From Halobaculum limi (GTDB taxonomy: Archaea; Halobacteriota; Halobacteria; Halobacteriales; Haloferacaceae), in NCBI RefSeq assembly GCF_029490015.1, contig NZ_CP120469.1:62001-126000 (forward strand): a stretch of 64,000 nt of DNA. The letters are read 5' to 3'. A program made the position numbers and the translations under genes. This document shows positions 1-64,000 of the stretch, one piece after another; position 1 is the first letter of the stretch, and each line of letters begins with the position of its first letter. The notes beneath the pieces are model-generated. The model was not told where the DNA came from and did no database searches. It saw only the letters and a program-made list of their open reading frames with translations.

Positions 1-617
1 AAGAAGCCGTCGACGCTGACGACCACTGTCCGGAGGATGCGCTCGACGCCGAGCCCACCGTGTTGGAGCGGGCCGGGCGCGTACATCCCGAAGTAGCCGT
101 ACGCGAACCCGGCGATGACGACCGCCAGGAACGTCCCACCGAACGACCGATACGTCAGGTAGATCATCACCAGCGAGAACACCGCCGCCATCACGTACTC
201 GTGCGGCAGCGCGCGACCCGCACGTTCGACGTATAGCGCCTGGAAGTTCACCGCCATGTACACGGTGGTCGCCAACACGTCGACCGCGGCCAGGCTGAGC
301 AGTGCCGCGTCGAGCCTATTCCCGGGTCCGTAGGCGCTCTTGAGGTCGGCGAGGAGGCCCCCGTTCCCGTCCCCGTCCGACATCGACATCAACTCCGTGA
401 GGATGTACAGGATCAGGATGGAGCCGAGGAAGATGATCCCGTACTGGGCACGCGGCATCGGGTAGTACCGAGTGTAGAACATCACGATGGCCCAGAACAC
501 CACCGAGAGGCCGATGAGGACGTTCCGCATCGACACCAGTTCGGCGTCCCACGGCTTTTCGCGGTCGAAGCTCACGTCGCCGGTTCCCGCTCGCGCTCCC
601 GCCTCCGCGTCACTCAT
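1..617 (-). CDS. TRAP transporter fused permease, TAXI type (C-terminal part beyond window)
   Basis: The first about 205 residues of a membrane permease that imports a small organic acid or amino acid using the ion gradient, together with the extracytoplasmic binding protein encoded just upstream. Hydrophobic segments lie at about residues 32-49, 59-78, 103-122, 140-157 and 160-180. The stretch at about 170-190 (FAYGYFGMYAPG followed by HGG) is the conserved loop of TAXI-TRAP permeases. The start ATG at 617 opens directly into a charged N-terminus. The reading frame is open to the left edge, so the gene is cut by the window, not broken. The binding protein is transcribed first (749-1885) with 131 nt between them, a normal order for this system. 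The substrate cannot be read from the sequence. Confidence 0.88.
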   Translation of the reverse strand, partial: MSDAEAGARAGTGDVSFDREKPWDAELVSMRNVLIGLSVVFWAIVMFYTRYYPMPRAQYGIIFLGSILILYILTELMSMSDGDGNGGLLADLKSAYGPGNRLDAALLSLAAVDVLATTVYMAVNFQALYVERAGRALPHEYVMAAVFSLVMIYLTYRSFGGTFLAVVIAGFAYGYFGMYAPGPLQHGGLGVERILRTVVVSVDGF

Positions 618-748
618 AGGTTATCACTCCCGATACTTGTTGTCCCGGTGACCGCCGCTGTTGGATAATTGTGCGCATTTAATGATGTGGTAGTGGTGGT
701 CGTACGTATAAATTGTCCCCACTCAGGGGACGCTGGTCGATGCTCGGT

Positions 749-1885
749 TTACGCGTTCTCGCCGTCCGTCCAGCTGTCGTCCCAGACATCGTTCGCCTGG
801 AAGAAGTCGGCTACGCCGGCGTGAACCGGGAGGTCCTCGAGGACTGCCGTCGTCATCGTCTCGGGGTCGGAGTGGTCGAGCGTGGTCGGGTCGGCCTCGC
901 GGATGGCCTCCCAGTGTTCGCTGGCGAGACGTGCGACCTCCTCGGTCGCGCCCGCGGGCACGTCCGGTCCGAACGCCCACTGGCCGGCGAGCACCCACGC
1001 GGTCGTCGTGTCTGTGATGCCGGTCACGTTCTGCTCCCAGCCGTACGGTTCGAGACCTTCCTTCTTGATCGCGCCGCCGACGTTGTCGATGGCCTGCGAG
1101 AAGTTGTCGTCGACCTCGATGATGTTCAGCCCGCCGCCGGAGCGAACGTCGACCTCCTGCACCCAGCTAGAGAGAGCGACGCCGTTTGCGCCGTAGATAC
1201 ACATCGCGTCCACGCGACCCTCCTCGACGGCGCCCGCGATGTCGCTGGTGCCGACGTTGAGGATGTCGTTGTTTTCCCACACGCCGGCCTCGCGGATGAC
1301 CTCCTCGGTCAGCAGGCGCGTCCCGAATCCAGGCTGGATCGGGTAGATGGTGTAGCCGCCGTCCTGGAGGTCGGCCGTCGAGGTGATCCCCGACTCCTCG
1401 GTGGCGACCCAATAGATCTCGAGGTTCGTGAACACGTAGCCCTGATGCGGGAGGCTGTCGACGGGTTCGTCCGCGAACGGCCCCTCCTCGTTGAGCGCCT
1501 TCGAGAGCGAGTTGTTGTCGACACCCATCGAGTCGATGTTGCCGCTGTCGTACTCGTAGAGGTTCGCTGTCCAGCCGTCGGTCACCTGGACGGAGATGTC
1601 CAGAATGTCGCTGTGTTGGCTCGCCGCACGGGCCAGCGCCTGCCCGGCCTGCTGCGTCGAACTGCCGGACGACGTCCCGGCGATCGTGAGCTGGTAACTC
1701 TCGCTCCCACCGTCACCGCCGGAGCCACCGTCACCGCCAGAGTCACCGTCGCCGCCGTCCCCGCCAGAGCCACCGTCGCCGCCGTCCCCGCCGTCACCGC
1801 CGCCAGTACAGCCAGCCAGCGTGATGACGCCCATCGTTCCTGCACCCGCCAGTACGTCGCGTCTGTTCATTCCGTCATCAGACAT
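749..1885 (-). CDS. TAXI-family TRAP transporter solute-binding lipoprotein
   Basis: Substrate-binding subunit of the TRAP importer encoded downstream. The N-terminus has a twin-arginine signal (NRRDVLAG) and a lipobox ending in Cys at about residue 26, so the protein is probably exported folded by Tat and lipid-anchored outside the membrane. Residues about 27-62 are a linker made almost only of Gly, Asp and Ser. The mature domain begins LTIAGTSSGSSTQQAG and contains Q-x-T-D-G-W-T-A-N and the long alpha/beta body typical of the TAXI (NMT1-like) family. Starts at residue 1 (1885) or at the second Met (MNRRDV, 1870) are both possible. Length (378 residues) is usual for the family in haloarchaea once the linker is counted. 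Confidence 0.9.
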   Translation of the reverse strand: MSDDGMNRRDVLAGAGTMGVITLAGCTGGGDGGDGGDGGSGGDGGDGDSGGDGGSGGDGGSESYQLTIAGTSSGSSTQQAGQALARAASQHSDILDISVQVTDGWTANLYEYDSGNIDSMGVDNNSLSKALNEEGPFADEPVDSLPHQGYVFTNLEIYWVATEESGITSTADLQDGGYTIYPIQPGFGTRLLTEEVIREAGVWENNDILNVGTSDIAGAVEEGRVDAMCIYGANGVALSSWVQEVDVRSGGGLNIIEVDDNFSQAIDNVGGAIKKEGLEPYGWEQNVTGITDTTTAWVLAGQWAFGPDVPAGATEEVARLASEHWEAIREADPTTLDHSDPETMTTAVLEDLPVHAGVADFFQANDVWDDSWTDGENA

Positions 1886-2012
1886 ACCTGGACCGAGTAA
1901 CTAAGTGATTGTTAACGATGTTGTTCCGGGTGATGTTGCCAAATAAACTCACACAGTTACGAGTAGTAATTACGCTCTCGTCTATCGATCTGTCTAATCG
2001 AGTCTGTGGTGC

Positions 2013-2456
2013 TTACGCCGATTGATCTGCGACGATCACCGGGCGCTCGCCGTCGAGGATAACTCGCTGGGTGACGCTTCCGAACAGCGCCTTGCCTGCG
2101 GGGCTACGGCGACGGGCCCCTAGTAAAATCACGTCGACGTCGCGTTCGTCTGCTTCGGCGAGTACCTCGGCCGGGGGTTCCCCTGTTCGCTCGGTCACCT
2201 CCACGGTAGCACCGAGTTCTTCAGCCGCGTTGGCGACCGACTGCACGGTGTCCGGGAGGCCTTGGAGTGCTTCTACTTCCTCGTTGATCGACTCGATCAC
2301 CGACCGGCCCGCCTCGTCTGCGGGGGTGTCGACCAACTCGTGAACGAACAAGACGGTCACTCGGAGGTCGTCGTCTGTGGGCAACGAGCGGAGCGTCTCA
2401 ATCTGATCGGCGACACGCCCCTCATCGTTGTCCACGGCTATGAGTACGTGGTACAC
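2013..2456 (-). CDS. Universal stress protein UspA family (GTG start)
   Basis: A 147-residue cytoplasmic Usp fold. It begins VYHVLIAVDN, the usual first beta strand, and ends with the nucleotide-binding pattern DVILLGARRRSPAGKALFGSVTQ followed by a strand PVIVADQ, i.e. the G-2x-G-9x-G(S/T) signature of ATP-binding Usp proteins. The frame is open 75 nt further upstream, but I choose GTG at 2456 because the first strand begins there and a TATA-like box lies about 28 nt upstream. The upstream extension would also overlap the end of the MFS gene. Usp proteins are stress or starvation effectors. It may be cotranscribed with the transporter genes but has its own promoter. Confidence 0.85.
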   Translation of the reverse strand: MYHVLIAVDNDEGRVADQIETLRSLPTDDDLRVTVLFVHELVDTPADEAGRSVIESINEEVEALQGLPDTVQSVANAAEELGATVEVTERTGEPPAEVLAEADERDVDVILLGARRRSPAGKALFGSVTQRVILDGERPVIVADQSA

Positions 2457-2481
2457 ACCGACCTGCTTCTCTGCCGACTGG

Positions 2482-2490
2482 TATATAGTT
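2482..2490 (-). promoter_or_regulatory. TATA-like promoter of the UspA gene
   Basis: Reading the minus strand, AACTATATACC is centred about 28 nt upstream of the GTG at 2456, the spacing expected for a leaderless haloarchaeal transcript. It decides the start codon of the downstream UspA gene. Confidence 0.6.
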
Positions 2491-2527
2491 TGGTCGCGAG
2501 GCCCGACGACAGCATCGGGGTGGCGGC

Positions 2528-3721
2528 TCACTCCGCGAGCGATGCCGTCGCGTCAGCTGGTGGTTCCACTACTAGCACGCGTGCGACGAACACTGCACCG
2601 AGCAGCGCGAGCGTCGCCAACAGCAGCCACCCCTCGCGGTAGCCGAACGCGTCCGCGAGGTAGCCGAACGCGGGAGGAGCGAACAGCGCACCACCAGTGA
2701 GCGCGAGTTGGCCCCCGCCGGTCGCGCCACCCATCTCGTCGGCCGGTACCACCGTCGCCATACACGAGTAGTAGACGCCGGTAAACCCCAGGAGGAAGAA
2801 GCCGAGCGCGACGAACGCCGCGGTGGTCGCGAGTCGCCCATCGACGACCCCGACTGTCGCCAATAGGGCCGCACTCGCTACCGCTTGAACGAGCAACACG
2901 CCGCCGATCCGTCGTCGGGGGTCGCCCGGGAGCGCGTCGCTCAGCCAGCCAGTGACGACGCGCCCGACGCTCCCGGACACCTGAACCGCAGCCAGTACGA
3001 CGCCGCCGAACGCGACGGACGCACCCACAGTGTCGGTGACGTGGACGACGACGTACCCCGTCGTCGTGAACAGACCGGCACCGAGACACAGTCCGGCAGC
3101 GGTGAGCGCGCGGTAGGGGCGGTTCGCGAGCAGACGCCGAAAGTCGGGATAACTCGGCTCTCCGTGGGTCTCAGCATCGCGATACACGAGCCAGAACGCG
3201 GCGGCGACGACGCCGCCGACACCAGCGGCGACGTAGAAGCCCGCCTGCCAGTAGAGCACGCCCGCCAGTCCCGTCACGAGTAGGGCACTCGCGCCACTCC
3301 CCGCAGTGACGCCGACCTGCTTCACGCCGACGACGAGGTTGCGCCGCCCCGGCGGTGTGTTGTCGAAAACCGCCTTGTTCGTCCCGGGCATCGCCGTCCC
3401 GTACAACGACCCGAGCAAGAACGCACTCCCCAGTAACAGTGGGAACGACGGCGCGCGGGCGACGAGGAACGCGCCGACCGAGACGCCGACCAGTCCGACG
3501 GTGAGCATCCGACGCTCGCCGAACCGGTCGGTGAGCGCTCCCAGCGGAAGGAGGAACGTCGCGTAGCCGAGCGTGAGCGAGGTGACGACGAGGCCGACGG
3601 CCGCACCCGAGAGGTCGAACTCGGCCCGAAAGAACGGCGTCGCGGCGAACAGCGCGTAGTAACAGACCGACGCCGCGACCTGCCAGGTGAACACGAGGGT
3701 GACGACCCGGACGAGTCCCAT
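2528..3721 (-). CDS. MFS transporter
   Basis: A 397-residue, 12-helix major facilitator superfamily permease. The conserved loop between helices 2 and 3 is visible (GALTDRFGERRML), and the second half repeats the pattern in weaker form (TGWLSDALPGDPRRR). The ATG at 3721 is preferred over a possible start at 3904 because helix 1 follows directly (MGLVRVVTLVFTWQ) and the longer version adds a polar, arginine-rich lead that overlaps the neighbouring gene's 3' end. The substrate is unknown. It is the third gene of a minus-strand run after the rhodanese/MBL fusion and DUF2270 genes, with 109 nt between it and DUF2270, so cotranscription is possible but not certain. Confidence 0.85.
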   Translation of the reverse strand: MGLVRVVTLVFTWQVAASVCYYALFAATPFFRAEFDLSGAAVGLVVTSLTLGYATFLLPLGALTDRFGERRMLTVGLVGVSVGAFLVARAPSFPLLLGSAFLLGSLYGTAMPGTNKAVFDNTPPGRRNLVVGVKQVGVTAGSGASALLVTGLAGVLYWQAGFYVAAGVGGVVAAAFWLVYRDAETHGEPSYPDFRRLLANRPYRALTAAGLCLGAGLFTTTGYVVVHVTDTVGASVAFGGVVLAAVQVSGSVGRVVTGWLSDALPGDPRRRIGGVLLVQAVASAALLATVGVVDGRLATTAAFVALGFFLLGFTGVYYSCMATVVPADEMGGATGGGQLALTGGALFAPPAFGYLADAFGYREGWLLLATLALLGAVFVARVLVVEPPADATASLAE

Positions 3722-3830
3722 TCGTCGTAGCGGTGAACGGTCGCCGGGTAAAACGCGCGGGTTCCGGCAGGAGACGGGACCCGATAATCGCACGCGGCCG
3801 ACTGGGTCGCCGCCGGCCGACGTCGGTTCG

Positions 3831-4667
3831 CTACCGACTTCTGAGGTCCTCAGTCCGGAGTTCTCCCGTCGAGTACCACGTCCGGGGTCGCAGGGCGACG
3901 ACACTCGCCGCGAGCATCGCGACGCCGACCGCGCCGGCGACGACGAGGCCCGGAATCATCCCGATTGCGGCGCTCGCAGGCCACGGTTCGGCGGTGAACG
4001 CCGTCACGCGGAGCACCCACGCGCCGTTGAGGATAGCGAACAGTGGGAGATACACCCGACGCAGGCGGTGGGCGATAGCTTCCTCGGCGGTGATCTTCAG
4101 GGTCGGCTGGTCGTAGTCTTCCGCGAGGTCTCGCCGCCAGTTCGCGTCTGTGAGCGGTCGCTCTGGGTCGAGTCCCCTCGCCCACACGTGTTGCTGGATC
4201 GTTCGGACGCGACTTCGCCACACATCGTACGCTCGGTAGCGCCGCGCCTCGATGACAAGGAACAGGCCGACCGCGAGGTTGCCGACGAGGATGACGTAGT
4301 GGGGGTTCGACGTGGAGGTGAACGCCCACGTCAGCACGGCCGCCAACAGGATGACCGCCCAGTTGGTTGTCCGGTCAAGGCGCTCGCGCCACAGTTTCAT
4401 CCGGTGGAGCTCACCACGGTAGAGGTGTGCGAACGCCGAACTCGGCCCCATCGACGCGTCGAGGAGGCCCTCGCCGACGCGCGGGTCGCCGGGGTCGCCC
4501 GTCGGCCCGACGGTTTCTTCGCGGCTCTCGGCTTCCGTGCTCTCCGGGGACTCGGACCCTGCCTCTCTCGCTGACTCGGTCTCGTTCACGTTGTCTTTTC
4601 CGTCGTTGGATCGTTCTGTTTGCCCCCGTGCGTTCGCCTGCGCGTCCGACTCGGTGTCCTGCGACAT
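3831..4667 (-). CDS. DUF2270 family membrane protein
   Basis: About 278 residues. The first 85 residues are an acidic, low-complexity Ser/Glu/Asp/Thr tail; the DUF2270 core starts at GPSSAFAHLYRGELHRMKLWRERLDRTTNWAV. Four hydrophobic segments follow (about residues 110-126, 131-148, 210-230, 238-262), with the soluble part EARRYRAYDVWRSRVR between the pairs. DUF2270 proteins are predicted integral membrane proteins of unknown function, common in haloarchaea. The chosen ATG (4667) begins 1 nt after the stop of the rhodanese/MBL gene; an ATG four codons earlier overlaps it. Either way the two genes are tightly coupled and probably one operon. Confidence 0.85.
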   Translation of the reverse strand: MSQDTESDAQANARGQTERSNDGKDNVNETESAREAGSESPESTEAESREETVGPTGDPGDPRVGEGLLDASMGPSSAFAHLYRGELHRMKLWRERLDRTTNWAVILLAAVLTWAFTSTSNPHYVILVGNLAVGLFLVIEARRYRAYDVWRSRVRTIQQHVWARGLDPERPLTDANWRRDLAEDYDQPTLKITAEEAIAHRLRRVYLPLFAILNGAWVLRVTAFTAEPWPASAAIGMIPGLVVAGAVGVAMLAASVVALRPRTWYSTGELRTEDLRSR

Positions 4668-4668
4668 C

Positions 4669-5817
4669 TCAGACGGCACAGTTGTTGCGACCGGTTTCGA
4701 GCGTCACCGCGTCGAGGTCGTCGGCGGCTTCGCCCCAGCCGCGGTTGATGTCGATGACCCGTTCGTAGTTCGGCGGTTTCTCGGGGAGGTCCCCGGTCAT
4801 CCGCTCGACGAACGTCTCCTCGTCGAGGCCGTACAAGTCGAGACCATCAAGGACCTCGTCGAGTCGCCGCCCGACGAGTTCGTTGGGTGTGCCGGTTCCC
4901 CACGTGCCGTCGGGGGCGACGTGAACGTGCCCGGGCAGCACCTGCAGGTCGCCGGCCATCTCGCCGAACACGTCGTGAAGCGTGTCGTATGCGAGGCGCG
5001 CGCCATCGGCGGCTCCGGACTCGCCAAACTGGAGTTCTGTCCGTCCGACCGAGTCGACGAACAGGGAGTCGCCGGTGAACACCGCAACGTCGCCGAGCCG
5101 GTAACTCAGCAGTTCGGAGGTGTGGCCGGGGGTCGCGTGGGCAGTCAAATCAGTGGTACCGACGGCGACCGTCTCACCGTCGGCGATCGGTTCGTAGCCG
5201 AGTTCCACGTCGCGTTCGCTCGCACGCTCTCCGAGTCGGTACGGGACGCCGAGCTCGTGTGCCAGCGCCTGCCCGCCGCTGATGTGGTCAGCGTGGACGT
5301 GCGTATCGAGCACCTGTGTGATCTGAAGGCCGCGGGCGGCGGCCGCCGCGAGGTACTGGTCGGTGTGGCGACCGGGATCAACAATGACCGCCTCGCCGGC
5401 CGACCGTGATCCGACGAGGTACGAGAGACAGCCCTTGCCGCGTCGTTGGAACTGGACGACGACGAGGTCGTCGTCGGGTTCGAACGCGGCCGTCTCGTAG
5501 ATGTCGTTCCAATCACGCATCCCGCCGGAGACGGCATACACCTCGTCGTAGCCGGCGCGCGAGAGCCGAACCGCAAGGTTAGCGGAGGTCACCCCCTTCC
5601 CGCAGATGGTGTAGACGGTGTCCGAGGACGCCGCGATGTCGGCGAACTCGTCGAGACGGTCGTTACTCAACGCCTCGGTGGGGCCGAACGGGAACGACAC
5701 TGCCCCGGGGACGCGCCACGATTCGTAACTGTCGACGGGTCTGGTGTCGACGAGCGTGAACTCACGGTCGGCGTCGACGGCGTCGGCCAGTCGGTCCACG
5801 GAGACCACTTCGAACAT
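4669..5817 (-). CDS. Rhodanese-like domain fused to MBL-fold (persulfide dioxygenase-like) hydrolase
   Basis: A 382-residue cytoplasmic fusion. Residues about 1-108 are a rhodanese domain with the active-site loop CGKG (Cys72) and the TRPVDSY motif. Residues about 116-330 are a metallo-beta-lactamase domain with THVHADH (metal ligands His173, His175, Asp177, His178), GHT (His232), Asp250 in TGDSLF, and PGH (His297). This arrangement resembles ETHE1-type persulfide dioxygenases, which oxidise glutathione-type persulfides to sulfite; haloarchaea would need another low-molecular-weight thiol. The usual order in known fusions is MBL first and rhodanese second; here rhodanese comes first. It heads a minus-strand operon with DUF2270 and possibly the MFS carrier, and has a leaderless promoter with a dyad. 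Confidence 0.88.
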   Translation of the reverse strand: MFEVVSVDRLADAVDADREFTLVDTRPVDSYESWRVPGAVSFPFGPTEALSNDRLDEFADIAASSDTVYTICGKGVTSANLAVRLSRAGYDEVYAVSGGMRDWNDIYETAAFEPDDDLVVVQFQRRGKGCLSYLVGSRSAGEAVIVDPGRHTDQYLAAAAARGLQITQVLDTHVHADHISGGQALAHELGVPYRLGERASERDVELGYEPIADGETVAVGTTDLTAHATPGHTSELLSYRLGDVAVFTGDSLFVDSVGRTELQFGESGAADGARLAYDTLHDVFGEMAGDLQVLPGHVHVAPDGTWGTGTPNELVGRRLDEVLDGLDLYGLDEETFVERMTGDLPEKPPNYERVIDINRGWGEAADDLDAVTLETGRNNCAV

Positions 5818-5821
5818 ACTG

Positions 5822-5845
5822 TATTGTGGGTTTCACGCAATATAA
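5822..5845 (-). promoter_or_regulatory. TATA box and overlapping inverted repeat upstream of rhodanese/MBL gene
   Basis: On the minus strand TTATA (5845-5841) sits 26 nt from the ATG at 5817. The inverted repeat TATTG (5822-5826) / CAATA (5838-5842) with an 11-nt spacer fills the space between TATA and start and overlaps the TATA box, a repressor-like position. The same ATTG-N11-CAAT geometry recurs at 31453 and 61692. Confidence 0.5.
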
Positions 5846-6125
5846 TTCCTTTCCATCGGACATCGATGGTCCTATGGCTGGATCAGTTAGAGGTGGCAGG
5901 CGTCTGTTGTCTTGTAATATTCGGTCAATTCAGACCCGACACACCGGGTTCGCGCCGCCGACGTGCTCTGGTTCGGGTGCCGACAGTGATTCCAGAATTC
6001 GATCCAATCTGCGACAATTTGTGTACGATTGGCTCACTCCTTCCCACACACCCGTTCGGATTCTGAGATTCTGAGGCAACCACCAAACGTATACCAACAC
6101 GTCTCGGATAGCAGGGTAGACGCAG
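5846..6125. other. Intergenic region between divergent genes
   Basis: About 280 nt between the rhodanese/MBL gene and the HTH gene. It holds the promoters for both directions; for the plus strand a weak TATA-like ACGTATACC lies about 36-40 nt before 6126. No convincing small gene or RNA was seen on either strand. Confidence 0.4.
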
Positions 6126-6638
6126 ATGGACTTGACCAGTAGCCAGCGGGAGATTCTCAACGCCCTCGTCAACGGGTATCTCGAGACCGAGTCCCCGATG
6201 CCGGCCACGACGATTGCCGAGACGTGCGACCGACACGTCGGGACGATCCGAAATCTGATGCAGATGATGAAGTCGCTGAACCTGGTCGAGGGCGTTCCAG
6301 GTTCGAAGGGCGGGTATGTGCCGACCGACCAGGCGTTCGAGGCACTGGGTCGACGCCCGGACGAGGACGGTGAGACTCTTGGGATGGCCCACGATTACGA
6401 CCGAATTGACGTCGACGTGGATACCATCGACTTCACCAACGTCCACCACCCCGACCGCTGTCGCGTCCGGGTGCGCTTTCGTGAGTCGGTCGAGCGGTTC
6501 AACGTCGGCGACCCGGTCGTCGTCGGTCCGACGCCGTCGGCCGGCCTCGTCATCGCGGGACAGGTCCTCGCGGTCGACCCCGGCCGCAACGAACTCCACC
6601 TCGACGTGGCTCGACTCGAAGCGCCATTGGCGGAGTGA
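6126..6638 (+). CDS. HTH transcriptional regulator with unknown C-terminal domain
   Basis: 170 residues. Residues about 1-70 are a winged helix (LTSSQREILNALVNGYLETESPMPATTIAETC, then GTIRNLMQMMKSLNLVEGVPGSKGGYVPT), the form found in archaeal regulators that usually carry CBS domains. Here the C-terminal part (about 90-165) is not CBS but a small beta-rich domain (CRVRVRFRESVERFNVGDPVVVGPTPSAGLVIAGQVLAV) I do not recognise with certainty; similar haloarchaeal proteins are often labelled Rrf2-like. It could sense a ligand. It lies divergent from the rhodanese/MBL operon and could control it; that is inference from position only. Confidence 0.75.
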   Translation: MDLTSSQREILNALVNGYLETESPMPATTIAETCDRHVGTIRNLMQMMKSLNLVEGVPGSKGGYVPTDQAFEALGRRPDEDGETLGMAHDYDRIDVDVDTIDFTNVHHPDRCRVRVRFRESVERFNVGDPVVVGPTPSAGLVIAGQVLAVDPGRNELHLDVARLEAPLAE

Positions 6639-6687
6639 ACGCCCGAACGCGAACGGGGTCACCGCTCACCGAACGAGCCACGTAATC

Positions 6688-7107
6688 TCACCGGACGACC
6701 GTCACCGGCACTGGTGAGCGCCGGAACACCTTCTGAGCAACATTCCCGACGAAGAGTCGTTCAGCCAACGTTCCCCCGTGACTGCCGATGATCACCGTAT
6801 CGAAATCCGCTGCTCGATTGACGATCTCTTTGGCTGGGTCTCCCCACGCGACAGCAGTCGTGACCTCCCCGTCGTACCGCTCCGCGATATCGCGGGCACG
6901 CTGATGAACCGTCGATGCGTGTTCTTCGGCAGCCTGTTGAATGTCGTCCTCCAACGCGAGACCCACTGCTTTTCCCATCATCGCGGATGGTTCCCCGACG
7001 ACGTGGAGTACGACGATCTCAGCATCGGGATGTGCTTCGAGGGCGTATCGAACGGCTCGATCAGCCATCTCAGAGTCGTCCACTGGAACGAGAACACGGG
7101 ATATCAT
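6688..7107 (-). CDS. Universal stress protein UspA family
   Basis: 139 residues with the complete Usp signature: first strand ISRVLVPVDDSEMADRAVRYAL and C-terminal GSHGGTLAERLFVGNVAQKVFRRSPVPVTVV, matching the ATP-binding G-2x-G-9x-G(S/T)-like pattern. It is a typical single-domain member of normal length. The start ATG at 7107 is supported by a TATA box 24-29 nt upstream. It is monocistronic, convergent with the HTH gene at 6126-6638. Confidence 0.9.
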   Translation of the reverse strand: MISRVLVPVDDSEMADRAVRYALEAHPDAEIVVLHVVGEPSAMMGKAVGLALEDDIQQAAEEHASTVHQRARDIAERYDGEVTTAVAWGDPAKEIVNRAADFDTVIIGSHGGTLAERLFVGNVAQKVFRRSPVPVTVVR

Positions 7108-7128
7108 ACGTTAGCTACGGACGATACT

Positions 7129-7136
7129 CATATAAA
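7129..7136 (-). promoter_or_regulatory. TATA box for UspA gene
   Basis: On the minus strand TTTATATG is centred about 26 nt upstream of ATG 7107, giving a leaderless transcript. Confidence 0.6.
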
Positions 7137-7225
7137 CTCCGTGTCAATTTGGATCGCTCAGCGATCAGTATCCAACTCTGTGCGCCGGGCACAACAAGAC
7201 ACACAGCAAAGCCAACCGACTCGAA

Positions 7226-8947
7226 CTATTCGAACTTCAGTTCCAAGTCGTAGAAGTAGCCGCGATCCGTCTCCGAGGGTGGCGTAGGAGCGATGCGAGT
7301 GCCGTCGCGCCGCTCGGCGTGGTGGCGGGCGTACTCGCTGACGAGGCTGTCGTCGACGCCCACGGCGGCGGCTGTCCGCGTGACGCCACCGTCTCTGTCG
7401 ATCAGCCACTCGAGGATCGCGTCTCGCTCACTTCCGCTGTGGTGACTCGACTGCTCCGGGACCCCTGTGTCGCTCTCCGCGTTGATATCGAGACTCACAG
7501 ACTGCTCGCTCGCTGGACTAGGGATGTCCAGTCCGTTGGCAGCACGCTCGACTTCCGAGCGATAGTGCGCACCTAGCGGGTGCACGTCGCCGATGGCGTC
7601 ACCGAATGGGGTGAACGTCCCGAGGTGATGGTCGGTTCTCGTGAGCGTGCCGACGACGAGCGACGAGGTGGTGTTCGCGACGTAGTAAGCGCACGCGAGG
7701 CGAACCCGAGCGACGAGCGCACAACTGCCAGCCACGTCGGTCGAGGTTTGCACCCGCGTCGGGAGCACCCCCTCCAGTTCCGAGACGAGCGGTCGGACGT
7801 TGACGCGGTCGAACTCGATACCGAGTGTCTCTGCGATTGTCTCGGGGTCGACACCATCCGAGCGTGGGCGCTTGTAACACGGCAGGTGGAGTCCGTGAAC
7901 GCGCTCGGGACCGACTGCACGCGCGGCGACGGCGGCCGCGACGCTCGACTCGACCGACCCGTCGAGCGTCACCACGAGGCCCGACGCATCCGTCGACTCG
8001 ACGTACTCGCGGACGAACGGTTGTGCACACACGAGCAGTCGCTGTGCTGCGTCGGCGTCCGTCTCGGCGGTCGACGACTCCGCTGAGATGCCGACGTGAG
8101 CGAGCCCGGGCATTCGTTCGGGGGTGGGTGGCGTCTGGCGTTTGTGCTCGCTGGCGTCGACGCGGCGGAGTTGTCGTGCAGCCATCTCCGGTGCGACGCT
8201 GACGGTATCGGTTGATCCGACGGCAGTCGTCGGGTCGCGGCCGTGGTCGACTGCCTCCCGTAACACGTGGTCGAGTGCGGCGTACGACGCGCCGAGTTCG
8301 GCCTCGTCGGTCTGTCCCTCCCAGAAGCCGGCGGTCGGGCGCTTCTCGACGATAGAGTCGGGCACGCCGACGTGTCGTGCCACTCGGCGCACGGTTGTCT
8401 TGTCGTACTCACTCAGGGGAAACAGGTCGCCAGCGCCGTCGCCGTACTTCGTGAAGTAGCCTAGGAGGCGCTCGGTGCGGTTGCTCGTCCCGACAACGAG
8501 CGAATCCGTCGCGTCGGCGACGGCGTACAGACAGCACATCCGGAGTCTGGCGGCGAGGTTGCCAGCGGCGTACTCGTCGCCGGCGGGTGCGACCTGCGGC
8601 GCGACGTACCGTTTGAACACGTCCATCGCCTCGGTGAGCGAGACCGTGTCACAGCGAATACCGAGCGCTTCGGCGTATCGTCGGGCGTCCTCTACGTCTG
8701 CGTCGCTCGTCGTCGCCGTCGGCATCACGAGTGCGGTGACGGCGTTCGCGCCGAGTGCCTCGACGGCTAGCGCCGCCGTAGTCGCGGAGTCGATACCGCC
8801 CGAGAGACCGACGACGACGCCGCTCGCGCCCGTGGTGTCGACGCGGTCGGCGATGTGGGTGGTTGCACGGTTGACGACCGCCTCCGGGGTCGGTCGCTCG
8901 TCGTCGACCGGTGGGACGTACCGTGGCGACTGTTGGCCGGTCGCCAT
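7226..8947 (-). CDS. NAD+ synthase with a second, degenerate NAD synthase-like half
   Basis: 573 residues, about twice the usual archaeal NadE length. Residues about 20-280 form a complete ammonia-type NAD+ synthase: P-loop SGGIDS (49-54), GTSNRTERLLGYFTKYGDGAGDLFPLSEYDKT (153-185), PTAGFWEGQTDE (204-215) and the C-terminal HKR..PPTPER (268-278). Residues about 300-573 repeat the fold: VVTLDGSVESS replaces the P-loop, GTLTRTDHHLGTFTPFGDAIGDVHPL replaces the second motif with its catalytic-site Lys changed to Pro, and the PTAGFWEGQTDE segment is absent. The second half is therefore probably non-catalytic and structural or regulatory (bacterial NadE works as a homodimer). The gene follows a small protein gene by 2 nt and is likely cotranscribed with it. 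The function, conversion of deamido-NAD to NAD, is clear for half one. Confidence 0.85.
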   Translation of the reverse strand: MATGQQSPRYVPPVDDERPTPEAVVNRATTHIADRVDTTGASGVVVGLSGGIDSATTAALAVEALGANAVTALVMPTATTSDADVEDARRYAEALGIRCDTVSLTEAMDVFKRYVAPQVAPAGDEYAAGNLAARLRMCCLYAVADATDSLVVGTSNRTERLLGYFTKYGDGAGDLFPLSEYDKTTVRRVARHVGVPDSIVEKRPTAGFWEGQTDEAELGASYAALDHVLREAVDHGRDPTTAVGSTDTVSVAPEMAARQLRRVDASEHKRQTPPTPERMPGLAHVGISAESSTAETDADAAQRLLVCAQPFVREYVESTDASGLVVTLDGSVESSVAAAVAARAVGPERVHGLHLPCYKRPRSDGVDPETIAETLGIEFDRVNVRPLVSELEGVLPTRVQTSTDVAGSCALVARVRLACAYYVANTTSSLVVGTLTRTDHHLGTFTPFGDAIGDVHPLGAHYRSEVERAANGLDIPSPASEQSVSLDINAESDTGVPEQSSHHSGSERDAILEWLIDRDGGVTRTAAAVGVDDSLVSEYARHHAERRDGTRIAPTPPSETDRGYFYDLELKFE

Positions 8948-8949
8948 CG

Positions 8950-9198
8950 TCAGTCCCTCCGGATGTCCGGGAGATCGCTGGCTGGCGTCGACACGTCACC
9001 TGAAACCGACGCACCGTCTACCGGGAGTGGAATCGCGAAATCCGACTGGATCCACGCGTCCGTGCAGGAGCGGTCGTACACGATGACGGAGTCGTCTTCT
9101 AACAGCAACCGCGCGTAGCGGTCGGAGACCGCGGGACCCGTTGGGTCCGCGAGTTCGTGATCGATGCGGTTGGTGGAGTCTGGGAGGTCGTCGGTCAT
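8950..9198 (-). CDS. Small haloarchaeal protein of unknown function
   Basis: 82 acidic residues with the core YARLLLEDDSVIVYDRSCTDAWIQSDFAIPL. The pattern of a short beta hairpin followed by AWIQSD is one I associate with a small uncharacterised haloarchaeal family (possibly DUF7331), but I am not sure of the number. The ATG at 9198 is chosen because the conserved-looking part follows closely; the frame continues 17 codons further upstream through a Pro/Arg/Cys-rich lead that does not look coding. It ends 2 nt before the NAD synthase start, so the two are probably one transcript. Confidence 0.65.
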   Translation of the reverse strand: MTDDLPDSTNRIDHELADPTGPAVSDRYARLLLEDDSVIVYDRSCTDAWIQSDFAIPLPVDGASVSGDVSTPASDLPDIRRD

Positions 9199-9567
9199 TG
9201 GGGCTCGGTGGTGTGGAGGGCTGCAGGGACGGTCGATTCGGGGACACATCCGATCAGTTCGGCCGTGGCACAGGTTGCCATATTAGTGGTCATACGTCCG
9301 TCAGTAGTTGGTTATGAACTACGTTCCGGGTCGGAATTGCAACGTTAGCGAGTGATCGTACTATATTCACACCAGTCTCTGGACACTCGTCGTTGTAAAG
9401 CGTATCGTACAATCAGCTAGTGTTGTGGGGGACACCGCTAGTGAATTTGCAGTATATTAGGTAATATACGTTCACTTGTGCGCTACATCCGTTCAGAACC
9501 CAACTGATACGAAGTTATGGTATGCGTTCCGGCACCGGTGACGTGGCTGAGAACGCGACGCCCGCGC
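9199..9567. other. Intergenic region with AT-rich dyad
   Basis: About 370 nt between the small gene and the ABC permease 3' end. It contains the promoter side of the small gene/NadE unit and an AT-rich dyad at 9441-9475 listed separately. No coding frame with haloarchaeal character was seen. Confidence 0.4.
9441..9475. repeat. Nested inverted repeat in intergenic DNA
   Basis: Perfect inner arms GTATATTA (9452-9459) and TAATATAC (9462-9469) separated by GG, enclosed by GTGAA (9441-9445) and TTCAC (9471-9475). It is very AT-rich against the surrounding GC-rich DNA. It could be an operator or a stem at the 3' end of an ABC operon transcript; no gene start lies within the usual 30 nt. Confidence 0.45.
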
Positions 9568-10395
9568 TCAGTAGTCGCCGAGGACGCCGAGGCGGCGCGC
9601 CCGTCGGGTCGCCGCCTCGAACACGACGTAGCCGAACGCCAGGTATCCGGCGGCGACCGCGACCAGCAACAGCAGGTCCGTCGCGGGGAACTCCCACAGA
9701 CGCACACCGTCGACCATAGCACGTTGGAGCATCCCGCTGCCGTGCGCCAACGGCAGCAGCGACAGCCACGGGATGTCGAACGCGGGCGCGGAGATGAGGA
9801 CGATGAACCCGAACTGGAGGAGGTTCAGCCAGTTGCCGATCTGTTTGTAGAGGACTGCAATTCCACCGGCGGCGAAGCCAAGACCGAGCACCGACAGCAC
9901 GGTCAGCACGGCAATAACCGTCACCGTGCCCACGTTGAGGCTGAGCGTCGTGCCGGTGACGAGTAGCATCGCCGCGAGGACGATCGACGAAATAAGGAAC
10001 GTCCGAACGACCTTCGCGACGCCTTTCAGGAGGGCGACCGGAGCGAACCCAAACGGCGTCATTACGTGGCGTTCAAGCGTCCCCCACTGTACCTCGCTGC
10101 CGATATCGTTCGAGATAGACGAGTACGCGCCGACCGACAGCGACCACAGGAAGTAGCCGACGATGATGCCCTCGATGGAGTCCGTGAGCGCTTGGCCGGC
10201 GACCATCCGCCCGCCGAAGAACAACACGCCGAAGAAGAACAGCGAGATGACGACTGCGCCGACTGCGTTCGCCGGGTAGCGTACGAAGATGAGGTACTCA
10301 CGTTTGAGGACCGCCGCCGCGAGGTGGCGGTACGTCGCCGGACGCGGTCCGGTCGCGTCGTCGCGGCCCCCCTCGACCGTCTGTCCACCGTTCAT
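9568..10395 (-). CDS. ABC-2 type transporter permease
   Basis: 275 residues with a cytoplasmic N-terminus (HLAAAVLKREYLIFVRYPANAVGAVVISLFFFGVLFFGG) typical of ABC-2 exporters: an amphipathic helix followed by the first membrane helix, then five more hydrophobic segments ending near residue 260. It forms the membrane half of an exporter with the ATPase encoded just upstream, whose stop overlaps this start by 4 nt (ATGA), so the two are translationally coupled. Such pairs export drugs, lipids or polysaccharides; the cargo is not evident. The DUF4097 lipoprotein gene further upstream may belong to the same unit. Confidence 0.85.
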   Translation of the reverse strand: MNGGQTVEGGRDDATGPRPATYRHLAAAVLKREYLIFVRYPANAVGAVVISLFFFGVLFFGGRMVAGQALTDSIEGIIVGYFLWSLSVGAYSSISNDIGSEVQWGTLERHVMTPFGFAPVALLKGVAKVVRTFLISSIVLAAMLLVTGTTLSLNVGTVTVIAVLTVLSVLGLGFAAGGIAVLYKQIGNWLNLLQFGFIVLISAPAFDIPWLSLLPLAHGSGMLQRAMVDGVRLWEFPATDLLLLVAVAAGYLAFGYVVFEAATRRARRLGVLGDY

Positions 10396-11486
10396 CGCTC
10401 GCCTCCGTCGAGGCCCGTCAGCGAGACGAACACGTCCTCCAAGTCTGGTTCGACGGTGCGGACGGCCCGGAGCGTGACGCCCTCCTCACGGAGGAACGCG
10501 AGCAACTCGTACAGGCCGTCGCTGTCGACAGCGGCTTCGATCCGGGTCGCATCGCCGTCGTCGACCGACTCGATCGATCGGAGGTCGACGCGCTTGCGGA
10601 CCGCTGTTACGAGCGACTCGTCGAAGTCGGAACTGGTGATCTGGACGGCGTGAACGTCGCCGCCGCGGAGGAGCGCTTCCACCGTGTCGTCAGCGACGAT
10701 GCGGCCGTCGGACATAATGATCACCCGGTCACACACGGTCTCGATCACGTCCATATCGTGACTGGAGAGGACGACCGTGAGGTCTTCCTCCTCGACGAGA
10801 CGGCGCAGTTCACGCTGGAGGGTGCGCGAACTCTCCACGTCGAGACCGAGCGTCGGTTCGTCGAGGAACACCACCTCCGCGCCGCCCGCGAGAACGCTCG
10901 CCAGCGACACCTTCTGTTTCATCCCGCGCGAGAGGTCGCGGACGGGCGTGTCGGCCTTCTCCGTGAGGTCGAGTTGCCGGAGGATACGCTCGTGACGGTC
11001 GGCGACGGAGTCTGGGTCGACGCCGCTGATGGTTGTGAAGTAGCGGAGGTTCTCCCGAACGGTGAGGCGCCAGTAGTCATTTCGCGCCCCCTCGAGCATC
11101 GCGTCGACGTGGGTGTACGCGGATCTGGGGTCCTCCAGTACGTCGTGACCTAGTAGTTCCACACGACCCTCATCGGGGAGTACCATCCCCAAGATGCACT
11201 TGATGAGCGTCGTCTTGCCCGCGCCGTTCGGCCCGAGGACACCCGTCACCGACCCTTGCGCGAGGTCGAACGAGACGCCGTCAACCGCGGTGACTGCGTC
11301 GTCACCCTCACCGAACTGTTTGCGAATGCCCTCGACCGAGACGGCGGTCGTTCGCTCGCGACCCGTGGCGTTCGTTTCGGCAGTTGCACCGGTAGACCCG
11401 GACGCAGACTGCTGGTGCGTCGAGAGCGTGGCGGCCGTGTTCTCCGCCCGTGGATCGGCGGTGTCGCCGACGCCTCCGTCTGTCAT
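10392..11486 (-). CDS. ABC transporter ATP-binding protein (exporter type)
   Basis: About 364 residues. After an acidic, Ser/Thr/Ala-rich lead of about 45 residues comes a full ABC ATPase: Walker A GPNGAGKTT, Q-loop region, signature LSRGMKQK (an LSGGQ variant usual in ABC-2 exporters), Walker B VVFLDEPT and the switch His in SSHD. The C-terminal about 100 residues (AVQITSSDFDESLVTAVRKRVDLRSIESVDDGDATRIEAAVDSDGLYELLAFLREEGV) are the extra regulatory domain of the DrrA/CcmA group. The ATG at 11486 (MTDGG) is favoured; an in-frame start five codons upstream is possible. It is coupled to the permease by a 4-nt overlap and energises export. Confidence 0.9.
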   Translation of the reverse strand: MTDGGVGDTADPRAENTAATLSTHQQSASGSTGATAETNATGRERTTAVSVEGIRKQFGEGDDAVTAVDGVSFDLAQGSVTGVLGPNGAGKTTLIKCILGMVLPDEGRVELLGHDVLEDPRSAYTHVDAMLEGARNDYWRLTVRENLRYFTTISGVDPDSVADRHERILRQLDLTEKADTPVRDLSRGMKQKVSLASVLAGGAEVVFLDEPTLGLDVESSRTLQRELRRLVEEEDLTVVLSSHDMDVIETVCDRVIIMSDGRIVADDTVEALLRGGDVHAVQITSSDFDESLVTAVRKRVDLRSIESVDDGDATRIEAAVDSDGLYELLAFLREEGVTLRAVRTVEPDLEDVFVSLTGLDGGER

Positions 11487-11555
11487 TGCACCTCGTAGCA
11501 CCCCGAGGCGAAAAGGTAGTTCGGTGCTGGCGGCGTTCGGCGGTGGAACTTCGTC

Positions 11556-12413
11556 TCAGCGTCGGACCGTCCGGAACGCGATGCGGCCGACATCGCTGCG
11601 GACGGTGAGGCGGTGACCGCCGCGGTTCTGTCGCCCTGCGAGGCGCGTCGAACTCCCGGACCTACGCGTGAGTTCCAGATCGGAGTCGATGCGACTCGAC
11701 GTCTCGGCGACCAGATCGAAGTCGAGGTCGTTCGCTACGTCGACGCTGATGTCCCCCGCGAGCGTGCTGATGTCGACGCCGCGACGGATGCCGAACAGGT
11801 CGACGGTCACGTCGCCGACCTCCGAAGTGATGCTGTCGATGCCGGTCACGTCGACGGCGCGTACGTCGCCGACCCCCGACCGGACCGAGAGGAAGCCGTC
11901 CACGTTCTGTACGTCGATGTCGCCGACGCCACCGCGAACAATGGTGTCGCCACGTGTGTTGCCGATCCTGATATCGCCGACTGCGGACTCGACGCTCGCG
12001 ACTGTGAGCGCCGTCGCCGCACGCGGAACACGAACGCTGATCGTCGCTGACTCGCGGTCGATAGCTCGAGTGCGGTCGCTGTCGTTGATCCGCGTGGCGA
12101 CCGTGAGGACACCGTCTTCGACAATGTTCTTAACGACGATCCTGTCGAGTCCCACTTGTCCGTCGCCGGACGCTTTGATCACGTCGACGCCGATACGGTC
12201 GGTGGCTGCTCCTTCGACAGTCACGTCGCCGATGGCGTTCGTGACACGAATCGTCGAGACTGTCGCGGGATCGAACGATGCGGTCGAGCGTTCTGACACC
12301 TGATTCTCGACGGAAAACCCACCGAGACAGCCGGCCAGCGAGGTGGTTGCGAGGGTGGCTCCAAGACCAAGCACCGTTCGACGGGTGAGCGTGGGGGACT
12401 GCTTCTTGTTCAT
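11556..12413 (-). CDS. DUF4097-type beta-repeat lipoprotein
   Basis: 285 residues. The N-terminus carries a Tat signal (TRRTVLGLGA) and a lipobox ending in Cys at about residue 28 (LAGCLGG), so it is an exported lipoprotein. The mature part is a long series of short beta repeats with the recurrent unit (G-D-V/I-x-V) such as NAIGDVTVEG, ESAVGDIRIGNTRGDTIVRGGVGDIDVQNVDGFLSVRSGVGDVRAVDV, which is the hallmark of DUF4097/adhesin-like beta-helical proteins. Function is unknown; bacterial relatives are often linked to envelope stress and anti-sigma systems. It is encoded 69 nt upstream of the ABC exporter genes on the same strand, so it may be part of an envelope-maintenance unit. Confidence 0.82.
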   Translation of the reverse strand: MNKKQSPTLTRRTVLGLGATLATTSLAGCLGGFSVENQVSERSTASFDPATVSTIRVTNAIGDVTVEGAATDRIGVDVIKASGDGQVGLDRIVVKNIVEDGVLTVATRINDSDRTRAIDRESATISVRVPRAATALTVASVESAVGDIRIGNTRGDTIVRGGVGDIDVQNVDGFLSVRSGVGDVRAVDVTGIDSITSEVGDVTVDLFGIRRGVDISTLAGDISVDVANDLDFDLVAETSSRIDSDLELTRRSGSSTRLAGRQNRGGHRLTVRSDVGRIAFRTVRR

Positions 12414-12634
12414 CGACAGGTTGGATGCTACACCCGATAATAACTGAGCGCAGAAACCCGCTTCTGTATGTGAAGTCGTCGCAGGACACGTGCTGTCTCT
12501 CTTTCAGCCAAGAATCTGCGTTTAGGGCGGACGTGGAGCCGACAACTGCCGCACATTCAATCGTTCGGCTCGTGTGCTGCGTCGCCGACAGGGCTAGGAG
12601 GGGTATGTGGGCACCGGGAGTGACTGCTTGTGCG

Positions 12635-15600
12635 TCACCGATCCGGGTCGTCGCGGACGAGCGGTGCGGTGTACACCGCGTCCAATACCTTTCGCTCGGC
12701 CTTCCGAAGGTGTTGGTGGAACGTCGAAGGGGCGACGCCCATCGACTTGGCGACCTCCTCGGCAGCCATTGCCCGCGGCCACTCGAAGTACCCACCGTAG
12801 TAGGCCGCTTCTAGCGCAGTTCGCTGGCGATCGGTGAGCGACGACCCGATTTCGTGACTGACCTGTTCTCTCGTCTCTCGCGACCTAGTGAACTGGCGGC
12901 GTCGCCGGAGATGCGTGACCGGATAGTGACGCTCGATGGTGTCCAACATTCCGCCGACGTCGACCGATGGAGCGAGCATAATCGTCGCGTTGAGGTCGCC
13001 GTCTTCGACGACGACTTCCTCGATGTAGCCGCCGCGGGCCGCGATAGCCGAGAACACGGGAAGGTCAACCGCGTGCAGTTCGATGCGGACGGTCTGTCCG
13101 CTCTCGAACGTCCGGACAGACTTCCACAGTGGGTTCACCTCGGCCAACTCCAGCAGATGCGGAACCGACTCGGAGTCGGCGGTGCCGTGGACGATGAACT
13201 CGCCATCGTCAAGTGGGATGATGTGATCGAATGTGTACCGGCCTGTCGGTTCGATAGCTGTTTCCAATGTTCCGTATACGTCGTCGATCTGGAACGTAAT
13301 CTCGACGAGTTCATCGCTCACGAGTGCTAACTTGCGGTCAGCCGCGGCGATAGCGTGGCTGGCCACTGTCGCCACCTGTTCGATCACCTCACGTTCGGCC
13401 CGTCCGAAGCCTTCTGTCCGACTGGTGTGAACGGTCAAGACGCCGTACGACGTTTCGTCGTGACTGATCGGGACCGCGGCGAGCGATCCGAGTTCGTCTG
13501 CGTCCACTCCTGTCCTGTCGTGTGCTCCAGCCTCGTCGGCTTCAAGGAACTGTGGCATACCTGTCCGAAGTGCAGTTTCGGTGAGACTCCGGGCCGGTCG
13601 TTCGGGGTCGGTAAGAGAAAACTGGATTTCATTTGTATCGTCGCCAGCGACGACGCGTGAGTGAATCACACCGGCGTCGTCGTCAGCCTCGCCGATCCAC
13701 GCGACCTCATATGAGTCCGACTCCGCCAGGTGCGCACAGAGCACGCGTTCGATCTCCGCGCGTGTCGACTGGTCGAGGACCGCGGCGGTGATCTCACGAG
13801 CGACGGTGTTGAGGCTGTTTACCGCTGCGAGGGCGGTTCGCTGCGCGTCGAGTTCGCGTGTCTGCCGGCGTCTGTCGATGGCTGCCGCGAGGACGCTCGC
13901 GACCGACTGGACGAAGGCGGCGTCCTCACTCGAGAACGCCATCGGTTCGGTGTCGTAGACCGCGAGGACGCCCCACGGGTCGTCGGACGGTCCGATCCGC
14001 GCGGTGATCCCTGCTTTGATCTCGTGGTCGACGAGGACGCCCGGGACGGTGAATCGAGACTCGTCGTCGATGTCTTCGACGACGGCTTCCCGACCCGTCC
14101 TGAGAGTGAAGCCAGCGTGGTGGTCGTCTGTGGCGTGGACCCACGTCTCTCCGACGATGCCCTCTTCCCAACCGACGCCGTGGGCGAGGTGGAGGCGCTC
14201 GCTGTCGCTGTCGAAGCGCATCGCCGTACAGTGACTCGTTCCGAGCGACTCACAGACGACGTCGACTACCCGCTCGATCAGTTCTTCGGCCGAGTCGTCG
14301 CCGAGGGCGTCCTGTCCCAGTCCGGCGAGACACTCCTGTTGACGGACGTGTTTCCTGAGAGTTGCTTCCGTCTCCCGCTGTTGGGTCACGTCGATGGAGA
14401 TGCCCATCGCCGCGACGACCTCCCCGTCGGAATCGCGTATCGGGACGTACGTACTCTTGTACCGAACGTCGCCGACGGTCGTCTCGAACGTCACCGTCGA
14501 CCCGTCGAGGGCCCGGCGGTAGTTCGCCGCGATCCGAGTGCCGATGCTGTCCGGAAGCACGTCGAGCACTCGCTCGCCGACGAGTTCGCTCACGTCGGCG
14601 GCCACGGCGTTCGTCACCTCTCCCCCGACGGTGACGTACCGGAGGTCGGGGTCCACGAGCGACACCGTCCCGTTGGGGAAGTTGTCGACGAGTGCGCGGT
14701 AGCGGCGGTTGGCGGCGGCCAGTTCGGCCTCCCGCTGTCGTGCCGCCGTCACGTCGCGGACGACGCCGACGCGTTCGCCACCTGCTTGCGTCGCCAGCGG
14801 CGTGACGATGGCCTCACCGACCCACGTCCGTCCCGTAGGCGTCGTGACCTCTACTTCGTAGGTAATCTGCTCCCGGTCACCGCTGGCGAGTCCGGTGCGG
14901 GCCTGTTCGACCCGGTCGACGCCTTCGTCGTCGAGGACAGTCGAGACGTGCGCTCCGATCAACGACTCACGGTCGCGACCGACGAGCGACGCGTACGCGT
15001 CGTTGACCGTCGTGTATCGGTCGTCCTCGTCGAGGACGAACACACCGTCTTCGATGGTGTCGATGATGCGCTCGCTGCGCGCTAGCTCCACCATTCGGTT
15101 CACCCGGTCGGTCACGGTCCGTGCGTACACGGACACGCCGGTAGCTGCGGGATACACTGAGAACTCGACCCACTCGTCAGCCTCTGTGAGATACTCTTGG
15201 AACCGAACCGACTCGGAGTCGTCCAGGTCGTCTAGAACTCGTTCCCGAAGTGTCGCCTCGACAGCGTCATCGAGCAACGTGGATACGTCGCGACCGACGA
15301 GGTCGGCATCAGTGTCGCCGAACATCGCTCGGGCGCGGTCGTTGAGATACGTCAGCCGCCAGTCCTCGTCGACGGCGAAGAACGCGTCGCTGATGCGCGC
15401 CAGCACGGTCGTCAGTTCCGTCTCGACCGTCTCCCGACGTTGCTCAATGCGGTTCGCCCGCGTCTTCTGTTCAGTGACGTCTTGGGCCGTCACGATTACG
15501 TGTTCGACGGTGCCGTCGGCGTCGAACACCGGCGAGGCGTTGACCGTCAGCCACCGCGTTCGCTCGCCTGACGTCTGTATCTGCGCTTCCCAGTCGAGGA

Positions 15601-17020
15601 CGCGGTCGGCGGTGTCGAGCGCTCGCACCCCCGGATGCTCCGCGAGTGGAACCGCCTCGCCGTCGGCGTCGTACAGCGTCACCTCTTCGGGCGAACACGG
15701 GAGCGATGCCCCGTCGCTCAGTCCGAGGAGTTCGCGGCCGCGACCGTTGACGCGGACGTATCGCCCGTCGGTGTCGACGATGGCGATACCGACCGGACTC
15801 GCCTCCAGAACGCGGTCGACGTGGGGGTTGCCGCCCTCGAACGGCTCGCCGGGAGGGCGAACTCGCAAGATCGCACCGAGTTCGTCTGCGGCCGACGAGA
15901 GTAGGCCGACGAGACGCTTGTCAACCTCACGGGCGGTTCGCGAGAGGAACACCACGACACCAGTGACGGCGTCGTCTACACTGACGGGGACGGCCACCGC
16001 TGCTGACACGCCGACGTTGTCGAGTGCCGCCGCCCGCGACTCGTTCGGTTCGTCCTCGGCGACCGCAGACGTCCACTCCGGTTCTCCGCTCGCCCACACG
16101 CGTCCAGGTAGTCCGTCGCCCGGCCCGTAGCCGATCTCGCGAGACGCGGCCGCCACCTCCTCGAGTTCCTCCCCGACGTATGCTGCGTTGATCTGATGCA
16201 GATCGCCGTCGTCGTTCGGGAACCACGCCTCTGCGTACTCCCACTCGGTAGTCTCACAGACGAGTCTGAGTGCGGCCGTCACGCCCTCGTCGCTCGCCTC
16301 GGCGGTGGCGACGGCGTGGGCGGTCTCGTATAGTAGTGTCCGCTCTACGTCGGCGTGGCGGTGCTCGGTCGTGTCTCGCGTCACCGTCGCGAACCCGAGA
16401 TGTTCGCCGTCGGGGCCGGTGATCGCCGAGATGGTCACCTGCGCGCAAAAGCGCGTGCCGTCCTTCTGGCGTCGCCACCCGCTCGTCTCGTATGACCCCT
16501 CAGAGAGGGCGGTCGCGAGGTTCCGTTCTGGAAAGCCAGAATCGCTGTCGGCGGCCGTGTAGAACAGCGAGAAGTGCTCGCCGATAACGTCGGCTGCGGT
16601 GTATCCCGTGATTCGTTCTGCGCCCGCATTCCACGACGTGACGAGCCCATTCGGATCGAGACTGAATATCGCGTACTCCTCGACGGCGTCAACGAGGAGT
16701 CCGTACTCGCCGGTGCCGGTCGGGCTCCGCACTTCGGCATCGCCTTCGGTGTCTGCGGCGTCAGCCGTTCCGTTCGCTTGCTCGTCGGTCCGGGTTACTC
16801 CCGGTGCGTACGTGGCGATGCGCCACCAGACGCGGGCGTTCGCGCCGACCTTCTTGGTTTCTATCTTGCCCAACTCAGCGAGTCGCTGTAACCGGTTGTA
16901 GGTGGTGCGCCGTCCAACGTCGAGGGAGTCAGCCACTTCCGGCGTCGTCCGCGGTTCGCCGTCGACCCCAAAGACGGCGAGGGTGTCACGCAAATCCGCG
17001 TTGAGTCCCTCCGGTGTCAT
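12635..17020 (-). CDS. Giant PAS/GAF sensor-regulator with N-terminal HTH and C-terminal bacterio-opsin-activator HTH
   Basis: 1461 residues, cytoplasmic, no transmembrane segment and no kinase domain. In order: winged helix (about 1-66, LRDTLAVFGVDGEPRTTPEVADSLDVGRRTTYNRLQRLAELGKIETKKVG), PAS (about 100-220), GAF (225-390), four PAS domains (about 400-900, each ending near a VxDVT-like motif), GAF (905-1060), a BAT-type GAF (1075-1220), the BAT output domain (1225-1370, SDELVEITFQIDDVYGTLE), and HTH_10 (about 1395-1450, LTDRQRTALEAAYYGGYFEWPRAMAAEEVAKSMGVAPSTFHQHLRKAERKVLDAVY). I place the start at ATG 17020, not 47 codons upstream, because a TATA box lies 27 nt before it. Bacterio-opsin activator relatives control light or oxygen responses; targets here are unknown. 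Confidence 0.88.
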   Translation of the reverse strand: MTPEGLNADLRDTLAVFGVDGEPRTTPEVADSLDVGRRTTYNRLQRLAELGKIETKKVGANARVWWRIATYAPGVTRTDEQANGTADAADTEGDAEVRSPTGTGEYGLLVDAVEEYAIFSLDPNGLVTSWNAGAERITGYTAADVIGEHFSLFYTAADSDSGFPERNLATALSEGSYETSGWRRQKDGTRFCAQVTISAITGPDGEHLGFATVTRDTTEHRHADVERTLLYETAHAVATAEASDEGVTAALRLVCETTEWEYAEAWFPNDDGDLHQINAAYVGEELEEVAAASREIGYGPGDGLPGRVWASGEPEWTSAVAEDEPNESRAAALDNVGVSAAVAVPVSVDDAVTGVVVFLSRTAREVDKRLVGLLSSAADELGAILRVRPPGEPFEGGNPHVDRVLEASPVGIAIVDTDGRYVRVNGRGRELLGLSDGASLPCSPEEVTLYDADGEAVPLAEHPGVRALDTADRVLDWEAQIQTSGERTRWLTVNASPVFDADGTVEHVIVTAQDVTEQKTRANRIEQRRETVETELTTVLARISDAFFAVDEDWRLTYLNDRARAMFGDTDADLVGRDVSTLLDDAVEATLRERVLDDLDDSESVRFQEYLTEADEWVEFSVYPAATGVSVYARTVTDRVNRMVELARSERIIDTIEDGVFVLDEDDRYTTVNDAYASLVGRDRESLIGAHVSTVLDDEGVDRVEQARTGLASGDREQITYEVEVTTPTGRTWVGEAIVTPLATQAGGERVGVVRDVTAARQREAELAAANRRYRALVDNFPNGTVSLVDPDLRYVTVGGEVTNAVAADVSELVGERVLDVLPDSIGTRIAANYRRALDGSTVTFETTVGDVRYKSTYVPIRDSDGEVVAAMGISIDVTQQRETEATLRKHVRQQECLAGLGQDALGDDSAEELIERVVDVVCESLGTSHCTAMRFDSDSERLHLAHGVGWEEGIVGETWVHATDDHHAGFTLRTGREAVVEDIDDESRFTVPGVLVDHEIKAGITARIGPSDDPWGVLAVYDTEPMAFSSEDAAFVQSVASVLAAAIDRRRQTRELDAQRTALAAVNSLNTVAREITAAVLDQSTRAEIERVLCAHLAESDSYEVAWIGEADDDAGVIHSRVVAGDDTNEIQFSLTDPERPARSLTETALRTGMPQFLEADEAGAHDRTGVDADELGSLAAVPISHDETSYGVLTVHTSRTEGFGRAEREVIEQVATVASHAIAAADRKLALVSDELVEITFQIDDVYGTLETAIEPTGRYTFDHIIPLDDGEFIVHGTADSESVPHLLELAEVNPLWKSVRTFESGQTVRIELHAVDLPVFSAIAARGGYIEEVVVEDGDLNATIMLAPSVDVGGMLDTIERHYPVTHLRRRRQFTRSRETREQVSHEIGSSLTDRQRTALEAAYYGGYFEWPRAMAAEEVAKSMGVAPSTFHQHLRKAERKVLDAVYTAPLVRDDPDR

Positions 17021-17043
17021 CTGGAAGCCTATGTCGCGGGGAG

Positions 17044-17050
17044 TATATTG
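17044..17050 (-). promoter_or_regulatory. TATA box of the giant regulator gene
   Basis: On the minus strand CAATATACTC is centred about 27 nt upstream of ATG 17020. It supports the shorter start and a leaderless mRNA. Confidence 0.55.
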
Positions 17051-17258
17051 CAGTTCCGTCGACGGAATGATTCGGTGATGCTGAACTGTCGCTAATCGGA
17101 ACGTATCTGGAATTCTGCCGATAGCGTGCGTGTGAGAGGAATCTCCTCGAAAATTGAACATGTCTCTCGAACGGTACCGAAGTACTACTAGCGTAGCCTT
17201 AGGCCGGTTCGGTTACTCCGCTGTAGTATCCGAGGATGCCGGGAACTCGGTATCAACT

Positions 17259-17588
17259 ATGCCCAACACGACAACCGCCCTCACGAACGCCGGTGTCAGT
17301 ACCGCCGACTTGACCATCAGCGAACAGTACCGCCTGATCGCGAACGAGCGTCGTCGCCTCTTGATCGACGTTCTCGCCGACCAACCGACGGCGCTCTCGC
17401 TTGAGTGCCTCGCAGCGACACTCGCCGAACGGGAGACGGGTGAGCAGGTCCCATCCGAAGACGTCATCGAACGGGTCGCGATATCGCTGCACCATGCCCA
17501 CCTCCCGAAACTCGCCGACTACGGGCTCATCGAGTACGACGCCGAGACGAACTGGATCGATCCGTGTGGAATCGACGCTGCCGAGTGA
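17259..17588 (+). CDS. DUF7344-type winged-helix protein
   Basis: 109 residues from the ATG at 17259 (MPNTTTALTNAG); the frame is open further upstream to an ATG at 17160, which would add 33 residues of different character. The core LTISEQYRLIANERRRLLIDVLADQP, then EDVIERVAISLHHAHLPKLADYGLIEYDAETNWID matches the haloarchaeal DUF7344 winged-helix family, whose members are small putative regulators: an N-terminal helix pair, then the H-x-H-x-P-K-L-x-x-x-G-hydrophobic-hydrophobic-x-Y-D wing. It is divergent from the giant regulator and followed by a second member of the same family. Confidence 0.75.
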   Translation: MPNTTTALTNAGVSTADLTISEQYRLIANERRRLLIDVLADQPTALSLECLAATLAERETGEQVPSEDVIERVAISLHHAHLPKLADYGLIEYDAETNWIDPCGIDAAE

Positions 17589-17666
17589 CTCGTCGCTCAC
17601 GCATCTGGGGTCGCCGAGACTCTGCCCCACGCGGTCGAACAGGTTCGACCCGATCGAGTGCCAAAT

Positions 17667-17699
17667 TATATATCAGATTATTATGTATAAATTTACATA
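17667..17699 (+). promoter_or_regulatory. Promoter with inverted-repeat operator before second DUF7344 gene
   Basis: A TATA-like TTATATAT (17667-17674) lies about 33 nt before ATG 17703. Between it and the start is the perfect inverted repeat TATGTA (17682-17687) / TACATA (17694-17699) with 6-nt spacer, placed over the expected transcription start. A protein bound there would block initiation. Confidence 0.5.
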
Positions 17700-17702
17700 C
17701 GT

Positions 17703-18125
17703 ATGACAAAGAAAGATGGCGCAGGAACGGAGCGTAATGCCTCTGTGGGGCGAGCGCCGCCGCACTTGCGTCTCTCCCGCGCCGACTACGTCTTCGAGGC
17801 GTTGCGCGAGCGCCGCAGACGGGTGATCTGTCGTATCCTCCAGACGACAGACGACCGAGAGATCGAAGACCTCGCGATGGACGTCGCGACACACGAGTCG
17901 GACGACGACGAACGGACCGTGACGAACAACGAGTGGGAGTTGGTGTTCGCGTCGTTGTATCACTCGCACATCCCGAAACTCGACGACCTCGAGGTTGTGA
18001 CGTACGACGACACCACTGGCATCGTGAACCCTGGCCCGCGATTCGAACCGGTGGCGGACGTGCTTTCGGCGGTCGAGCGGGTGTTGACCGTCGGTGACGA
18101 CTTTTTGCCTCGCTCCGACGAGTGA
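17703..18125 (+). CDS. DUF7344-type winged-helix protein
   Basis: 140 residues. RADYVFEALRERRRRVICRILQTTDDREIEDLAMDVATHE, then NEWELVFASLYHSHIPKLDDLEVVTYDDTTGIV shows the same helix pair and the H-x-H-x-P-K-L wing as the preceding gene, with which it shares the family but only modest identity. These proteins are thought to be DNA-binding. The strong AT-rich promoter directly upstream, containing a dyad, suggests autoregulation or control by its neighbour. The start ATG follows the promoter by 3 nt from the dyad end, consistent with a leaderless or nearly leaderless mRNA. Confidence 0.78.
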   Translation: MTKKDGAGTERNASVGRAPPHLRLSRADYVFEALRERRRRVICRILQTTDDREIEDLAMDVATHESDDDERTVTNNEWELVFASLYHSHIPKLDDLEVVTYDDTTGIVNPGPRFEPVADVLSAVERVLTVGDDFLPRSDE

Positions 18126-18205
18126 GCGTACACCAACATCTCGTCGCCGGGTTTCGGTGACCGGTTGCAGGCCGCTTTTGTCGCTGCTCCACTTCGGGAG
18201 GCTGT

Positions 18206-18940
18206 ATGAACGTCGCCATCCTCACCATCGGTGATGAGGTGCTCGCCGGCGAGACGGCGAACGCCAACGCACACTGGCTCGCCGGAGAGGTGACGCGCAA
18301 CGGTGCCCGCGTCCGCCGAATCCTGACGATGCCTGACGTGCGTGCCGATATCACCGACCGCGTTCGCGCGTGGGCCGACGAGTTCGACGCCGTCATCGTC
18401 ACCGGCGGTCTCGGCGGCACGCACGACGACGTCACCGCCGACGCCATCGCCGACGCGTTCGACCGTGACCTCGTCGTCGACGAGGCGGTTCGCACCGCCG
18501 TCCTCGAAACCGTCGCCGCCTACCGCGACGCCAACCCCGAGGTGGTCGACGAACACGACCTCGACATCGACGTAGCCGCGTGGGCGGCGCTCCCTGAGGG
18601 GGCACGCCCACTGTTGAACGACGAGGGGTTGTGTCCGGGATTCGTCATCGAGAACGTGTACGCGTTTCCGGGCGTGCCCGCAGAGGTTCGAGCCATCTTC
18701 GGTCTCGTCGCCGCCGAATTCGCCGGCGACGGCGTCGCGACGACGCTGTACACGCCCCAGCCTGAGGGGTCGATGACCGGCGTACTCGACGCGGCACGAG
18801 CGACGTTCGACGTCGCCATCGGCAGTTACCCCGACACGGAGGGCCACAATCGGATCACGGTCCGTGGCGACGACGCCGAGGCGGTCGCTACTGTAGCGGA
18901 GTGGCTTCGAGAGCGTGTGACCGTCGTCGACGACGCGTGA
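18206..18940 (+). CDS. CinA-like molybdopterin-binding domain protein
   Basis: 244 residues. The N-terminal MNVAILTIGDEVLAGETANANAHWLAGEVTRNGARVRRILTMPD and TGGLGGTHDDVTADAIADAF are the MoCF/CinA nucleotide-binding signature (T-I-G-D-E and G-G-L-G-x-T-x-D-D-x-T). The C-terminal nicotinamide mononucleotide amidase domain of bacterial CinA is absent, as is normal for archaeal members. Bacterial homologues act as ADP-ribose or NMN pyrophosphatases in NAD recycling; for the archaeal short form this is only suggested. It stands alone between the DUF7344 gene (81 nt) and the VOC gene. ATG at 18206 follows directly on the family start. Confidence 0.88.
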   Translation: MNVAILTIGDEVLAGETANANAHWLAGEVTRNGARVRRILTMPDVRADITDRVRAWADEFDAVIVTGGLGGTHDDVTADAIADAFDRDLVVDEAVRTAVLETVAAYRDANPEVVDEHDLDIDVAAWAALPEGARPLLNDEGLCPGFVIENVYAFPGVPAEVRAIFGLVAAEFAGDGVATTLYTPQPEGSMTGVLDAARATFDVAIGSYPDTEGHNRITVRGDDAEAVATVAEWLRERVTVVDDA

Positions 18941-19202
18941 CGGCGGACGGTTCGTACCCACCGCACGCGCCTTCCGCTACCCGTACGCTGTGGCTGAACG
19001 ACCGCTCGTGGGTGTCCCGTTTCGCGTTGTAGTGCCGTCCCGTTTGGTGGCGACGTTCCGCCGGAACACCCGCGCTTGTTAACACGCCACATAGACATAA
19101 CCACTTCGGCCCAACGATCCGTATGCCCGTCGCTGTCGGGCGACGACGGCGAGTTCGTCTGGGACGCGAGCCTACTTTCGGTTCCGGCACGTAACCCGTT
19201 CG

Positions 19203-19808
19203 ATGACCGACGACGCCGTCTCCGCCGACCGACCCGACAGTCTGATGCACGCCGCTGGATGGGACCACGTTACCCTCGTCGGGAGCAACGCCGCCGACAC
19301 CATCGCCTTTTACCGCGACGTCCTCGGCCTCCCGTTGGTGGTCCGACAGCCGAACCTAGACCGCGAGGCGGTCGAACACCTCTTTTTCGACGCTGGCGAC
19401 GGCCGCCTCGTGACGTTCTTCGTCGACGAGTCGCGCGACTCCGTCGAAAAGCAGGACCCGGATATCGGTGCGGTCCACCACCTCGCCTTCCGGATCGAAC
19501 CCGACGAACTCCCCGGCATCCGCGACCGCCTCCTCGACGCCGGCCACGAGATTAGCGAGTTCGACCGCGGGGCGTTCCACTCGCTGTACACGCACGACCA
19601 CAATGGCCTCGTCATCGAACTCGCGGCCGACAAGTACGAGATTCCCGACGACCGACGGGGCGAGATTCTCGCGCGAGCGCAGGCGGCCCGCGTCGCCACC
19701 GGCGACGAGTACATTGACTCCGCGCATCTGGAGGCCGCGATGGAGGAATTGGGATTCGAAATCGTCCCGAATGACCTCCCGGACGCGGCGACCGGCCGCG
19801 ACTTCTGA
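19203..19808 (+). CDS. VOC (glyoxalase/dioxygenase fold) family protein
   Basis: 201 residues. A single VOC module: GWDHVTLVGSNAADTIAFYRDVLGLPLVVRQPNLD, then AVHHLAFRIEPDELPGIRDRLLDAG and FHSLYTHDHNGLVIELA. The likely metal ligands are His in WDHV, His in VHHLAF, and Glu in IELA. After residue 150 an alpha-helical tail (DRRGEILARAQAARVATGDEYIDSAHLEAAMEELGFE) extends it. The enzyme could be a lyase, isomerase or ring-cleaving dioxygenase; the next gene is a two-module VOC dioxygenase in the same direction, 114 nt away, which hints at a shared role in aromatic or quinone breakdown. Start at 19203, with a second ATG 14 codons later. Confidence 0.85.
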   Translation: MTDDAVSADRPDSLMHAAGWDHVTLVGSNAADTIAFYRDVLGLPLVVRQPNLDREAVEHLFFDAGDGRLVTFFVDESRDSVEKQDPDIGAVHHLAFRIEPDELPGIRDRLLDAGHEISEFDRGAFHSLYTHDHNGLVIELAADKYEIPDDRRGEILARAQAARVATGDEYIDSAHLEAAMEELGFEIVPNDLPDAATGRDF

Positions 19809-19922
19809 CCGTTCGCTCGGTGGCGGCGTCCGGGGGGTAGCCGGTGCCTGGTGGCGTGCGGTTCGCCAGGTGACACGCACGTCAGCGCGTACTCAAGTCG
19901 CTTCGTCTCGTAGTTGGAGTCG

Positions 19923-20912
19923 ATGACCGATTTCACACCCGCACAGGGTATTCACCACGTGACTTGCATCGCCGGCGACCCGCAGCGAAATATGGACTTC
20001 TGGACCGAGACGCTCGGCCTCCGCCTCGTGAAGCGCTCGATCAATCAGGACGACCCGAGCACCTACCACTTCTTCTTCGCAGACGCGGAGGGGACGCCCG
20101 GCACGAGTATGACGTTCTTCCCGTGGGAGAACCTCTCGCAGGGGAAAGTCGGATCCGGGCAGGTGTCCAGAACCGCCTTCCGCGTCCCCGAGGGGAGCCT
20201 CGACTACTGGGAGGACCGCTTCGACGAGTACGGCGTCGACTACGACGACCGCGTCGAGCGATTCGGGGAGACGGTCCTGCCGTTCCGCGACCCTGACGGC
20301 CTCCCGATCGAACTGGTTGCCGTCGAGATTCCCGACGACGACCCGACTGTCCCGTGGACCGCGTTCGTCCCTGAAGAACACGCTATCCGCGGGTTCCACT
20401 CCGTGACGCTGTGGCTGGCGAACCCCGACTCGACGATGGGGCTCCTGCGGACGATGGGACTGGAGGAGGTCGGCACCGAAGAGTCACCGGGCGACACGCC
20501 TGGCGACGAGCGCACTCGCTTCGCTGCTGCCGGACCTGTCGGCAAGTACGTCGACGTACTTCCGACGATACAAGCGGGACGGCAGGGGCACGGCACCGTC
20601 CACCACGTCGCGTTCCAGACGCCGACCGACGAGGATCAAGATGCGATGCGACGGGCGGTCAGCGGCGAAGGTCTCTCACCGACCCAACAGATCGACCGCC
20701 ACTGGTTCCGGTCGGTGTACTTCCGCGAGTTCAACGGCGTCCTGTTCGAACTCGCGACGAGCGATCCGGGCTACGACAGCGACGAACCCCTCGACGAACT
20801 CGGCGGGCGACTCGTCCTCCCCGGGAAGTTCGCGAGCCAACGCGAACAGATCGAGGCCGGTCTTCCTGACGTGACTGTCCCACGCACCGACGCCGTCGAA
20901 GCCGACGACTGA
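19923..20912 (+). CDS. Ring-cleaving dioxygenase, VOC family
   Basis: 329 residues from the ATG at 19923 (MTDFTPAQG). It contains two VOC modules: GIHHVTCIAGDPQRNMDFWTETLGLRLVKRSINQDDPSTYHFFFAD (about 6-52) with GTSMTFFPWEN, and GFHSVTLWLANPDSTMGLLRTMGLEEVG (about 150-178) followed by GTVHHVAFQTPTDEDQ and WFRSVYFREFNGVLFELATSDPGY. This is the MhqO/MhqA-type hydroquinone dioxygenase family; metal ligands are His in HHVT, His in VHHVAF and Glu in FELA. Substrate is inferred as a hydroquinone or catechol-like compound. Six nt upstream of the chosen start is another in-frame ATG three codons earlier. Confidence 0.9.
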   Translation: MTDFTPAQGIHHVTCIAGDPQRNMDFWTETLGLRLVKRSINQDDPSTYHFFFADAEGTPGTSMTFFPWENLSQGKVGSGQVSRTAFRVPEGSLDYWEDRFDEYGVDYDDRVERFGETVLPFRDPDGLPIELVAVEIPDDDPTVPWTAFVPEEHAIRGFHSVTLWLANPDSTMGLLRTMGLEEVGTEESPGDTPGDERTRFAAAGPVGKYVDVLPTIQAGRQGHGTVHHVAFQTPTDEDQDAMRRAVSGEGLSPTQQIDRHWFRSVYFREFNGVLFELATSDPGYDSDEPLDELGGRLVLPGKFASQREQIEAGLPDVTVPRTDAVEADD

Positions 20913-20970
20913 ACGGTCGGACGACTACGACTCTTCGGTTCGCTGCCTACCAGACTCGAACAGGTCGTTG

Positions 20971-20998
20971 TAGTTTTTGCGTGACACTATCGTTATAC
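20971..20998 (+). promoter_or_regulatory. T-run terminator and TATA box before HalOD1 gene
   Basis: TAGTTTTTG (20971-20979) following an imperfect stem (ACTACGAC / GTCGTTGTAGT) could terminate the dioxygenase transcript. TTATAC (20993-20998) is centred about 26 nt before ATG 21021 and would start a leaderless HalOD1 mRNA. Confidence 0.45.
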
Positions 20999-21020
20999 GC
21001 TTGCGCCGATATGTACTAGT

Positions 21021-21326
21021 ATGACAGAGTGGTCGATCGGAACCGGCGACGGACCCGGTGAGCGAGCACTCGTGTCACAGCGACAGTACGACTGGGGGAT
21101 GACTACGCCCGTCGAGGGTATCGTCGAGACGGTTGCAGAGGCGACTGGACGCCCGTTCGATACGCTTCCACCGCTCGAACACGTCATCGACACTGGCGCC
21201 GTCACGGCGTTGCTCGCTGCGGCCGGTCGGCGCGGTCCTGCGGACGGCGTCGAGATATCGTTCAGATATGAGGGCTTCCTCGTCACGGCGTACAGCACCG
21301 GACGAGTCACCCTGTACAGCGACTGA
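21021..21326 (+). CDS. HalOD1 output-domain protein
   Basis: 101 residues made of one HalOD1 domain: PVEGIVETVAEATGRPFDTLPPLEHVIDTGAVTALLAAAGR, then VEISFRYEGFLVTAYSTGRVTLYS. HalOD1 is a small haloarchaeal signalling output domain of unknown mechanism; the pattern of L-P-P-L-x-x-x-I-D-x-x-A-L/V-x-x-L and F-x-Y-x-G-(F/Y)-x-V-x-V is preserved. A second HalOD1 gene is at 50508. The gene has its own promoter and is not obviously linked to a kinase. Confidence 0.85.
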   Translation: MTEWSIGTGDGPGERALVSQRQYDWGMTTPVEGIVETVAEATGRPFDTLPPLEHVIDTGAVTALLAAAGRRGPADGVEISFRYEGFLVTAYSTGRVTLYSD

Positions 21327-21423
21327 CCACGACGCTCGGAGGTGAGGAGTCTACGGTCGGTATCCGTCGCGGCACTTGTGGCTCGTATCGATCGGCGACG
21401 AGCGCCGCTGCCGTGTCAGGTGC

Positions 21424-21458
21424 GTTTATGTCGCGTGCGCCTACTACCTGAACGAGTA
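21424..21458 (+). promoter_or_regulatory. Promoter of recombinase gene with TrmB-like motif over the start
   Basis: TTTATG (21425-21430) sits about 30 nt upstream of ATG 21458. TACT (21442-21445)-N8-GAGTA (21454-21458) lies between TATA box and start and touches the start codon. This matches the published haloarchaeal TrmB consensus TACT-N7/8-GAGTA, but a single match this short is expected by chance about once per window. Confidence 0.35.
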
Positions 21459-22603
21459 TGAGCCAGGGCGACGACGCACCGACGACACCACGACGGGTCG
21501 CCCCGTCGACGACGCCGGCAGCGGCGCTCGCGGCGTTCGTCGGACACGTCGGGAAGGGGGGAACCGGCCGACACCGCGGCGAGGTCGAACGCGTCGTCGG
21601 CGGGTTCGTCGACCGCGTCAGCGACGCCGGGGTCGACCGCGTCGGCGACCTCACCGACCGCCACCTCGAGGCGTACGCAGAGTACCTCGCGCAGCGAGCG
21701 TGGGCCCGCGAGGACGACCCCGGTGCCGGCATCACCGGGCGGACAGCCCACCAGTACTACGCGCTCGTCCGCTCGTTCTGTGGCTTCCTCCACGAACGCG
21801 ATGCGCTGGAGACGAACCCCGCGACCCACGCCGTTGCGACAGGAGCGCTCCCCGACCGGAGCGTCGGCGTCCGCGAGGACGACCGCGAGCAGTTCTGGAG
21901 CGCCGAAACGCGCGAGGCTATCGTTCGCTGGATGGACTGGCGAACCGAAGACGCACTCGACCACGGGTGGCTCGACTCGGCGCGCGCCACTCGCGACCGG
22001 GCGCTCGTCGCCGTCCTCGCGTACTCCGGTGCTCGGGGTGCGGAACTGTTTCGCGACCCGCAAAACGAGCGAAGGCAGGGGATTCGTTGGCGACACGTCG
22101 ACATCGACGAGGGGACGCTTCGCGTGTACGGCAAGTCGCAGGAGTGGCAACGGACGCCGTTGCTCAACCCGGGTATCGACCGCCTGCGTGCGCACTACCG
22201 TCGACAGGACCCACCGACCAACGAGTGGCCGGTGTTCCCGACGAATCACTTGCCGAGTCTCTACGCGGTGGTTCGCGACGCCGAGTCGGTGGACACCGAG
22301 CCAACGAAGGAGACGGTGTGGGACCTACTTCGCGAGAACGACCTCGTCCCACCGTCGCTGTCGACGGCGGGTGCCCGGACGCTGCTGAAGGACCTCTCCG
22401 CCGAGAGCGGCGTCACAGAGGGGGGAGAACCGCTCTTGCCACACGGTGCGAGACGAGGACTGGGCGACACGCTGTACGACATGTCGGCTGAACTCGCACA
22501 GGAGGTGCTCCGCCACCAGTCGGTCGAGACCACCCACCGGAGTTACCGCGACGACGACGTCGAGCGACTCCGGCGGGCGGCCGAAGACGCGCTAGACCGC
22601 TGA
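21458..22603 (+). CDS. Tyrosine recombinase / integrase (XerD-like)
   Basis: 381 residues. N-terminal SAM-like core-binding domain (about 20-140: AALAAFVGHVGKGGTG...YYALVRSFCGFLHER) and a C-terminal catalytic domain with all residues of the family: Arg193 in YSGARGAEL, Lys226 in YGKSQEW, His329-x-x-Arg332 in LPHGARRG, His353 in LRHQSVETT and nucleophile Tyr363 in HRSYRDD. It should therefore be active in strand exchange. No attachment site repeats, tRNA or other phage genes were found beside it, so it is either a chromosomal recombinase or a lone remnant of an integrated element. Leaderless promoter just upstream. Confidence 0.9.
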   Translation: MSQGDDAPTTPRRVAPSTTPAAALAAFVGHVGKGGTGRHRGEVERVVGGFVDRVSDAGVDRVGDLTDRHLEAYAEYLAQRAWAREDDPGAGITGRTAHQYYALVRSFCGFLHERDALETNPATHAVATGALPDRSVGVREDDREQFWSAETREAIVRWMDWRTEDALDHGWLDSARATRDRALVAVLAYSGARGAELFRDPQNERRQGIRWRHVDIDEGTLRVYGKSQEWQRTPLLNPGIDRLRAHYRRQDPPTNEWPVFPTNHLPSLYAVVRDAESVDTEPTKETVWDLLRENDLVPPSLSTAGARTLLKDLSAESGVTEGGEPLLPHGARRGLGDTLYDMSAELAQEVLRHQSVETTHRSYRDDDVERLRRAAEDALDR

Positions 22604-22749
22604 GTTCGAGCGCGTAACCGGGGTGGTCGCGTCGGCGCTCCCGAAGCACACGGGTACGCGAATCGCCTGTCACGCTTATTGTTCGCCCACGCGACACGTC
22701 GATGCGTGGGCGCTGCTCGCTTCCGACTGCACACGTCGTGGCCGCCAAG

Positions 22750-25302
22750 ATGACCGAGTGGCACGCGGCGGACCCCGACGCGGTTTACGCCGAACTCAAC
22801 ACCGATCCGGCGGGGCTGACCGAGGCCGAGGCCGCCGCTCGCCTCAGTCGGGTCGGACCGAACGAACTCGATAGCGACCGGGGCCAGTCGTGGTGGCTGC
22901 TGTTGCTCGAACAGTTCTCCAGTCCGTTGATCTGGGTGCTCGTCGCGGCGGCGACGGTGTCGGCGCTGGTCGGGAATGTGGTCGACGCGGGACTCATCAC
23001 CGTCATCGTCGTCGCGAACGGCGTCTTCGGGTTCGTACAGGAGTTCCGTGCGGAACGAAGTATCGAGGAACTCCGGGACCTGTCGTCCCCCACCGTGCGC
23101 GTCCGTCGGGACGGAACCGACCAGCGGCTTCCGATGGCCGAACTCGTCCCGGGCGATGTGGTCGTCCTCGGGCAGGGCGACGTGGTCCCGGCAGACGCGC
23201 GGGTCGTCGACGCCGCTAACGTCGAAATCGACGAGTCCACTCTCACCGGCGAGAGCCTCCCAGTGGCGAAAGGAACGGACTCCCTGCCGGTTGAGACACC
23301 GCTCGCAGAACGCACGAACCTCGTGTTCCGGGGGACGAACGTCACGCGAGGGCGGGCCGTCGCGGTGGTCGTCGCCACCGGGATGGACACCGAAGTTGGT
23401 GCGATCGCAGAACAACTCGGCCTCGCGGTCGATCGATCGACGCCGCTCCAGCGGAGCCTCCACACGCTCGGCAGGCGGCTAGGCGTCGGTATCGTCGGAC
23501 TCTCGGTGATACTGGTTCCCGTGCTCGTCTGGGGCGGGACCGCCCCGGTGCAGGCGGCGTTGACGGCCATCTCGCTCGCGGTCGCTGCGGTCCCCGAGGG
23601 GCTTCCAGCAATCGTCACGGTGACGCTCGCACTCGGCGTACGGCGGATGGCCGGCGAGAACGCCCTCGTCCGGCGACTGACCGCCGTTGAGGCGCTCGGG
23701 TCTGTCGACGTCGTCTGCACTGACAAAACTGGGACGCTCACCGAGGGTCAAATGCGCGTGACCAGGGCGTGGGTCCCGGGCGTGACGGTCGACCTGCCCG
23801 TGAGCGACCGATCCGACGACCCACGACTGGACCGCCTGTTCGAGATCGGTGCGCTGTGTAACGACGCGTCGGCCGACGACGGCGAACCGACCGAACGGGC
23901 ACTGGTCGCGGCCGCCGCCAACCACGGTCTCGACGTGGCCGCACGCCGGGCGGCGCGCCCGCGACGCGACGAGCGGTCGTTCTCGTCTGCCCGCCAGCGG
24001 ATGGCGACCGTCCACGACGACGTCGTGTACGTCAAGGGTGCCCCGCGGACGGTGCTGGACCGGTCGACTGCCGTCCTCACGGCCGACGGCGTCGTCCCAC
24101 TGACGCCCGAGCGACGCGCCGACGCCGAGACGGTACTCGACGCGTTCGCTGGCGACGCGCTCCGAGTCCTCGGGTTCGCGTACAAAGCCGCCGACGACGG
24201 AGACCCCGAGACAGGGCTGACGTTCGTGGGCGTGCAGGGACTGCTCGACCCGCCTCGCCCGGAGGTTCGCGAGGCAATCGCCGACACCCACGCTGCGGGC
24301 ATCTCGGTGAAGATGATCACGGGCGACAACCCGGTGACTGCGCGGGCGATCGGTCGGCAAGTCGGGATCGACTCTGCGGTGCTCACCGGGACGGAGGTCG
24401 AGGCACTCGACGACTCGGCCCTGCGCGAGCAAGTCGCGACGGTCGACATCTACGCGCGGATGACGCCCCAGCACAAGGTCCGCGTCCTCCGCGCACTCCG
24501 GGAGTCGGGGCACACGGTCGCGATGACCGGCGACGGCGTCAACGACGCACCGGCGTTGAAACACGCCGACGTCGGCATCGCGATGGGGACGCGGGGGACG
24601 GACGTGGCGAAGGGTGCGAGCGACATCGTCCTCGTCGACGACAACTACGCGACTATCCGGAACGCCGTCCGGCGCGGTCGGGCCATCTACGACAACATCT
24701 GGACGTTCGTCGCGTACCTGTTGAGTGCGAACGCGGCCGAGGTGCTCCTCGTCGTCGTCGCCTCGCTGTTCGGCTACCTCGTGCTCCCGGCTGCCCAACT
24801 GCTGTGGATCAACTTACTGACCGACGGCTTCCCTGCGTTGGCGCTCGGCTCTGATCCGCCCGCGGACGACGTGATGACGAGAGCGCCGCGTGGTGCTGAC
24901 ACGAGCATCGTCGACGGCACGATGCTCAGAATTATCGCCGGGTTCGCGGTGACCGTCACCGTGGTCCTCCTCGGCGTGTTGTTCTACGCACTCGATGGAG
25001 CGGCGACGATGACGCCGTACGCGATGACGATGGTGTTCACCGGCTTCGTCGTCTTCGAGTTCGGGAAACTGTACGTCGTCCGGGCGACTCGTGGGACGCC
25101 CGTTCGCTCGAACGCCTGGTTGGCCGCCGCGGTCGTGGTGTCGCTTCTCGCACACCTCGCGGTGCTGTACACGCCGCTCGCGTCGCTGTTTGGGACGGTC
25201 CCGCTCGGACTGTTCGACTGGGGTATCCTCCTCGGCGCGTTGGCGTGTACCCTCCCGCTCCTCGTCCTCGTCGGTCGGGTGGCGCGACGCAGTGAGGCGT
25301 GA
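22750..25302 (+). CDS. P-type ATPase, calcium/cation-transporting (P2-like)
   Basis: 850 residues from ATG 22750 (MTEWHAAD; an upstream in-frame start adds 16 residues lacking homology). Order: N-terminal cation-ATPase domain (about 1-60), two helices, actuator domain with TGES (about 167), helix 4 with VPEGLP (about 280, the metal-binding Glu of P2-type pumps), phosphorylation motif DKTGTLTEG (about Asp323), nucleotide-binding loop with KGAP, hinge GDGVNDAP (about 594) and six C-terminal helices. The features fit a calcium-type P2 pump of the SERCA/PMR1 group exporting calcium or similar cation. It is monocistronic, in the same direction as the DUF2267 gene behind it. Confidence 0.92.
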   Translation: MTEWHAADPDAVYAELNTDPAGLTEAEAAARLSRVGPNELDSDRGQSWWLLLLEQFSSPLIWVLVAAATVSALVGNVVDAGLITVIVVANGVFGFVQEFRAERSIEELRDLSSPTVRVRRDGTDQRLPMAELVPGDVVVLGQGDVVPADARVVDAANVEIDESTLTGESLPVAKGTDSLPVETPLAERTNLVFRGTNVTRGRAVAVVVATGMDTEVGAIAEQLGLAVDRSTPLQRSLHTLGRRLGVGIVGLSVILVPVLVWGGTAPVQAALTAISLAVAAVPEGLPAIVTVTLALGVRRMAGENALVRRLTAVEALGSVDVVCTDKTGTLTEGQMRVTRAWVPGVTVDLPVSDRSDDPRLDRLFEIGALCNDASADDGEPTERALVAAAANHGLDVAARRAARPRRDERSFSSARQRMATVHDDVVYVKGAPRTVLDRSTAVLTADGVVPLTPERRADAETVLDAFAGDALRVLGFAYKAADDGDPETGLTFVGVQGLLDPPRPEVREAIADTHAAGISVKMITGDNPVTARAIGRQVGIDSAVLTGTEVEALDDSALREQVATVDIYARMTPQHKVRVLRALRESGHTVAMTGDGVNDAPALKHADVGIAMGTRGTDVAKGASDIVLVDDNYATIRNAVRRGRAIYDNIWTFVAYLLSANAAEVLLVVVASLFGYLVLPAAQLLWINLLTDGFPALALGSDPPADDVMTRAPRGADTSIVDGTMLRIIAGFAVTVTVVLLGVLFYALDGAATMTPYAMTMVFTGFVVFEFGKLYVVRATRGTPVRSNAWLAAAVVVSLLAHLAVLYTPLASLFGTVPLGLFDWGILLGALACTLPLLVLVGRVARRSEA

Positions 25303-25398
25303 CCCTCGCTCGTCGACACGGTCGACGCTCGGTCGGTCGCTTTTCGACCCACTGGAACGACCGCGCCGAATTAGCGGCCCGAGGCCGGTGTGGTATGT

Positions 25399-25827
25399 AT
25401 GGATTTCGACGAGTTCACCGGGGCGGTCACGCACCGACTGGAACTGTCCGGCACTGGCGAGGCGGTTCGCGCGACGCGGGCGACGCTAATGACACTCGGT
25501 CGTCGGATCCCTGTCGACAACGCCGAGGACCTCGCGGCGTCGCTCCCGATGGAGGTGAAGTGGTATCTGACTGGCGCGCCGGCGGAGCACGGAACCCGAT
25601 TCGACTGGAACGACTTCCTCGACGAGGTGGCAGCGATCGAGAACGTCGACCGGGCGACCGCCGCGTACCACGCGCGTGTTATCGTCGACCTCGTGCGGAC
25701 GCTCGTCCCCGAGTCCGACTTCCAGCAACTGCGAGGCCTCCTTCCGGAGGCCGAGGACGACGAGAACTGGGGATCGCTGTTCGAAGTGGTCGACGCGGGT
25801 GGGTGGGAGAAGTGGGGTGACGCCTGA
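25399..25827 (+). CDS. DUF2267 family protein
   Basis: 142 residues from ATG 25399. MDFDEFTGAVTHRLELSGTGEAVRATRATLMTLGRRIPVDNAEDLAASLPMEVKWYLTG and DWNDFLDEVAAIENVDRATAAYHARVIVDLVRTLVPESDFQQLRGLLPEAEDDENWGSLFEVVD are the two helical halves of DUF2267. The family is small, soluble and uncharacterised. It follows the P-type ATPase by 96 nt, same strand, but no functional tie is known. A GTG-type start three codons earlier is possible. Confidence 0.85.
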   Translation: MDFDEFTGAVTHRLELSGTGEAVRATRATLMTLGRRIPVDNAEDLAASLPMEVKWYLTGAPAEHGTRFDWNDFLDEVAAIENVDRATAAYHARVIVDLVRTLVPESDFQQLRGLLPEAEDDENWGSLFEVVDAGGWEKWGDA

Positions 25828-25907
25828 CTGGGGCGGTCGTCGCGGAGTAGCCGCCCCCGGTTCCGCCTCCTGAACGCTTTTGCCGCCGACGAGACAACAC
25901 AGACTCG

Positions 25908-26918
25908 ATGACTGACATCGATGACGTAGACTTGGAGTTCGTCCAGTTGGGCAACACCGGCATCCAGACCAGTGAACTCCAGTTCGGAACGTGGCGCTTC
26001 GGCAAAGAGACCGAAGAGGGGAACGTCGAAATCGGCGAACAGCGCGCCCACGAACTGCTCGACGCGTACGCCGACGCCGGCGGCCGCTATATCGACACCG
26101 CAGACGTGTACGGCGGCGGCGAGAGTGAGCGATGGATCGGCGACTGGCTTGCAGACCGCGACCGCGAGCGATACACCATCGCCTCGAAGATATTCTGGCA
26201 GATCCGCGACGGCGACCCCAACAGCCGTGGGACGAACCGCAAGAACATCCGCCACCGCATCGACGCGCTTCTCGACCGCCTCGGCACTGACTACGTCGAC
26301 GTGCTGTACATCCACCGCTGGGACGACCAGACCTCGGCGCGGGAACTGATGAAGACGCTCAACGGCCTCGTCGAGGACGGCAAGGTCCACTACCTCGGCG
26401 CGTCGACGATGCGGCCCGACGCTTGGAAGATCGCGAAGGCGAACGAGATCGCCCGCGCAGAGGGTTGGGAGCCGTTCTCGGTGCTCCAGCCGCGATACAA
26501 CCTCGTCGACCGTGAGATCGAGGGAGACTACCTCGAGATGGCCCGCCACTACGACCTGGCCGTCTGTCCGTGGAGTCCGCTCGGACAGGGCTTCCTCACG
26601 GGCAAGTACAGCCGCGAGGAGGGCCTCACCGGCGAGTCACGCGCAGCGGAGTCGAGTCGCTTCGCCGACGCCTATCTCACCGAGGAGAACTTCGACGTCC
26701 ACGACGAGCTGGAGGCCGTCGCCGATGAGGTGGACGCGACGGTCGCACAGACGGCGCTCGCGTGGCTGATGCACCGCGACGGCGTCACTGCCCCCATCGT
26801 CGGCGCGCGGACGTTCGACCAGTTGGCCGAGAACGTCGCCGCTGCCACGGTCGACCTCTCTGAGGAGCAGGTCGGCCGTCTGACCGAGGCGAAGGGCGGC
26901 CCCTACGCCGGTCTATGA
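25908..26918 (+). CDS. Aldo/keto reductase
   Basis: 336 residues, the normal length. The catalytic tetrad is complete: Asp63 and Tyr68 in YIDTADVYGGGESE, Lys94 in ASKIFWQ and His136 in YIHRWDD. NADPH-binding segments LVDREIEGDYLEMARHYDLAVCPWSPLGQGFLTGKY and TAPIVGARTFDQLAENV are typical of the AKR11/ YajO-type group. It reduces aldehydes or ketones in the cytoplasm; substrate unknown. Leaderless-style start: ATG at 25908 close to a GC-rich upstream without a clear TATA box. It is convergent with the secreted papain-like gene. Confidence 0.9.
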   Translation: MTDIDDVDLEFVQLGNTGIQTSELQFGTWRFGKETEEGNVEIGEQRAHELLDAYADAGGRYIDTADVYGGGESERWIGDWLADRDRERYTIASKIFWQIRDGDPNSRGTNRKNIRHRIDALLDRLGTDYVDVLYIHRWDDQTSARELMKTLNGLVEDGKVHYLGASTMRPDAWKIAKANEIARAEGWEPFSVLQPRYNLVDREIEGDYLEMARHYDLAVCPWSPLGQGFLTGKYSREEGLTGESRAAESSRFADAYLTEENFDVHDELEAVADEVDATVAQTALAWLMHRDGVTAPIVGARTFDQLAENVAAATVDLSEEQVGRLTEAKGGPYAGL

Positions 26919-26986
26919 GACGACGGACCGGTCGACTGCCGTAGACTCCTGACCCTGCGTCGTCCGGAGAAACAGACGGTGTGTCC

Positions 26987-28372
26987 TCACTCACCATCGT
27001 CACGCCAGCGTTCGAACGCTCGGCCACCGACGACGCCGAGTGCGGTCCCCGCGATCGCTCCCGTACCCACGCCAACCGCATCGATCGATCGATCACCGCG
27101 GTCCTCGGGATGCACTCGTTCGATGCGGTCGGTCCCGTCGGGTGTGACGTGGAGGTCGTACTCCTGGACCGACCCGCGCGTGACCGACTCGCTCAGCGTC
27201 TCGTCCACTCGGGCACCGTTTCTGTCGGCGACGACCGCGCGGAGTCGGTACGTCGTGTCGGCATCTGCAAGGATGCGGATACGGTAGGTACCCGGTGTGA
27301 TCCCGTATCGAGTTCTGATCCGCGGGACGGTGCCACGTGCGCGGTCGATGTGGTCGCTGCGGATGCGTGCCAACGGTCGGCCACCGTCGGACTCGACGAT
27401 CCACAGGGACACGTCGTCGGAGTCGACGCGGATCTGTGCGACCGGGAATAGGCCGTCTCGTACCGTTTCGGCGGTGACCGTGACGTGATCAAGTGGACCC
27501 GCGTTTGCGCGGCCTGTCAAGCGCTCGATCTGGTCGAATCGCGTGTACAGCATCCCCGTGTACGGGCCGTACGGGGTCATCGACAGGTCGTCGCCGTCGG
27601 AGACAAATCTGAGTGTGTCGACGCGGTTCTCGTACGTCCGGGCCGTCCTGTTGGGGTCGTACACGCGCACTTCGACGGCCTCATCGGACTCGCTGACGTC
27701 ATACGCGAGCACTTGGTGCGCCATCAGCGACCCGTCGAACAGGACGACCGACGCAGAGCCGATCTCGTCGATGACGGCGCGAACGTCACGAAGCACCGCG
27801 CGTTGGTCCAGCCACGCTGGTCGGAGTATCACACGTCGGGCGAGCCACGACCCGAAGCGGACGAACTGCGTCGCCTGTCGGTCTACGATCTCGCGGTAGA
27901 CCGGCGCGTCGGGCGAGTCGAACGGCACCGTCGGGTCGCGTATCTCACTGGCGTTTCCGGCGTCGACGGGGATCGACGCCGGGTCGGTGTGGTACGTCTG
28001 GGCGGTCAGCGCCATCCCGTAGCAGTGGCCGTTCGTCCCGGCACGCTGCGTCACCGCGGCCCGCAGTTGCGTCGCGATCACGTCGACGACGCTCTCGGGG
28101 AAGCCACTCGGATCGATGGACAGTGAGGCGCGAGCCGTTCGCCGCCACTGTGTCTGCACCTGGTCGCGAAGGGTCGCTCTCGACGGGTCGGGAGGTGACT
28201 CGAAGTACTGCGTCTCCGTGCCCCAGTTTCGGAACCCGAAGCCGTGTCTCGCCGGGTCAAACTGTGAGGCTGCCTGCGCCCCGCTCGCGATGGCCGATCC
28301 GAGCAACGGAACTGTTGCAGTGATGGCAGCAGTCGACCGAAGCGCCTCTCGACGGGTGAGTCGACGTGTCAC
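26987..28372 (-). CDS. Tat-exported, membrane-anchored papain-like protein (putative cysteine peptidase)
   Basis: 461 residues. Signal: twin-arginine LTRREALRS followed by a hydrophobic stretch and AIASGAQAAS, with no lipobox Cys, so signal-peptidase-I type. The mature protein contains GTNGHCYGMA with Cys117, MAHQVLAYD with His219 and VRVYDPN with Asp239/Asn241: a Cys-His-Asn/Asp arrangement of papain-like (C39-like) folds. After it comes a beta-rich part (about 300-420) and a C-terminal helix (VGVGTGAIAGTALGVVGG, about 433-450) that would anchor it, leaving the enzyme on the cell surface. Function, peptidase or transglutaminase-like, is inference. The neighbouring gene upstream, 28442-29164, is on the same strand. 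The identity of family is uncertain. Confidence 0.65.
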   Translation of the reverse strand: MTRRLTRREALRSTAAITATVPLLGSAIASGAQAASQFDPARHGFGFRNWGTETQYFESPPDPSRATLRDQVQTQWRRTARASLSIDPSGFPESVVDVIATQLRAAVTQRAGTNGHCYGMALTAQTYHTDPASIPVDAGNASEIRDPTVPFDSPDAPVYREIVDRQATQFVRFGSWLARRVILRPAWLDQRAVLRDVRAVIDEIGSASVVLFDGSLMAHQVLAYDVSESDEAVEVRVYDPNRTARTYENRVDTLRFVSDGDDLSMTPYGPYTGMLYTRFDQIERLTGRANAGPLDHVTVTAETVRDGLFPVAQIRVDSDDVSLWIVESDGGRPLARIRSDHIDRARGTVPRIRTRYGITPGTYRIRILADADTTYRLRAVVADRNGARVDETLSESVTRGSVQEYDLHVTPDGTDRIERVHPEDRGDRSIDAVGVGTGAIAGTALGVVGGRAFERWRDDGE

Positions 28373-28441
28373 GGTCCGACCGATGCAGACTCCGTATATA
28401 TCGGTTCCGTCACCGATATGGTCTGGATCGATGTCCGATAC

Positions 28442-29164
28442 TCAGATCTCAATCCGCTCCAGCGACGCCTCCAGTGATTCAACCTCCTCGTTGTACGCTT
28501 CCACAAACCCACGGAACGCGGGCGCGTACTCTCGGACGTCGGCGGCGGCGGGTGCCTCGTACTGCGAGATGAGATAGATACCACCACTCCCGCCAGCGCG
28601 GAGGTACGAGACACCGTCGCGGTCCCACTTCAGTTCCCAGCGTGTCCCGTCGACGCGGGCGGTGAACGTGCCGTAGTCGCCGCCCTCCATCCGGTGGAGT
28701 TCGCCGGCGATCCGGCCGCATATCTCTGCGACTCGGTCCAAGACAGCGTCACGCTCTGCGACGACCGTCTCCGTCGTCGCGGCATCCGGGGCATCGACGA
28801 CGACGTCGTCGAGGAGTCCCTCCAGCGAGTCGACGTAGGCGTTGTACGACCGGACGAACGCGTCGTAGTCGACAAGTGCGGTCTGTAACTCCGCCGGGTC
28901 AGGGGGGCGCTTCGTCGAGACGACGTACACGTCGCTACCGCTAGACGGGTCGAACTTGAGGAACTCCAGGTCACCGCCCTCGTACTTGACAGTCCACGTC
29001 CCGCCGTCGGTGTCGAACTCGCGTCTCCCGTAGTCGCCACCCTGTAAGAGTGCGAGTTGGTACGCGATCCGACCGGCGTGGTCACGGACGGCTTCGACAA
29101 CCTCGTCGCGTGCGTCGGCGACGGCGTCCGCGTCCGTTGGATCGACTGGTGGCCATTCGGTCAC
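28442..29164 (-). CDS. Protein with two tandem repeats of an unknown domain
   Basis: 240 acidic residues that contain the same about 103-residue unit twice: residues about 17-119 and 136-238. Both copies share GRIA-x-x-L, GGDYG, W-x-(V/L)-K-(Y/W), (F/Y)-L-(K/R), a Y-(V/L)-(V/I)-S stretch and a C-terminal helical part with Y-x-x-F-V-x-x-YN-x-x-V-(D/E)-SLE. No signal peptide and no membrane helix. I do not recognise the domain. It may be cotranscribed with the papain-like gene, 69 nt downstream. Start at the ATG 29164, which gives an N-terminus MTEWPPVDPTDAD of normal haloarchaeal acidity. Confidence 0.7.
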   Translation of the reverse strand: MTEWPPVDPTDADAVADARDEVVEAVRDHAGRIAYQLALLQGGDYGRREFDTDGGTWTVKYEGGDLEFLKFDPSSGSDVYVVSTKRPPDPAELQTALVDYDAFVRSYNAYVDSLEGLLDDVVVDAPDAATTETVVAERDAVLDRVAEICGRIAGELHRMEGGDYGTFTARVDGTRWELKWDRDGVSYLRAGGSGGIYLISQYEAPAAADVREYAPAFRGFVEAYNEEVESLEASLERIEI

Positions 29165-29241
29165 GGCCGAGGTTGGTGACCGGCCGTGTTAACGCTCGTG
29201 GTCCGGTCGGCCTGATCGGATTCCGTAGGGTCGGACGCCAC

Positions 29242-29469
29242 TCAACTGTGGGTGAAGATGTACGCCTGCCCGTCGTCGACGCCGACACACAAATCGAGTT
29301 GCTTCGAGAGGTCAAGACTCGTCGGGTTTTGCTTGCAGACGACGAGGTCGTCGAACGGGTCGCCACAGGAGGGACACGCCACCGAGACAGTGTTCTGGTA
29401 CGACTTGATCGCGGCGTTGTCCTCTCGTTTCGTGAGCGACGTGAGCAGTTCGTCCGTGTCGATGTCCAT
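29242..29469 (-). CDS. Small zinc-ribbon protein (possible DUF7385)
   Basis: 75 residues. ACPSCGDPFDDLVVCKQNPTSLDLSKQLDLCVGVDDGQAYIFTH has one CxxC pair and a later Cys pair-like arrangement; the form V-A-C-P-x-C-G-x-P-F plus a C-terminal beta hairpin ending in FTH matches a small haloarchaeal family I think is DUF7385. Its role is unknown. It is divergent from the 7TM kinase gene (117 nt gap). A weak TATA-like ACAAATACG lies about 25 nt before the ATG. Confidence 0.7.
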   Translation of the reverse strand: MDIDTDELLTSLTKREDNAAIKSYQNTVSVACPSCGDPFDDLVVCKQNPTSLDLSKQLDLCVGVDDGQAYIFTHS

Positions 29470-29585
29470 ACGTCCATCGTGTGGGGCATCGTATTTGTGT
29501 TTTGTCGCGGGGGAACGAACCCTGATGGATAACTCGCTAACAACAAAATCAACGGATGTAGCGTAATTGGCCTAACAGCTCCTCG

Positions 29586-31376
29586 GTGAAACAATGGGTT
29601 TCTCTTTTACCAGTTGGCTCCTCCGCCATTCGTGTGTGGCCGTTCAGCCTGCATAACGCTGCGTACGTCGCGTTGTTCGCAGTATCAGGAACGGCGCTGG
29701 TGGCTTCGATGCACAGGGCCCGGTCGTTTGACGACGCCGGGATGCGGCGAGGGCTCGTCGGCTTCTTCGGTGTCTCTGCGATCTGGTCGTTCACCGCAGC
29801 GATCAGGCTGGTGAGTGGGTCGCAACAGGTGTCCGTGGCGATGTACGTCGTCGGACTCGTCGCCGGATTCGCAAGCGTCGGGGGCTTCCTCTACTTCGCG
29901 TCGGCGTTCGCGGGTCGGTCGTACCACCTGAATCCGCGGATACGGATCGCCGCGGTGACGGTGTTCTTGGGGGCGGCGGCGCTGAAAATCACGAATCCGA
30001 TACACGGGCAGTACTTCTCGACGACGGTGGTTTCGGAGCCGTTCCAGTACGTCTGGATCCAGCCGGGAACACTCCACTGGATCCTGACGGCGTTCGCGTA
30101 CACGCTGGCGGGCATCGGTCTGTACCTGATCTACGAGACGCTGGCGGAGTGGACGCACACGACGCCGCGGCTGGCGGTCGTGTTCGCGGTACTCCCGATG
30201 CCGGTCGCGCTCGACGTCCTCTCGTTGCTGTACCCCCAACTGCTGGTTCGCACCTACTACGAACCGGTCGGCGTGGCGATGTTCGGCGTCGCGTTGCTGT
30301 GGTTCCTCGAGGACCGATTCGGTTCGGTCACGCAACTTGGGCGCAAGCACCTGATGGGCCAACTCGACTTTCCCGTCGCACTCGTCGACGACGACGAAAT
30401 TACGGAGGCGAACGACGGCTTCGCGCGATTCGTCGGCGAGGACGAACGATCGGCCGTCATCGGCCGCTCTATCGACTCGCTGTCGCCGGGCGTCGCGCGG
30501 ACGCTCCGCGGCGATCAGGACGTGATCGCCGTCTCCGATGACGGCGTCAGGCGCTTTTACCGCGTCTCATTGACGTCGGTCACGCTCGGCCCCCAACGGG
30601 TCGCGACGGCCGCCGTGTACGCCGACATCACCGCGCAGCAACGGCAGGTGAACGAACTCGTCAGGCAGAATCACGAACTCGACAACATCGGCGAGGCAGT
30701 CGCGCACGAACTCCGAAACGCCTGCGCCATCGCCGTCGGACACATCGAACTGGCACGCGACGACGGCACGCCGCCGAGCGAGCGCGTGAGTCGAGAGACC
30801 GCACTCCAGACGGCGTCAGCGGGACTCGACCGCATCGACTCGGTCGTCGACCAACTGGAGATGATTATGCGTGACTCTCAGAGCGTCACGACGAAATCCC
30901 CCGTGGATCTGGAGTGGACGGCCGGACAGATCGCCACCCCGACGACGCCCCCGTTCACCGTCATCGACGACGGGACGCTCGTCGGCAACCCGGTTCGGAT
31001 CGACCACCTCGTCGAGAACGTGTTTGAACTCGCCCGCGCAGAGGCTGCCACCGAGGTCTCGTTCCGAATGCACGACGGCGTGTTTACAATACGGCTCGAT
31101 GGCGTCCACTTCGATCGAACACCGTCGGAGCAACTCCTCGGCTACGGCCACTCCGTGCCGAACGCGAACTCAGGGATGTACCTCCCGACCATCCGCCTGA
31201 TCGCACACGCACACCACTGGGACGTTGACGCCGACGTGACCGGAGACGAGGCGCAGACGCTCACGGTTCGGATCGACACCGATCCAGACGGCGTCCCCGC
31301 CATCTGGCGAGACTCGACGACGGTAGGCCGTTCGAGCGCAAACGTCACGTCAGACCGCTCTCCACAACACTCCTAG
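29586..31376 (+). CDS. 7TM-type histidine kinase with degenerate ATPase domain
   Basis: 596 residues, GTG start at 29586. Seven hydrophobic segments over about 20-240 match the histidine-kinase N-terminal 7TM sensor region. A PAS domain (about 255-350) follows, then a HisKA-type dimerisation helix with His374 in AVAHELRNACAIAVGHIEL. The C-terminal part should be HATPase_c, but only a fragment of the N-box (IDHLVENVFELARAEA) is seen; the D-x-G-x-G (G1) and G-x-G-x-G (G2) boxes are missing, replaced by sequence such as YGHSVPNANSGMYLPTIRL. It may be a sensor that cannot bind ATP normally. The response regulator with HalX domain follows 128 nt downstream and is its likely partner. Confidence 0.8.
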   Translation: MKQWVSLLPVGSSAIRVWPFSLHNAAYVALFAVSGTALVASMHRARSFDDAGMRRGLVGFFGVSAIWSFTAAIRLVSGSQQVSVAMYVVGLVAGFASVGGFLYFASAFAGRSYHLNPRIRIAAVTVFLGAAALKITNPIHGQYFSTTVVSEPFQYVWIQPGTLHWILTAFAYTLAGIGLYLIYETLAEWTHTTPRLAVVFAVLPMPVALDVLSLLYPQLLVRTYYEPVGVAMFGVALLWFLEDRFGSVTQLGRKHLMGQLDFPVALVDDDEITEANDGFARFVGEDERSAVIGRSIDSLSPGVARTLRGDQDVIAVSDDGVRRFYRVSLTSVTLGPQRVATAAVYADITAQQRQVNELVRQNHELDNIGEAVAHELRNACAIAVGHIELARDDGTPPSERVSRETALQTASAGLDRIDSVVDQLEMIMRDSQSVTTKSPVDLEWTAGQIATPTTPPFTVIDDGTLVGNPVRIDHLVENVFELARAEAATEVSFRMHDGVFTIRLDGVHFDRTPSEQLLGYGHSVPNANSGMYLPTIRLIAHAHHWDVDADVTGDEAQTLTVRIDTDPDGVPAIWRDSTTVGRSSANVTSDRSPQHS

Positions 31377-31446
31377 TTCGCGAGGGCTGGCTCACCGACC
31401 TGCGGACGAGCGCGTCTAGCTACTCGATTTGATACTCGGGGTGATA

Positions 31447-31472
31447 CTTTTAATTGGAAATATTCGCCAATT
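31447..31472 (+). promoter_or_regulatory. TATA box fused to inverted repeat before HalX response regulator
   Basis: TTTTAA (31447-31452) is followed at once by AATTGG (31452-31457) / CCAATT (31467-31472) with a 9-nt spacer, i.e. ATTG-N11-CAAT. The repeat lies between TATA and the first ATG at 31479. Same geometry and place as at 5822-5842. Confidence 0.5.
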
Positions 31473-31478
31473 GGTACC

Positions 31479-31508
31479 ATGACGTCCCTGTTCGGTGAGC
31501 GGCAATGA
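31479..31508 (+). CDS. Possible nine-residue leader ORF overlapping response-regulator start
   Basis: ATG 31479 reads MTSLFGERQ and stops at TGA 31506-31508, overlapping the ATG (31505) of the response regulator by 4 nt. The TATA box places the transcript start near this ATG, so ribosomes would meet it first. The sequence gives no sign of a function for the peptide itself; coupling is the likely point. Confidence 0.35.
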   Translation: MTSLFGERQ

Positions 31509-32059
31509 CGACGACGGACTCGCCGAGTGTCCTTGTTGTCGACGACGAGGAGCCGCTGGTCGAACTGTACGCCCGCTATCTTGCATCACGATATACCGTT
31601 CAGACTGCAACGAGCGGCAAGCAGGCGGTCGAACTGGCAGACGACTCACTCGACGTAGTGTTGCTCGACCGACGTATGCCTCAGATGAGCGGTGACAAGG
31701 TGTTGCGCGCACTTCGTGAAGAGGGTGTGACGGCACAGGTGGCGATGCTCACTGCCGTCGAACCGAAGGCGAGCATCGTCGAGATGCCATTCGACGACTA
31801 CCGACTCAAGCCAGTGGACAAAGCCGACCTCCTCGGTCTCGTAGAGGTGCTTGTTGAACGGAACGAATATGATAAGCAAAGTCAGGAGTTCTTCGCGCTC
31901 GCGGCCAAACGAGCGACCCTACAGACGGCGGGAAAGACGGATACCGAAAAGTACGAAGAGTTGACCGAGCAACTGGAGGAGACGCGCGAACACATCGACA
32001 CTAGCTTGGATAAAGTAGGCGCAGAAGCAGCGTTCGCCGACCTAGCGGCTGACGACTGA
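31505..32059 (+). CDS. Response regulator with C-terminal HalX domain
   Basis: 184 residues. Receiver domain (about 8-115): acidic pocket DDEE (13-16), phosphoacceptor Asp55 in VVLLDRRMP, conserved Thr in MLTAVEP and Lys in RLKPVDK. The C-terminal HalX domain (about 118-178) is helical and coiled-coil-like: SQEFFALAAKRATLQTAGKTDTEKYEELTEQLEETREHIDTSLDKV. HalX is a haloarchaeal output domain of unclear mechanism, often partner to PAS-type kinases. It lies downstream of a 7TM kinase on the same strand and has its own promoter, a dyad and a possible leader ORF. Confidence 0.92.
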   Translation: MTTTDSPSVLVVDDEEPLVELYARYLASRYTVQTATSGKQAVELADDSLDVVLLDRRMPQMSGDKVLRALREEGVTAQVAMLTAVEPKASIVEMPFDDYRLKPVDKADLLGLVEVLVERNEYDKQSQEFFALAAKRATLQTAGKTDTEKYEELTEQLEETREHIDTSLDKVGAEAAFADLAADD

Positions 32060-32173
32060 GTTCGGATTCTGCCGGGCACACGATTCCTCCGGCTTCTGAT
32101 CAGACTATACCCCTGAACCCGTCTGGACACGACACATCGACAGTCGCTTGCCTGTCGCCCACCATTCGAGAAT

Positions 32174-32464
32174 GTGACTGAACGGTTCGACGTCGAGGTG
32201 TTACACGTCATTTCCCCCGAGGAGGTGGCTGACGCCGACTTAGAACCCACGCTGGCCGACGCCGCCGAGGGGCGGTACGTCGTAGTATGTCGTGCTGGTG
32301 GTGTGCCCTCGTGGATCGAGCGTATCCGTGCATTCGTCGCACGCGACCCGATAGAGGCAGTGACTATCGTGACCGACGAACCGGCGACGGAGGGTGAGGA
32401 ACTCTCGCTGGTTGTCGAGGAGACAGACCTCTCCGGCGTGTACGAAGCGGTCGAACGGGTGTGA
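32174..32464 (+). CDS. Small haloarchaeal protein of unknown function
   Basis: 96 residues from GTG 32174 (VTERFDVEVLHVISPEEVADADLEPTLADAAEGRYVVVCRAGGVPSWIERIRAFVARDPIEAVTIVTDEPATEGEELSLVVEETDLSGVYEAVERV). It looks like an alpha/beta ferredoxin-like small domain. I associate it with an uncharacterised haloarchaeal DUF (possibly DUF7526) but am not sure. It lies 114 nt after the HalX gene, same strand. An overlapping ATG two bases earlier is out of frame. A TnpB-type right-end hairpin begins 6 nt after the stop codon. Confidence 0.7.
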   Translation: MTERFDVEVLHVISPEEVADADLEPTLADAAEGRYVVVCRAGGVPSWIERIRAFVARDPIEAVTIVTDEPATEGEELSLVVEETDLSGVYEAVERV

Positions 32465-32469
32465 CTTCT

Positions 32470-32521
32470 CCCACGACTGAAGTCGTGGGCTTCCTCCTTG
32501 ACTCTGTGTGAAAAGAGTCAA
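32470..32521 (-). repeat. Orphan TnpB-type right-end hairpins
   Basis: Two stems. CCCACGACT (32470-32478) / AGTCGTGGG (32481-32489) with loop GA, and TTGACTCT (32498-32505) / AGAGTCAA (32514-32521) with an 8-nt loop. On the minus strand it reads GAAGCCCACGACTTCAGTCG and so on, the pattern that ends haloarchaeal IS605-type TnpB elements. No tnpB lies next to it. A second copy, in the other orientation, is at 41954-42001. It may also act as a terminator for the gene ending at 32464. Confidence 0.6.
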
Positions 32522-32575
32522 ACCGGCCTTTGTGCCTACGCTCGGCTTATGCTCTCAGCGAGAGATTCCGAATGT

Positions 32576-33271
32576 ATGCATACACGCCGTGCCCTCCTCA
32601 GCGGAACCGCCGTCGCGACTCTCGCGTGTCTCGCGGGGTGTACCGGTAGCTTCGGATCGTCGACGCCCGACCCGCTCCCTGACGGCGGCGACGGGAACGG
32701 CTCACAACCCTCCGACCGCGAGTACCCGGTGGACACGACACACCAGGTGGCGATAGCGTCGACTGACGAGGCACCCTCACTGCCAGTCAGTCCTCGCGTC
32801 AGCCTCGCCGACCCGTACGTCACCTCCGGGACGACTGCGGTCCTCCGCGTCGACGTGGACAACACTACCGATCAGCCAGTCGTGGTCGGTGAGTACCGCG
32901 ACGTCGTCTTCCAGTACGCTACCAGTGGGGACGGGACCTACCTGCTGTACCCCCACTCCGACCGCTCGGTCGACGGTGAGCCTGACCGCGCGCCTGCGGG
33001 CGTCGAGCGAACGGGCGACGACTGCTGGCAGTTGGCGTCGTATCCGGTAGTGACCGATGAGTACGGTACCGTCGAGATTCCGGCCAACGGGACGCTCACC
33101 GCGTACGTTGGCTTGTACGCGACACCCGACGCTGACGCCTGCACGCCCACCGGGTCGTACCGCTTCGAGCAGCCGTTCACTGTGTTCCCGAGCGGAATCG
33201 GTGGCGAGGACGAAGAGCGCGCGACGTGGGGCTTCGATCTCCGAATCGAGAAGATAGCCGAGGCTACGTGA
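32576..33271 (+). CDS. Tat lipoprotein of unknown function
   Basis: 231 residues from ATG 32576 (MHTRRALLSG). The twin-Arg signal TRRALLSGTAVATLACLAGC with Cys about 21 predicts a Tat lipoprotein. A linker rich in Gly/Asp/Asn/Ser (about 22-50) precedes a beta-rich domain (VSPRVSLADPYVTSGTTAVLRVDVDNTTDQPVVVGEYRDVVFQYATSG, YPVVTDEYGTVEIPANGTLTAYVGLYATPDADACTP) that resembles immunoglobulin-like folds. Two Cys in DDCWQ and DACT might pair. Function unknown. The frame is open 26 codons further upstream, but the upstream part overlaps the orphan hairpins, so the signal peptide start is preferred. Confidence 0.75.
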   Translation: MHTRRALLSGTAVATLACLAGCTGSFGSSTPDPLPDGGDGNGSQPSDREYPVDTTHQVAIASTDEAPSLPVSPRVSLADPYVTSGTTAVLRVDVDNTTDQPVVVGEYRDVVFQYATSGDGTYLLYPHSDRSVDGEPDRAPAGVERTGDDCWQLASYPVVTDEYGTVEIPANGTLTAYVGLYATPDADACTPTGSYRFEQPFTVFPSGIGGEDEERATWGFDLRIEKIAEAT

Positions 33272-33351
33272 GCGGCGGTGCCCCTCGGGTGTGGGGTCAC
33301 ATCTGACTGGTCCCCGCCGGAGTTAATCGCCACCCCACCATTCGCGACCGT

Positions 33352-34731
33352 ATGGACGACGAACGCGACGCCGCCGACGCGGTCGCCGCACAGGATTCGA
33401 CGGCGTCACAGGCGGTCGACACAGCGCGGGCCTGCCTCCGGGCTGGAATCGAGGCAGCGGAGCCAGCGATCGTCGTCTCGTCGACGCTTGCGCTCGACGG
33501 TAACATGCTGACGGTCGGTGACGCGACGCACGATCTGGGCGCGTTCAATCGGGTCATTGTCGTCGGCGGCGGGAAGGCGGGCGCGGGGGTCGCGACCGCC
33601 CTTGAGAACCTGCTGGGAGACCGAATCGACGAGGGACTCGTCGTCTGTGACGAGACGGACGACGACGCCCGTATCCGTCGCGTGCGCGGTGGTCACCCGA
33701 CGCCGACCGCGGCAGGCGTCGAGGCGACTCGTGCGGTCGAACGACTCGTGGCAGACGCAGACGAGGAGACGCTCGTGCTCGCCGTCGTCACCGGCGGCGC
33801 GAGTGCGATGCTCGCCGCGCCAGTCGAGGCAGTCGACCTCGCAGCGCTCCGGGAGACGACCGACGCGCTGGTTCGATCCGGCGCGAGCATCGACGAGATA
33901 AACGCCGTCCGAAAGCACCTCTCGCGAGTGAAAGGCGGGCGACTGGCGGCGACCGCAGCACCGGCCACGGTCGTCACGCTCGCCTTCAGCGACGTGGTTG
34001 GTGACGACTGCTCGGTCATCGGTAGCGGACCGACAGCCCCCGACGAGTCAACGTACGCGGACGCACTCGACGTCCTCGACCGCTACGATCTCGACGTTCC
34101 CGGCGCCGTCCGGGACTATCTCACTCGCGGTGCGGCGGGAGCGGAGGCGGAGACACCCGGACCGGACGACCCGGTATTCGACCGAGGATCGGTCCACGTG
34201 CTCGCGAGCGCACACACCGCACTCACGGCTGCCGCGGAGACCGCCCGCGACCGGGGGTACGAGCCGATGCTACTGTCTGCACGGATTCGTGGTGAGGCGC
34301 GAGAGGTGGGCCGGACGCACGCGGCCATCGCTGAGGAACTCGCCGATTCGGGCAACCCGGTCGACCCGCCGGCGGTCGTCATCTCCGGTGGTGAGACGAC
34401 GGTGACCGTCCGCGGCGACGGCAACGGTGGGCCGAACCTCGAGTGTGCGCTCGCGGCGGCGGTCGAATTCGCTGACGGGCGCTCACCGGTTCAAGGAGCC
34501 GACTGTGCGTTCCTCGCGGCCGACACCGACGGCAACGATGGCGGTACCGACCACGCCGGTGCGGTCGTGACACCGGAGACAGTGGCCGACGCGGCGGCGG
34601 CCCGTTCGGCGCTCGGGGACAACGACGCACTCGGGGCGTTTACTGGAAGTGACTGGCTGGTGACGACCGACGCGACGGGGACGAACGTCAACGACTTCCG
34701 AATCGTGGTCGTCGAAGGGTCTGTCGACTGA
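33352..34731 (+). CDS. Glycerate 2-kinase (MOFRL family)
   Basis: 459 residues. N-terminal glycerate kinase domain: IVVGGGKAGAGVATALENLLGDRIDEGLVV, RRVRGGHPTPTAAG and VVTGGASAMLAAPVE, then SDVVGDDCSVIGSGPTAPDESTY; C-terminal MOFRL domain: VVISGGETTVTVRGDGNGGPNLECALAAAVEF and FLAADTDGNDGGTDHAGAVV, ending SDWLVTTDATGTNVNDFRIVVV. This is the MOFRL-type kinase that makes 2-phosphoglycerate from glycerate in haloarchaeal sugar or serine metabolism. Start ATG at 33352. It stands alone, in the same direction as the lipoprotein upstream (80 nt). Confidence 0.92.
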   Translation: MDDERDAADAVAAQDSTASQAVDTARACLRAGIEAAEPAIVVSSTLALDGNMLTVGDATHDLGAFNRVIVVGGGKAGAGVATALENLLGDRIDEGLVVCDETDDDARIRRVRGGHPTPTAAGVEATRAVERLVADADEETLVLAVVTGGASAMLAAPVEAVDLAALRETTDALVRSGASIDEINAVRKHLSRVKGGRLAATAAPATVVTLAFSDVVGDDCSVIGSGPTAPDESTYADALDVLDRYDLDVPGAVRDYLTRGAAGAEAETPGPDDPVFDRGSVHVLASAHTALTAAAETARDRGYEPMLLSARIRGEAREVGRTHAAIAEELADSGNPVDPPAVVISGGETTVTVRGDGNGGPNLECALAAAVEFADGRSPVQGADCAFLAADTDGNDGGTDHAGAVVTPETVADAAAARSALGDNDALGAFTGSDWLVTTDATGTNVNDFRIVVVEGSVD

Positions 34732-34809
34732 CAGTGTGTGTCACGGTGTGCGAGATGACCGTCGACGGGTCTGTTGTGTGCTGGACGATCGCTATTCGAC
34801 TGAGTGGCC

Positions 34810-34989
34810 TCACTCGTGATGGCGCGACCATTCCCCGATCTGGACGAATGTAGACTCTCCACAGCCACCGCATTGATTCGGCGGTTCGAATCTGTGTTCG
34901 CCCTCGGAGACGTGTATTGGGGTGCCAGCGTGGAGTATCTGACAATTCTCACAAACGTATCGCTGTGGACTCTCTGGTCGGTGTGCCAT
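34810..34989 (-). CDS. Small zinc-ribbon protein
   Basis: A 59-residue frame: MAHRPESPQRYVCENCQILH, ...FEPPNQCGGCGESTFVQIGE, WSRHHE. Two CxxC pairs (YVCENC and QCGGC) with 26 residues between them make a zinc-ribbon; His-Ala-Gly-Thr-Pro and Gly-Glu-His between the pairs are typical of haloarchaeal one-domain zinc-finger proteins. The start ATG is at 34989-34987 and the stop at 34812-34810. No good TATA box. It lies in a gap of 450 nt between the glycerate kinase and a histidine kinase gene and is antisense to no known gene. Function unknown. Confidence 0.7.
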   Translation of the reverse strand: MAHRPESPQRYVCENCQILHAGTPIHVSEGEHRFEPPNQCGGCGESTFVQIGEWSRHHE

Positions 34990-35189
34990 AGTCTAACTTG
35001 TCACACAGAGCTAGTGAGTCTGGTGGTGGTTCGAAACTCGATGATCTACAATATACACAGCACGTACATATCGGATCCTTCGGTGACTCAAAAACAAATT
35101 GAAGAGAGGGGATCTATTAGAGATACTCACTGTACGTGTCTCTCGTGGTTGTTTGGGTAGGACCACATCAACAGACCCTTGCCGACCGA
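34990..35189. other. AT-richer intergenic region
   Basis: About 200 nt before the membrane kinase 3' end. It has a run of AT-rich DNA (35041-35120) with no open frame of haloarchaeal type and no clear stem. Confidence 0.3.
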
Positions 35190-36725
35190 TCACGCCTCAG
35201 TCTGCGCTCCCCACGGGACAGGAACCGACTCCGGCAGGAGCCACCAGAGGCCAGCGACGACGGCTCCCCAGACGACGTGCCCGACCAGCGAGACCGGTTC
35301 GAAACTCGGGACGGACGCGGGGATACCGATGGCGTTGAGCCACAGGCTCAACACGACGCCACTCGCGACGACCCACAAGATCGCGCCCCACGCGACGCCG
35401 AGTGCGACGGTCCCGCCCGGTGAGTCGGCGTACGCCGACAGCCGACTCTTCGTCGCGACGACGGCGAACACGGTGGCGAACACGGCGCTGTGGAACAGGT
35501 GGGCGACCCATCCGGTGACCGACAGCTCCGCGCCGTACAGTGCCCCGATGACGGCCAGCGAGCCGAACCCGGCGGTCAACACCCATCCCATCACGACGCC
35601 CGCGACGACGCCGATGCCGAGCGACCTCCACAGCGTCCCGGTGTCGACGCCCGAACTGTCGCGCGGCGGCGCACGTTCGCCAGTCCGAAGGAGGTCGACG
35701 CGAACGGCCGTCTCGCCGTCCGATCGCTCGACGGTCGTCGTCCCGCCGTACTGTGCGACGAGCAAGCGGAGGATCGGTATGCCGTAGTCGACGTCGTTGT
35801 GCTCGTACTCCGGCACGCCGTCGACGAGTACCTCTCGCGCACGCTCGTCGAGCCAGTCGCCGGGGGCGCTCACGGTGATGGCGACCGACGTGGCGTCGGC
35901 GTCGAAGTCGACGCGCGGGGTGGTGCTGTCGGCGTCGCCGCCGGGGAGTGATACCAGTTCCGTCAACAGCGTGGGTAGGTTGTCGTCCGCTCGGACGCGG
36001 ACGGTCGGCGGTGCTGTGATCCACTCTGCGACCGTCGACGGGAGAGATTCTCGACACGACTCGACGGCCGTGTCGAGTTCGACTGGGGAGAGGGCTGCCT
36101 CGGTGTCGTCGGCCGTTCGGACGAGGAAGCCGACCGAGTAGACAGTCTCTTCGATACGTTCAACGGCCGATCGAACCGCCTCTCGACTCCGCTCGCGGTC
36201 GGGTGCGTCGTCGAGGAGCATATCGGTGTGTCCGCGGATCACGGTGAGCGAGTTGAGAAGTTCGTGCCGGAGGCGACGGTTCAAGAGGACGTTCTGTTCG
36301 GCCTGTCGTGCGAGTGTGCGTCTGCTCCGGTTCGCGGCGGCGGTGCGAACCCCGACGACCACGCCGGCGCCGCCGCCGGCGATGGCCATCGTCGCGATGA
36401 TACTTCCCAGCGACGCGCCGCTGGGTCCGCCCATCCCGCTCGCGGTTACGAGCGCGGTCGTGAGCGTCATAAAGCCGCTGCCGACGAGGAACCACGTCGC
36501 AACGGTTCGTGCGTACTCGCGGTCGTGCGTCGAGACGGCGAGGCCGACGCCGTAGAGGGCAACTCCGAGACCGAACGCCAGTGGAACGGCCCGGGCCAGT
36601 GCGCCCCCGCCGTCCGTGTAGACGATCTCCGCGAGGAGAAATCGCGTCGAGAGAAAGCCGACGGCGGCGATGAGGAGACCGCCAGGCTTCACCACGAGTT
36701 CGTCGCCGGCGGAGGGACTGTTCAC
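35190..36725 (-). CDS. Membrane histidine kinase-like protein with C-terminal membrane domain
   Basis: 511 residues. Hydrophobic helices at about 14-30, 46-64, 76-94 and 106-126 form an N-terminal membrane part. A coiled linker leads to a dimerisation motif RLRHELLNSLTVIRGHTDMLL with His154. The C-terminal ATPase fold (about 220-350) is present but weak: G1 is SAPGDWLDE instead of DxGxG, and the G2 glycine loop is replaced by DVDYGIPILRLLVAQYGGT. After it come four or five more membrane helices (about 370-500). A kinase with membrane helices after its catalytic part is unusual, and the ATP-binding motifs are poor. No response regulator lies beside it. Start ATG at 36725. Confidence 0.7.
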   Translation of the reverse strand: MNSPSAGDELVVKPGGLLIAAVGFLSTRFLLAEIVYTDGGGALARAVPLAFGLGVALYGVGLAVSTHDREYARTVATWFLVGSGFMTLTTALVTASGMGGPSGASLGSIIATMAIAGGGAGVVVGVRTAAANRSRRTLARQAEQNVLLNRRLRHELLNSLTVIRGHTDMLLDDAPDRERSREAVRSAVERIEETVYSVGFLVRTADDTEAALSPVELDTAVESCRESLPSTVAEWITAPPTVRVRADDNLPTLLTELVSLPGGDADSTTPRVDFDADATSVAITVSAPGDWLDERAREVLVDGVPEYEHNDVDYGIPILRLLVAQYGGTTTVERSDGETAVRVDLLRTGERAPPRDSSGVDTGTLWRSLGIGVVAGVVMGWVLTAGFGSLAVIGALYGAELSVTGWVAHLFHSAVFATVFAVVATKSRLSAYADSPGGTVALGVAWGAILWVVASGVVLSLWLNAIGIPASVPSFEPVSLVGHVVWGAVVAGLWWLLPESVPVPWGAQTEA

Positions 36726-36804
36726 GCCGGTGCGTTCGCGGCCACGCGGATAAGTGAACCCCTCGGAACGTCAGCATGCTGTTGATTTTCCTGGCGGACG
36801 GCTC

Positions 36805-38238
36805 TTACTCGTTTAGTGCCCCGTTGAGTACCTTCGCCGCCACCAGCACCGGATCCCACACCGGACTGAACGGCGGCGCGTACGCCAAGTCGAGGCGTTC
36901 GACTTCGGCGACGGTGAGACCACTCTCCAGTGCCGTCGCCACCGTGTCGATCCGAATCGCCGCGCGGTCCTCGCCGACGATGCTGCCGCCGAGGAGCCGT
37001 CCCGAGTCTCGGTCGGCGACGAGCGTCACGGTCGTCTCCGAATTTCCAGGGTAGTACCCTGAGCGCGACCCGGCGGTAATAGTTCGGGAGACAGGGTCAA
37101 ACCCTGCGTCACGTGCTTCCTCAGCGTCGATGATCCCGGTTCGCCCGCACTCTTGCTCGAACGCCTTGACGACGGCTGTTCCCGCGATATCACCGACGGG
37201 GGTCGGCGTCCCCGCGAGCGTCTGTCCGATAGCTCTGCCTGCCCGATTCGCCGTCAGACCGAGTGGCACCCACGCTGGTTCGCCGGTGACGGCGTGGCGG
37301 TCCTCGGCGCAGTCGCCGGCAGCGTACACCTCATCGACGTTCGTTTGGCCGTACTCATCGACGGCAACTGCCCCGCTGTCGCCGAGTTCGACCGGCGTAT
37401 CGCGGAGGAGGTCGACGTTCGGACGCACCCCGATACCGACGACTGCGAGGCCGATACTCAGCTCTGTTCCGTCCGTACACACGAGGCCGGTCACGTTTCC
37501 ATCGGTCCCGGTGAGACGGTCGACTGGCGTTCCCATATGCAGATGCACGCCCATCTCCTCGAGGTGGGATTCGACCGTCTCCGCGACGGCGTCGCCAAAG
37601 GCAGGGAGCAGACGCTGTGACCGCTGGAACAGGTGGGTTTCGACGTCCCACGCGGCAAATGCCTCCGCCATCTCGACGCCGACGTAGCCGCCGCCGACGA
37701 TGGCGACGCGGTCGGGTGCGGGTCGCTCGCCGTAGTAGCGGGCACGCTCGGCGTCGACGAACGAGCCGCCGCCGAGGGCCTCGAGGGAGAATTCCTCCGG
37801 GGGCGTCACTGCCGCGCGGACGGTCGCCGCCGAGTCGAGGCCGTGGATGGTGAACGCGCCGTCAAGCTCGCTCCCGGGAATGGGGTCAGAGACGGCGCTC
37901 GCACCGGTCGCCACGAGGAGGTTGCCGTATGACTGCTCGAACGACCCGTCCGGTCCCTCGACGGTGACGGTGTGAGCGTCAGTGTCGACAGCCGTCACCT
38001 CGTGGCGTCGTCGGAGGTCGATGCCGCGGTCATCGACGTCTTCGGGACGAAGCGATAGCAGGTCGGTGAGGTCGTCTACCTCGCCTTTGACGTAGTACGG
38101 GATGCCGCAGTGAGCGTACGACACCCACGCTCCGCGTTCGAAGACGATCACCTCGCGTTCGGGGTCCTCGCGGGTCAGCTTACTCGCCGCGCTCAACCCC
38201 GCTGCGTCTCCACCGACGACGACGACTGGATCTGTCAC
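36805..38238 (-). CDS. FAD-dependent oxidoreductase, CoA-disulfide reductase/NADH oxidase family
   Basis: 477 residues, GTG start at 38238 with a TATA box 27-33 nt upstream. N-terminal FAD site VVVVGGDAAGLSAASKLTRE, active-site Cys44 in YAHCGIPYY (as in CoA-disulfide reductases and NADH oxidases), NAD(P)H site RVAIVGGGYVGVEMAEAFAAW (about 190-215), and FAD-binding VYAAGDCAE. The C-terminal dimerisation domain has the expected ATVAD-like sequence LDLAYAPPFSPVWDPVL. It is a single-Cys member that could reduce CoA disulfide, polysulfide or oxygen. A 36-residue insert (about 150-185, ALGGGSFVDAERARYYGERPAPDR) lies before the NAD site. Monocistronic. Confidence 0.9.
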   Translation of the reverse strand: MTDPVVVVGGDAAGLSAASKLTREDPEREVIVFERGAWVSYAHCGIPYYVKGEVDDLTDLLSLRPEDVDDRGIDLRRRHEVTAVDTDAHTVTVEGPDGSFEQSYGNLLVATGASAVSDPIPGSELDGAFTIHGLDSAATVRAAVTPPEEFSLEALGGGSFVDAERARYYGERPAPDRVAIVGGGYVGVEMAEAFAAWDVETHLFQRSQRLLPAFGDAVAETVESHLEEMGVHLHMGTPVDRLTGTDGNVTGLVCTDGTELSIGLAVVGIGVRPNVDLLRDTPVELGDSGAVAVDEYGQTNVDEVYAAGDCAEDRHAVTGEPAWVPLGLTANRAGRAIGQTLAGTPTPVGDIAGTAVVKAFEQECGRTGIIDAEEARDAGFDPVSRTITAGSRSGYYPGNSETTVTLVADRDSGRLLGGSIVGEDRAAIRIDTVATALESGLTVAEVERLDLAYAPPFSPVWDPVLVAAKVLNGALNE

Positions 38239-38264
38239 GTACCGTAGTCACTCGGGACCGGTTT

Positions 38265-38271
38265 ACCTAAA
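38265..38271 (-). promoter_or_regulatory. TATA box for flavoprotein gene
   Basis: On the minus strand TTTTAGG at 38271-38265, about 29 nt upstream of GTG 38238. It supports the GTG start. It borders the left side of the TnpB element. Confidence 0.5.
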
Positions 38272-38395
38272 ATGAGGCGCTAAGGCCCTTTCCTCAACGA
38301 GCGACCGAAGGGAGCGAGTAGGGAGGGGATACAGCGCCGCACGAGTAGCAAACACGTTCGACGCTCGGCCCACAGGCCCACGCAATCGTAACAAC

Positions 38396-38424
38396 TATAC
38401 GCATAAGTGCATATAATGCGTATA
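38396..38424 (+). promoter_or_regulatory. Perfect inverted repeat covering TATA region before RHH-TnpB genes
   Basis: TATACGCAT (38396-38404) / ATGCGTATA (38416-38424), spacer 11 nt (AAGTGCATATA), ending 2 nt before the GTG at 38427. AT-rich TATA-like elements lie within it. This is a strong candidate operator for the ribbon-helix-helix protein. Confidence 0.65.
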
Positions 38425-38426
38425 TA

Positions 38427-38546
38427 GTGAGACGGAAAAACATCACCATCCGCGAAGACCAAGCCGAGTGGATCGAGGAGAGCCACCTCAACCTCTCGTC
38501 GTTCGTTCGCGGACAACTTGACGAACTCATCGAAGAACGCTCGTGA
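38427..38546 (+). CDS. Ribbon-helix-helix (CopG-like) small protein upstream of TnpB
   Basis: 39 residues, start GTG 38427, stop TGA 38544-38546. Sequence in pieces: VRRKNITIREDQAEWIEESH then LNLSSFVRGQLDELIEERS. It has the short beta strand NITIRE, then helix-turn-helix with S-S-F-V-R in the turn, i.e. an Arc/MetJ-like RHH fold that dimerises and binds DNA. Its stop overlaps the tnpB GTG by 4 nt (GTGA), so both are translated from one mRNA. Small RHH genes are found upstream of tnpB in haloarchaeal elements. It is probably a repressor of the element through the inverted repeat just upstream. Confidence 0.72.
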   Translation: MRRKNITIREDQAEWIEESHLNLSSFVRGQLDELIEERS

Positions 38547-39763
38547 ACTACAACTACAGGTATCGACTCCGACCGTCCGACGCTCTCGAAGAACAGTTAG
38601 CGTGGACTGCCGATACCTGTAGACAGGTCTACAACCACTTCCTCCATCGCCTGAATCGCACCGACGACACGTCGGCATACAGCGAGCAGAAACGCTTGCC
38701 GAGTCTCAAGACGTGGTGGAACGACCTGAAAGACGTTCACTCGAAGGTTCTTCAGAAAGTCGTACAACGGCTGTACGATAACCTCTCAACGCTTCGTGGG
38801 CGTAAAGAGAATGGCTACCACGTCGGGACGCTCAAGTGGAAAGCCCCGGACGAGTACCGCAGTTTCACCTACAGTCAATCCGGCTTCAAGCTCAAGAACA
38901 CGAGCGGTCGGACAAGACTGTGGCTCTCGAAACTCGGAGACATACCCCTCATCTTCCACCGCGACCTGCCCGACGACGCCAAAATCAAGACTGTCACCGT
39001 CAAACGCGAACCCACCGGCAAGTGGTACGCTATCCTCGGCGTCGAAACCCCGGACGACTCGCCCGCGAAACCGGAGACTCCCGAGAAGTGCGTCGGTATC
39101 GACGTAGGGATTCTTAAGTACGCCCACGACACGGACGGAACAGCTGTCGAATCGTTCGATCTGTCCGATGAACGTGAGCGGTTGGAACGCGCCCAACGCG
39201 ACCTCTCGCGGAAGGAACACGGTTCCGCAAATTGGGAGAAACAGCGCCGTGTCGTGGCCGAGCGTCACGCCGAGTTGAAAAACAAGCGACGGGACTTCTT
39301 GCACAAGTTGTCAAACTACTACGCCCGCGAATACGACTTCGTGGCCGTGGAGGACTTGGACGCAAAGGGCTTGATCGAACTGCCTGGCAACTCGCGGAAC
39401 CGAGCGGGAGCGGCGTGGGGAACGTTCCTGCGGATGCTCGAATACAAGTGCAAACGCGAAGGAACGTATTTTGTCGCGGTGAATCCTCGTGGGACGACGA
39501 AAGAGTGTGCGTCCTGCGACGTTTCGACGGAGAAGCCGCTGTGGGTGCGCGAGCATTCGTGTCCGGCGTGTGGGTTTGAAGCGGACAGAGATGCGAACGC
39601 GGCGTGGAATATCCTGTCTCGCGGTATCAAGCTGTTAGGAGCGGGACGCTCCGAATCAACGCCTGTGGAGACTGCGCTCCCTGTGGATACCTCGGTATCT
39701 GCAAAGCGCGTCGTGGAAACAGGAAGCCCGACCCTCAAGCGCGAGCCGACAGGCGAGCGGTAG
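38543..39763 (+). CDS. tnpB: TnpB RNA-guided endonuclease (OrfB_Zn-ribbon)
   Basis: 406 residues, GTG start. It has all elements of a working TnpB: N-terminal HTH_OrfB-type domain (about 1-60), RuvC-I Asp187 in VGIDVGI, RuvC-II Glu270 in AVEDLDAKGL, zinc-ribbon Cys322-x-x-Cys325 and Cys340-x-x-Cys343, RuvC-III Asp350 in ADRDANAAWNI. The last 30 residues (KRVVETGSPTLKREPTGER) overlap the predicted right-end RNA. TnpB nucleases, as known from ISDra2, cut DNA at sites matching the guide taken from DNA beyond the right end, which helps keep the transposon. Here TnpA is missing, so transposition would need enzyme supplied in trans. The gene is translationally coupled to the RHH gene. Confidence 0.93.
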   Translation: MNYNYRYRLRPSDALEEQLAWTADTCRQVYNHFLHRLNRTDDTSAYSEQKRLPSLKTWWNDLKDVHSKVLQKVVQRLYDNLSTLRGRKENGYHVGTLKWKAPDEYRSFTYSQSGFKLKNTSGRTRLWLSKLGDIPLIFHRDLPDDAKIKTVTVKREPTGKWYAILGVETPDDSPAKPETPEKCVGIDVGILKYAHDTDGTAVESFDLSDERERLERAQRDLSRKEHGSANWEKQRRVVAERHAELKNKRRDFLHKLSNYYAREYDFVAVEDLDAKGLIELPGNSRNRAGAAWGTFLRMLEYKCKREGTYFVAVNPRGTTKECASCDVSTEKPLWVREHSCPACGFEADRDANAAWNILSRGIKLLGAGRSESTPVETALPVDTSVSAKRVVETGSPTLKREPTGER

Positions 39764-39780
39764 GGTGGGGTAGTTCACCG
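39630..39780 (+). ncRNA. Predicted omega/right-end guide RNA (sense-overlapping with tnpB 3' end)
   Basis: The tnpB 3' end has stacked perfect stems: GGAGCG (39638-39643) / CGCTCC (39647-39652), and GATACC (39686-39691) / GGTATC (39694-39699). The right-end box follows the stop codon (39763), and the DNA beyond about 39780 would be the guide. Sense-overlapping tnpB RNAs are documented in haloarchaea, and TnpB omega RNAs come from this place. Boundaries are my estimate; no promoter was identified. Confidence 0.55.
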
Positions 39781-39924
39781 CTATCGCCGGTGTGCTCTCC
39801 TCGTGCCATCCCGAACGGCGAATTGCCCCGTCGAGCGGGTTCATCGGCGTCTCGGGCGATTGCCGTCCCGCTGGAACTGCGCTAGTCGTATTTGTTGGCT
39901 GGCAGAAAAGTTCGTTTCGCAGCT

Positions 39925-40347
39925 ATGACCGTAGACGAGCTTATGCGAACGTCGGTGATCACTGCACGACCAGACCACTCCGCGAGCGACCTCGCGGTAC
40001 TAATGCGCGACGAACAGGTCGGGAGCGTCGTCATCACGGAGGACGGCAAGCCGACCGGAATCGTCACTGACCGCGACCTAGCGGTCGGCGTTGTCGCCGA
40101 GAGCGCCGACCCCGACTCGAAGACGGCGCGGGAGTTGATGTCGAACGACGTGGTCACCGTTCCGCACGACATCGGCGTGTTCGAACTGTGTGACGAGTTC
40201 GCGGAGGCTCGCGTTCGCCGGATGCCGGTCGTCGGCGACGACGACACGCTCGCCGGAATCGTCACTCTCGACGACCTCCACGTTCTTCTCGTCGACGAAC
40301 AGGGCGACCTCGCACGTGCGGTGCAAGCGTCGATTCCGCCGTACTGA
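39925..40347 (+). CDS. CBS-domain pair protein
   Basis: 140 residues from ATG 39925 (MTVDELMRTSV). Two CBS motifs: about 5-65 (SVVITEDGKPTGIVTDRDLAVGVV) and 75-135 (RRMPVVGDDDTLAGIVTLDDLHVLLVDE). Such stand-alone CBS pairs bind adenosine nucleotides or S-adenosylmethionine and act as sensors on partner proteins. A hairpin follows the stop (40354-40377). A second stand-alone CBS gene lies at 60238 and is closely similar in plan. The upstream frame opening at 39892 adds 11 residues without CBS character. Confidence 0.88.
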   Translation: MTVDELMRTSVITARPDHSASDLAVLMRDEQVGSVVITEDGKPTGIVTDRDLAVGVVAESADPDSKTARELMSNDVVTVPHDIGVFELCDEFAEARVRRMPVVGDDDTLAGIVTLDDLHVLLVDEQGDLARAVQASIPPY

Positions 40348-40353
40348 ACGGGC

Positions 40354-40377
40354 CATCGGCACACGTCCGTGCCGATG
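40354..40377 (+). terminator. Hairpin after CBS gene
   Basis: CATCGGCAC (40354-40362) / GTGCCGATG (40369-40377), loop 6 nt. Perfect 9-bp stem starting 7 nt after the stop at 40347; no T-run follows. Terminator or mRNA-stabilising stem. Confidence 0.5.
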
Positions 40378-40459
40378 CTACCTTATGTCGTCGACCGTGC
40401 CACCTGTCGGTCTGTCTCACACTATCCTTATCCGGTCCCCCTGGCTACACGCGACGTAT

Positions 40460-41101
40460 ATGATGCTCCCGACCCACGCGCTCGCGGGGATGGCGCTCGC
40501 GCTCCCCGTGGCTGCTGTCGCTCCCGAGGCGACAGGCATCGCGCTCGTGGCGGGGCTTGTCGGCGGTGTCTTCCCCGACCTCGACTTATACGTCGGGCAC
40601 CGCCGAACCCTCCACTTCCCAGTGTACTACACCCTGCTGGCGGCAATCGCCGTCCCCCTCGCGTTCGTGTCGCCGACGACGCTCACGATCGTCGTGGCCG
40701 CGTGGGCGCTCGCTGCCGCCGCGCACTGTCTCGCCGACGTGTTCGGCGGCGGCCTTGAACTGCGTCCGTGGGAGGCGACCGCCGACCGTGCGGTGTACGA
40801 CCACTTCAACGGGCGCTGGATCGCCCCGAAGCGATGGGTTCGATACGACGGTGCACCTGAAGACTTGGCTGCCTCGCTCGTCCTCGCGGCGGCGCTGTGG
40901 GGACCCGTCGACGGCCCGCTTCGGACTGTTGTCGCGGCCGCACTCGTCGTCGCCGTCGTCTATGCCGCCCTCCGCCGCGTCCTGCCGACGGTGGCCGAGC
41001 GACTTGTCGGTGTACTGCCTGCCCACCTCGTCGGCTACCTCCCGGCACGGTACCTTGAGGCTGGCGAGCACGCTACTTCTGTCTCACACGACAGTCAGTA
41101 G
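40460..41101 (+). CDS. Membrane metal-dependent hydrolase, DUF457/YdjM family
   Basis: 213 residues, start MMLPTHALAG at ATG 40460. Motifs: P-T-H-A-L-A-G at the start, GLVGGVFPDLDLYVGHRRTLHFP with Asp, His and Arg, and AAAHCLADVFGGGLELRPWE: the His and Asp residues that form the metal site of the YdjM/DUF457 membrane hydrolases. Three or four membrane helices. The reaction is not known. The last part (APKRWVRYDGAPEDLAAS) is soluble. It is followed after 2 nt by the YjdF-like gene, so the pair is likely an operon. Confidence 0.8.
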   Translation: MMLPTHALAGMALALPVAAVAPEATGIALVAGLVGGVFPDLDLYVGHRRTLHFPVYYTLLAAIAVPLAFVSPTTLTIVVAAWALAAAAHCLADVFGGGLELRPWEATADRAVYDHFNGRWIAPKRWVRYDGAPEDLAASLVLAAALWGPVDGPLRTVVAAALVVAVVYAALRRVLPTVAERLVGVLPAHLVGYLPARYLEAGEHATSVSHDSQ

Positions 41102-41103
41102 CG

Positions 41104-41823
41104 ATGAGTGATGCGCTCCACCTCGGCGCGTTCGCGCTGCAGGCAGGCATCATTGCCGGCGGTGTTGTCGCACTCAAACGCCGGGACGCCTCCGCCGCGG
41201 TCAACGCCGTGTTCTCGCTGTCGGTCGCGGTCGTTCCATTCCTGTTGCCTGCGGTAACTGGAGATGGTGTGGCGCAGTCACTGGCATCCTCGCCGACGCT
41301 CCCGCTGTGGCTCGCGTTCGCCGGGTTCGTCCACGTCGTCGGGATGCTCGGCTGGTACGACACGGTGTGGTGGTGGGACCACCTCACGCACACCGTGTCG
41401 GCGGCGTTGCTCGCGTCGCTGGTGTACAGCGCCGTTGTCGTCGTGTTCGGTGGTGGTGGAGCGTCGGCGATGTCGTCGAGCGCACTCGCCGTCGTGACCG
41501 TCGCGTTCGTCTTCGCGGCGGGCGTGTTTTGGGAAGTGATCGAACTCGCCGCTCGCGATATCTCCGACTGGCTCGACATCGACCCGTTCCTCGTCCACTA
41601 CGGCTGGCGAGACACGGCGTACGACCTCGTGTTTGACCTCGTCGGGGCACTGCTCGTCGTCTGGTTCGACCTGGCGCTGTTCAAGTCGGTCGCCGCCGCA
41701 GCGCCGTCGGCAACCCGGACGCTGCTGCTCGTGGCCGGATGGGTGGTGGTCCTCGGAACGGTCGGGCTCTCGATTCCGATTGCGGTGTCGTCTGCACGCC
41801 GGCGGGGACTGTTCGGCGAGTGA
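41104..41823 (+). CDS. YjdF/DUF2238-like membrane protein
   Basis: 239 residues, start 2 nt after the hydrolase stop. Six to seven helices. The central YDTVWWWDHLTHTVSAALLASLVY and the later FWEVIE and YGWRDTAYDLVFDLVGALLVV match DUF2238 (YjdF) proteins. Conserved WWDHLTH and YGW-D-T-x-Y-D-x-V-x-D-L may bind metal or lipid. Function unknown; the pairing with DUF457 in the same operon suggests a lipid or metal role. Confidence 0.75.
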   Translation: MSDALHLGAFALQAGIIAGGVVALKRRDASAAVNAVFSLSVAVVPFLLPAVTGDGVAQSLASSPTLPLWLAFAGFVHVVGMLGWYDTVWWWDHLTHTVSAALLASLVYSAVVVVFGGGGASAMSSSALAVVTVAFVFAAGVFWEVIELAARDISDWLDIDPFLVHYGWRDTAYDLVFDLVGALLVVWFDLALFKSVAAAAPSATRTLLLVAGWVVVLGTVGLSIPIAVSSARRRGLFGE

Positions 41824-41953
41824 GCGGTTCGGATCGCGAGCGACGGGTCTGTGGTCGTCCCGTCGGTCAATAGCTGCCGCCGTCGTCACGCAGGAAACCC
41901 CTCTATGTGACCGACCTGCCGTCGTGCAACCCTCCCTCGGCGGTGGACGAAGC

Positions 41954-42001
41954 GTGGGCCGAAACCCCTTGCGGGGGAAAGCCCACGACTTCAGTCGTGG
42001 G
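41954..42001 (+). repeat. Orphan TnpB-type right-end hairpins
   Basis: GTGGGC (41954-41959) can pair with GCCCAC (41981-41986); CCCC (41965-41968) / GGGG (41973-41976) forms a small stem; CCCACGACT (41982-41990) / AGTCGTGGG (41993-42001) is a perfect 9-bp stem with loop TC. The last 23 nt (AAGCCC onward) are the same as the minus-strand form at 32470-32489. The two stems exclude each other, as in omega RNA pseudoknots. It ends 4 nt before the amino-acid permease stop codon. Confidence 0.6.
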
Positions 42002-42005
42002 TAGC

Positions 42006-43268
42006 TTACACGAGACTGCTCACGTAGAAGCCGAGCAACAGCAGCGACGTGAAGACGCCGAGAACCGCGGTCCCAGAGATTCGCCCGACCGTCAGCGGTG
42101 CAGTGAACCCCGTGCGGTCGCTCGGGCGGTCGTACCGGAGGCGAACGAGCGCCGCGTTCACCGCGACGAACACAAGCAATAGCGCAGCATTCGCGACGCC
42201 GGCGACCACGACGAGGTCGCCCAAGAGGACGAACGGCACGGTCAACGCACCGACGAGCGCGACGGCAAGATACGGTGTGTGCTGACGGGGGTGGACACGC
42301 GAGAATGCGGTGGGAAGCGAGCGATACTCCGACTTTGCGACGCCGTACGTCAGCCGCGAGGTTGACACGAGCAACACGAGGACAGTGTTGGCCGTCGCCG
42401 CGAGTGCGACTGCACCCACGAGCGCTCCGACAGTAGCTCCGCCGCCCGCTTCCGCGACGACCGCGAGCGGTGAGGCGGACGTTCCGAGCACGGCCGTATC
42501 CGTAAGCGCGACCGCAGAGAGGGCGACGGCGACGTAGATGACTGTCGTGATCGCGATAGCGAGGACGACTGCCTGGGGGATGGTCGTCGTCGGGTTCTCC
42601 GTCTCCTCGGCGACGGTCACGATGGACCCGAATCCCAGATACGCGAAGAACAGCAGGAACGTCGCCTCGACGACGCCGACCGCGCCGCCCGTGGCGTCGA
42701 ACACGTCGACGGTCCCCCACGACCCGAACCCGACCCAGATAACGACTGCGAGGCCGCCGACTTCGGCGGCGGTGAACACGAGGTTGAGTTTCGCGGAGAG
42801 GTCGATGCCCCAGTAGTTGATGAACGAGGCGACGGCGACGAGGCCGAGCGCCGCCACCGTCGTTGAGATAGCCAAGAATCCGGAGAGGTAGCCCGCGAAC
42901 GCGATTGCGACGGCGGCCGCCGACACGACACCGACGAACACACGCAGCGCAGCGACCGCCTCCGCAAGGCGCTTGCTCCCGAACGCCGATCGGACATACA
43001 CGTAGTCGCCCTCGCCCTGTGGATACCTAGAGGCGAGTTCGGCATAACTGAGGCCGGTGAACGACGCGGTGACGCCCGCCAGCAACACAGAGATGACGAC
43101 TGCTTCGCCCGCGATGCCCGCCGCCGCGCCGAGGACGGCGTAGATGCCCGCCCCGAGGATGAGGCCGACGCCGTACACGACGACTTCGAAGAAACTGAGA
43201 TCGCGGCGAAGCGTCGGGCCCGCCGCCGCACTCGCACCCGGACCATCGCCTCCGTCGGATCCGCTCAC
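42006..43268 (-). CDS. APC family amino acid permease
   Basis: 420 residues, GTG start at 43268, 12 hydrophobic segments. The first, FFEVVVYGVGLILGAGIYAVLGAAAGIAG, has the G-x-G-I-Y/F substrate-site loop of the APC superfamily, and LSYAELASRYPQGEGDYVYVRSAFGSKRLAE is the conserved second loop. Likely a proton- or sodium-coupled amino-acid importer. The start overlaps the stop of the flavin/PPOX gene upstream by 4 nt (GTGA), so they share an mRNA. A TnpB-type right-end hairpin sits 4 nt after its stop codon. Confidence 0.88.
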   Translation of the reverse strand: MSGSDGGDGPGASAAAGPTLRRDLSFFEVVVYGVGLILGAGIYAVLGAAAGIAGEAVVISVLLAGVTASFTGLSYAELASRYPQGEGDYVYVRSAFGSKRLAEAVAALRVFVGVVSAAAVAIAFAGYLSGFLAISTTVAALGLVAVASFINYWGIDLSAKLNLVFTAAEVGGLAVVIWVGFGSWGTVDVFDATGGAVGVVEATFLLFFAYLGFGSIVTVAEETENPTTTIPQAVVLAIAITTVIYVAVALSAVALTDTAVLGTSASPLAVVAEAGGGATVGALVGAVALAATANTVLVLLVSTSRLTYGVAKSEYRSLPTAFSRVHPRQHTPYLAVALVGALTVPFVLLGDLVVVAGVANAALLLVFVAVNAALVRLRYDRPSDRTGFTAPLTVGRISGTAVLGVFTSLLLLGFYVSSLV

Positions 43269-43720
43269 ACCTCGGGTGAGGACTCTTTCCGTCCGGTCAA
43301 CTCCGTGGGCGAAAGCCGATAGAACTCGAACTGTACGTCTGCGGTCGGTTGTCCGAATACGTCCATCAGCGGGATACCGACTCGGCTGAGTCCCTCCAGC
43401 GTCTCGGTCGCGATGCCGTTGTCGGTCGTCTCCTCGAGTTCGCCGGAGGCGACGACGCTGCGCCAGTCCCCGTCGACCGTGTCGTACGTGACGAACGTCA
43501 CCGCGCGGTGTTCCAGCGGGGGTTTGTTGCTGTCACTCCCGACCGCGAGCCGGAAGTAGAAGACGGCTTCCTGCTCGTCGTAGCCGTAGGAGACGGGGAT
43601 GCTGTGGGGCGGACCGGCCTCGTCGGTGTCGGTCCCGAACGACAGGACGCCGACGCCGCCGTCGCCGAGGAACTCGTCGCGCTCTGCCTCGTCCATCACC
43701 ACCGCGTCGGGGGCACTCAT
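43265..43720 (-). CDS. Pyridoxamine 5'-phosphate oxidase-fold protein
   Basis: 151 residues from ATG 43720 (MSAPDAVVMD). Flavin-binding split-barrel: GGVGVLSFGTDTDEAGPPHSIPVSYGYDEQEAVFYFRLAVGSDSNKPPLEHRAVTFVTYD then WRSVVASGELEE and FQFEFYRLSPTELTGRK-like end. Members use FMN, F420 or haem. It is the first gene of a two-gene operon with the amino-acid permease. Start at the longer ATG 43765 adds 15 residues that overlap the likely promoter. Confidence 0.85.
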   Translation of the reverse strand: MSAPDAVVMDEAERDEFLGDGGVGVLSFGTDTDEAGPPHSIPVSYGYDEQEAVFYFRLAVGSDSNKPPLEHRAVTFVTYDTVDGDWRSVVASGELEETTDNGIATETLEGLSRVGIPLMDVFGQPTADVQFEFYRLSPTELTGRKESSPEV

Positions 43721-43808
43721 ACGTCGGGATACGTTACCGAGCGTGAAAAAGTGACACGTCGACAAGACGTCGGTACGACGGTGCTAACGATGTACGTCGC
43801 TCCCGAGT

Positions 43809-44738
43809 GTGTCGACCGTGCTGGTCGAACTCGCCCTGTTCGTCGCTGGCCTCGCGGCGTTAGTGGTCGGTGCGAACCGAGCGGTCACCGCCGCGGGCGA
43901 CCTGGCGCTGTACTACGGCCTGTCGCCGTTTTTCATTGGCGTCACGCTCATCTCCGTGGGCACGTCCATCCCCGAGATGGTCACCTCCGTCTACGGGGCG
44001 TACTACGGCGCGGGCGAGGTGGTTGTCGGCAACATCGTCGGGTCGGAGACCGCACAGATCACACTCGCCATCGGCGTGGTGGCGCTCATCGCGCCGTTCG
44101 TCACCGAGCGACGGAACGTCCTGCTGTACGGCAGCGCGATGCTGTTGGCGATGATCGTAATGTTGCTCACGCTCGATGACGGCGTGATCGGTCGCTCGGA
44201 GGGGTTCCTGATGATGCTCGCGTACGTCCAGTTCATCTACACCCTCTACTCCAACGAGGGCGGCGAAGAGATATCCGAGGAGGTGCTCGAACCGATCCGG
44301 ACACCGGGCGAGGCGGTCCCTTGGGTGGTCTTAGGGCTAATCGCGGTCGTCGTCGGCGGCCAACTGGCGGTCTCGAACGGCGTGGCCCTGGCGACACTCG
44401 CGGGCGTTCCCGCGTACCTGGTCGGCCTGTTGACTGGTCTCGGGACGACGATGCCCGAAATCGTCGTCGCCGGTGTGGCCGCTCGTCGCGGCGACGGCGG
44501 TATCTCCGTGGGATCGATCCTCGGCAGCAACATCACCGACCCCGTGTTCTCGCTCGGCGTCGGTGCGCTGTTGTTCGACGTGACTGTAGGGATCACGCCG
44601 GGTGTGACTCGCTCTCTGGCGTACATGGTCATCGTCTCAGTCGTCGTACTCGGTCTGTTCTACTGGCGGCGCGGGATCGACCGCCGTGCCGGGGTCGTCT
44701 GTATCCTCCTGTATCTCCCGTCGCTCGTGCTAGTGTGA
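43809..44738 (+). CDS. Sodium/calcium antiporter (CaCA family)
   Basis: 309 residues, GTG start at 43809. Ten hydrophobic segments with the two inverted alpha repeats: GLSPFFIGVTLISVGTSIPEMVTSVYGAYYGAGEVVVGNIVGSETAQI and LVGLLTGLGTTMPEIVVAGVAARRGDGGISVGSILGSNITDPVFSLG. Both contain the conserved Gly-Thr-Ser/Thr-x-Pro-Glu and Gly-Asn/Ser-Asn motifs. It exchanges calcium for sodium or protons in the cell membrane. The next genes, DUF211 and VIT1-like, follow on the same strand. Confidence 0.92.
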   Translation: MSTVLVELALFVAGLAALVVGANRAVTAAGDLALYYGLSPFFIGVTLISVGTSIPEMVTSVYGAYYGAGEVVVGNIVGSETAQITLAIGVVALIAPFVTERRNVLLYGSAMLLAMIVMLLTLDDGVIGRSEGFLMMLAYVQFIYTLYSNEGGEEISEEVLEPIRTPGEAVPWVVLGLIAVVVGGQLAVSNGVALATLAGVPAYLVGLLTGLGTTMPEIVVAGVAARRGDGGISVGSILGSNITDPVFSLGVGALLFDVTVGITPGVTRSLAYMVIVSVVVLGLFYWRRGIDRRAGVVCILLYLPSLVLV

Positions 44739-44837
44739 CGTGGCCCTCTCCCGTCGTCGCCGAGGCGGTGGGCGTCGTCTACCATCGCCTCGGAACCGCG
44801 GCGGGTGTATTAGCCGGTCGACGGCGTACCCCTGTGT

Positions 44838-45128
44838 ATGGCCGTGGTCCGTCGCATCGTCGTGGACGTGTTGAAACCGCACAGTCCACCGCTCGTGGAG
44901 TTCACCGAACGCATCAGCGAGACGGAGGGCGTCGAGAGTACACACGCTCGGCTGATCGAGTTCGACCGCGAGGTGCAGAACATCGAGGTGACTGTCGAGG
45001 GATCGGACGTGGACTACGACGCCGTTGAGGAGACGGTTGAAGAGATCGGCGCGTCGATCCACTCGATCGACGAGGTCGTCTGTGGTGACCTCCCCTCAAC
45101 CCGACCACGGACGACACGGACGGAGTGA
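44838..45128 (+). CDS. DUF211 family protein
   Basis: 96 residues. MAVVRRIVVDVLKPHSPPLVEFTERISETEGVESTHARLIEFDREVQNIEVTVEGSDVDYDAVEETVEEIGASIHSIDEVVCG matches the DUF211 ferredoxin-like fold, a small archaeal protein thought to bind a metal or nucleotide. It is 6 nt from the VIT1-like gene; in archaea these two families often go together. Confidence 0.88.
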   Translation: MAVVRRIVVDVLKPHSPPLVEFTERISETEGVESTHARLIEFDREVQNIEVTVEGSDVDYDAVEETVEEIGASIHSIDEVVCGDLPSTRPRTTRTE

Positions 45129-45134
45129 TCGACT

Positions 45135-45716
45135 GTGTCGTCTCGTCTCGACGGAATCGTCGACGCTATCGGGCGCGAGGAAGTTCGTGCCATCGCCCGG
45201 CGCTACTTCATCTCAAATGGGTTCGACGGTACACTAACTGGGATTGGGATCACCGTCGGTGCGCTCCTCTCGGGTGTCGACGACGGCGGAATCGTCGTCA
45301 GGATCGGATTGAGCGCCGCCGTTGGCCTCGGCACATCCGCGGTGTGGAGCGTCTGGGAGATCGAACGAGCAGAGACACTCTCTGAGATTCGACGGTTAGA
45401 AGCCGCGATGTTAGTCGACCTGGACGACACACGCATCGAACACCAACACCAGGCCGGTCGCTTGGTCAACGCAGTCGCTAGTGGCCTTGGCCCGTTGATC
45501 GGAATCCTCCTTCCGCTCACTCCGTTTGCGTTTGAGGGCGTCGCGTTCACGATGTGGGGCGCGACCGTCGCGTCGATCGGCCTCGCCGTCGCGGTGCTCG
45601 GTGTCTTCGGCGCGTATATGGGGTCGATCTCCGGCCAGCGATGGTACGTCGCGGCTGCACGGATGGCGGTTGCGGGTCTCGTCGTCGCTGCAGTGACGGT
45701 AGTGTTGCCAGCGTGA
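45135..45716 (+). CDS. VIT1/CCC1-like membrane transporter
   Basis: 193 residues, GTG start at 45135. YFISNGFDGTLTGIGITVGALLSGVDDGGIVVRIGLSAAVGLGTSAVWSVWEIERAE is the conserved N-terminal pair of helices of the VIT1/CCC1-like family, then helices at about 115-135, 142-160 and 172-190. Members move iron or manganese. It lies 6 nt after DUF211 and 69 nt before the SLC13-type gene. The position of acidic residues in the loop EIRRLEAAMLVDLDDTRIEHQHQ suggests a metal-binding loop. Confidence 0.78.
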   Translation: MSSRLDGIVDAIGREEVRAIARRYFISNGFDGTLTGIGITVGALLSGVDDGGIVVRIGLSAAVGLGTSAVWSVWEIERAETLSEIRRLEAAMLVDLDDTRIEHQHQAGRLVNAVASGLGPLIGILLPLTPFAFEGVAFTMWGATVASIGLAVAVLGVFGAYMGSISGQRWYVAAARMAVAGLVVAAVTVVLPA

Positions 45717-45785
45717 TGTACCCCCCGTCAGCAGGGTGAGAGCCGACGAAACGGTGAACAGGTAGCCGAGCGAACAAGTACGCCG

Positions 45786-47630
45786 ATGGTGTCCCTGCCG
45801 CCGCCTGAAGCCCTCGTCGTGTTCGTCCTCGTGGCTGCGGCGGTGGTGGCATTCGCAACGGAGGTGGTCTCACCTGATGTCACCGCAATCGGCGTCGTCG
45901 TCGCGGTGGTTGTATTCGAACCGTGGACAGGTATCGGCACCGACGAGGCATTCGTCGGTTTCGCAAATACGGCGACCATCACCGTCGTCGCGATGTATAT
46001 GATCAGCGAGGGCGTGTATCGGACTGGCCTGGTTCGCCGACTCGGCGCACTCGTCTCACGTGTCGCGCGCGGCAGCGACTCTTGGCTGTTGGCGACCATC
46101 CTCGTCCTCGCCGGCGGATTGGCTGGCGTCGTTAACAACACACCCGTCGTGGGTGTGTTCTTACCGATGGTGACAGAGTTGGCCGACGAGTACCGCATCT
46201 CGCCGTCGAAACTCCTGATGCCGTTGTCGTTCGCTGCGATGCTCGGCGGGACGCTCACGCTCGTCGGCACATCGACGACGCTGCTCGCGAGCACGCTCTC
46301 GGCACGACTCCTCGACCACCCGTTCTCGATGTTCGAGTTCACCCATCTGGGGGTGCTCGGCCTCGTTGTCGGCGTGGCGTACCTCCTCACGGTTGGGCAG
46401 CGACTCCTTCCTGCGCGCGTCGAACCGTCGGTTGACCTCATTGGGGCGTTTGAACTACGCGACCATCTTTCTCGACTGTATGTCCGGGAGGCGTCGCCGC
46501 TCGTGGATCGCCCGCTGTCGGAGGCGCTCGAGGATCTGCCGGTCGATCCGGACGCCGACGTGATCGAGGTGGTTCGAGACAGCGACCGATTCGAAGCCCC
46601 ATCTACTGAGTTCCGCCTCGTTCCGGGCGACGTGATTACGGTCCGGGCGAACCGACGCGTGTTGCGAACACTTGCCGCCGAACTCGACTTATGGCTGTTG
46701 CCGTGGGTTCGAATCAGTGACCTGGGGATGACGCTCCCCGCGGGTATTGGGACGCTCGTTGAGGTCCGGGTCCCCGTCGATTCTGCACACGTCGGCGCTC
46801 GCGTGGGCGATCTCGGCGTGTACGAGCGGTACGCAGCGACCCTACTTGGAGTACGCCGCGGTGACGATCGGATCCGCGACGATCTCGACGACGTCGAACT
46901 CGAATCTGGTGACCTGTTGCTGTTTCACGCCAGCGAGAAACACCTCGACCTGTTGCGTGATTCGTCGAACCTCGTGGTTCAGACAGTCGTCGGTGAGGGC
47001 GCCATCGACGCGGGCCGCAAGCGCACCAGAGACTTCCGCGAGAATCGGGCGTGGGTTGCCGTCGCTATCGTCGCTGGCGTTGTCGGCGTCGCGGCGCTTG
47101 GTCTCGTCTCAATCGCTATCTCGGCGCTGGCAGGTGTCGTCGTGATGGTGGTTGCAGGCGTGCTCACACCAAAGGAGGCGTACGACTCGGTGTCGTGGGA
47201 CGTCATTTTCCTGCTCGCAGGGATGGTCCCTCTTGGCATCGCGCTGGAGCGATCTGGGGGTGCTGCATACCTCGCGGACCTATTCGTGGGTGCGGCGATC
47301 CTGCTCCCCCCGGTGGTCGTCCTCGGCGCGTGTTATCTATTGACCGCGGTAATTACGAACGTCATCAGCAACACCGCGACGGTCGTGGTCGTCCTTCCAG
47401 TTGCCGTCGACGTCGCCCTGCGCTTGCAGGCCAACGCGTTCGCGTTCGTCCTCGCGGTGACGTTCGCCGCGAGCACGTCGTTCCTGACGCCCATTGGATA
47501 CCAGACGAACCTGATGGTGTACGGTCCCGGCGGCTACGAGTTCGGCGACTTCTTCCGTGTGGGCGTCCCGCTGCAACTCCTCTTGGCCGTCGTGACGACT
47601 GCGGGGATCTGGGCGTTCTGGGGGCTCTGA
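45786..47630 (+). CDS. SLC13-type permease with TrkA_C domains
   Basis: 614 residues. N-terminal (1-200) and C-terminal (400-614) membrane regions with motifs GLAGVVNNTPVVGVFLPMV, GGTLTLVGTSTTLL, ITNVISNTATVVVVLPVAV and FLTPIGYQTNLMVYGPGGY, the signatures of the CitT/ArsB/SLC13 family. Between them are two RCK_C/TrkA_C domains (about 222-305 and 315-390: LIGAFELRDHLSRLYVREASPLVDRPLSEALEDLPVDPDADVIEVVRDSDRF; VPVDSAHVGARVGDLGVYERYAATLLGVRRGD), which bind ligands and gate transport. It probably moves sulfate, a dicarboxylate or another anion with sodium. It is convergent with the sugar-isomerase-like gene, 11 nt between stops. Confidence 0.9.
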   Translation: MVSLPPPEALVVFVLVAAAVVAFATEVVSPDVTAIGVVVAVVVFEPWTGIGTDEAFVGFANTATITVVAMYMISEGVYRTGLVRRLGALVSRVARGSDSWLLATILVLAGGLAGVVNNTPVVGVFLPMVTELADEYRISPSKLLMPLSFAAMLGGTLTLVGTSTTLLASTLSARLLDHPFSMFEFTHLGVLGLVVGVAYLLTVGQRLLPARVEPSVDLIGAFELRDHLSRLYVREASPLVDRPLSEALEDLPVDPDADVIEVVRDSDRFEAPSTEFRLVPGDVITVRANRRVLRTLAAELDLWLLPWVRISDLGMTLPAGIGTLVEVRVPVDSAHVGARVGDLGVYERYAATLLGVRRGDDRIRDDLDDVELESGDLLLFHASEKHLDLLRDSSNLVVQTVVGEGAIDAGRKRTRDFRENRAWVAVAIVAGVVGVAALGLVSIAISALAGVVVMVVAGVLTPKEAYDSVSWDVIFLLAGMVPLGIALERSGGAAYLADLFVGAAILLPPVVVLGACYLLTAVITNVISNTATVVVVLPVAVDVALRLQANAFAFVLAVTFAASTSFLTPIGYQTNLMVYGPGGYEFGDFFRVGVPLQLLLAVVTTAGIWAFWGL

Positions 47631-47641
47631 TCGACGGGTAG

Positions 47642-48388
47642 TTACAAGACGCCGTCCGAGCCGAGGTCGGAGAGTACACGCTCGGCGGCGTCGAGCGCCT
47701 CGTACGTGTCGGGATCCGCTTCCGACTCGAAGACAAGCCATGCCACGTCGTGGTCGCGTGCCGTCCCGACGGCTTCTTCGACGTTGAGTGCGCCAGCACC
47801 GACCTCGCAGGGGTCGCCCCCGAGGCGGTCGTAGCCCTTCAGGTGCGCCAGTTCGATTCGGTCTCCGAATCTGTTGAGGGTGTCGATGGGGTCAACGCCC
47901 GCCGCGCCGGCCCACCCGAGATCGAGTTCAAGCCCGACGCCGTCGGCGCCATCGAGCAATCGAGCCAACGCCAGTTCTCCCTTGACGTCGACGAACTCCT
48001 GATCGTGGGTATGGTAGTGGAACGAGAATCCTCGCTCAGCCATCTCGTCAGCGGCGGTGGCGAGTCGGTTCGCGGCGGCGTCGACAGCAGCGGTCGACGT
48101 GAAGTGCTCTGGGTCGAGCCACGGGACGACGATGTGCTCACAGCCGAGCGCCTCGTATGTGGCCGCCACCTCGTCAGGCGACGACTCAATATCGTCGAGG
48201 GAGACGTGTGCCGCGACAGGGGCGAGGCCGCTCTCGTCGAGTGCGGCGCGAACGTCGTCAGTCTGTGCACCGTCGAGGCCGGCGAATTCGACGCCCGAGA
48301 GGTCGGTCGCACCGATGCGAGTGATCGTCTGAGGAAGCGTGTCTTCGACCGCGCGGAGACTGTACAGTTGGATAGCGAAGTCGGTCAC
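47642..48388 (-). CDS. Sugar phosphate isomerase/epimerase-like TIM barrel
   Basis: 248 residues, GTG start at 48388 (VTDFAIQLYSLRAVEDTLP). Xylose-isomerase-like TIM barrel: GATDLSGVEFAGLDGAQTDD, HIVVPWLDPEHF, FSFHYHTHDQEF, LDLGWAGAAGVDPIDTLNRFGDRIELAHLKGYDRLGG and GAGALNVEEAVGTARDHDVAWLVFESEAD. The Glu, Asp, His and Glu of the metal site are visible. It could act on a sugar, inositol or sugar acid. Stands alone. Confidence 0.88.
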   Translation of the reverse strand: MTDFAIQLYSLRAVEDTLPQTITRIGATDLSGVEFAGLDGAQTDDVRAALDESGLAPVAAHVSLDDIESSPDEVAATYEALGCEHIVVPWLDPEHFTSTAAVDAAANRLATAADEMAERGFSFHYHTHDQEFVDVKGELALARLLDGADGVGLELDLGWAGAAGVDPIDTLNRFGDRIELAHLKGYDRLGGDPCEVGAGALNVEEAVGTARDHDVAWLVFESEADPDTYEALDAAERVLSDLGSDGVL

Positions 48389-48561
48389 AGTCGCCGTTCT
48401 CGGGCATCTGTGAAAACGGTGTACCCATACTGGTTGAGAGGCACCGACACCGACCGACTGTCCGAGGTCGACACCGACTCAACTGCTGGTCACCACACCC
48501 ACGGACAGCCCCCGATCTGACCGCCACTCTTTTCACGGGATTGACGGATCACGGAATCGCG

Positions 48562-49314
48562 ATGTCAACGCAATCTGTCAGGGGCGTCGTCGGCGGACTT
48601 GCGACCCGGGGGAACCCGGCGTTCGCGGTCGCCGCCGTGTTCGTCCCACTGGCGGCACTCGGCTACGCGGTCACGGTCGCATCGTTACAAATCCACACCT
48701 ACGTCCACGTGATGTCTGGCGTACTCTGGAGTGGGATTGATCTGTTCATCGGCGCGGTACTGGGCCCAGTCATCGGTGGTCTCGACGAAGAACAAAGCGC
48801 CGCGGTGTTTGAGCGATTGACGCCGAAGACGGCGTTTCTCTTGCCCGCACTTGCAGCGACGACGATAGCCGGTGGCATCACGCTCGCGACTCGCCTCGGG
48901 GTGTTCCCGCACGCAGAGTCGTGGCTCGCGCTATTCACCGCAGTCAACGTAATTTCGATTTTGCTGGTGTTTGGGTGGCGGATGAACGTTCTCGGTGACC
49001 GTCGCTGGCAGGCAGTGTTCGTCGTCGGCACCGTCGGGTCGCTAGCGTGGGTGGCGACGACCATCGGATCGTTCGCGATGACGACGCCTGTTATCGCTGT
49101 CGCACTTGGCATTGTGACAGTGCTGTCTGTGCAGGGGTTCGGTTTCCTCCTCCCAGGCGAGTTGCGTATCTACCGCGAGATGATCTCGGTCGACCCCGAC
49201 CCGGCGGTCATCTCATCGATTGGTCAGCAGAACGCGAAATTAGGACTCGTGCAGGGCATCTTCCAGTTGCTGCTCATCGCTGATATGGTGTACCTACGCT
49301 ACGGCGGCTTCTGA
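48562..49314 (+). CDS. Membrane protein of unknown function (CopD/DUF2269-like pattern)
   Basis: 250 residues from ATG 48562 (MSTQSVRGVV). Six or seven hydrophobic segments. YVHVMSGVLWSGIDLFIGAVLGPVIGGLDEEQSAAVFERLTPKTAFLLPALAAT carries the H-x-x-S-G-x-x-W-x-G pattern seen in membrane haem or metal proteins such as CopD and DUF2269. Function not established. It has no operon partner. Confidence 0.68.
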   Translation: MSTQSVRGVVGGLATRGNPAFAVAAVFVPLAALGYAVTVASLQIHTYVHVMSGVLWSGIDLFIGAVLGPVIGGLDEEQSAAVFERLTPKTAFLLPALAATTIAGGITLATRLGVFPHAESWLALFTAVNVISILLVFGWRMNVLGDRRWQAVFVVGTVGSLAWVATTIGSFAMTTPVIAVALGIVTVLSVQGFGFLLPGELRIYREMISVDPDPAVISSIGQQNAKLGLVQGIFQLLLIADMVYLRYGGF

Positions 49315-49356
49315 GCACCGTCGCGGTGAGGTGACGTAGTCAGGACAACTTCGTTC

Positions 49357-50367
49357 TCACTCCGGTGCCGACAGCACCGACTCGGGGAGGTACGCCGTCA
49401 CCGTCCAGTTCGGCGCGTCGACCACCTGACTGATCTTCAGGTCGACAGCGGCCGAGCAGAGCACGTACGCGTCGACGGGGTCGAACCCACGGCGCTCGTG
49501 GAGGTGGTCGATCATTCGGTCGATGGCCGCCCGCGTCGCGTCCATCAGATCAGGTTCGATGCCAGTGGTCGCGTACATCTCCTCGTCGTGGCCGCTTGGG
49601 GTGAACGGCCCAGTCGTCTCGAACTCGGGCCCGTCGACGGGTCGGTCGGAGACCACATCGAGGCGGACGGTGACCGACATTGGGGCCTCGATGCCGGTGA
49701 GACACACCTCGCCATCGCCTTGTGCGGCGTGACAGTCGCCGATAGAGAACAGTGCTCCCGCCGCCTCGACGGGGAGATACAGCCGCGACCCGGCGGTGAG
49801 GTGTTTCACGTCGACATTGCCACCGACGTTGCGCGGCGGGATGGTCGAGTGGGCTCCGTCTTCCCCTGGGGCAATTCCGAGATTCCCTGGGAATGGCGCG
49901 ATCGGAACGGCGACGTCTGGGGCGTCATCGTCGACGAACGTTGCAACTGGCGTCCCGTCGCGGCGGGTGTCCAAATCCCATTCACGGACGTGTGCGTCGC
50001 GGAAGCGGTCAGGGAGGAGGCCTGCCTCACGGTCGCCAGAGGGGACGGCGGTCACGCCCCACCCCTCGTGTTCGAACGCCAGCAGGTCGACAACAAGGGT
50101 GTCACCCGCCGTTGCTCCCTCAACGGCGACCGGGCCGGTCAGCGGGTGACCATCCGCGTCGACTGCTAAGAGGTCTTTGACGGTCGCTGGCGGCGTCACT
50201 TGCCCGTCGTACGCGTCACGACAATCGAACACGATGACGGTTCCAGGGTCGACGGTACACACCGGGTCGATAGCGTTGTCCCAGCGATAGTGCAGGGTAT
50301 CGTCGGTGGCGTCGACGTGATGATCTGGAGTGGGGGCGTCGGCGACGGCGAAGCGGCGGTTAGGCAC
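49357..50367 (-). CDS. Acetamidase/formamidase family protein
   Basis: 336 residues, GTG start at 50367 (MPNRRFAVADAPTPDHHVD). Conserved: HYRWDNAIDPVCTVDPGTVIVFDCRDAYDGQVT, PLTGPVAVEGATAGDTLVVDLL, PFPGNLGIAPGEDGAHSTIPPRNVGGNVDVKHLTAGSRLYLPVEAAGALFSIGDCHAAQGDGEVCLTGIEAP and FDPVDAYVLCSAAVDLKISQVVDAPNWTVTAYLPE. This is the FmdA/AmdA fold that hydrolyses formamide or acetamide. The upstream frame runs on to 50658 but would overlap the divergent HalOD1 gene, so the GTG is chosen. Confidence 0.9.
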   Translation of the reverse strand: MPNRRFAVADAPTPDHHVDATDDTLHYRWDNAIDPVCTVDPGTVIVFDCRDAYDGQVTPPATVKDLLAVDADGHPLTGPVAVEGATAGDTLVVDLLAFEHEGWGVTAVPSGDREAGLLPDRFRDAHVREWDLDTRRDGTPVATFVDDDAPDVAVPIAPFPGNLGIAPGEDGAHSTIPPRNVGGNVDVKHLTAGSRLYLPVEAAGALFSIGDCHAAQGDGEVCLTGIEAPMSVTVRLDVVSDRPVDGPEFETTGPFTPSGHDEEMYATTGIEPDLMDATRAAIDRMIDHLHERRGFDPVDAYVLCSAAVDLKISQVVDAPNWTVTAYLPESVLSAPE

Positions 50368-50507
50368 GTTCCGGTGTTGGCGGTCGCGACGATAACTGTG
50401 GCTCTCAGTACGGACGCGATGTCCGACAGTGCCCACGCTAGCGTCAATTTGGTTCAACTCACCAACATTGTTATCACGATACACCCCGTGTTGTTGTTCA
50501 ATAACAT

Positions 50508-50834
50508 ATGGATAGTCCTCAGTCCGGTGACTCTGACACCGATACGCACCTCTCGGTCGTCGAACGCCGGCAGTTCGATCCGACCACCAGCGACGACCTG
50601 GCGAGACTCGTCGTCGAGACCGTCGCCGCCACCGCCGACAACGGTGCGGCCGAGACACCAGCAGGGCCGCCCTTATACGAGTCAGTCGACATCGACGCGC
50701 TGTTTCAGGTGCTGTTCGATACCGGTCAAGACCCGGACAACCAACTGGCGCACGAACAACTGTCGTTCGAGTACCGAGGCTTCATCGTCGTCGTCACCGG
50801 TGAGGGCCGTATCGACGTCCAAACGGCTACCTGA
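50508..50834 (+). CDS. HalOD1 output-domain protein
   Basis: 108 residues. DLARLVVETVAATADNGAAETPAGPPLYESVDIDALFQVLFDTGQDPDNQLAHEQLSFEYRGFIVVVTGEGRIDVQ has the L-x-x-x-V-D-x-D-A-L-x-x-L and F-x-Y-x-G-(F/Y)-x-V-x-V patterns of HalOD1. An acidic lead of 25 residues precedes it. Divergent from the formamidase gene. Mechanism unknown. Confidence 0.83.
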   Translation: MDSPQSGDSDTDTHLSVVERRQFDPTTSDDLARLVVETVAATADNGAAETPAGPPLYESVDIDALFQVLFDTGQDPDNQLAHEQLSFEYRGFIVVVTGEGRIDVQTAT

Positions 50835-51168
50835 GTCGATTCACCAGCTTCGCCGGAACAAACAGACACCGCCATCGGCTTAAGACTCGTTCGGTGAGCT
50901 CGCCTATCACCGGATCGTCAACTGAGTTGCCCGAGAATCCGAAGCAACAGCGACGGCCGAGCAGGCCGCCGATGTTCGAGTTCATGCTGTAACCTCACAC
51001 GGATACAGCCAGTCCCACGGACACGTTCATCGTACCTATATCCTTCGACCAGATACGTACCGCGTTTGTATCGCTCCCGACAGTCGTGAGTGTCGACGCC
51101 GAGCGTCTGGGGTCGCTATCGCTGGTGGGGTGAACCAATCAAAAACGTGGTGACGGCTTCTGCAGGTG
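50835..51168. other. Intergenic region
   Basis: 334 nt between HalOD1 and UspA 3' ends. A 52-codon minus-strand frame starting near 50987 lacks family features and haloarchaeal acidity; I see no supported gene, RNA or clear stem. Confidence 0.35.
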
Positions 51169-51657
51169 TTACTCGGAGTCGCCTCGGACGAACGTGACTG
51201 GGCAGTGGGCCGACAGCATAACCTCCTGAGCGGTGCTGCCGAAGACTGCTTTGCCGGTCGGCGAGCGCTTGCGACCACCGACGAGGAGCATATCGGCCTC
51301 CTCCTCGGCCGCGAGGTCGCTAATTCCGTCACTCGAATCGGCAAGTGCGCCGCGGACGGTGTACTCGACGCCTGCAGCGTCAAGGCGGTCACCGAGTGCG
51401 CGAATCGTGTCGAGGCGGCGGGCCACGACGTCGGGGTTTACCTCTGCCTGCGGGTCGAAGTCGAGTGCCTCGCGGTCGGCGGTGTACTCATCGCGTGTGA
51501 ATACGTGACCGAGGACGACGCGTGCGCCAGAGGGTCCGGCCATCGAGATGGCCTCCTCGGCGAGCCGCTCGACTCGGTCGCCGTCTTTACCGCCGACAGC
51601 GACGAAGATAGTCTGGAATCCGGTCGCAGCTTGCTTGTGTTCGGTACCTGCGTTCAT
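51169..51657 (-). CDS. Universal stress protein UspA family
   Basis: 162 residues from ATG 51657 (MNAGTEHKQ); an ATG two codons earlier is also in frame. Core TIFVAVGGKDGDRVERLAEEAISMA, then EEADMLLVGGRKRSPTGKAVFGSTAQEVMLSAHCPVTFVRGD has the G-2x-G-9x-G-S signature. The DNA upstream has a TATA-like box (CTTATC) 27 nt before 51657 and a perfect dyad at 51700 that matches the TrmB motif. It resembles the UspA at 2013 more than the one at 6688. Confidence 0.88.
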   Translation of the reverse strand: MNAGTEHKQAATGFQTIFVAVGGKDGDRVERLAEEAISMAGPSGARVVLGHVFTRDEYTADREALDFDPQAEVNPDVVARRLDTIRALGDRLDAAGVEYTVRGALADSSDGISDLAAEEEADMLLVGGRKRSPTGKAVFGSTAQEVMLSAHCPVTFVRGDSE

Positions 51658-51699
51658 ACCCACTCATACGCCACGGGGGCTGATAAGGCTGTCGAATTT

Positions 51700-51719
51700 T
51701 TTACTCAGATTCGAGTAAA
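51700..51719 (-). promoter_or_regulatory. TrmB-type dyad upstream of UspA gene
   Basis: TTTACTC (51700-51706) / GAGTAAA (51713-51719), 6-nt spacer, perfect 7-bp arms. It contains TACT-N7-GAGTA, the haloarchaeal TrmB consensus. It lies 43-62 nt upstream of the ATG, just above the TATA region, an activator-like position. Confidence 0.55.
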
Positions 51720-51840
51720 GTTCTATACTGATCCTTCATTAAGTCTACTCGGCGGCGACAGTGCTCGCTGACTCTGTGGCGTCGCTGCCGAGTCCCGGTA
51801 GCGTCCTCAAAAGAATCGATGGGCGGCGACGTGGGTGGCG

Positions 51841-53265
51841 TCAGTCGTCGCTGACGGCGACCGGCGTTACAGAGACGTGGAGGTATGTGAGTCGCGGGTC
51901 GGTCGAGGTCGAGACGTCGAGGTCGATAGAGAGCACATCTGAATCGTACTGGAAGTTGTTGGGTTTGCCGTTGATCGTGATAGTCTCGCCAATTATCGCG
52001 CCTTCGATGTTGACGGTGGGGCCGCCACCGCCGTTGAGGTCGACGTCCGACCCCGGTGCGTACAGGAAGCCGACGAAGCGGTACTTGCCGTTGAAGTCGA
52101 CGTCGCCGTCCGAGTGAACCACGACGCGGGTCGTGTTTGCGACCCCACCGAGGTTGACGGCGTCGCCACCGCTGATGGCGACGCGCCCGCGCACGTGCAC
52201 GGTGAACGACCCGTCGCCGACGACGGTCACGGTGTCTGGGGCGAATCGGCCGTTGACGACGAGACTCACGTTCCCGTCGGTCGTGTTGATTGTGAGGTCA
52301 CCGGTGAAGGGGCCGTCGACGAAGTACGTCTCCGGCCCCGTCAGATCCGTTCCGGTCACGGGGGCACAAGCCATCGCACCAGACGCACAGTCGCTAACGA
52401 GTGACTCGATCAGTGGGTCCGCGGAGGGATGGCTGATTCCATCTTTGACGGGTTTCAGGTCACCTTCTTTCATACCATTGTAGGTAATCCCACCTTCTGC
52501 TGTCGCGAGGACGACGTGATCAAAGTCGATTTCGCTGGGGGCGAACAGCGAGACAGTCGCGGTTTGTGCGTCGTGATCATACGCGACAGTTCCGCCGGTT
52601 CGGCCGGCGAGGAATCGGCCCCACGCGTCGTAGTACTCACTGTTGACCGTGACGACAATCACTGCGTCCTCGATGGGGTTTGAAATGGCGAGCGACTCGT
52701 TCGGGTATGAGACGGTTGTCGGCCCACCTGGGCGGACCACGACTGTCTCATCGGTGATCCCGTTCCCCGTGACTGCAATGATTGGAAGCGTTAGCGTCCG
52801 ATCGCGGAAGTGCACTTCTGGCGGCGTCACCATTGCACTCCCGGCGTCGCCGCGCGTCCACACGCCACCGCCCTGGTAGGCAACACTCGTCTCGCCATCC
52901 CGGTATACGACAGCACCGAGTGTTGTGTTGACGAGGACGGCCTCGATTGCGCCCGTCTCGGGATCTCTGAGAGTGACGTTCATCCACCCACCGTCGCCGT
53001 CTACCGTACGGATCGCGTCGGGACTGCCCGTGAGCGTCACTTGGCGGGAGTCACTGCTGCCGAACGCGACGAGACTGGCGTCTGCATCCAACTGCGTCAT
53101 TGACCGCTCGGCACTCCCTGTCATCGCGACGGACTGCACGTCGTCGAGTCCCGGGGCTCCAACGCCCACAACGATGCCGGCGGAGACGACAGTGATCGCC
53201 ATCAGGAGAACGAGCCCGATCACTTCGCTTTGCCCACGGTCGTCCCCAGCCCAAACGCTCCTCAT
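51841..53265 (-). CDS. DUF7289-like pilin-type exported protein
   Basis: 474 residues. N-terminus DDRGQSEVIGLVLLMAITVVSAGIVVGVGAP is a class III (type IV pilin) signal: charged lead, cleavage region before QSEVIG and a hydrophobic helix, as in haloarchaeal pilins and DUF7289 proteins. The mature part is beta-rich and contains a run of short beta repeats in the last 150 residues (LTINTTDGNVSLVVNGRFAPDTVTVVGDGSFTVHVRGRVAISGGDAVNLGG) resembling a beta-helix. It could be a surface or pilus-associated protein. It is followed downstream on the same strand by no pilin partner; a Tat beta-helix protein is upstream (53343). Confidence 0.78.
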   Translation of the reverse strand: MRSVWAGDDRGQSEVIGLVLLMAITVVSAGIVVGVGAPGLDDVQSVAMTGSAERSMTQLDADASLVAFGSSDSRQVTLTGSPDAIRTVDGDGGWMNVTLRDPETGAIEAVLVNTTLGAVVYRDGETSVAYQGGGVWTRGDAGSAMVTPPEVHFRDRTLTLPIIAVTGNGITDETVVVRPGGPTTVSYPNESLAISNPIEDAVIVVTVNSEYYDAWGRFLAGRTGGTVAYDHDAQTATVSLFAPSEIDFDHVVLATAEGGITYNGMKEGDLKPVKDGISHPSADPLIESLVSDCASGAMACAPVTGTDLTGPETYFVDGPFTGDLTINTTDGNVSLVVNGRFAPDTVTVVGDGSFTVHVRGRVAISGGDAVNLGGVANTTRVVVHSDGDVDFNGKYRFVGFLYAPGSDVDLNGGGGPTVNIEGAIIGETITINGKPNNFQYDSDVLSIDLDVSTSTDPRLTYLHVSVTPVAVSDD

Positions 53266-53342
53266 TGGACGCGAGAACGTCTGAGGCGTACTATGTTACA
53301 CAGCGACTACCAGATGTGTACCGATTGTTGTCGACGCCGCGC

Positions 53343-55427
53343 CTACTGCTCGCGCAACTGTTCGAAGATCGCTTGTTGCGCTGTACTGTCAATCTCGAAT
53401 CTATTGTCACTCACGGAGACTCCCTCACTCTCGACCCGCCAGCCAAAGCCCGAGAGGTCGGCGTCGGACCGCACTGTGACACCGGTGACTGTTGCGTCAC
53501 GGACGTTTCGGAGGCCGATCCCGTACGCCGCGATGTCAGAGACGGGAATACGGTTCGGATTCTCAATACGGTCGCCATCGATCGTCACGCCCTCGACGTC
53601 TGCGAGTTCGATCCCGTGTCCGGCCACACCGCGTATCCTGTTGTTTGAGAGTGTGACATTTCGGTGTGGGCGGCCGGTTGTCGAGGCGTCCGGAGCAAGC
53701 CCCTCACCACCGTCGACCCCGACAACGATCGCACGGGGAATCCCAGATGGGACACCGACGAGGCCGGTATCGCGGATGTCATTGTCACGGATCCGGACGT
53801 CCGTGCTCCATCCCTTGAGGTCGCTAAATCCGGGACGAATGTCACCGGAAGCGTCGAGTTCGATCCCATTGGCGTTCGTCCCGAGGAAGCGGTTCCTCTC
53901 GATCACACCACCGGCGACGCCACCGAAGCGAACGTAGCGTGCTCGCGTGGCCTCGACGGTGTTGTCCCGCACGACCGCCTCTCTGTTTCGCATCCGGGGG
54001 CCGACGAGCGCATCACCGACCTCGAGGATGTCACGAACCGAGTCTGTGAACGTGACTGACTCGGGGTTCACCGCGTCGTCCGTTATTCCGCCACCGCGTT
54101 CGTCGACGGCGTCCACCGCCGGCAGCATCCCGATCCGTTCGAGGCTTGGCGTCGCTGCGACGAGTCTGTCGCCCGCACCGACACGCGTGCCGAAATCGGC
54201 GGCGACGGCAACGGTCTGGTCGTCGAGGAATTCCCGGACCGCCATCAGTTCCGTGTCGGCGACAATGGGGTCGTCGCTGGTCCGCCGGAAGGTGTTCCCC
54301 TCAACCAACGGCCCGCGCGGACAATTGTTACAGTGGACACCGTCGGCGTTCGTGGCGACGAGTGCACCTGAATTGGGGGCCGGCGTGACGACGCAGTCTC
54401 GGACTACCGGACGATCACAGGCGTTGAACTCGAACGCGAAGTTTGCCGTCGAGTGGACGCGAACCCGTTCGTACGTCGGTTCCGTGACGTCCGCGTGTAT
54501 AAACAGCGTAGCGTTCTGATGTCGAGGGATCAGCGCGAGGCGTCGGTCGACCTGGAGTCCACCCGGTTCGATACCGTCGGCCAACCGTAGTTCGGCCGTC
54601 TGGGTGTCGATAGCGTCGATTCGAGCGAACCGTTTGAAATTGCTGCGCGCATCCTCAGTTACACGCTTAACGCGCGCTCCGTCAGCGGTGAACACATTGG
54701 CAGAGATGACAAGCGGCTCGTGAGCTGTGAAGGGCGCGGCGTCGACGTTTGGAAATCCGTCGTCGACTGCCAGTGTGATCGTCCGTCTGTCTGCTGAGAG
54801 GTCGACGATACGCCCCTGTGTGAACGGAAGCGGGTCGTGGCGTATCGTGAGATCACGGATTGTCGGCCCCTGTGGCCTGTCGGTGGCGGTCGCGCCTCGG
54901 CGATTGCGAAACAAGAGGAAGCCGCGTGTCGGATCGGTGAGCACGACTTCTGCCGTCCCTTCGGCCGCAGGCGGTGGGCCGGCGATAGTCACACCGCTGA
55001 GACCCGTTCCGTCAAAGTGGACTCGGTCGCCATCGCGTGGATATTCGTACGTCGGAGCCTCACTAGCGTCGAACTGATAGGTTCCTGCTGCCAGTCGGAG
55101 TTCCCCACCGTCGGTCTTCCTGAGGCTATCCAGTGCTGCGGCGAACGCCGAAGCACCACCGCCATCAAACTCAACAACTGGTGTTTTCTCGGGGGTTGTG
55201 GATCCGACTGTCGCACCTGTCGTGGGGGTTGGCGTCGCGGGTGCTGCCTCAGTCTGACTTGTAGCAGACTCCTCACCATTAGAGGTCGATTCGCTCGATC
55301 CATCCCCGCCGCACCCTGCGAGCGCGACGGCAGCGCCCGTGGCAGCAAGATATCGGCGACGAGACGTGCGTAGCCTTCCTCCAACACTGGGAGGTTCACG
55401 ACGTCCCCCGTCGTCATCTTCGGTCAC
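53343..55427 (-). CDS. Exported right-handed beta-helix (NosD/pectate-lyase-like) lipoprotein
   Basis: 694 residues, GTG start at 55427 with an AT-rich TATA-like site about 28 nt upstream. N-terminus has twin Arg (SRRRYLAATGAAV) and lipobox AGCGG with Cys about 39. A Ser/Thr/Glu/Pro linker (40-80) follows. The body is a parallel beta-helix: repeated short segments such as ATFIHADVTEPTYERVRVHS, RDNTVEATRARYVRFGGVAGGVIERNRFLGTNANGIELDASG and RNVTLSNNRIRGVAGHGIELADVEGVTIDGDRIENPN. Such proteins bind or cut polysaccharide. Enzyme activity cannot be shown from sequence. Confidence 0.85.
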   Translation of the reverse strand: MTEDDDGGRREPPSVGGRLRTSRRRYLAATGAAVALAGCGGDGSSESTSNGEESATSQTEAAPATPTPTTGATVGSTTPEKTPVVEFDGGGASAFAAALDSLRKTDGGELRLAAGTYQFDASEAPTYEYPRDGDRVHFDGTGLSGVTIAGPPPAAEGTAEVVLTDPTRGFLLFRNRRGATATDRPQGPTIRDLTIRHDPLPFTQGRIVDLSADRRTITLAVDDGFPNVDAAPFTAHEPLVISANVFTADGARVKRVTEDARSNFKRFARIDAIDTQTAELRLADGIEPGGLQVDRRLALIPRHQNATLFIHADVTEPTYERVRVHSTANFAFEFNACDRPVVRDCVVTPAPNSGALVATNADGVHCNNCPRGPLVEGNTFRRTSDDPIVADTELMAVREFLDDQTVAVAADFGTRVGAGDRLVAATPSLERIGMLPAVDAVDERGGGITDDAVNPESVTFTDSVRDILEVGDALVGPRMRNREAVVRDNTVEATRARYVRFGGVAGGVIERNRFLGTNANGIELDASGDIRPGFSDLKGWSTDVRIRDNDIRDTGLVGVPSGIPRAIVVGVDGGEGLAPDASTTGRPHRNVTLSNNRIRGVAGHGIELADVEGVTIDGDRIENPNRIPVSDIAAYGIGLRNVRDATVTGVTVRSDADLSGFGWRVESEGVSVSDNRFEIDSTAQQAIFEQLREQ

Positions 55428-55585
55428 ATATGCCTATCTTGCTACTTCCAGTTATTTTTACACCCTAATGGCCAGCGGCAAGGTCCCCGGCGCCAGTGGC
55501 AGCCAAATTCGATAGCGAACGAACGTTTGACACAAGGTTAGGCTGCTCATGATGAATATCGGACGAGAACTGGACTGTAACTGAT

Positions 55586-56290
55586 ATGCACAGTGTTCTC
55601 CGACCGATGGAGCCGGCACACGTCCTCGGACCGCTCACCACCGACCACGTCCAGTCGGCGCTGGAAACGCACGTGACGCTGTATGGTGTGTTCCATCGGA
55701 ACTACGCCGCACTCTCGGAGTTCGAACTCGCGGTGGAGTCCAACGTCGACGGCGAGTCGGCTGACTGGACGGCTGACGACGCCCTCGGCGGGTCGTTCGT
55801 CGAGTACCTCCGCCACCTACAGAACTTTGTCGACGCACAGACCCTCCTCGCGGAGTACACAAGCACCCTTGAGAGTGAGTGGTTCGATGACGAACAGGCC
55901 GAACGCTACCGCGAACTGGCCGCTGATCTCGATGTCGTCGCAATGGCTGCGTTCCTCTCGGAACTTCCAGCGTGTCTGATTGCGGTAGGGCGCGACTCGT
56001 TCGTCCGGTCAGCGACTGCCGACGATGATGGACACAGTGGGGTGAACGACGCTGGGTGTCTCCTCTCGTGTGACCGTCTGATGAATTGGAACGGGTGGAG
56101 CGACGATGCGCGGCGTGTGCTTGCGGGGTTCGACGAGGCTGTCCTCCTCTCCTCGGCGGTCGAGTCATACATTGCCGCGCAGTCGACGTTACACGCACAG
56201 TTGTTCGAACTCCTCGAGGAGCAACTTGCTGAGACGGATATCGACGAACGGTTCCTGTCGTCCGCCGACGTGTGGGCGGTGACGGATTGA
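55586..56290 (+). CDS. Protein of unknown function upstream of a REC-PAS-GAF kinase
   Basis: 234 acidic residues with no signal peptide and no membrane helix. It is largely helical: HVQSALETHVTLYGVFHRNYAALSEFELAVESNVDG, FVEYLRHLQNFVDAQTLLAEYTSTLESEWFDDEQAERYRELAADLDVVAMAAFLSELPACLIAVGRDSF, and a helical tail AQSTLHAQLFELLEEQLAETDIDERFLSSADVWAV. I do not recognise it. Start at ATG 55586; Met8 is an alternative. It is 96 nt before the kinase GTG on the same strand, but the kinase has its own promoter. Confidence 0.6.
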   Translation: MHSVLRPMEPAHVLGPLTTDHVQSALETHVTLYGVFHRNYAALSEFELAVESNVDGESADWTADDALGGSFVEYLRHLQNFVDAQTLLAEYTSTLESEWFDDEQAERYRELAADLDVVAMAAFLSELPACLIAVGRDSFVRSATADDDGHSGVNDAGCLLSCDRLMNWNGWSDDARRVLAGFDEAVLLSSAVESYIAAQSTLHAQLFELLEEQLAETDIDERFLSSADVWAVTD

Positions 56291-56355
56291 CTCACGTAGT
56301 GCGGTCTCGTGAACGCCAGTTGCTCACACTCGTCTATTGATACCAATTCGCACAC

Positions 56356-56360
56356 TTTAT
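56356..56360 (+). promoter_or_regulatory. TATA-like box for REC-PAS-GAF kinase
   Basis: CTTTATCAT, centred about 28 nt before GTG 56387; supports the GTG as a leaderless start instead of an upstream ATG-like start at 56309. Confidence 0.45.
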
Positions 56361-56386
56361 CATCCCGTACCCGACCATCAACTGTA

Positions 56387-58624
56387 GTGACTCCCGGCGC
56401 ATCGGACGCGATTCGGATCCTCCACGTCGACGACGAGCCACAGATCGGCGACCTCACTGCGCGGTTTCTCGAACGAGAAGATGACCGGTTCGAGGTCGAG
56501 ACGACGACGGAAGTGAGTGAGGCGGTCGACCGCCTCGCGTCAGTCGAGTGCGTCATCTCGGATTATGATATGCCCGAGTACACCGGAATCGAGTTTCTAC
56601 GTGTGGTCCGTGAGGAGTACCCGAACCTCCCGTTCATCCTGTTCACTGGGAAGGGAAGCGAGGAGGTGGCGGCAGAGGCGATTTCGGCCGGCGTCACCGA
56701 CTACCTTCAAAAGCGCGGTGGCTCGGACCAGTATACCCTGCTTGCTAATCGGGTCTCGAACGCTGTCGAGCGCCGACGCGCAGAGCGAAGCGCCGCCGAG
56801 ACGGAGCAACGACTCACTGAACTGGCGTCCAACACTGAAGACATTCTGTGGGGATTCTCTGGCGACTGGGAAGAGTGCCTGTTCTTGAACGCCGCCTATG
56901 ACGACATCTGGGGTCAGCCGCGGCACGCGGTCAAGGAAGACCCGATGGCGTTCCTCGACAGTATCCACCCCGACGACAGACAGCGTGCCCGGGACGCGAT
57001 GACCGACCTCACTGCGGGTACGTCGGTCGACCTCGAGTTGCGGGTCAACGAGTCAGCCAATTTCGACCGCTGGGTGTGGGTACAGGGGCAGGCGATCACC
57101 GACACTGCGGGCAACGTCGTTCGCGTCGTCGGGTTCGCACGCGACGTCACCGAGCGCAAACAGCACGAGCAGGCGTTACACGAACTCCACACAACGCTCG
57201 CCGACCTGCAGGCGGCAGAAACACCAGAAGCCGTCTGTGACCGGATCGTCGACGCGGCCGAACAGATCCTCTCGTTTGACCTGTGTCTGACCGCGCTCGA
57301 ACGCGATGGAGAACTCGTCATCGCTACCGCATCCGAGCAGTTTGGCGATAATAGGCGGTCGCAACTTTCGGTATCAGAGGGGCTGGCCGGAGAAACGTTT
57401 CGACGAGGAGAGACCATCGTCGCCGACGGCACGGACGACCACGAATTCGGGAACCCGACCGGCGAGTATCAGTCGTTTCTTAGCGCTCCGATCGGCGAAC
57501 ACGGTGTCTTCCAAGCGGTCTCAGCGGATGAATCGAGGTTTGATGCCGTCGACCGTGACCTGACTGAACTGCTTACTGGACACGCAAAACAAGCGCTGGA
57601 TCGACTCGCGCGCGACCGAGAACTGAAACAGTACGAACGAATGGTCAACGCCGCTGGCGATATGATGTATGTCCTCGATTCGACGGGGCGGATCGAGTTC
57701 GCCAATGACACGGCTACGGCGTTGACCGGGTACGACCGCGAGACACTACTCGGCGAGTCTATTGACCTCCTCATTGATTCAGATGACCGGGCCGCCGGCG
57801 ACGAGTACATCGCGGCGATGTTGAGCGATCGCCGTGACCCTCCGTCGGATGCGTTCTCGTGGACACTCGTGACGGCCGACGGCGAGCGCATCGATGTCGA
57901 ATCACAGATCACCCTGCTCAACGACGGCGACGAGTGGCGCGGGACTGTCGGTGTCGTCCGCGACATCACCGAGCGCCGGGAGCGCGAACGCGAACTGGAG
58001 CGGAAGAACCAGCGTCTCGAGGAATTCACGCAACTTGCGAGCCACGATCTCAGGAATCCGCTGAATATCGCCACCGGACATACGGAACTTGCAGCCGAAG
58101 AGTGTGACAGCGAGCACTTGGAGACGGCTACGCGTGCGCTCGACCGGATGGACGGTCTTATCGACGACCTGCTCACCCTCTCAAAACAGGGCCGCTCGCT
58201 CGGCGACGTTGAGGCGGTCGCCCTCTCGGAGGTGGCCGACGAGGCGTGGGCGATGGTCGAGACAGACGAGGCCACACTGGACGTCACAACTGACCTCGTT
58301 GTTCGCGCGGACGCCTCTCGCCTTCGTGAACTGCTCGGCAACCTTTTCCACAACAGTGTCGAACACGGCGGCGACTCGGTCACCATCACGGTGGGACGAC
58401 TCGACCCAGCCGCCGGATTCTACGTCGAAGACGACGGCGCTGGTATCGCCGAAGACGATTACGAACGCGTGTTCGAGAGCGGGTACACGACGGGAGACGA
58501 CGGAACGGGGTTCGGCCTCGACATCGTACGCGAAATCGCCACCGCACACGGCTGGACACTCGACCTTACCGAGAGCGAAGCGCTGGGAACCCGTTTCGAG
58601 TTCCGCAACGTCGACGTCGCCTGA
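56387..58624 (+). CDS. Hybrid sensor histidine kinase: REC-PAS-GAF-PAS-HisKA-HATPase
   Basis: 745 residues from GTG 56387. Receiver (about 8-120): HVDDEPQIG, phosphoacceptor Asp in CVISDYDMPEYTG, FILFTGKGSEEVA. PAS 1 (about 145-265), GAF (about 275-420), PAS 2 (about 430-550), HisKA with the phosphorylated His in TQLASHDLRNPLNIATGHTEL, and HATPase with N-box LLGNLFHNSVEHG, G1 EDDGAGI and G2 DGTGFGL: a complete kinase. Receiver at the N-terminus feeding kinase output is common in haloarchaea. No membrane helices, so it senses in the cytoplasm. Start chosen because of the TATA box. Confidence 0.9.
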   Translation: MTPGASDAIRILHVDDEPQIGDLTARFLEREDDRFEVETTTEVSEAVDRLASVECVISDYDMPEYTGIEFLRVVREEYPNLPFILFTGKGSEEVAAEAISAGVTDYLQKRGGSDQYTLLANRVSNAVERRRAERSAAETEQRLTELASNTEDILWGFSGDWEECLFLNAAYDDIWGQPRHAVKEDPMAFLDSIHPDDRQRARDAMTDLTAGTSVDLELRVNESANFDRWVWVQGQAITDTAGNVVRVVGFARDVTERKQHEQALHELHTTLADLQAAETPEAVCDRIVDAAEQILSFDLCLTALERDGELVIATASEQFGDNRRSQLSVSEGLAGETFRRGETIVADGTDDHEFGNPTGEYQSFLSAPIGEHGVFQAVSADESRFDAVDRDLTELLTGHAKQALDRLARDRELKQYERMVNAAGDMMYVLDSTGRIEFANDTATALTGYDRETLLGESIDLLIDSDDRAAGDEYIAAMLSDRRDPPSDAFSWTLVTADGERIDVESQITLLNDGDEWRGTVGVVRDITERRERERELERKNQRLEEFTQLASHDLRNPLNIATGHTELAAEECDSEHLETATRALDRMDGLIDDLLTLSKQGRSLGDVEAVALSEVADEAWAMVETDEATLDVTTDLVVRADASRLRELLGNLFHNSVEHGGDSVTITVGRLDPAAGFYVEDDGAGIAEDDYERVFESGYTTGDDGTGFGLDIVREIATAHGWTLDLTESEALGTRFEFRNVDVA

Positions 58625-58665
58625 ACCATCTTGTGTGGTTCTCACATACGATACTCCGTGCCTAG

Positions 58666-58687
58666 AGTTATATGTTGGAACGCCAAC
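58666..58687 (+). promoter_or_regulatory. TATA box and short dyad before PAS kinase
   Basis: AGTTATATG (58666-58674) about 28 nt before GTG 58698, followed by GTTGG (58674-58678) / CCAAC (58683-58687) with a 4-nt spacer, located between TATA and start. Confidence 0.45.
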
Positions 58688-58697
58688 CGCGTGATAC

Positions 58698-60083
58698 GTG
58701 CAACGAAGGGGGAACCGTCGGTTGGTCGACCATGTGCAGGAGGCGGTCGTCCTCCTCGACGAGGAGTATCTGATCGTCGACGTCAACGATTCCGTGGAGT
58801 CGATGCTGGGGTTCGAACCCACGGCGTACGTCGGCTTCGACCCGTTCGAGTTCGTCCACCCCGACGACAGGGTACGGGTGATGCAGGAGTTCAACCGTGC
58901 GGTCGCGATGGAAGGGAATCTCGAGACGGCTATCGAATTCCGCCACGAGATGGCGTCAGGGTCGTACCGCTGGATCGCCGCGCGCGTCTCGTCGCTCCCC
59001 GACCACGCGGACGCGGCGTACGTGGTGAGCGCTCGTGACGTGTCCGACCGTGTTGCCGCCGAGACGCGCGGCGAGACGATCGAGAACAGACTGAGCGAAC
59101 TCACCACGACCGCCAAGGACGTCCTCTGGACGTATACGGCCGACTGGGAAGAACTCCTGTTCGTCAACCCCGCCTACGAGGAAATATACGGCCAATCACC
59201 GGAACGGCTCCGCGATAGTCCACAGGCGTTTCTCGAGACGATTCACCCAGATGACCTTCCGAAGGTTGAACGGGCCCAACGCGCACTTTCTGAGGGTTCG
59301 TCTGTCGATATGGAGTATCGAGTCGACGAGTCGACTGGGTACGCGACGTGGGTGTGGGTGAAGGCAGAACCGATCGTCCAAGATGGAGACGTCGTCAGGA
59401 TATCGGGCTTCTCCCGCGATATCACCGACCGGCGCAATCACGAACATCAACTGTCGGTGATGGATAACCTGCTGCGACACAACCTCCGCAACGATATGAA
59501 CGTCGTCCTCGGACAGGCCGAACTCGCACGCCGCGAGGCCTCTGCGGTTACGGACAACGTAGCTGTGATCGAATCGACGATCGAAGGCCTCCTCGACACC
59601 GCAGACAAACAGCGGGAGGTGATCGAGGTGCTACAGACGCGGAGTCAGACGCAGTCGTTCGCCCTCTCCCACGTGGTCAAGTCGGTCGCGGCGGACCTCC
59701 TTGACGACCACCCGAACGCCAGGGTGAGCGGCAACCACCTCGACGACGTTGAGGTGATCGCACACACCAAACTGGAGATGGCGATAGCCGAACTGGCGGA
59801 GAACGCGGTCGTCCACAACGACGCCGACTGCCCGTCGGTTGAGTTCGGCGTCGTCGACGCAGGCGACGAGGCGGTGTTGGTCGTCCGGGACGACGGCGCA
59901 CCGATTCCGCAGTTCGAAGCCGAAGTGCTCAACGGCGGGCAGAATATGGATAACGTGTTCCACAGCGGCGGTCTCGGCCTGTGGCTCGTCTACTGGATCG
60001 TCGACGTCTCCGACGGACAGATCGATATCGAGGCCGACGAAACCGGTAATACCGTCCGCGTCCGGTTGCCTACGTGTGGCTGA
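58698..60083 (+). CDS. PAS-PAS sensor histidine kinase
   Basis: 461 residues, GTG start. PAS 1 (about 10-115), PAS 2 (about 130-250, LWTYTADWEELLFVNPAYEEIYGQSPERLRDSPQAFLETIHPDDLPKVERA, ending FSRDITDRR), HisKA with His in NLLRHNLRNDMNVVLGQAEL, then HATPase: N-box IAELAENAVVHND, G1-like VRDDGAPI and G2-like HSGGLGLWLVYWIVDV. The G boxes keep the needed Asp and Gly, so it is probably active. It is soluble. Its TGA (60081-60083) overlaps the ATG of a zinc-ribbon gene by 1 nt, which then overlaps a CBS gene, an unusual three-gene coupling. Confidence 0.88.
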   Translation: MQRRGNRRLVDHVQEAVVLLDEEYLIVDVNDSVESMLGFEPTAYVGFDPFEFVHPDDRVRVMQEFNRAVAMEGNLETAIEFRHEMASGSYRWIAARVSSLPDHADAAYVVSARDVSDRVAAETRGETIENRLSELTTTAKDVLWTYTADWEELLFVNPAYEEIYGQSPERLRDSPQAFLETIHPDDLPKVERAQRALSEGSSVDMEYRVDESTGYATWVWVKAEPIVQDGDVVRISGFSRDITDRRNHEHQLSVMDNLLRHNLRNDMNVVLGQAELARREASAVTDNVAVIESTIEGLLDTADKQREVIEVLQTRSQTQSFALSHVVKSVAADLLDDHPNARVSGNHLDDVEVIAHTKLEMAIAELAENAVVHNDADCPSVEFGVVDAGDEAVLVVRDDGAPIPQFEAEVLNGGQNMDNVFHSGGLGLWLVYWIVDVSDGQIDIEADETGNTVRVRLPTCG

Positions 60084-60241
60084 TGTCGCTTCGATACGCT
60101 CGCTGTGAACGCTGCGGGACGATTCACTCGGGACCAGTCGTCCCGAAACGGTGTGGCACCTGTGACGGCTCCGAGTTGACCGATATCACAGCGGGGCTCG
60201 GACGAGACGACTACTTCACACGCGGGTTGCGTGGGCGATGA
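60083..60241 (+). CDS. Small double-CxxC zinc-ribbon protein in kinase operon
   Basis: A 52-residue gene. ATG 60083 overlaps the kinase stop; TGA 60239-60241 overlaps the CBS start ATG 60238 (ATGA). Sequence pieces: MSLRYARCERCGTIHSGPVV, then PKRCGTCDGSELTDITAGLG and RDDYFTRGLRGR. Two CxxC pairs (CERC, CGTC) with 14 residues between them form a zinc ribbon. A role as a partner or redox sensor of the kinase or the CBS protein is inference. Codon use is GC-rich as in its neighbours. Confidence 0.72.
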   Translation: MSLRYARCERCGTIHSGPVVPKRCGTCDGSELTDITAGLGRDDYFTRGLRGR

Positions 60242-60660
60242 TCGTTCGCGAGTTGATGACGACCGACGTGGTCAGCTGTGAGGCCACCGGGTCGCTCCAA
60301 CCGGTCGTCGAGACGATGCTCACCGAGTCTGTCGGAAGCGTCGTCGTCACTCGTGAGGGCGTTCCAGCCGGGATATTCACCGAGACGGACGTGCTTCGCG
60401 CGACTGCCCACACGGAGCGACCCTTGGCAGAGATACCAATCCACCGCGTCGCGAGTCATCCTCTCGTTACGACGCGTCCGAACGCCAGTATCAGACGGGC
60501 CGTCGAGACGATGACCGATAACGATGTGAAGAAACTCCCCGTGGTTGATGACTCGAAGCTTGTCGGCATCCTAACGCAAAGCGACATCGTCGCCCACTAC
60601 AGCGACTTCATCAGGGAAGCACACCGCCTCGACGCGATGTCGGGGCAGTGGGAGGAGTGA
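60238..60660 (+). CDS. CBS-domain pair protein
   Basis: 140 residues, two CBS motifs: MIVRELMTTDVVSCEATGSLQPVVETMLTESVGSVVVTREGVPAGIFTETDVLRATAH and HRVASHPLVTTRPNASIRRAVETMTDNDVKKLPVVDDSKLVGILTQSDIVAHYSDF. Like the CBS gene at 39925 it stands alone as a nucleotide sensor, but here translation is linked to a zinc-ribbon and a histidine kinase upstream. Confidence 0.9.
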   Translation: MIVRELMTTDVVSCEATGSLQPVVETMLTESVGSVVVTREGVPAGIFTETDVLRATAHTERPLAEIPIHRVASHPLVTTRPNASIRRAVETMTDNDVKKLPVVDDSKLVGILTQSDIVAHYSDFIREAHRLDAMSGQWEE

Positions 60661-60712
60661 CTACCGCTCCGCCATCCACAGGCCTTTGCTGGTCCTCGCT
60701 TAGAGAGTCGGT

Positions 60713-61627
60713 ATGGGCGAACTCCTCGTTCTGAACAAAGACGCTGACAGCGTCTGGTACATTGACGCCGACAGTGGCGAGCGACTCGCGACTGTTGAAA
60801 CCGATTTTAACCCACACGAAGTCGCGCTCTCCCCGGACGGCGAGACGGCGTACGTCACCTGCTCGCTGGGTGACTCACTGCTGTTTCTCGACAACGAGTC
60901 GCGGGAGGTGCGTGACCGCTTCGAACACGACCTGTTCGACTTCCCGCACGGTCTCGCGGTGCGCGAATCGGCGGGCGAACTGTGGCTGGTCTCGACGTAC
61001 TCCAGTCAGGTGTTTGTGTTCGACATCGAGACAGAAGACCTGCTTGAGACGTTCCCGACGTATCAAGAGCACTCGCATATGGTCACGTTCGGACCCGACG
61101 AGGAACGCGCGTACATCGCCAACATCGGGAGTGACTCGGTCACGGTCGTCGACGCTGACGACCGCCGCGTCGTCGCCGACCCACCCGTCGGAGAGGGCCC
61201 GGAGGGAATCGAGGTTGACCCCGACACCGGCGAGATACTCGTCGCGAACCAGGACGACGGTCGCCTCTCGGTGATCGATCCGGAGACGCTCAGCGACGAC
61301 GGGATGGCGTTGCTCGGAACCACGCCGATCCGTGTCGTCCTTGACCCAGACAACCGCTACGCGTTCGTCCCGAATCGGGAGTCGAACGACGTCTCCGTCG
61401 TCGACACCGAGTTCGTCCGTGACGGTGAGCGCCGTCCTTGGGAAGTCGCCCGGATTCCGGTTGGTATCTGGCCCGGCGGAACCGTCTTCGACCCCGACGG
61501 CGGGCGAGCGTTCGTCGCGAACAACAAGACGAACGACGTGTCTGTAATCGATACGGAGGTGTTCGAGGAGGTGGACCGTTTCGAGACGGACTACCACCCC
61601 GATGGAATAACGTTCCGGGAAACGTAG
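60713..61627 (+). CDS. YncE-like beta-propeller protein
   Basis: 304 residues, no signal peptide. Repeats of the form LVLNKDADSVWYIDADSGERLATVETDFNPHEVALSPDGETAYVTCSLGDSLLFLDNESREVR: seven-bladed beta-propeller with the YVTN-type D-x-(V/I)-x-V-(I/V)-D-x-(D/E)-T motif (VSVVDTEFVRDGERRPWEVARIPVGIWPGGTVFDPDGGRAFVANNKTNDVSVIDTE). Related cytochrome-D1-like or YncE proteins bind protein or DNA. It follows the CBS gene by 52 nt on the same strand and may be cotranscribed. Confidence 0.85.
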   Translation: MGELLVLNKDADSVWYIDADSGERLATVETDFNPHEVALSPDGETAYVTCSLGDSLLFLDNESREVRDRFEHDLFDFPHGLAVRESAGELWLVSTYSSQVFVFDIETEDLLETFPTYQEHSHMVTFGPDEERAYIANIGSDSVTVVDADDRRVVADPPVGEGPEGIEVDPDTGEILVANQDDGRLSVIDPETLSDDGMALLGTTPIRVVLDPDNRYAFVPNRESNDVSVVDTEFVRDGERRPWEVARIPVGIWPGGTVFDPDGGRAFVANNKTNDVSVIDTEVFEEVDRFETDYHPDGITFRET

Positions 61628-61690
61628 GGAGGGAATGATCCTTCTGGTCTGTGTGAAATTCTATGGTTACTCTACAACTAACTCGAAACT

Positions 61691-61720
61691 AATTGTCGTT
61701 ATGAAACAATTACTTATTTA
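61691..61720 (+). promoter_or_regulatory. TATA box with upstream ATTG-N11-CAAT dyad before Tat lectin-like gene
   Basis: TTATTTA (61714-61720) is centred 25 nt before ATG 61742. Just upstream are AATTGT (61691-61696) / ACAATT (61706-61711), 9-nt spacer. The dyad lies above the TATA box, unlike its two relatives at 5822 and 31452. Confidence 0.5.
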
Positions 61721-61741
61721 CAGCTACCTTGCAGTTCAAAT

Positions 61742-62569
61742 ATGGCTCCCACCAAGCCAAACCGACGTCGTGTTCTGCAACTGAGTAGCCTCGCACTTGG
61801 AGCGACGATGTTGCCGCTGTCTGCCTCGCGTGTGCAGGGCAAACAGCCAAACGCCGTGTTCGACCTCGACTTCAGCGACGCTGCCGATGCAGCGGACAAC
61901 ACGAGTACGAGTGCCGGATGGGTCGTTGACCGCCGCGCTCCAGAGGCGTGGACGACCGATGCAGGACGGCTTTGTATTGACATAGACGAGACTGCCGAGA
62001 CGAGTGGCTTCTACGCGTATCAAGGCAAGAAGTACCAAGACGCGGACGGCACGTATTGGAATGCGGGTACGGGCTCCCGCCTTTCGTACCGGTTCTATAT
62101 CGACCCTGCGTGGGAAACTGACGGCGAGGCGCACGAATCTGGTGTCTGGCCCGTCCTCGGTAATTCGGATGGAGCGATCAGCGCGTACCCGATCCTTGCG
62201 TATCAGGACAGCGATGCGAGCGATACAGGTGAGGCCCGATTCCGTGCGTATGTCTACGAGGCTGATGAGGACGGCAACTTCGATACCGCGAAGTGGATCG
62301 ACCTTGGCCTCCCGAAGAAACTCGGCATCGACCCCGAGGAGGGTGGTTGGGTGGATATCGAAGCGCAACTTCAGTCATACAGAGACGGTGCCGCCCTCAA
62401 GTGGCGCATCAACAACAAACTCGTCGTCGACGAGCGGGGATACAACGTGTTCGCACCCAGTACGCAGTTCCTCGAGTTCATCATCAACAGCGTCAACTTC
62501 GGGAACGACGCGACGTACTACTACGACGATTTCGCGCTTTCGACGCCTGGAAACGCCCGGAATAAGTGA
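61742..62569 (+). CDS. Tat-exported concanavalin-like beta-sandwich protein
   Basis: 275 residues. Signal NRRRVLQLSSLALGATMLPLSASRVQG with twin Arg and no lipobox. Mature domain: AVFDLDFSDAADAADNTSTSAGWVVDRRAPEAWTTDAGRLCIDIDE, SRLSYRFYIDPAWETDGEAHESGVWPVLGNSDGAISAYPILAYQD, and GWVDIEAQLQSYRDGAALKWRINNKLVVDERGYNVFAPSTQFLEFIINSVNFGNDATYYYDDFALS. This is a laminin-G/concanavalin sandwich typical of lectins and polysaccharide lyases. It is secreted and could bind carbohydrate. Leaderless promoter with a dyad. Confidence 0.78.
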   Translation: MAPTKPNRRRVLQLSSLALGATMLPLSASRVQGKQPNAVFDLDFSDAADAADNTSTSAGWVVDRRAPEAWTTDAGRLCIDIDETAETSGFYAYQGKKYQDADGTYWNAGTGSRLSYRFYIDPAWETDGEAHESGVWPVLGNSDGAISAYPILAYQDSDASDTGEARFRAYVYEADEDGNFDTAKWIDLGLPKKLGIDPEEGGWVDIEAQLQSYRDGAALKWRINNKLVVDERGYNVFAPSTQFLEFIINSVNFGNDATYYYDDFALSTPGNARNK

Positions 62570-62582
62570 ACTCCCCTCCTGC

Positions 62583-62631
62583 TTGAACAAGCTACGTCCG
62601 GAAGACGTGGGCAAGTTGTTCAACTATTTTT
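62583..62631 (+). terminator. Rho-independent-like terminator with stem and T-run
   Basis: AGTTG (62614-62618) / CAACT (62621-62625) followed by ATTTTT (62626-62631). Alternatively TTGAACAA (62583-62590) pairs with TTGTTCAA (62616-62623). Lies after the lectin-like gene stop. Confidence 0.5.
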
Positions 62632-62673
62632 GAGCTGGTGAAGTACTGAGATGACCGAAGTTGTGTAGTTCGA

Positions 62674-64000
62674 CTACAGAATGGCATTCATCTCGCTCAG
62701 CTCGTACAGCGACCAGTTCTCATCGACGTCGTCCGCGAGTCCATCGACGAACCCGCTTTTCGAGAACAACGCGAATTCCTCCTCGCGCGTGTCCGGCCCC
62801 CATCGAACACGCCCGGCTTTCTCGCGGAGCTGCGTAACGAGGGCCGGGCCAACCGGCTCACTCGTCCATTTACACTCCGCGAACAAAATCCGGTCGGCGT
62901 CCGGGGCGAGCCCAACGATGTCGATCTCGTCTTCCCCGTACCACCACCGTCCGACTTCGGAATACGGCTCAAGATGGCCTCGACGGATAGCTTCCCAGAC
63001 GGTTTCTCGACAGACCTCCTCGAAGGTCGTTGCGACGTAGTCGGGGAGATTCGGCTCGATCGTTCCGTCGTAGACGACGTCGGGGGCTTCTTGAATGCTG
63101 GAGCGATTCGGTTCAACGAATCGGAACCAGAACCGGAGGAACTCGTCGGCCACGTGGTATCGCGATCGCTTGGACTGTTTTGCGGATGCCATCACGGGGA
63201 CCTCGCGGTCGATCAACCGCAGTCGGCGGAGGGTCTGGAGGTACTTCGACAGCGGCCCGGAATCGATGCCGGTCACTCCCGAGATCTCGTTGGGCGTCGT
63301 GTGTCCGGTTGCGATCGCCTCGAGAATACTCATATATCTCGCGGGGTTCCGTAACTCAGTGCGGAGGAGGAATTCGGGTTCGTTGTAGAGGACTGCCGTC
63401 GGGGAGAGAATCTGTGTCCGAATGTTCTTCTCAAGGGGGTGGTCGTAGTCGAAGAGGGTGAGGTACAGCGGAGTGCCGCCCGTGACCGCAAACGACCGGA
63501 TTGCGTTCTCGATATCGTAGTCGATGACAGCCTGAGATTGGCGGAAGGAAAACGGCTGCACGTCGATCTGACCCGTACGACGACCATATAGCGGGCTCTC
63601 GTGACCGAGCACCTCCGACTCCATCGTGCTCACGCTCGAGCCACACAGCACGAGCATCGACTCGGTTTCTTGGAGCTGCTCATCGACGAACGATTGGAGA
63701 TACGACGGGAGGGAGTCGTTTTCTTCTACGAGGTAGGGGAACTCGTCGATGGCGACAACGATCCGTTCGTTCGCCAGTTTCTCGCCGAGGTACTCCAAAG
63801 CCTGGTCCCAGCTGTCGATACGGGGAACGCGGTCGTCGAAGTGGTCAGCGACTTTCTCGACGAACTTCTCGCGCTGCCGGTCCTCGGCTTCCTGGGCCGC
63901 TAGGAAGTAGATGTGTGGTCGATCAGCACAGAATTCTTTGAGGAGTTCTGTTTTCCCGACGCGACGCCGACCATAGATCACGTAGAAGTCGTGGCCCGGA
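62674..64000 (-). CDS. Archaeal AAA ATPase with DUF234 nuclease-like domain (N-terminus beyond window)
   Basis: At least 442 residues read from the right edge (PGHDFYVIYGRRRVGKTELL...). Walker A YGRRRVGKTEL, Walker B IVVAIDEFPYL, sensor SMLVLCGSSVS. The winged-helix part is about TPNEISGVTGIDSGPLSKYLQTLRRLRLIDREVPV. The C-terminal DUF234 domain has WYGEDEIDIVGLAPDADRILFAECKWTSEPVG, a PD-(D/E)xK-like pattern with Glu-Ile-Asp and Glu-Cys-Lys. These COG1672-type ATPases are frequent in archaea and may be toxin or DNA-related; function unknown. The gene is open to the right edge, so the start is outside. Confidence 0.87.
   Translation of the reverse strand, partial: PGHDFYVIYGRRRVGKTELLKEFCADRPHIYFLAAQEAEDRQREKFVEKVADHFDDRVPRIDSWDQALEYLGEKLANERIVVAIDEFPYLVEENDSLPSYLQSFVDEQLQETESMLVLCGSSVSTMESEVLGHESPLYGRRTGQIDVQPFSFRQSQAVIDYDIENAIRSFAVTGGTPLYLTLFDYDHPLEKNIRTQILSPTAVLYNEPEFLLRTELRNPARYMSILEAIATGHTTPNEISGVTGIDSGPLSKYLQTLRRLRLIDREVPVMASAKQSKRSRYHVADEFLRFWFRFVEPNRSSIQEAPDVVYDGTIEPNLPDYVATTFEEVCRETVWEAIRRGHLEPYSEVGRWWYGEDEIDIVGLAPDADRILFAECKWTSEPVGPALVTQLREKAGRVRWGPDTREEEFALFSKSGFVDGLADDVDENWSLYELSEMNAIL

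What the first reader, a model, noticed from the sequence alone, without database searches (positions are those of the whole stretch)
38396..39780. TnpB element with its own ribbon-helix-helix gene, perfect operator-like dyad and stacked right-end stems
A 39-residue RHH gene starts 2 nt after a perfect 9-bp inverted repeat (TATACGCAT / ATGCGTATA, spacer 11) and overlaps the tnpB start by 4 nt. tnpB has all RuvC residues (Asp187, Glu270, Asp350) and both Cys pairs. The 3' end holds perfect stems at 39638-39652 and 39686-39699. Together they look like a self-controlled RNA-guided nuclease cassette: repressor, nuclease and guide RNA. Small upstream proteins near haloarchaeal tnpB exist, but I know of no proven repressor function.
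Basis: partly seen in the sequence, partly recalled or inferred. Interest (0 to 1): 0.72.

Follow-up and report, generated by a model that had tools for sequence, protein, structure and literature searches.

The report
RHH repressor controlling a TnpB element
A jumping-gene relic in a salt-loving archaeon carries an RNA-guided DNA-cutting enzyme (TnpB), its guide RNA, and a tiny, usually unannotated 39-residue protein that very probably sits on three repeated DNA sites at the shared promoter and keeps the cutter turned down; about 100 relatives show that the repressor and its DNA sites change together and are swapped between elements as one unit.

Summary
The element runs from 38267 to 39778 (1,512 bp, after TTTAC, ending GTTCAC). 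It holds a 39-aa RHH gene, tnpB overlapping it by 4 nt, and a covariation-supported omegaRNA at the 3' end. The 'perfect dyad' is the outer pair of three 7-bp half-sites 9-10 bp apart, running from the expected TATA-box position to a leaderless start. In relatives the perfect palindrome is not kept, but the iterated half-sites are (9-bp periodicity z = 10.7; z = 9.0 in a second set). The operator follows two predicted DNA-contact residues of the RHH strand, not tnpB or the left end. Some closely related elements differ mainly in the operator-RHH cassette. RHH dN/dS is 0.11. Relatives without the RHH often carry a DUF2080-like protein or tnpA in the same slot. Homologues of this RHH precede HNH nucleases in viral contigs and MazF toxins, the latter with a C-terminal extension that the TnpB version lacks. 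Best reading: a negative autoregulator (brake) of an IS1341-type TnpB element. Self-encoded repressors, including predicted RHH ones, are published for Cas12k CAST elements; I found none for TnpB. Binding and repression remain untested.

The parts
38262..38266 (+). TTTAC target / likely TAM, flank just outside the left end
   Evidence: TTAC (or TTAG in another TnpB type) precedes the same CTGAA-like left end in dozens of copies with unrelated flanks
38267..39778 (+). whole IS1341-type (TnpB-only) IS200/IS605 element, 1512 bp
   Evidence: sharp ends shared by copies of about 1.5-1.7 kb in different contexts
38286..38328 (+). left-end subterminal hairpin
   Evidence: fold, about -21 kcal/mol; conserved in copies
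38367..38381 (+). conserved box GGCCCACAGGCCCAC of unknown role
   Evidence: seen in most copies, including DUF2080-type elements
38396..38404 (+). operator half-site 1, (ta)TACGCAT, at the expected TATA-box position (about -31 to -23 of the leaderless start)
   Evidence: 9-bp periodicity z = 10.7; class consensus
38408..38414 (+). operator half-site 2, TGCATAT
38417..38424 (+). operator half-site 3, TGCGTAT(a), ends 2 nt before the start codon
38427..38546 (+). 39-aa RHH protein, putative autorepressor (GTG start)
   Evidence: dN/dS 0.11; extended N-terminus then two helices; homologous to the first gene of MazF pairs
38543..39763 (+). tnpB, RNA-guided nuclease; D187, E270, D350; CxxC at 322-325 and 340-343
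   Evidence: NCBIfam guided_TnpB E = 1.3e-87; Pfam; residues
39638..39778 (+). omegaRNA scaffold overlapping the tnpB 3' end (helices include 39638-39652, 39686-39699 and the right-end hairpin)
   Evidence: 35 pairs, 96.9% of cells paired, 95 double changes vs 22.7 +/- 5.4 shuffled
39726..39770 (+). right-end subterminal hairpin, last omegaRNA stem
   Evidence: helix 5; fold
39779..39798 (+). predicted guide CGCTATCGCCGGTGTGCTCT, sequence right after the right end
   Evidence: position by analogy with known TnpB elements; inference

Best explanation
An IS1341-type TnpB element whose first gene encodes a minimal ribbon-helix-helix autorepressor. RHH dimers bind three half-sites, about one helical turn apart, that cover the promoter from the TATA-box position to the start of a leaderless mRNA, and so keep RHH-tnpB transcription low (and with it the omegaRNA cut from the same mRNA). 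The 4-nt overlap couples tnpB translation to RHH. In a naive cell, or when RHH falls, the promoter would open and give a burst of TnpB. Shown by sequence: gene order, sites, conservation, covariation of site and contact residues, cassette exchange, omegaRNA structure. Inferred: binding, repression, translational coupling, burst, guide use.
For: 97 of 100 RHH loci have tnpB downstream, nearly all within about 10 nt. Half-site iteration: lag-9 identity 0.416 vs 0.27, z = 10.7 over 42 non-redundant copies; repeated in a second non-redundant set, z = 9.0. Operator distance correlates with RHH distance after removing tnpB and left end (partial Mantel r = 0.57, P = 0.001), while tnpB adds nothing (r = 0.04, P = 0.10), nor does the adjacent left end. 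In pairs with nearly identical helices and close tnpB, operators are 80% identical if the two contact residues agree and 52% if they differ. L101 and L112 differ in the RHH core only by N to T in the strand; operators are 58% identical, tnpB 93%. L042 (the window copy) vs L112: left end 94%, operator 31%, RHH DNA 75-81%, tnpB 86-92%. dN/dS 0.11. The full operator occurs once in the genome at <= 3 mismatches. The same RHH family heads MazF operons, with similar gene overlap.
Against: No binding or expression data. RHH matches to Pfam are below gathering cut-offs (CcdA, best 2.3e-4). The AlphaFold model is of low confidence (pLDDT 69.5) with no Foldseek hit, and there is no PDB sequence match. 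Operator and RHH are adjacent, so linkage inflates covariation; controlling for the helices and allowing larger shifts lowers the strand-specific r to 0.22. Blind five-class assignment of the hold-out was 14/24, equal to the majority-class rate, though P = 1e-4 against shuffled labels; 21/24 only after merging, post hoc, two classes with the same contact residues. Activation rather than repression is not excluded.
Confidence: 0.82

Rival explanations
1. Antitoxin-like pair: the RHH protein binds and restrains TnpB protein directly, in the manner of a type II antitoxin, besides autoregulating.
For: Operon order, short gene overlap and RHH family are those of haloarchaeal RHH-MazF pairs.
Against: The TnpB-linked RHH ends at 39-41 aa, right after helix 2; the MazF-linked homologues have about 40 more residues, as expected for a toxin-binding tail. 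RHH class is exchanged freely among TnpB lineages: about 30 contact-class changes on the TnpB tree.
Confidence: 0.07
2. The dyad is part of the transposon end (TnpA-binding subterminal structure), not an operator; the RHH ORF is incidental.
For: IS200/IS605 ends carry subterminal palindromes (PMC3119063).
Against: The left end with its own hairpin lies 70-130 bp upstream; the sites vary with RHH type while the ends do not; RHH is under purifying selection; no Y1 transposase is detected in the genome.
Confidence: 0.03
3. RHH activates, or acts mainly on other host promoters, using tnpB as a carrier.
For: The direction of regulation cannot be read from sequence.
Against: Sites run from the TATA-box position up to the start; the full operator has no second copy in the genome at <= 3 mismatches.
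Confidence: 0.05
4. The RHH gene is an unexpressed relic and the repeats are left over.
For: The host genome has no detectable Y1 transposase; some relatives have broken tnpB or RHH.
Against: dN/dS 0.11, intact in nearly all copies, sites and contact residues kept in step across about 30 class switches.
Confidence: 0.03

Closest known systems
CvkR (MerR-type) and the predicted Arc_1/Arc_2 RHH regulators of type V-K CAST elements (PMC9938897)
   Same: Small repressor encoded by an RNA-guided mobile element next to a Cas12-type effector; CvkR is translated from a leaderless mRNA and represses cas12k and tnsB; two CAST groups have predicted RHH proteins of 53-72 aa.
   Different: There the regulator gene is divergent to cas12k and each regulator type sits on its own Cas12k group; here it is co-directional, overlaps tnpB, is 39 aa, belongs to TnpB itself and has been exchanged many times.
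CopG-type plasmid repressors and Arc/MetJ/omega (own knowledge, not tested here)
   Same: Minimal RHH, repeated half-sites at the own promoter.
   Different: Sequence similarity not detected; the operon controlled is a TnpB element.
Haloarchaeal RHH-MazF toxin-antitoxin operons (L355, L356, L358, L359)
   Same: Homologous RHH domain, upstream gene, 1-4-nt overlap with the effector gene.
   Different: Those proteins carry an extra C-terminal part and a MazF effector; the TnpB version is the DNA-binding domain alone.
DUF2080 'putative transposon-encoded protein' ahead of tnpB
   Same: Same slot, similar length, same TnpB clade, same upstream box.
   Different: Unrelated sequence (AbrB-like by eye, Pfam below cut-off); no regulator role shown.
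Halobacterium sotRNA/omegaRNA elements, Rfam RF02656/RF02657 (PMC8303175, PMC12558985)
   Same: tnpB with a 3' overlapping guide RNA; TnpB protein low or undetected.
   Different: This omegaRNA does not match the Rfam models; I found no mention of an upstream RHH in those papers.

Membership tests
IS200/IS605, IS1341-type (TnpB-only) element | tnpB with RuvC catalytic residues and zinc-ribbon cysteines | tested here: met
IS200/IS605, IS1341-type (TnpB-only) element | subterminal hairpins and insertion 3' of a short fixed target, no inverted terminal repeats | tested here: met
   TTAC/TTAG before the left end, GTTCAC at the right end, hairpins
IS200/IS605, IS1341-type (TnpB-only) element | empty site in a relative | tested here: inconclusive
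   flanking gene found in five congeners, but the intergenic stretch is not conserved
IS605 proper (tnpA + tnpB) | Y1 transposase in the element | tested here: not met
   none in the element, and none detected in the whole genome
OMEGA TnpB system | structured omegaRNA at the tnpB 3' end reaching the right end | tested here: met
   covariation beyond shuffles and slid controls
OMEGA TnpB system | RNA-guided cleavage at a TAM | not testable with these tools
   needs an assay
Ribbon-helix-helix (MetJ/Arc) superfamily | strand followed by two helices, core of about 40 aa | tested here: inconclusive
   model has helices 10-19 and 23-38 after an extended N-terminus, but low confidence and monomer only
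Ribbon-helix-helix (MetJ/Arc) superfamily | significant match to a known RHH family or structure | tested here: inconclusive
   CcdA below cut-off in 35 of 54 members; homologous to the first gene of MazF pairs; no PDB or Foldseek hit
RHH autorepressor | repeated half-sites at its own promoter that covary with the strand residues | tested here: met
RHH autorepressor | binding and repression | not testable with these tools
   needs EMSA, footprint, reporter
Type II toxin-antitoxin pair | antitoxin with a toxin-binding C-terminal region | tested here: not met
   protein ends after helix 2

The most novel reading that the evidence does not exclude
Operator-RHH cassettes form interchangeable specificity classes, comparable to phage immunity or plasmid incompatibility groups: a resident element's RHH silences an incoming element of the same class, while an element of another class, or one entering a naive cell, gives a TnpB burst. 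Selection to escape resident repressors would explain why the cassette has changed class about 30 times among TnpB relatives; the same RHH family also heads viral HNH nuclease and MazF operons.
Probability: 0.25. Interest if true: 0.85.

Novelty: new variant of a known kind. Interest (0 to 1): 0.7.

Why it matters
TnpB is the ancestor of Cas12 and a very common nuclease family, yet how its expression is kept tolerable is largely unknown; in Halobacterium TnpB protein is scarcely detected (PMC12558985). Here is a widespread, mostly unannotated small gene that would answer this for a large haloarchaeal group. It also gives a natural series of apparently orthogonal RHH-operator pairs in which one residue in the DNA-reading strand (N to T) goes with a changed site, which makes both the control of TnpB and RHH specificity directly testable.

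Tried and rejected
Dyad as transposon-end structure: rejected, the ends lie elsewhere. Rfam match for the omegaRNA: none even at E <= 1. Empty site in congeners: flanking gene found, junction not conserved. Within-genome avoidance of the same class (incompatibility): 9 same-class pairs of 71 against 11.8 +/- 3.3 expected, P = 0.25, no support. PDB sequence and fold search of the RHH: no hits, as may happen with a 39-aa low-confidence model. Literature searches for RHH/CopG with TnpB, IS1341 or DUF2080 found no description; subscription papers are not held, so absence there is not proof.

Full report
Setting. The window lies in a 429-kb contig of a 3.48-Mb genome whose relatives are haloarchaea. 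The genome has 11 OrfB_IS605 matches and no Y1 transposase match.

Anatomy. Copies in unrelated flanks fix the ends: TTTAC|CTAAAATGAG with the element starting at 38267, and GTTCAC| ending at 39778. Inside are the left-end hairpin, a conserved box GGCCCACAGGCCCAC, three half-sites (TACGCAT 38398-38404, TGCATAT 38408-38414, TGCGTAT 38417-38423, centres 10 and 9 bp apart), the RHH gene with GTG at 38427, tnpB overlapping by GTGA, and the omegaRNA. The first half-site lies where a haloarchaeal TATA box is expected for a leaderless mRNA (established knowledge; the start was not mapped here).

RHH-tnpB as a unit. The RHH is found in 74 of 170 genomes of the GTDB family, in other families of the order and in a few other lineages of the phylum. 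Of 100 loci, 97 have tnpB on the same strand downstream, nearly all within about 10 nt. Of 84 further loci (80 genomic, 4 viral) 74 have tnpB on the same strand; several of the other genomic ones end shortly after the RHH. In two genomes of another family of the phylum (G189, G179) RHH homologues also precede tnpB genes, some of a clearly different TnpB lineage, with overlapping or near-overlapping starts (L213, L217, L218). In named haloarchaeal plasmid records the RHH is often unannotated or a hypothetical protein; in Halorubrum lacusprofundi pHLAC01 it falls in the gap before HLAC_RS16485. dN/dS over 1375 close pairs is 0.11.

The operator. Positions -36 to -1 show self-similarity at lag 9 (0.416 against 0.27 in dinucleotide shuffles, z = 10.7, 42 non-redundant copies); a control stretch further upstream has 0.286. 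The same holds in 24 non-redundant copies from the later scan (z = 9.0, simple shuffles). The two predicted contact residues are the N/T right after the conserved Arg-Lys and the T/S two residues on (N5 and T7 in the window protein). Grouped by these two residues, and by the residue before the first, each class has its own consensus: N,T (window) ATRCGCAT-n3-TRCGCAT-n2-TRCGTAT; T,T TATACGTGTAACGTGCATANCGTGCATTACG; N,S TTATTTGTGTATTTTGTGTATTATGTGGTGTG; T,S TTTAGTACGT..TTTGCATAA.TTATGGTGTG and relatives. A partial Mantel test gives r = 0.57 (P = 0.001) between operator and RHH after removing tnpB and the left end, while tnpB and the left end, which is as close to the operator as the RHH codons are, add nothing. 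With wider alignment shifts r = 0.51 and tnpB r = 0.02. In matched pairs (helices <= 10% different, tnpB 5-16% different) operators are 80% identical when the contact residues agree (189 pairs) and 52% when they differ (27 pairs), with a random level of 37%. These tests treat pairs as exchangeable although the sequences are related, so P-values are indicative only.

Cassette exchange. The window copy and L112 share 94% of the left end and 86-92% of tnpB but 31% of the operator; with L101 it is 93%, 85-94% and 50%. Conversely L061 shares the RHH class and 67% of the operator while tnpB is 63-78% identical. On a TnpB tree of 85 rows (quick method, treat with care) the combined label of contact class and upstream gene needs at least 30 changes, and the kind of upstream gene alone 9. 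In relatives the upstream slot can hold a DUF2080-like protein or the end of a Y1 transposase instead of the RHH (transposase recognised by eye).

omegaRNA. The structure was derived from this alignment and from the window sequence, so the slid control is favoured; the double changes carry the weight.

Origin of the RHH. Among the more distant homologues inspected, four are first genes of MazF operons: about 78 aa, the same RHH start, overlapping a PemK/MazF gene (Pfam E = 2e-24 for the one tested) by 1-4 nt. In viral contigs RHH homologues precede HNH endonuclease genes (L351-L353 and L354; PHROG E = 3e-17 and 2e-7). The family thus seems to serve as an autoregulatory brake for several kinds of nuclease; in the TnpB branch only the DNA-binding domain is present, which argues for control of transcription and not of protein activity. 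The direction of evolution is unknown.

Mechanism and confidence. Shown by sequence: gene order, sites, conservation, covariation, exchange, omegaRNA. Inferred from RHH biology: dimer binding, cooperative occupation of three sites, repression of the shared promoter, and through it lower TnpB and omegaRNA. Consistent with, but not evidence for, this element: in Halobacterium TnpB protein is scarcely detected and tnpB and omegaRNA levels run opposite (PMC12558985). The immunity-group extension has no direct support.

Novelty. Self-encoded repressors of RNA-guided elements are known for Cas12k CAST, including predicted RHH (Arc-type) ones (PMC9938897). I found no description for TnpB in the held literature. 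I therefore rate it a new variant of a known kind.

Noticed in passing
window 38367-38381: Box GGCCCACAGGCCCAC, seen upstream of the promoter in most copies whatever the RHH class, also in DUF2080-type elements; contains CCACAGGC, the reverse complement of GCCTGTGG in the omegaRNA core. Role unknown.
   Followed up: partly
L351-L354 (IMG/VR contigs), about 2500-3350: RHH homologues directly precede HNH endonuclease genes in viral contigs, suggesting the same brake on viral homing-type nucleases.
   Followed up: partly
L355, L356, L358, L359: RHH homologues with a C-terminal extension overlap MazF/PemK genes: haloarchaeal toxin-antitoxin pairs whose antitoxin shares the RHH of the TnpB elements.
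   Followed up: partly
L244, L245, L248, L250-L252, L254, L260, L264: DUF2080-like (AbrB-like by eye) small protein in the slot of the RHH ahead of tnpB, with TATA-proximal palindromic sequence in several; possibly a second, unrelated regulator.
   Followed up: partly
left ends of L039-L138 loci: The target before the left end is TTAC in one group of TnpB and TTAG in another, so the TAM probably differs between the two TnpB groups.
   Followed up: no
left ends of L039, L040, L050, L052, L062, L072, L074, L085, L086; 3' ends of L054, L062, L082, L111: Short hairpin-pair inserts (e.g. GACGAGACGC...GCGTCTCGTC with CACAAGAGC...GCTCTTGTG) between left end and promoter or near the omegaRNA core, like small mobile repeats.
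   Followed up: no
whole genome G000: Eleven TnpB matches but no detectable Y1 transposase: the elements look stranded, yet this RHH-tnpB pair is intact.
   Followed up: partly
G189 (same phylum, other family, 1.69-Mb contig); L212: 17 RHH-family matches in one genome, several before tnpB of different lineages; L212 has three near-perfect 9-bp repeats ATAAGTATA/ATATGTATA/GTAAGTATG running into the start codon.
   Followed up: partly
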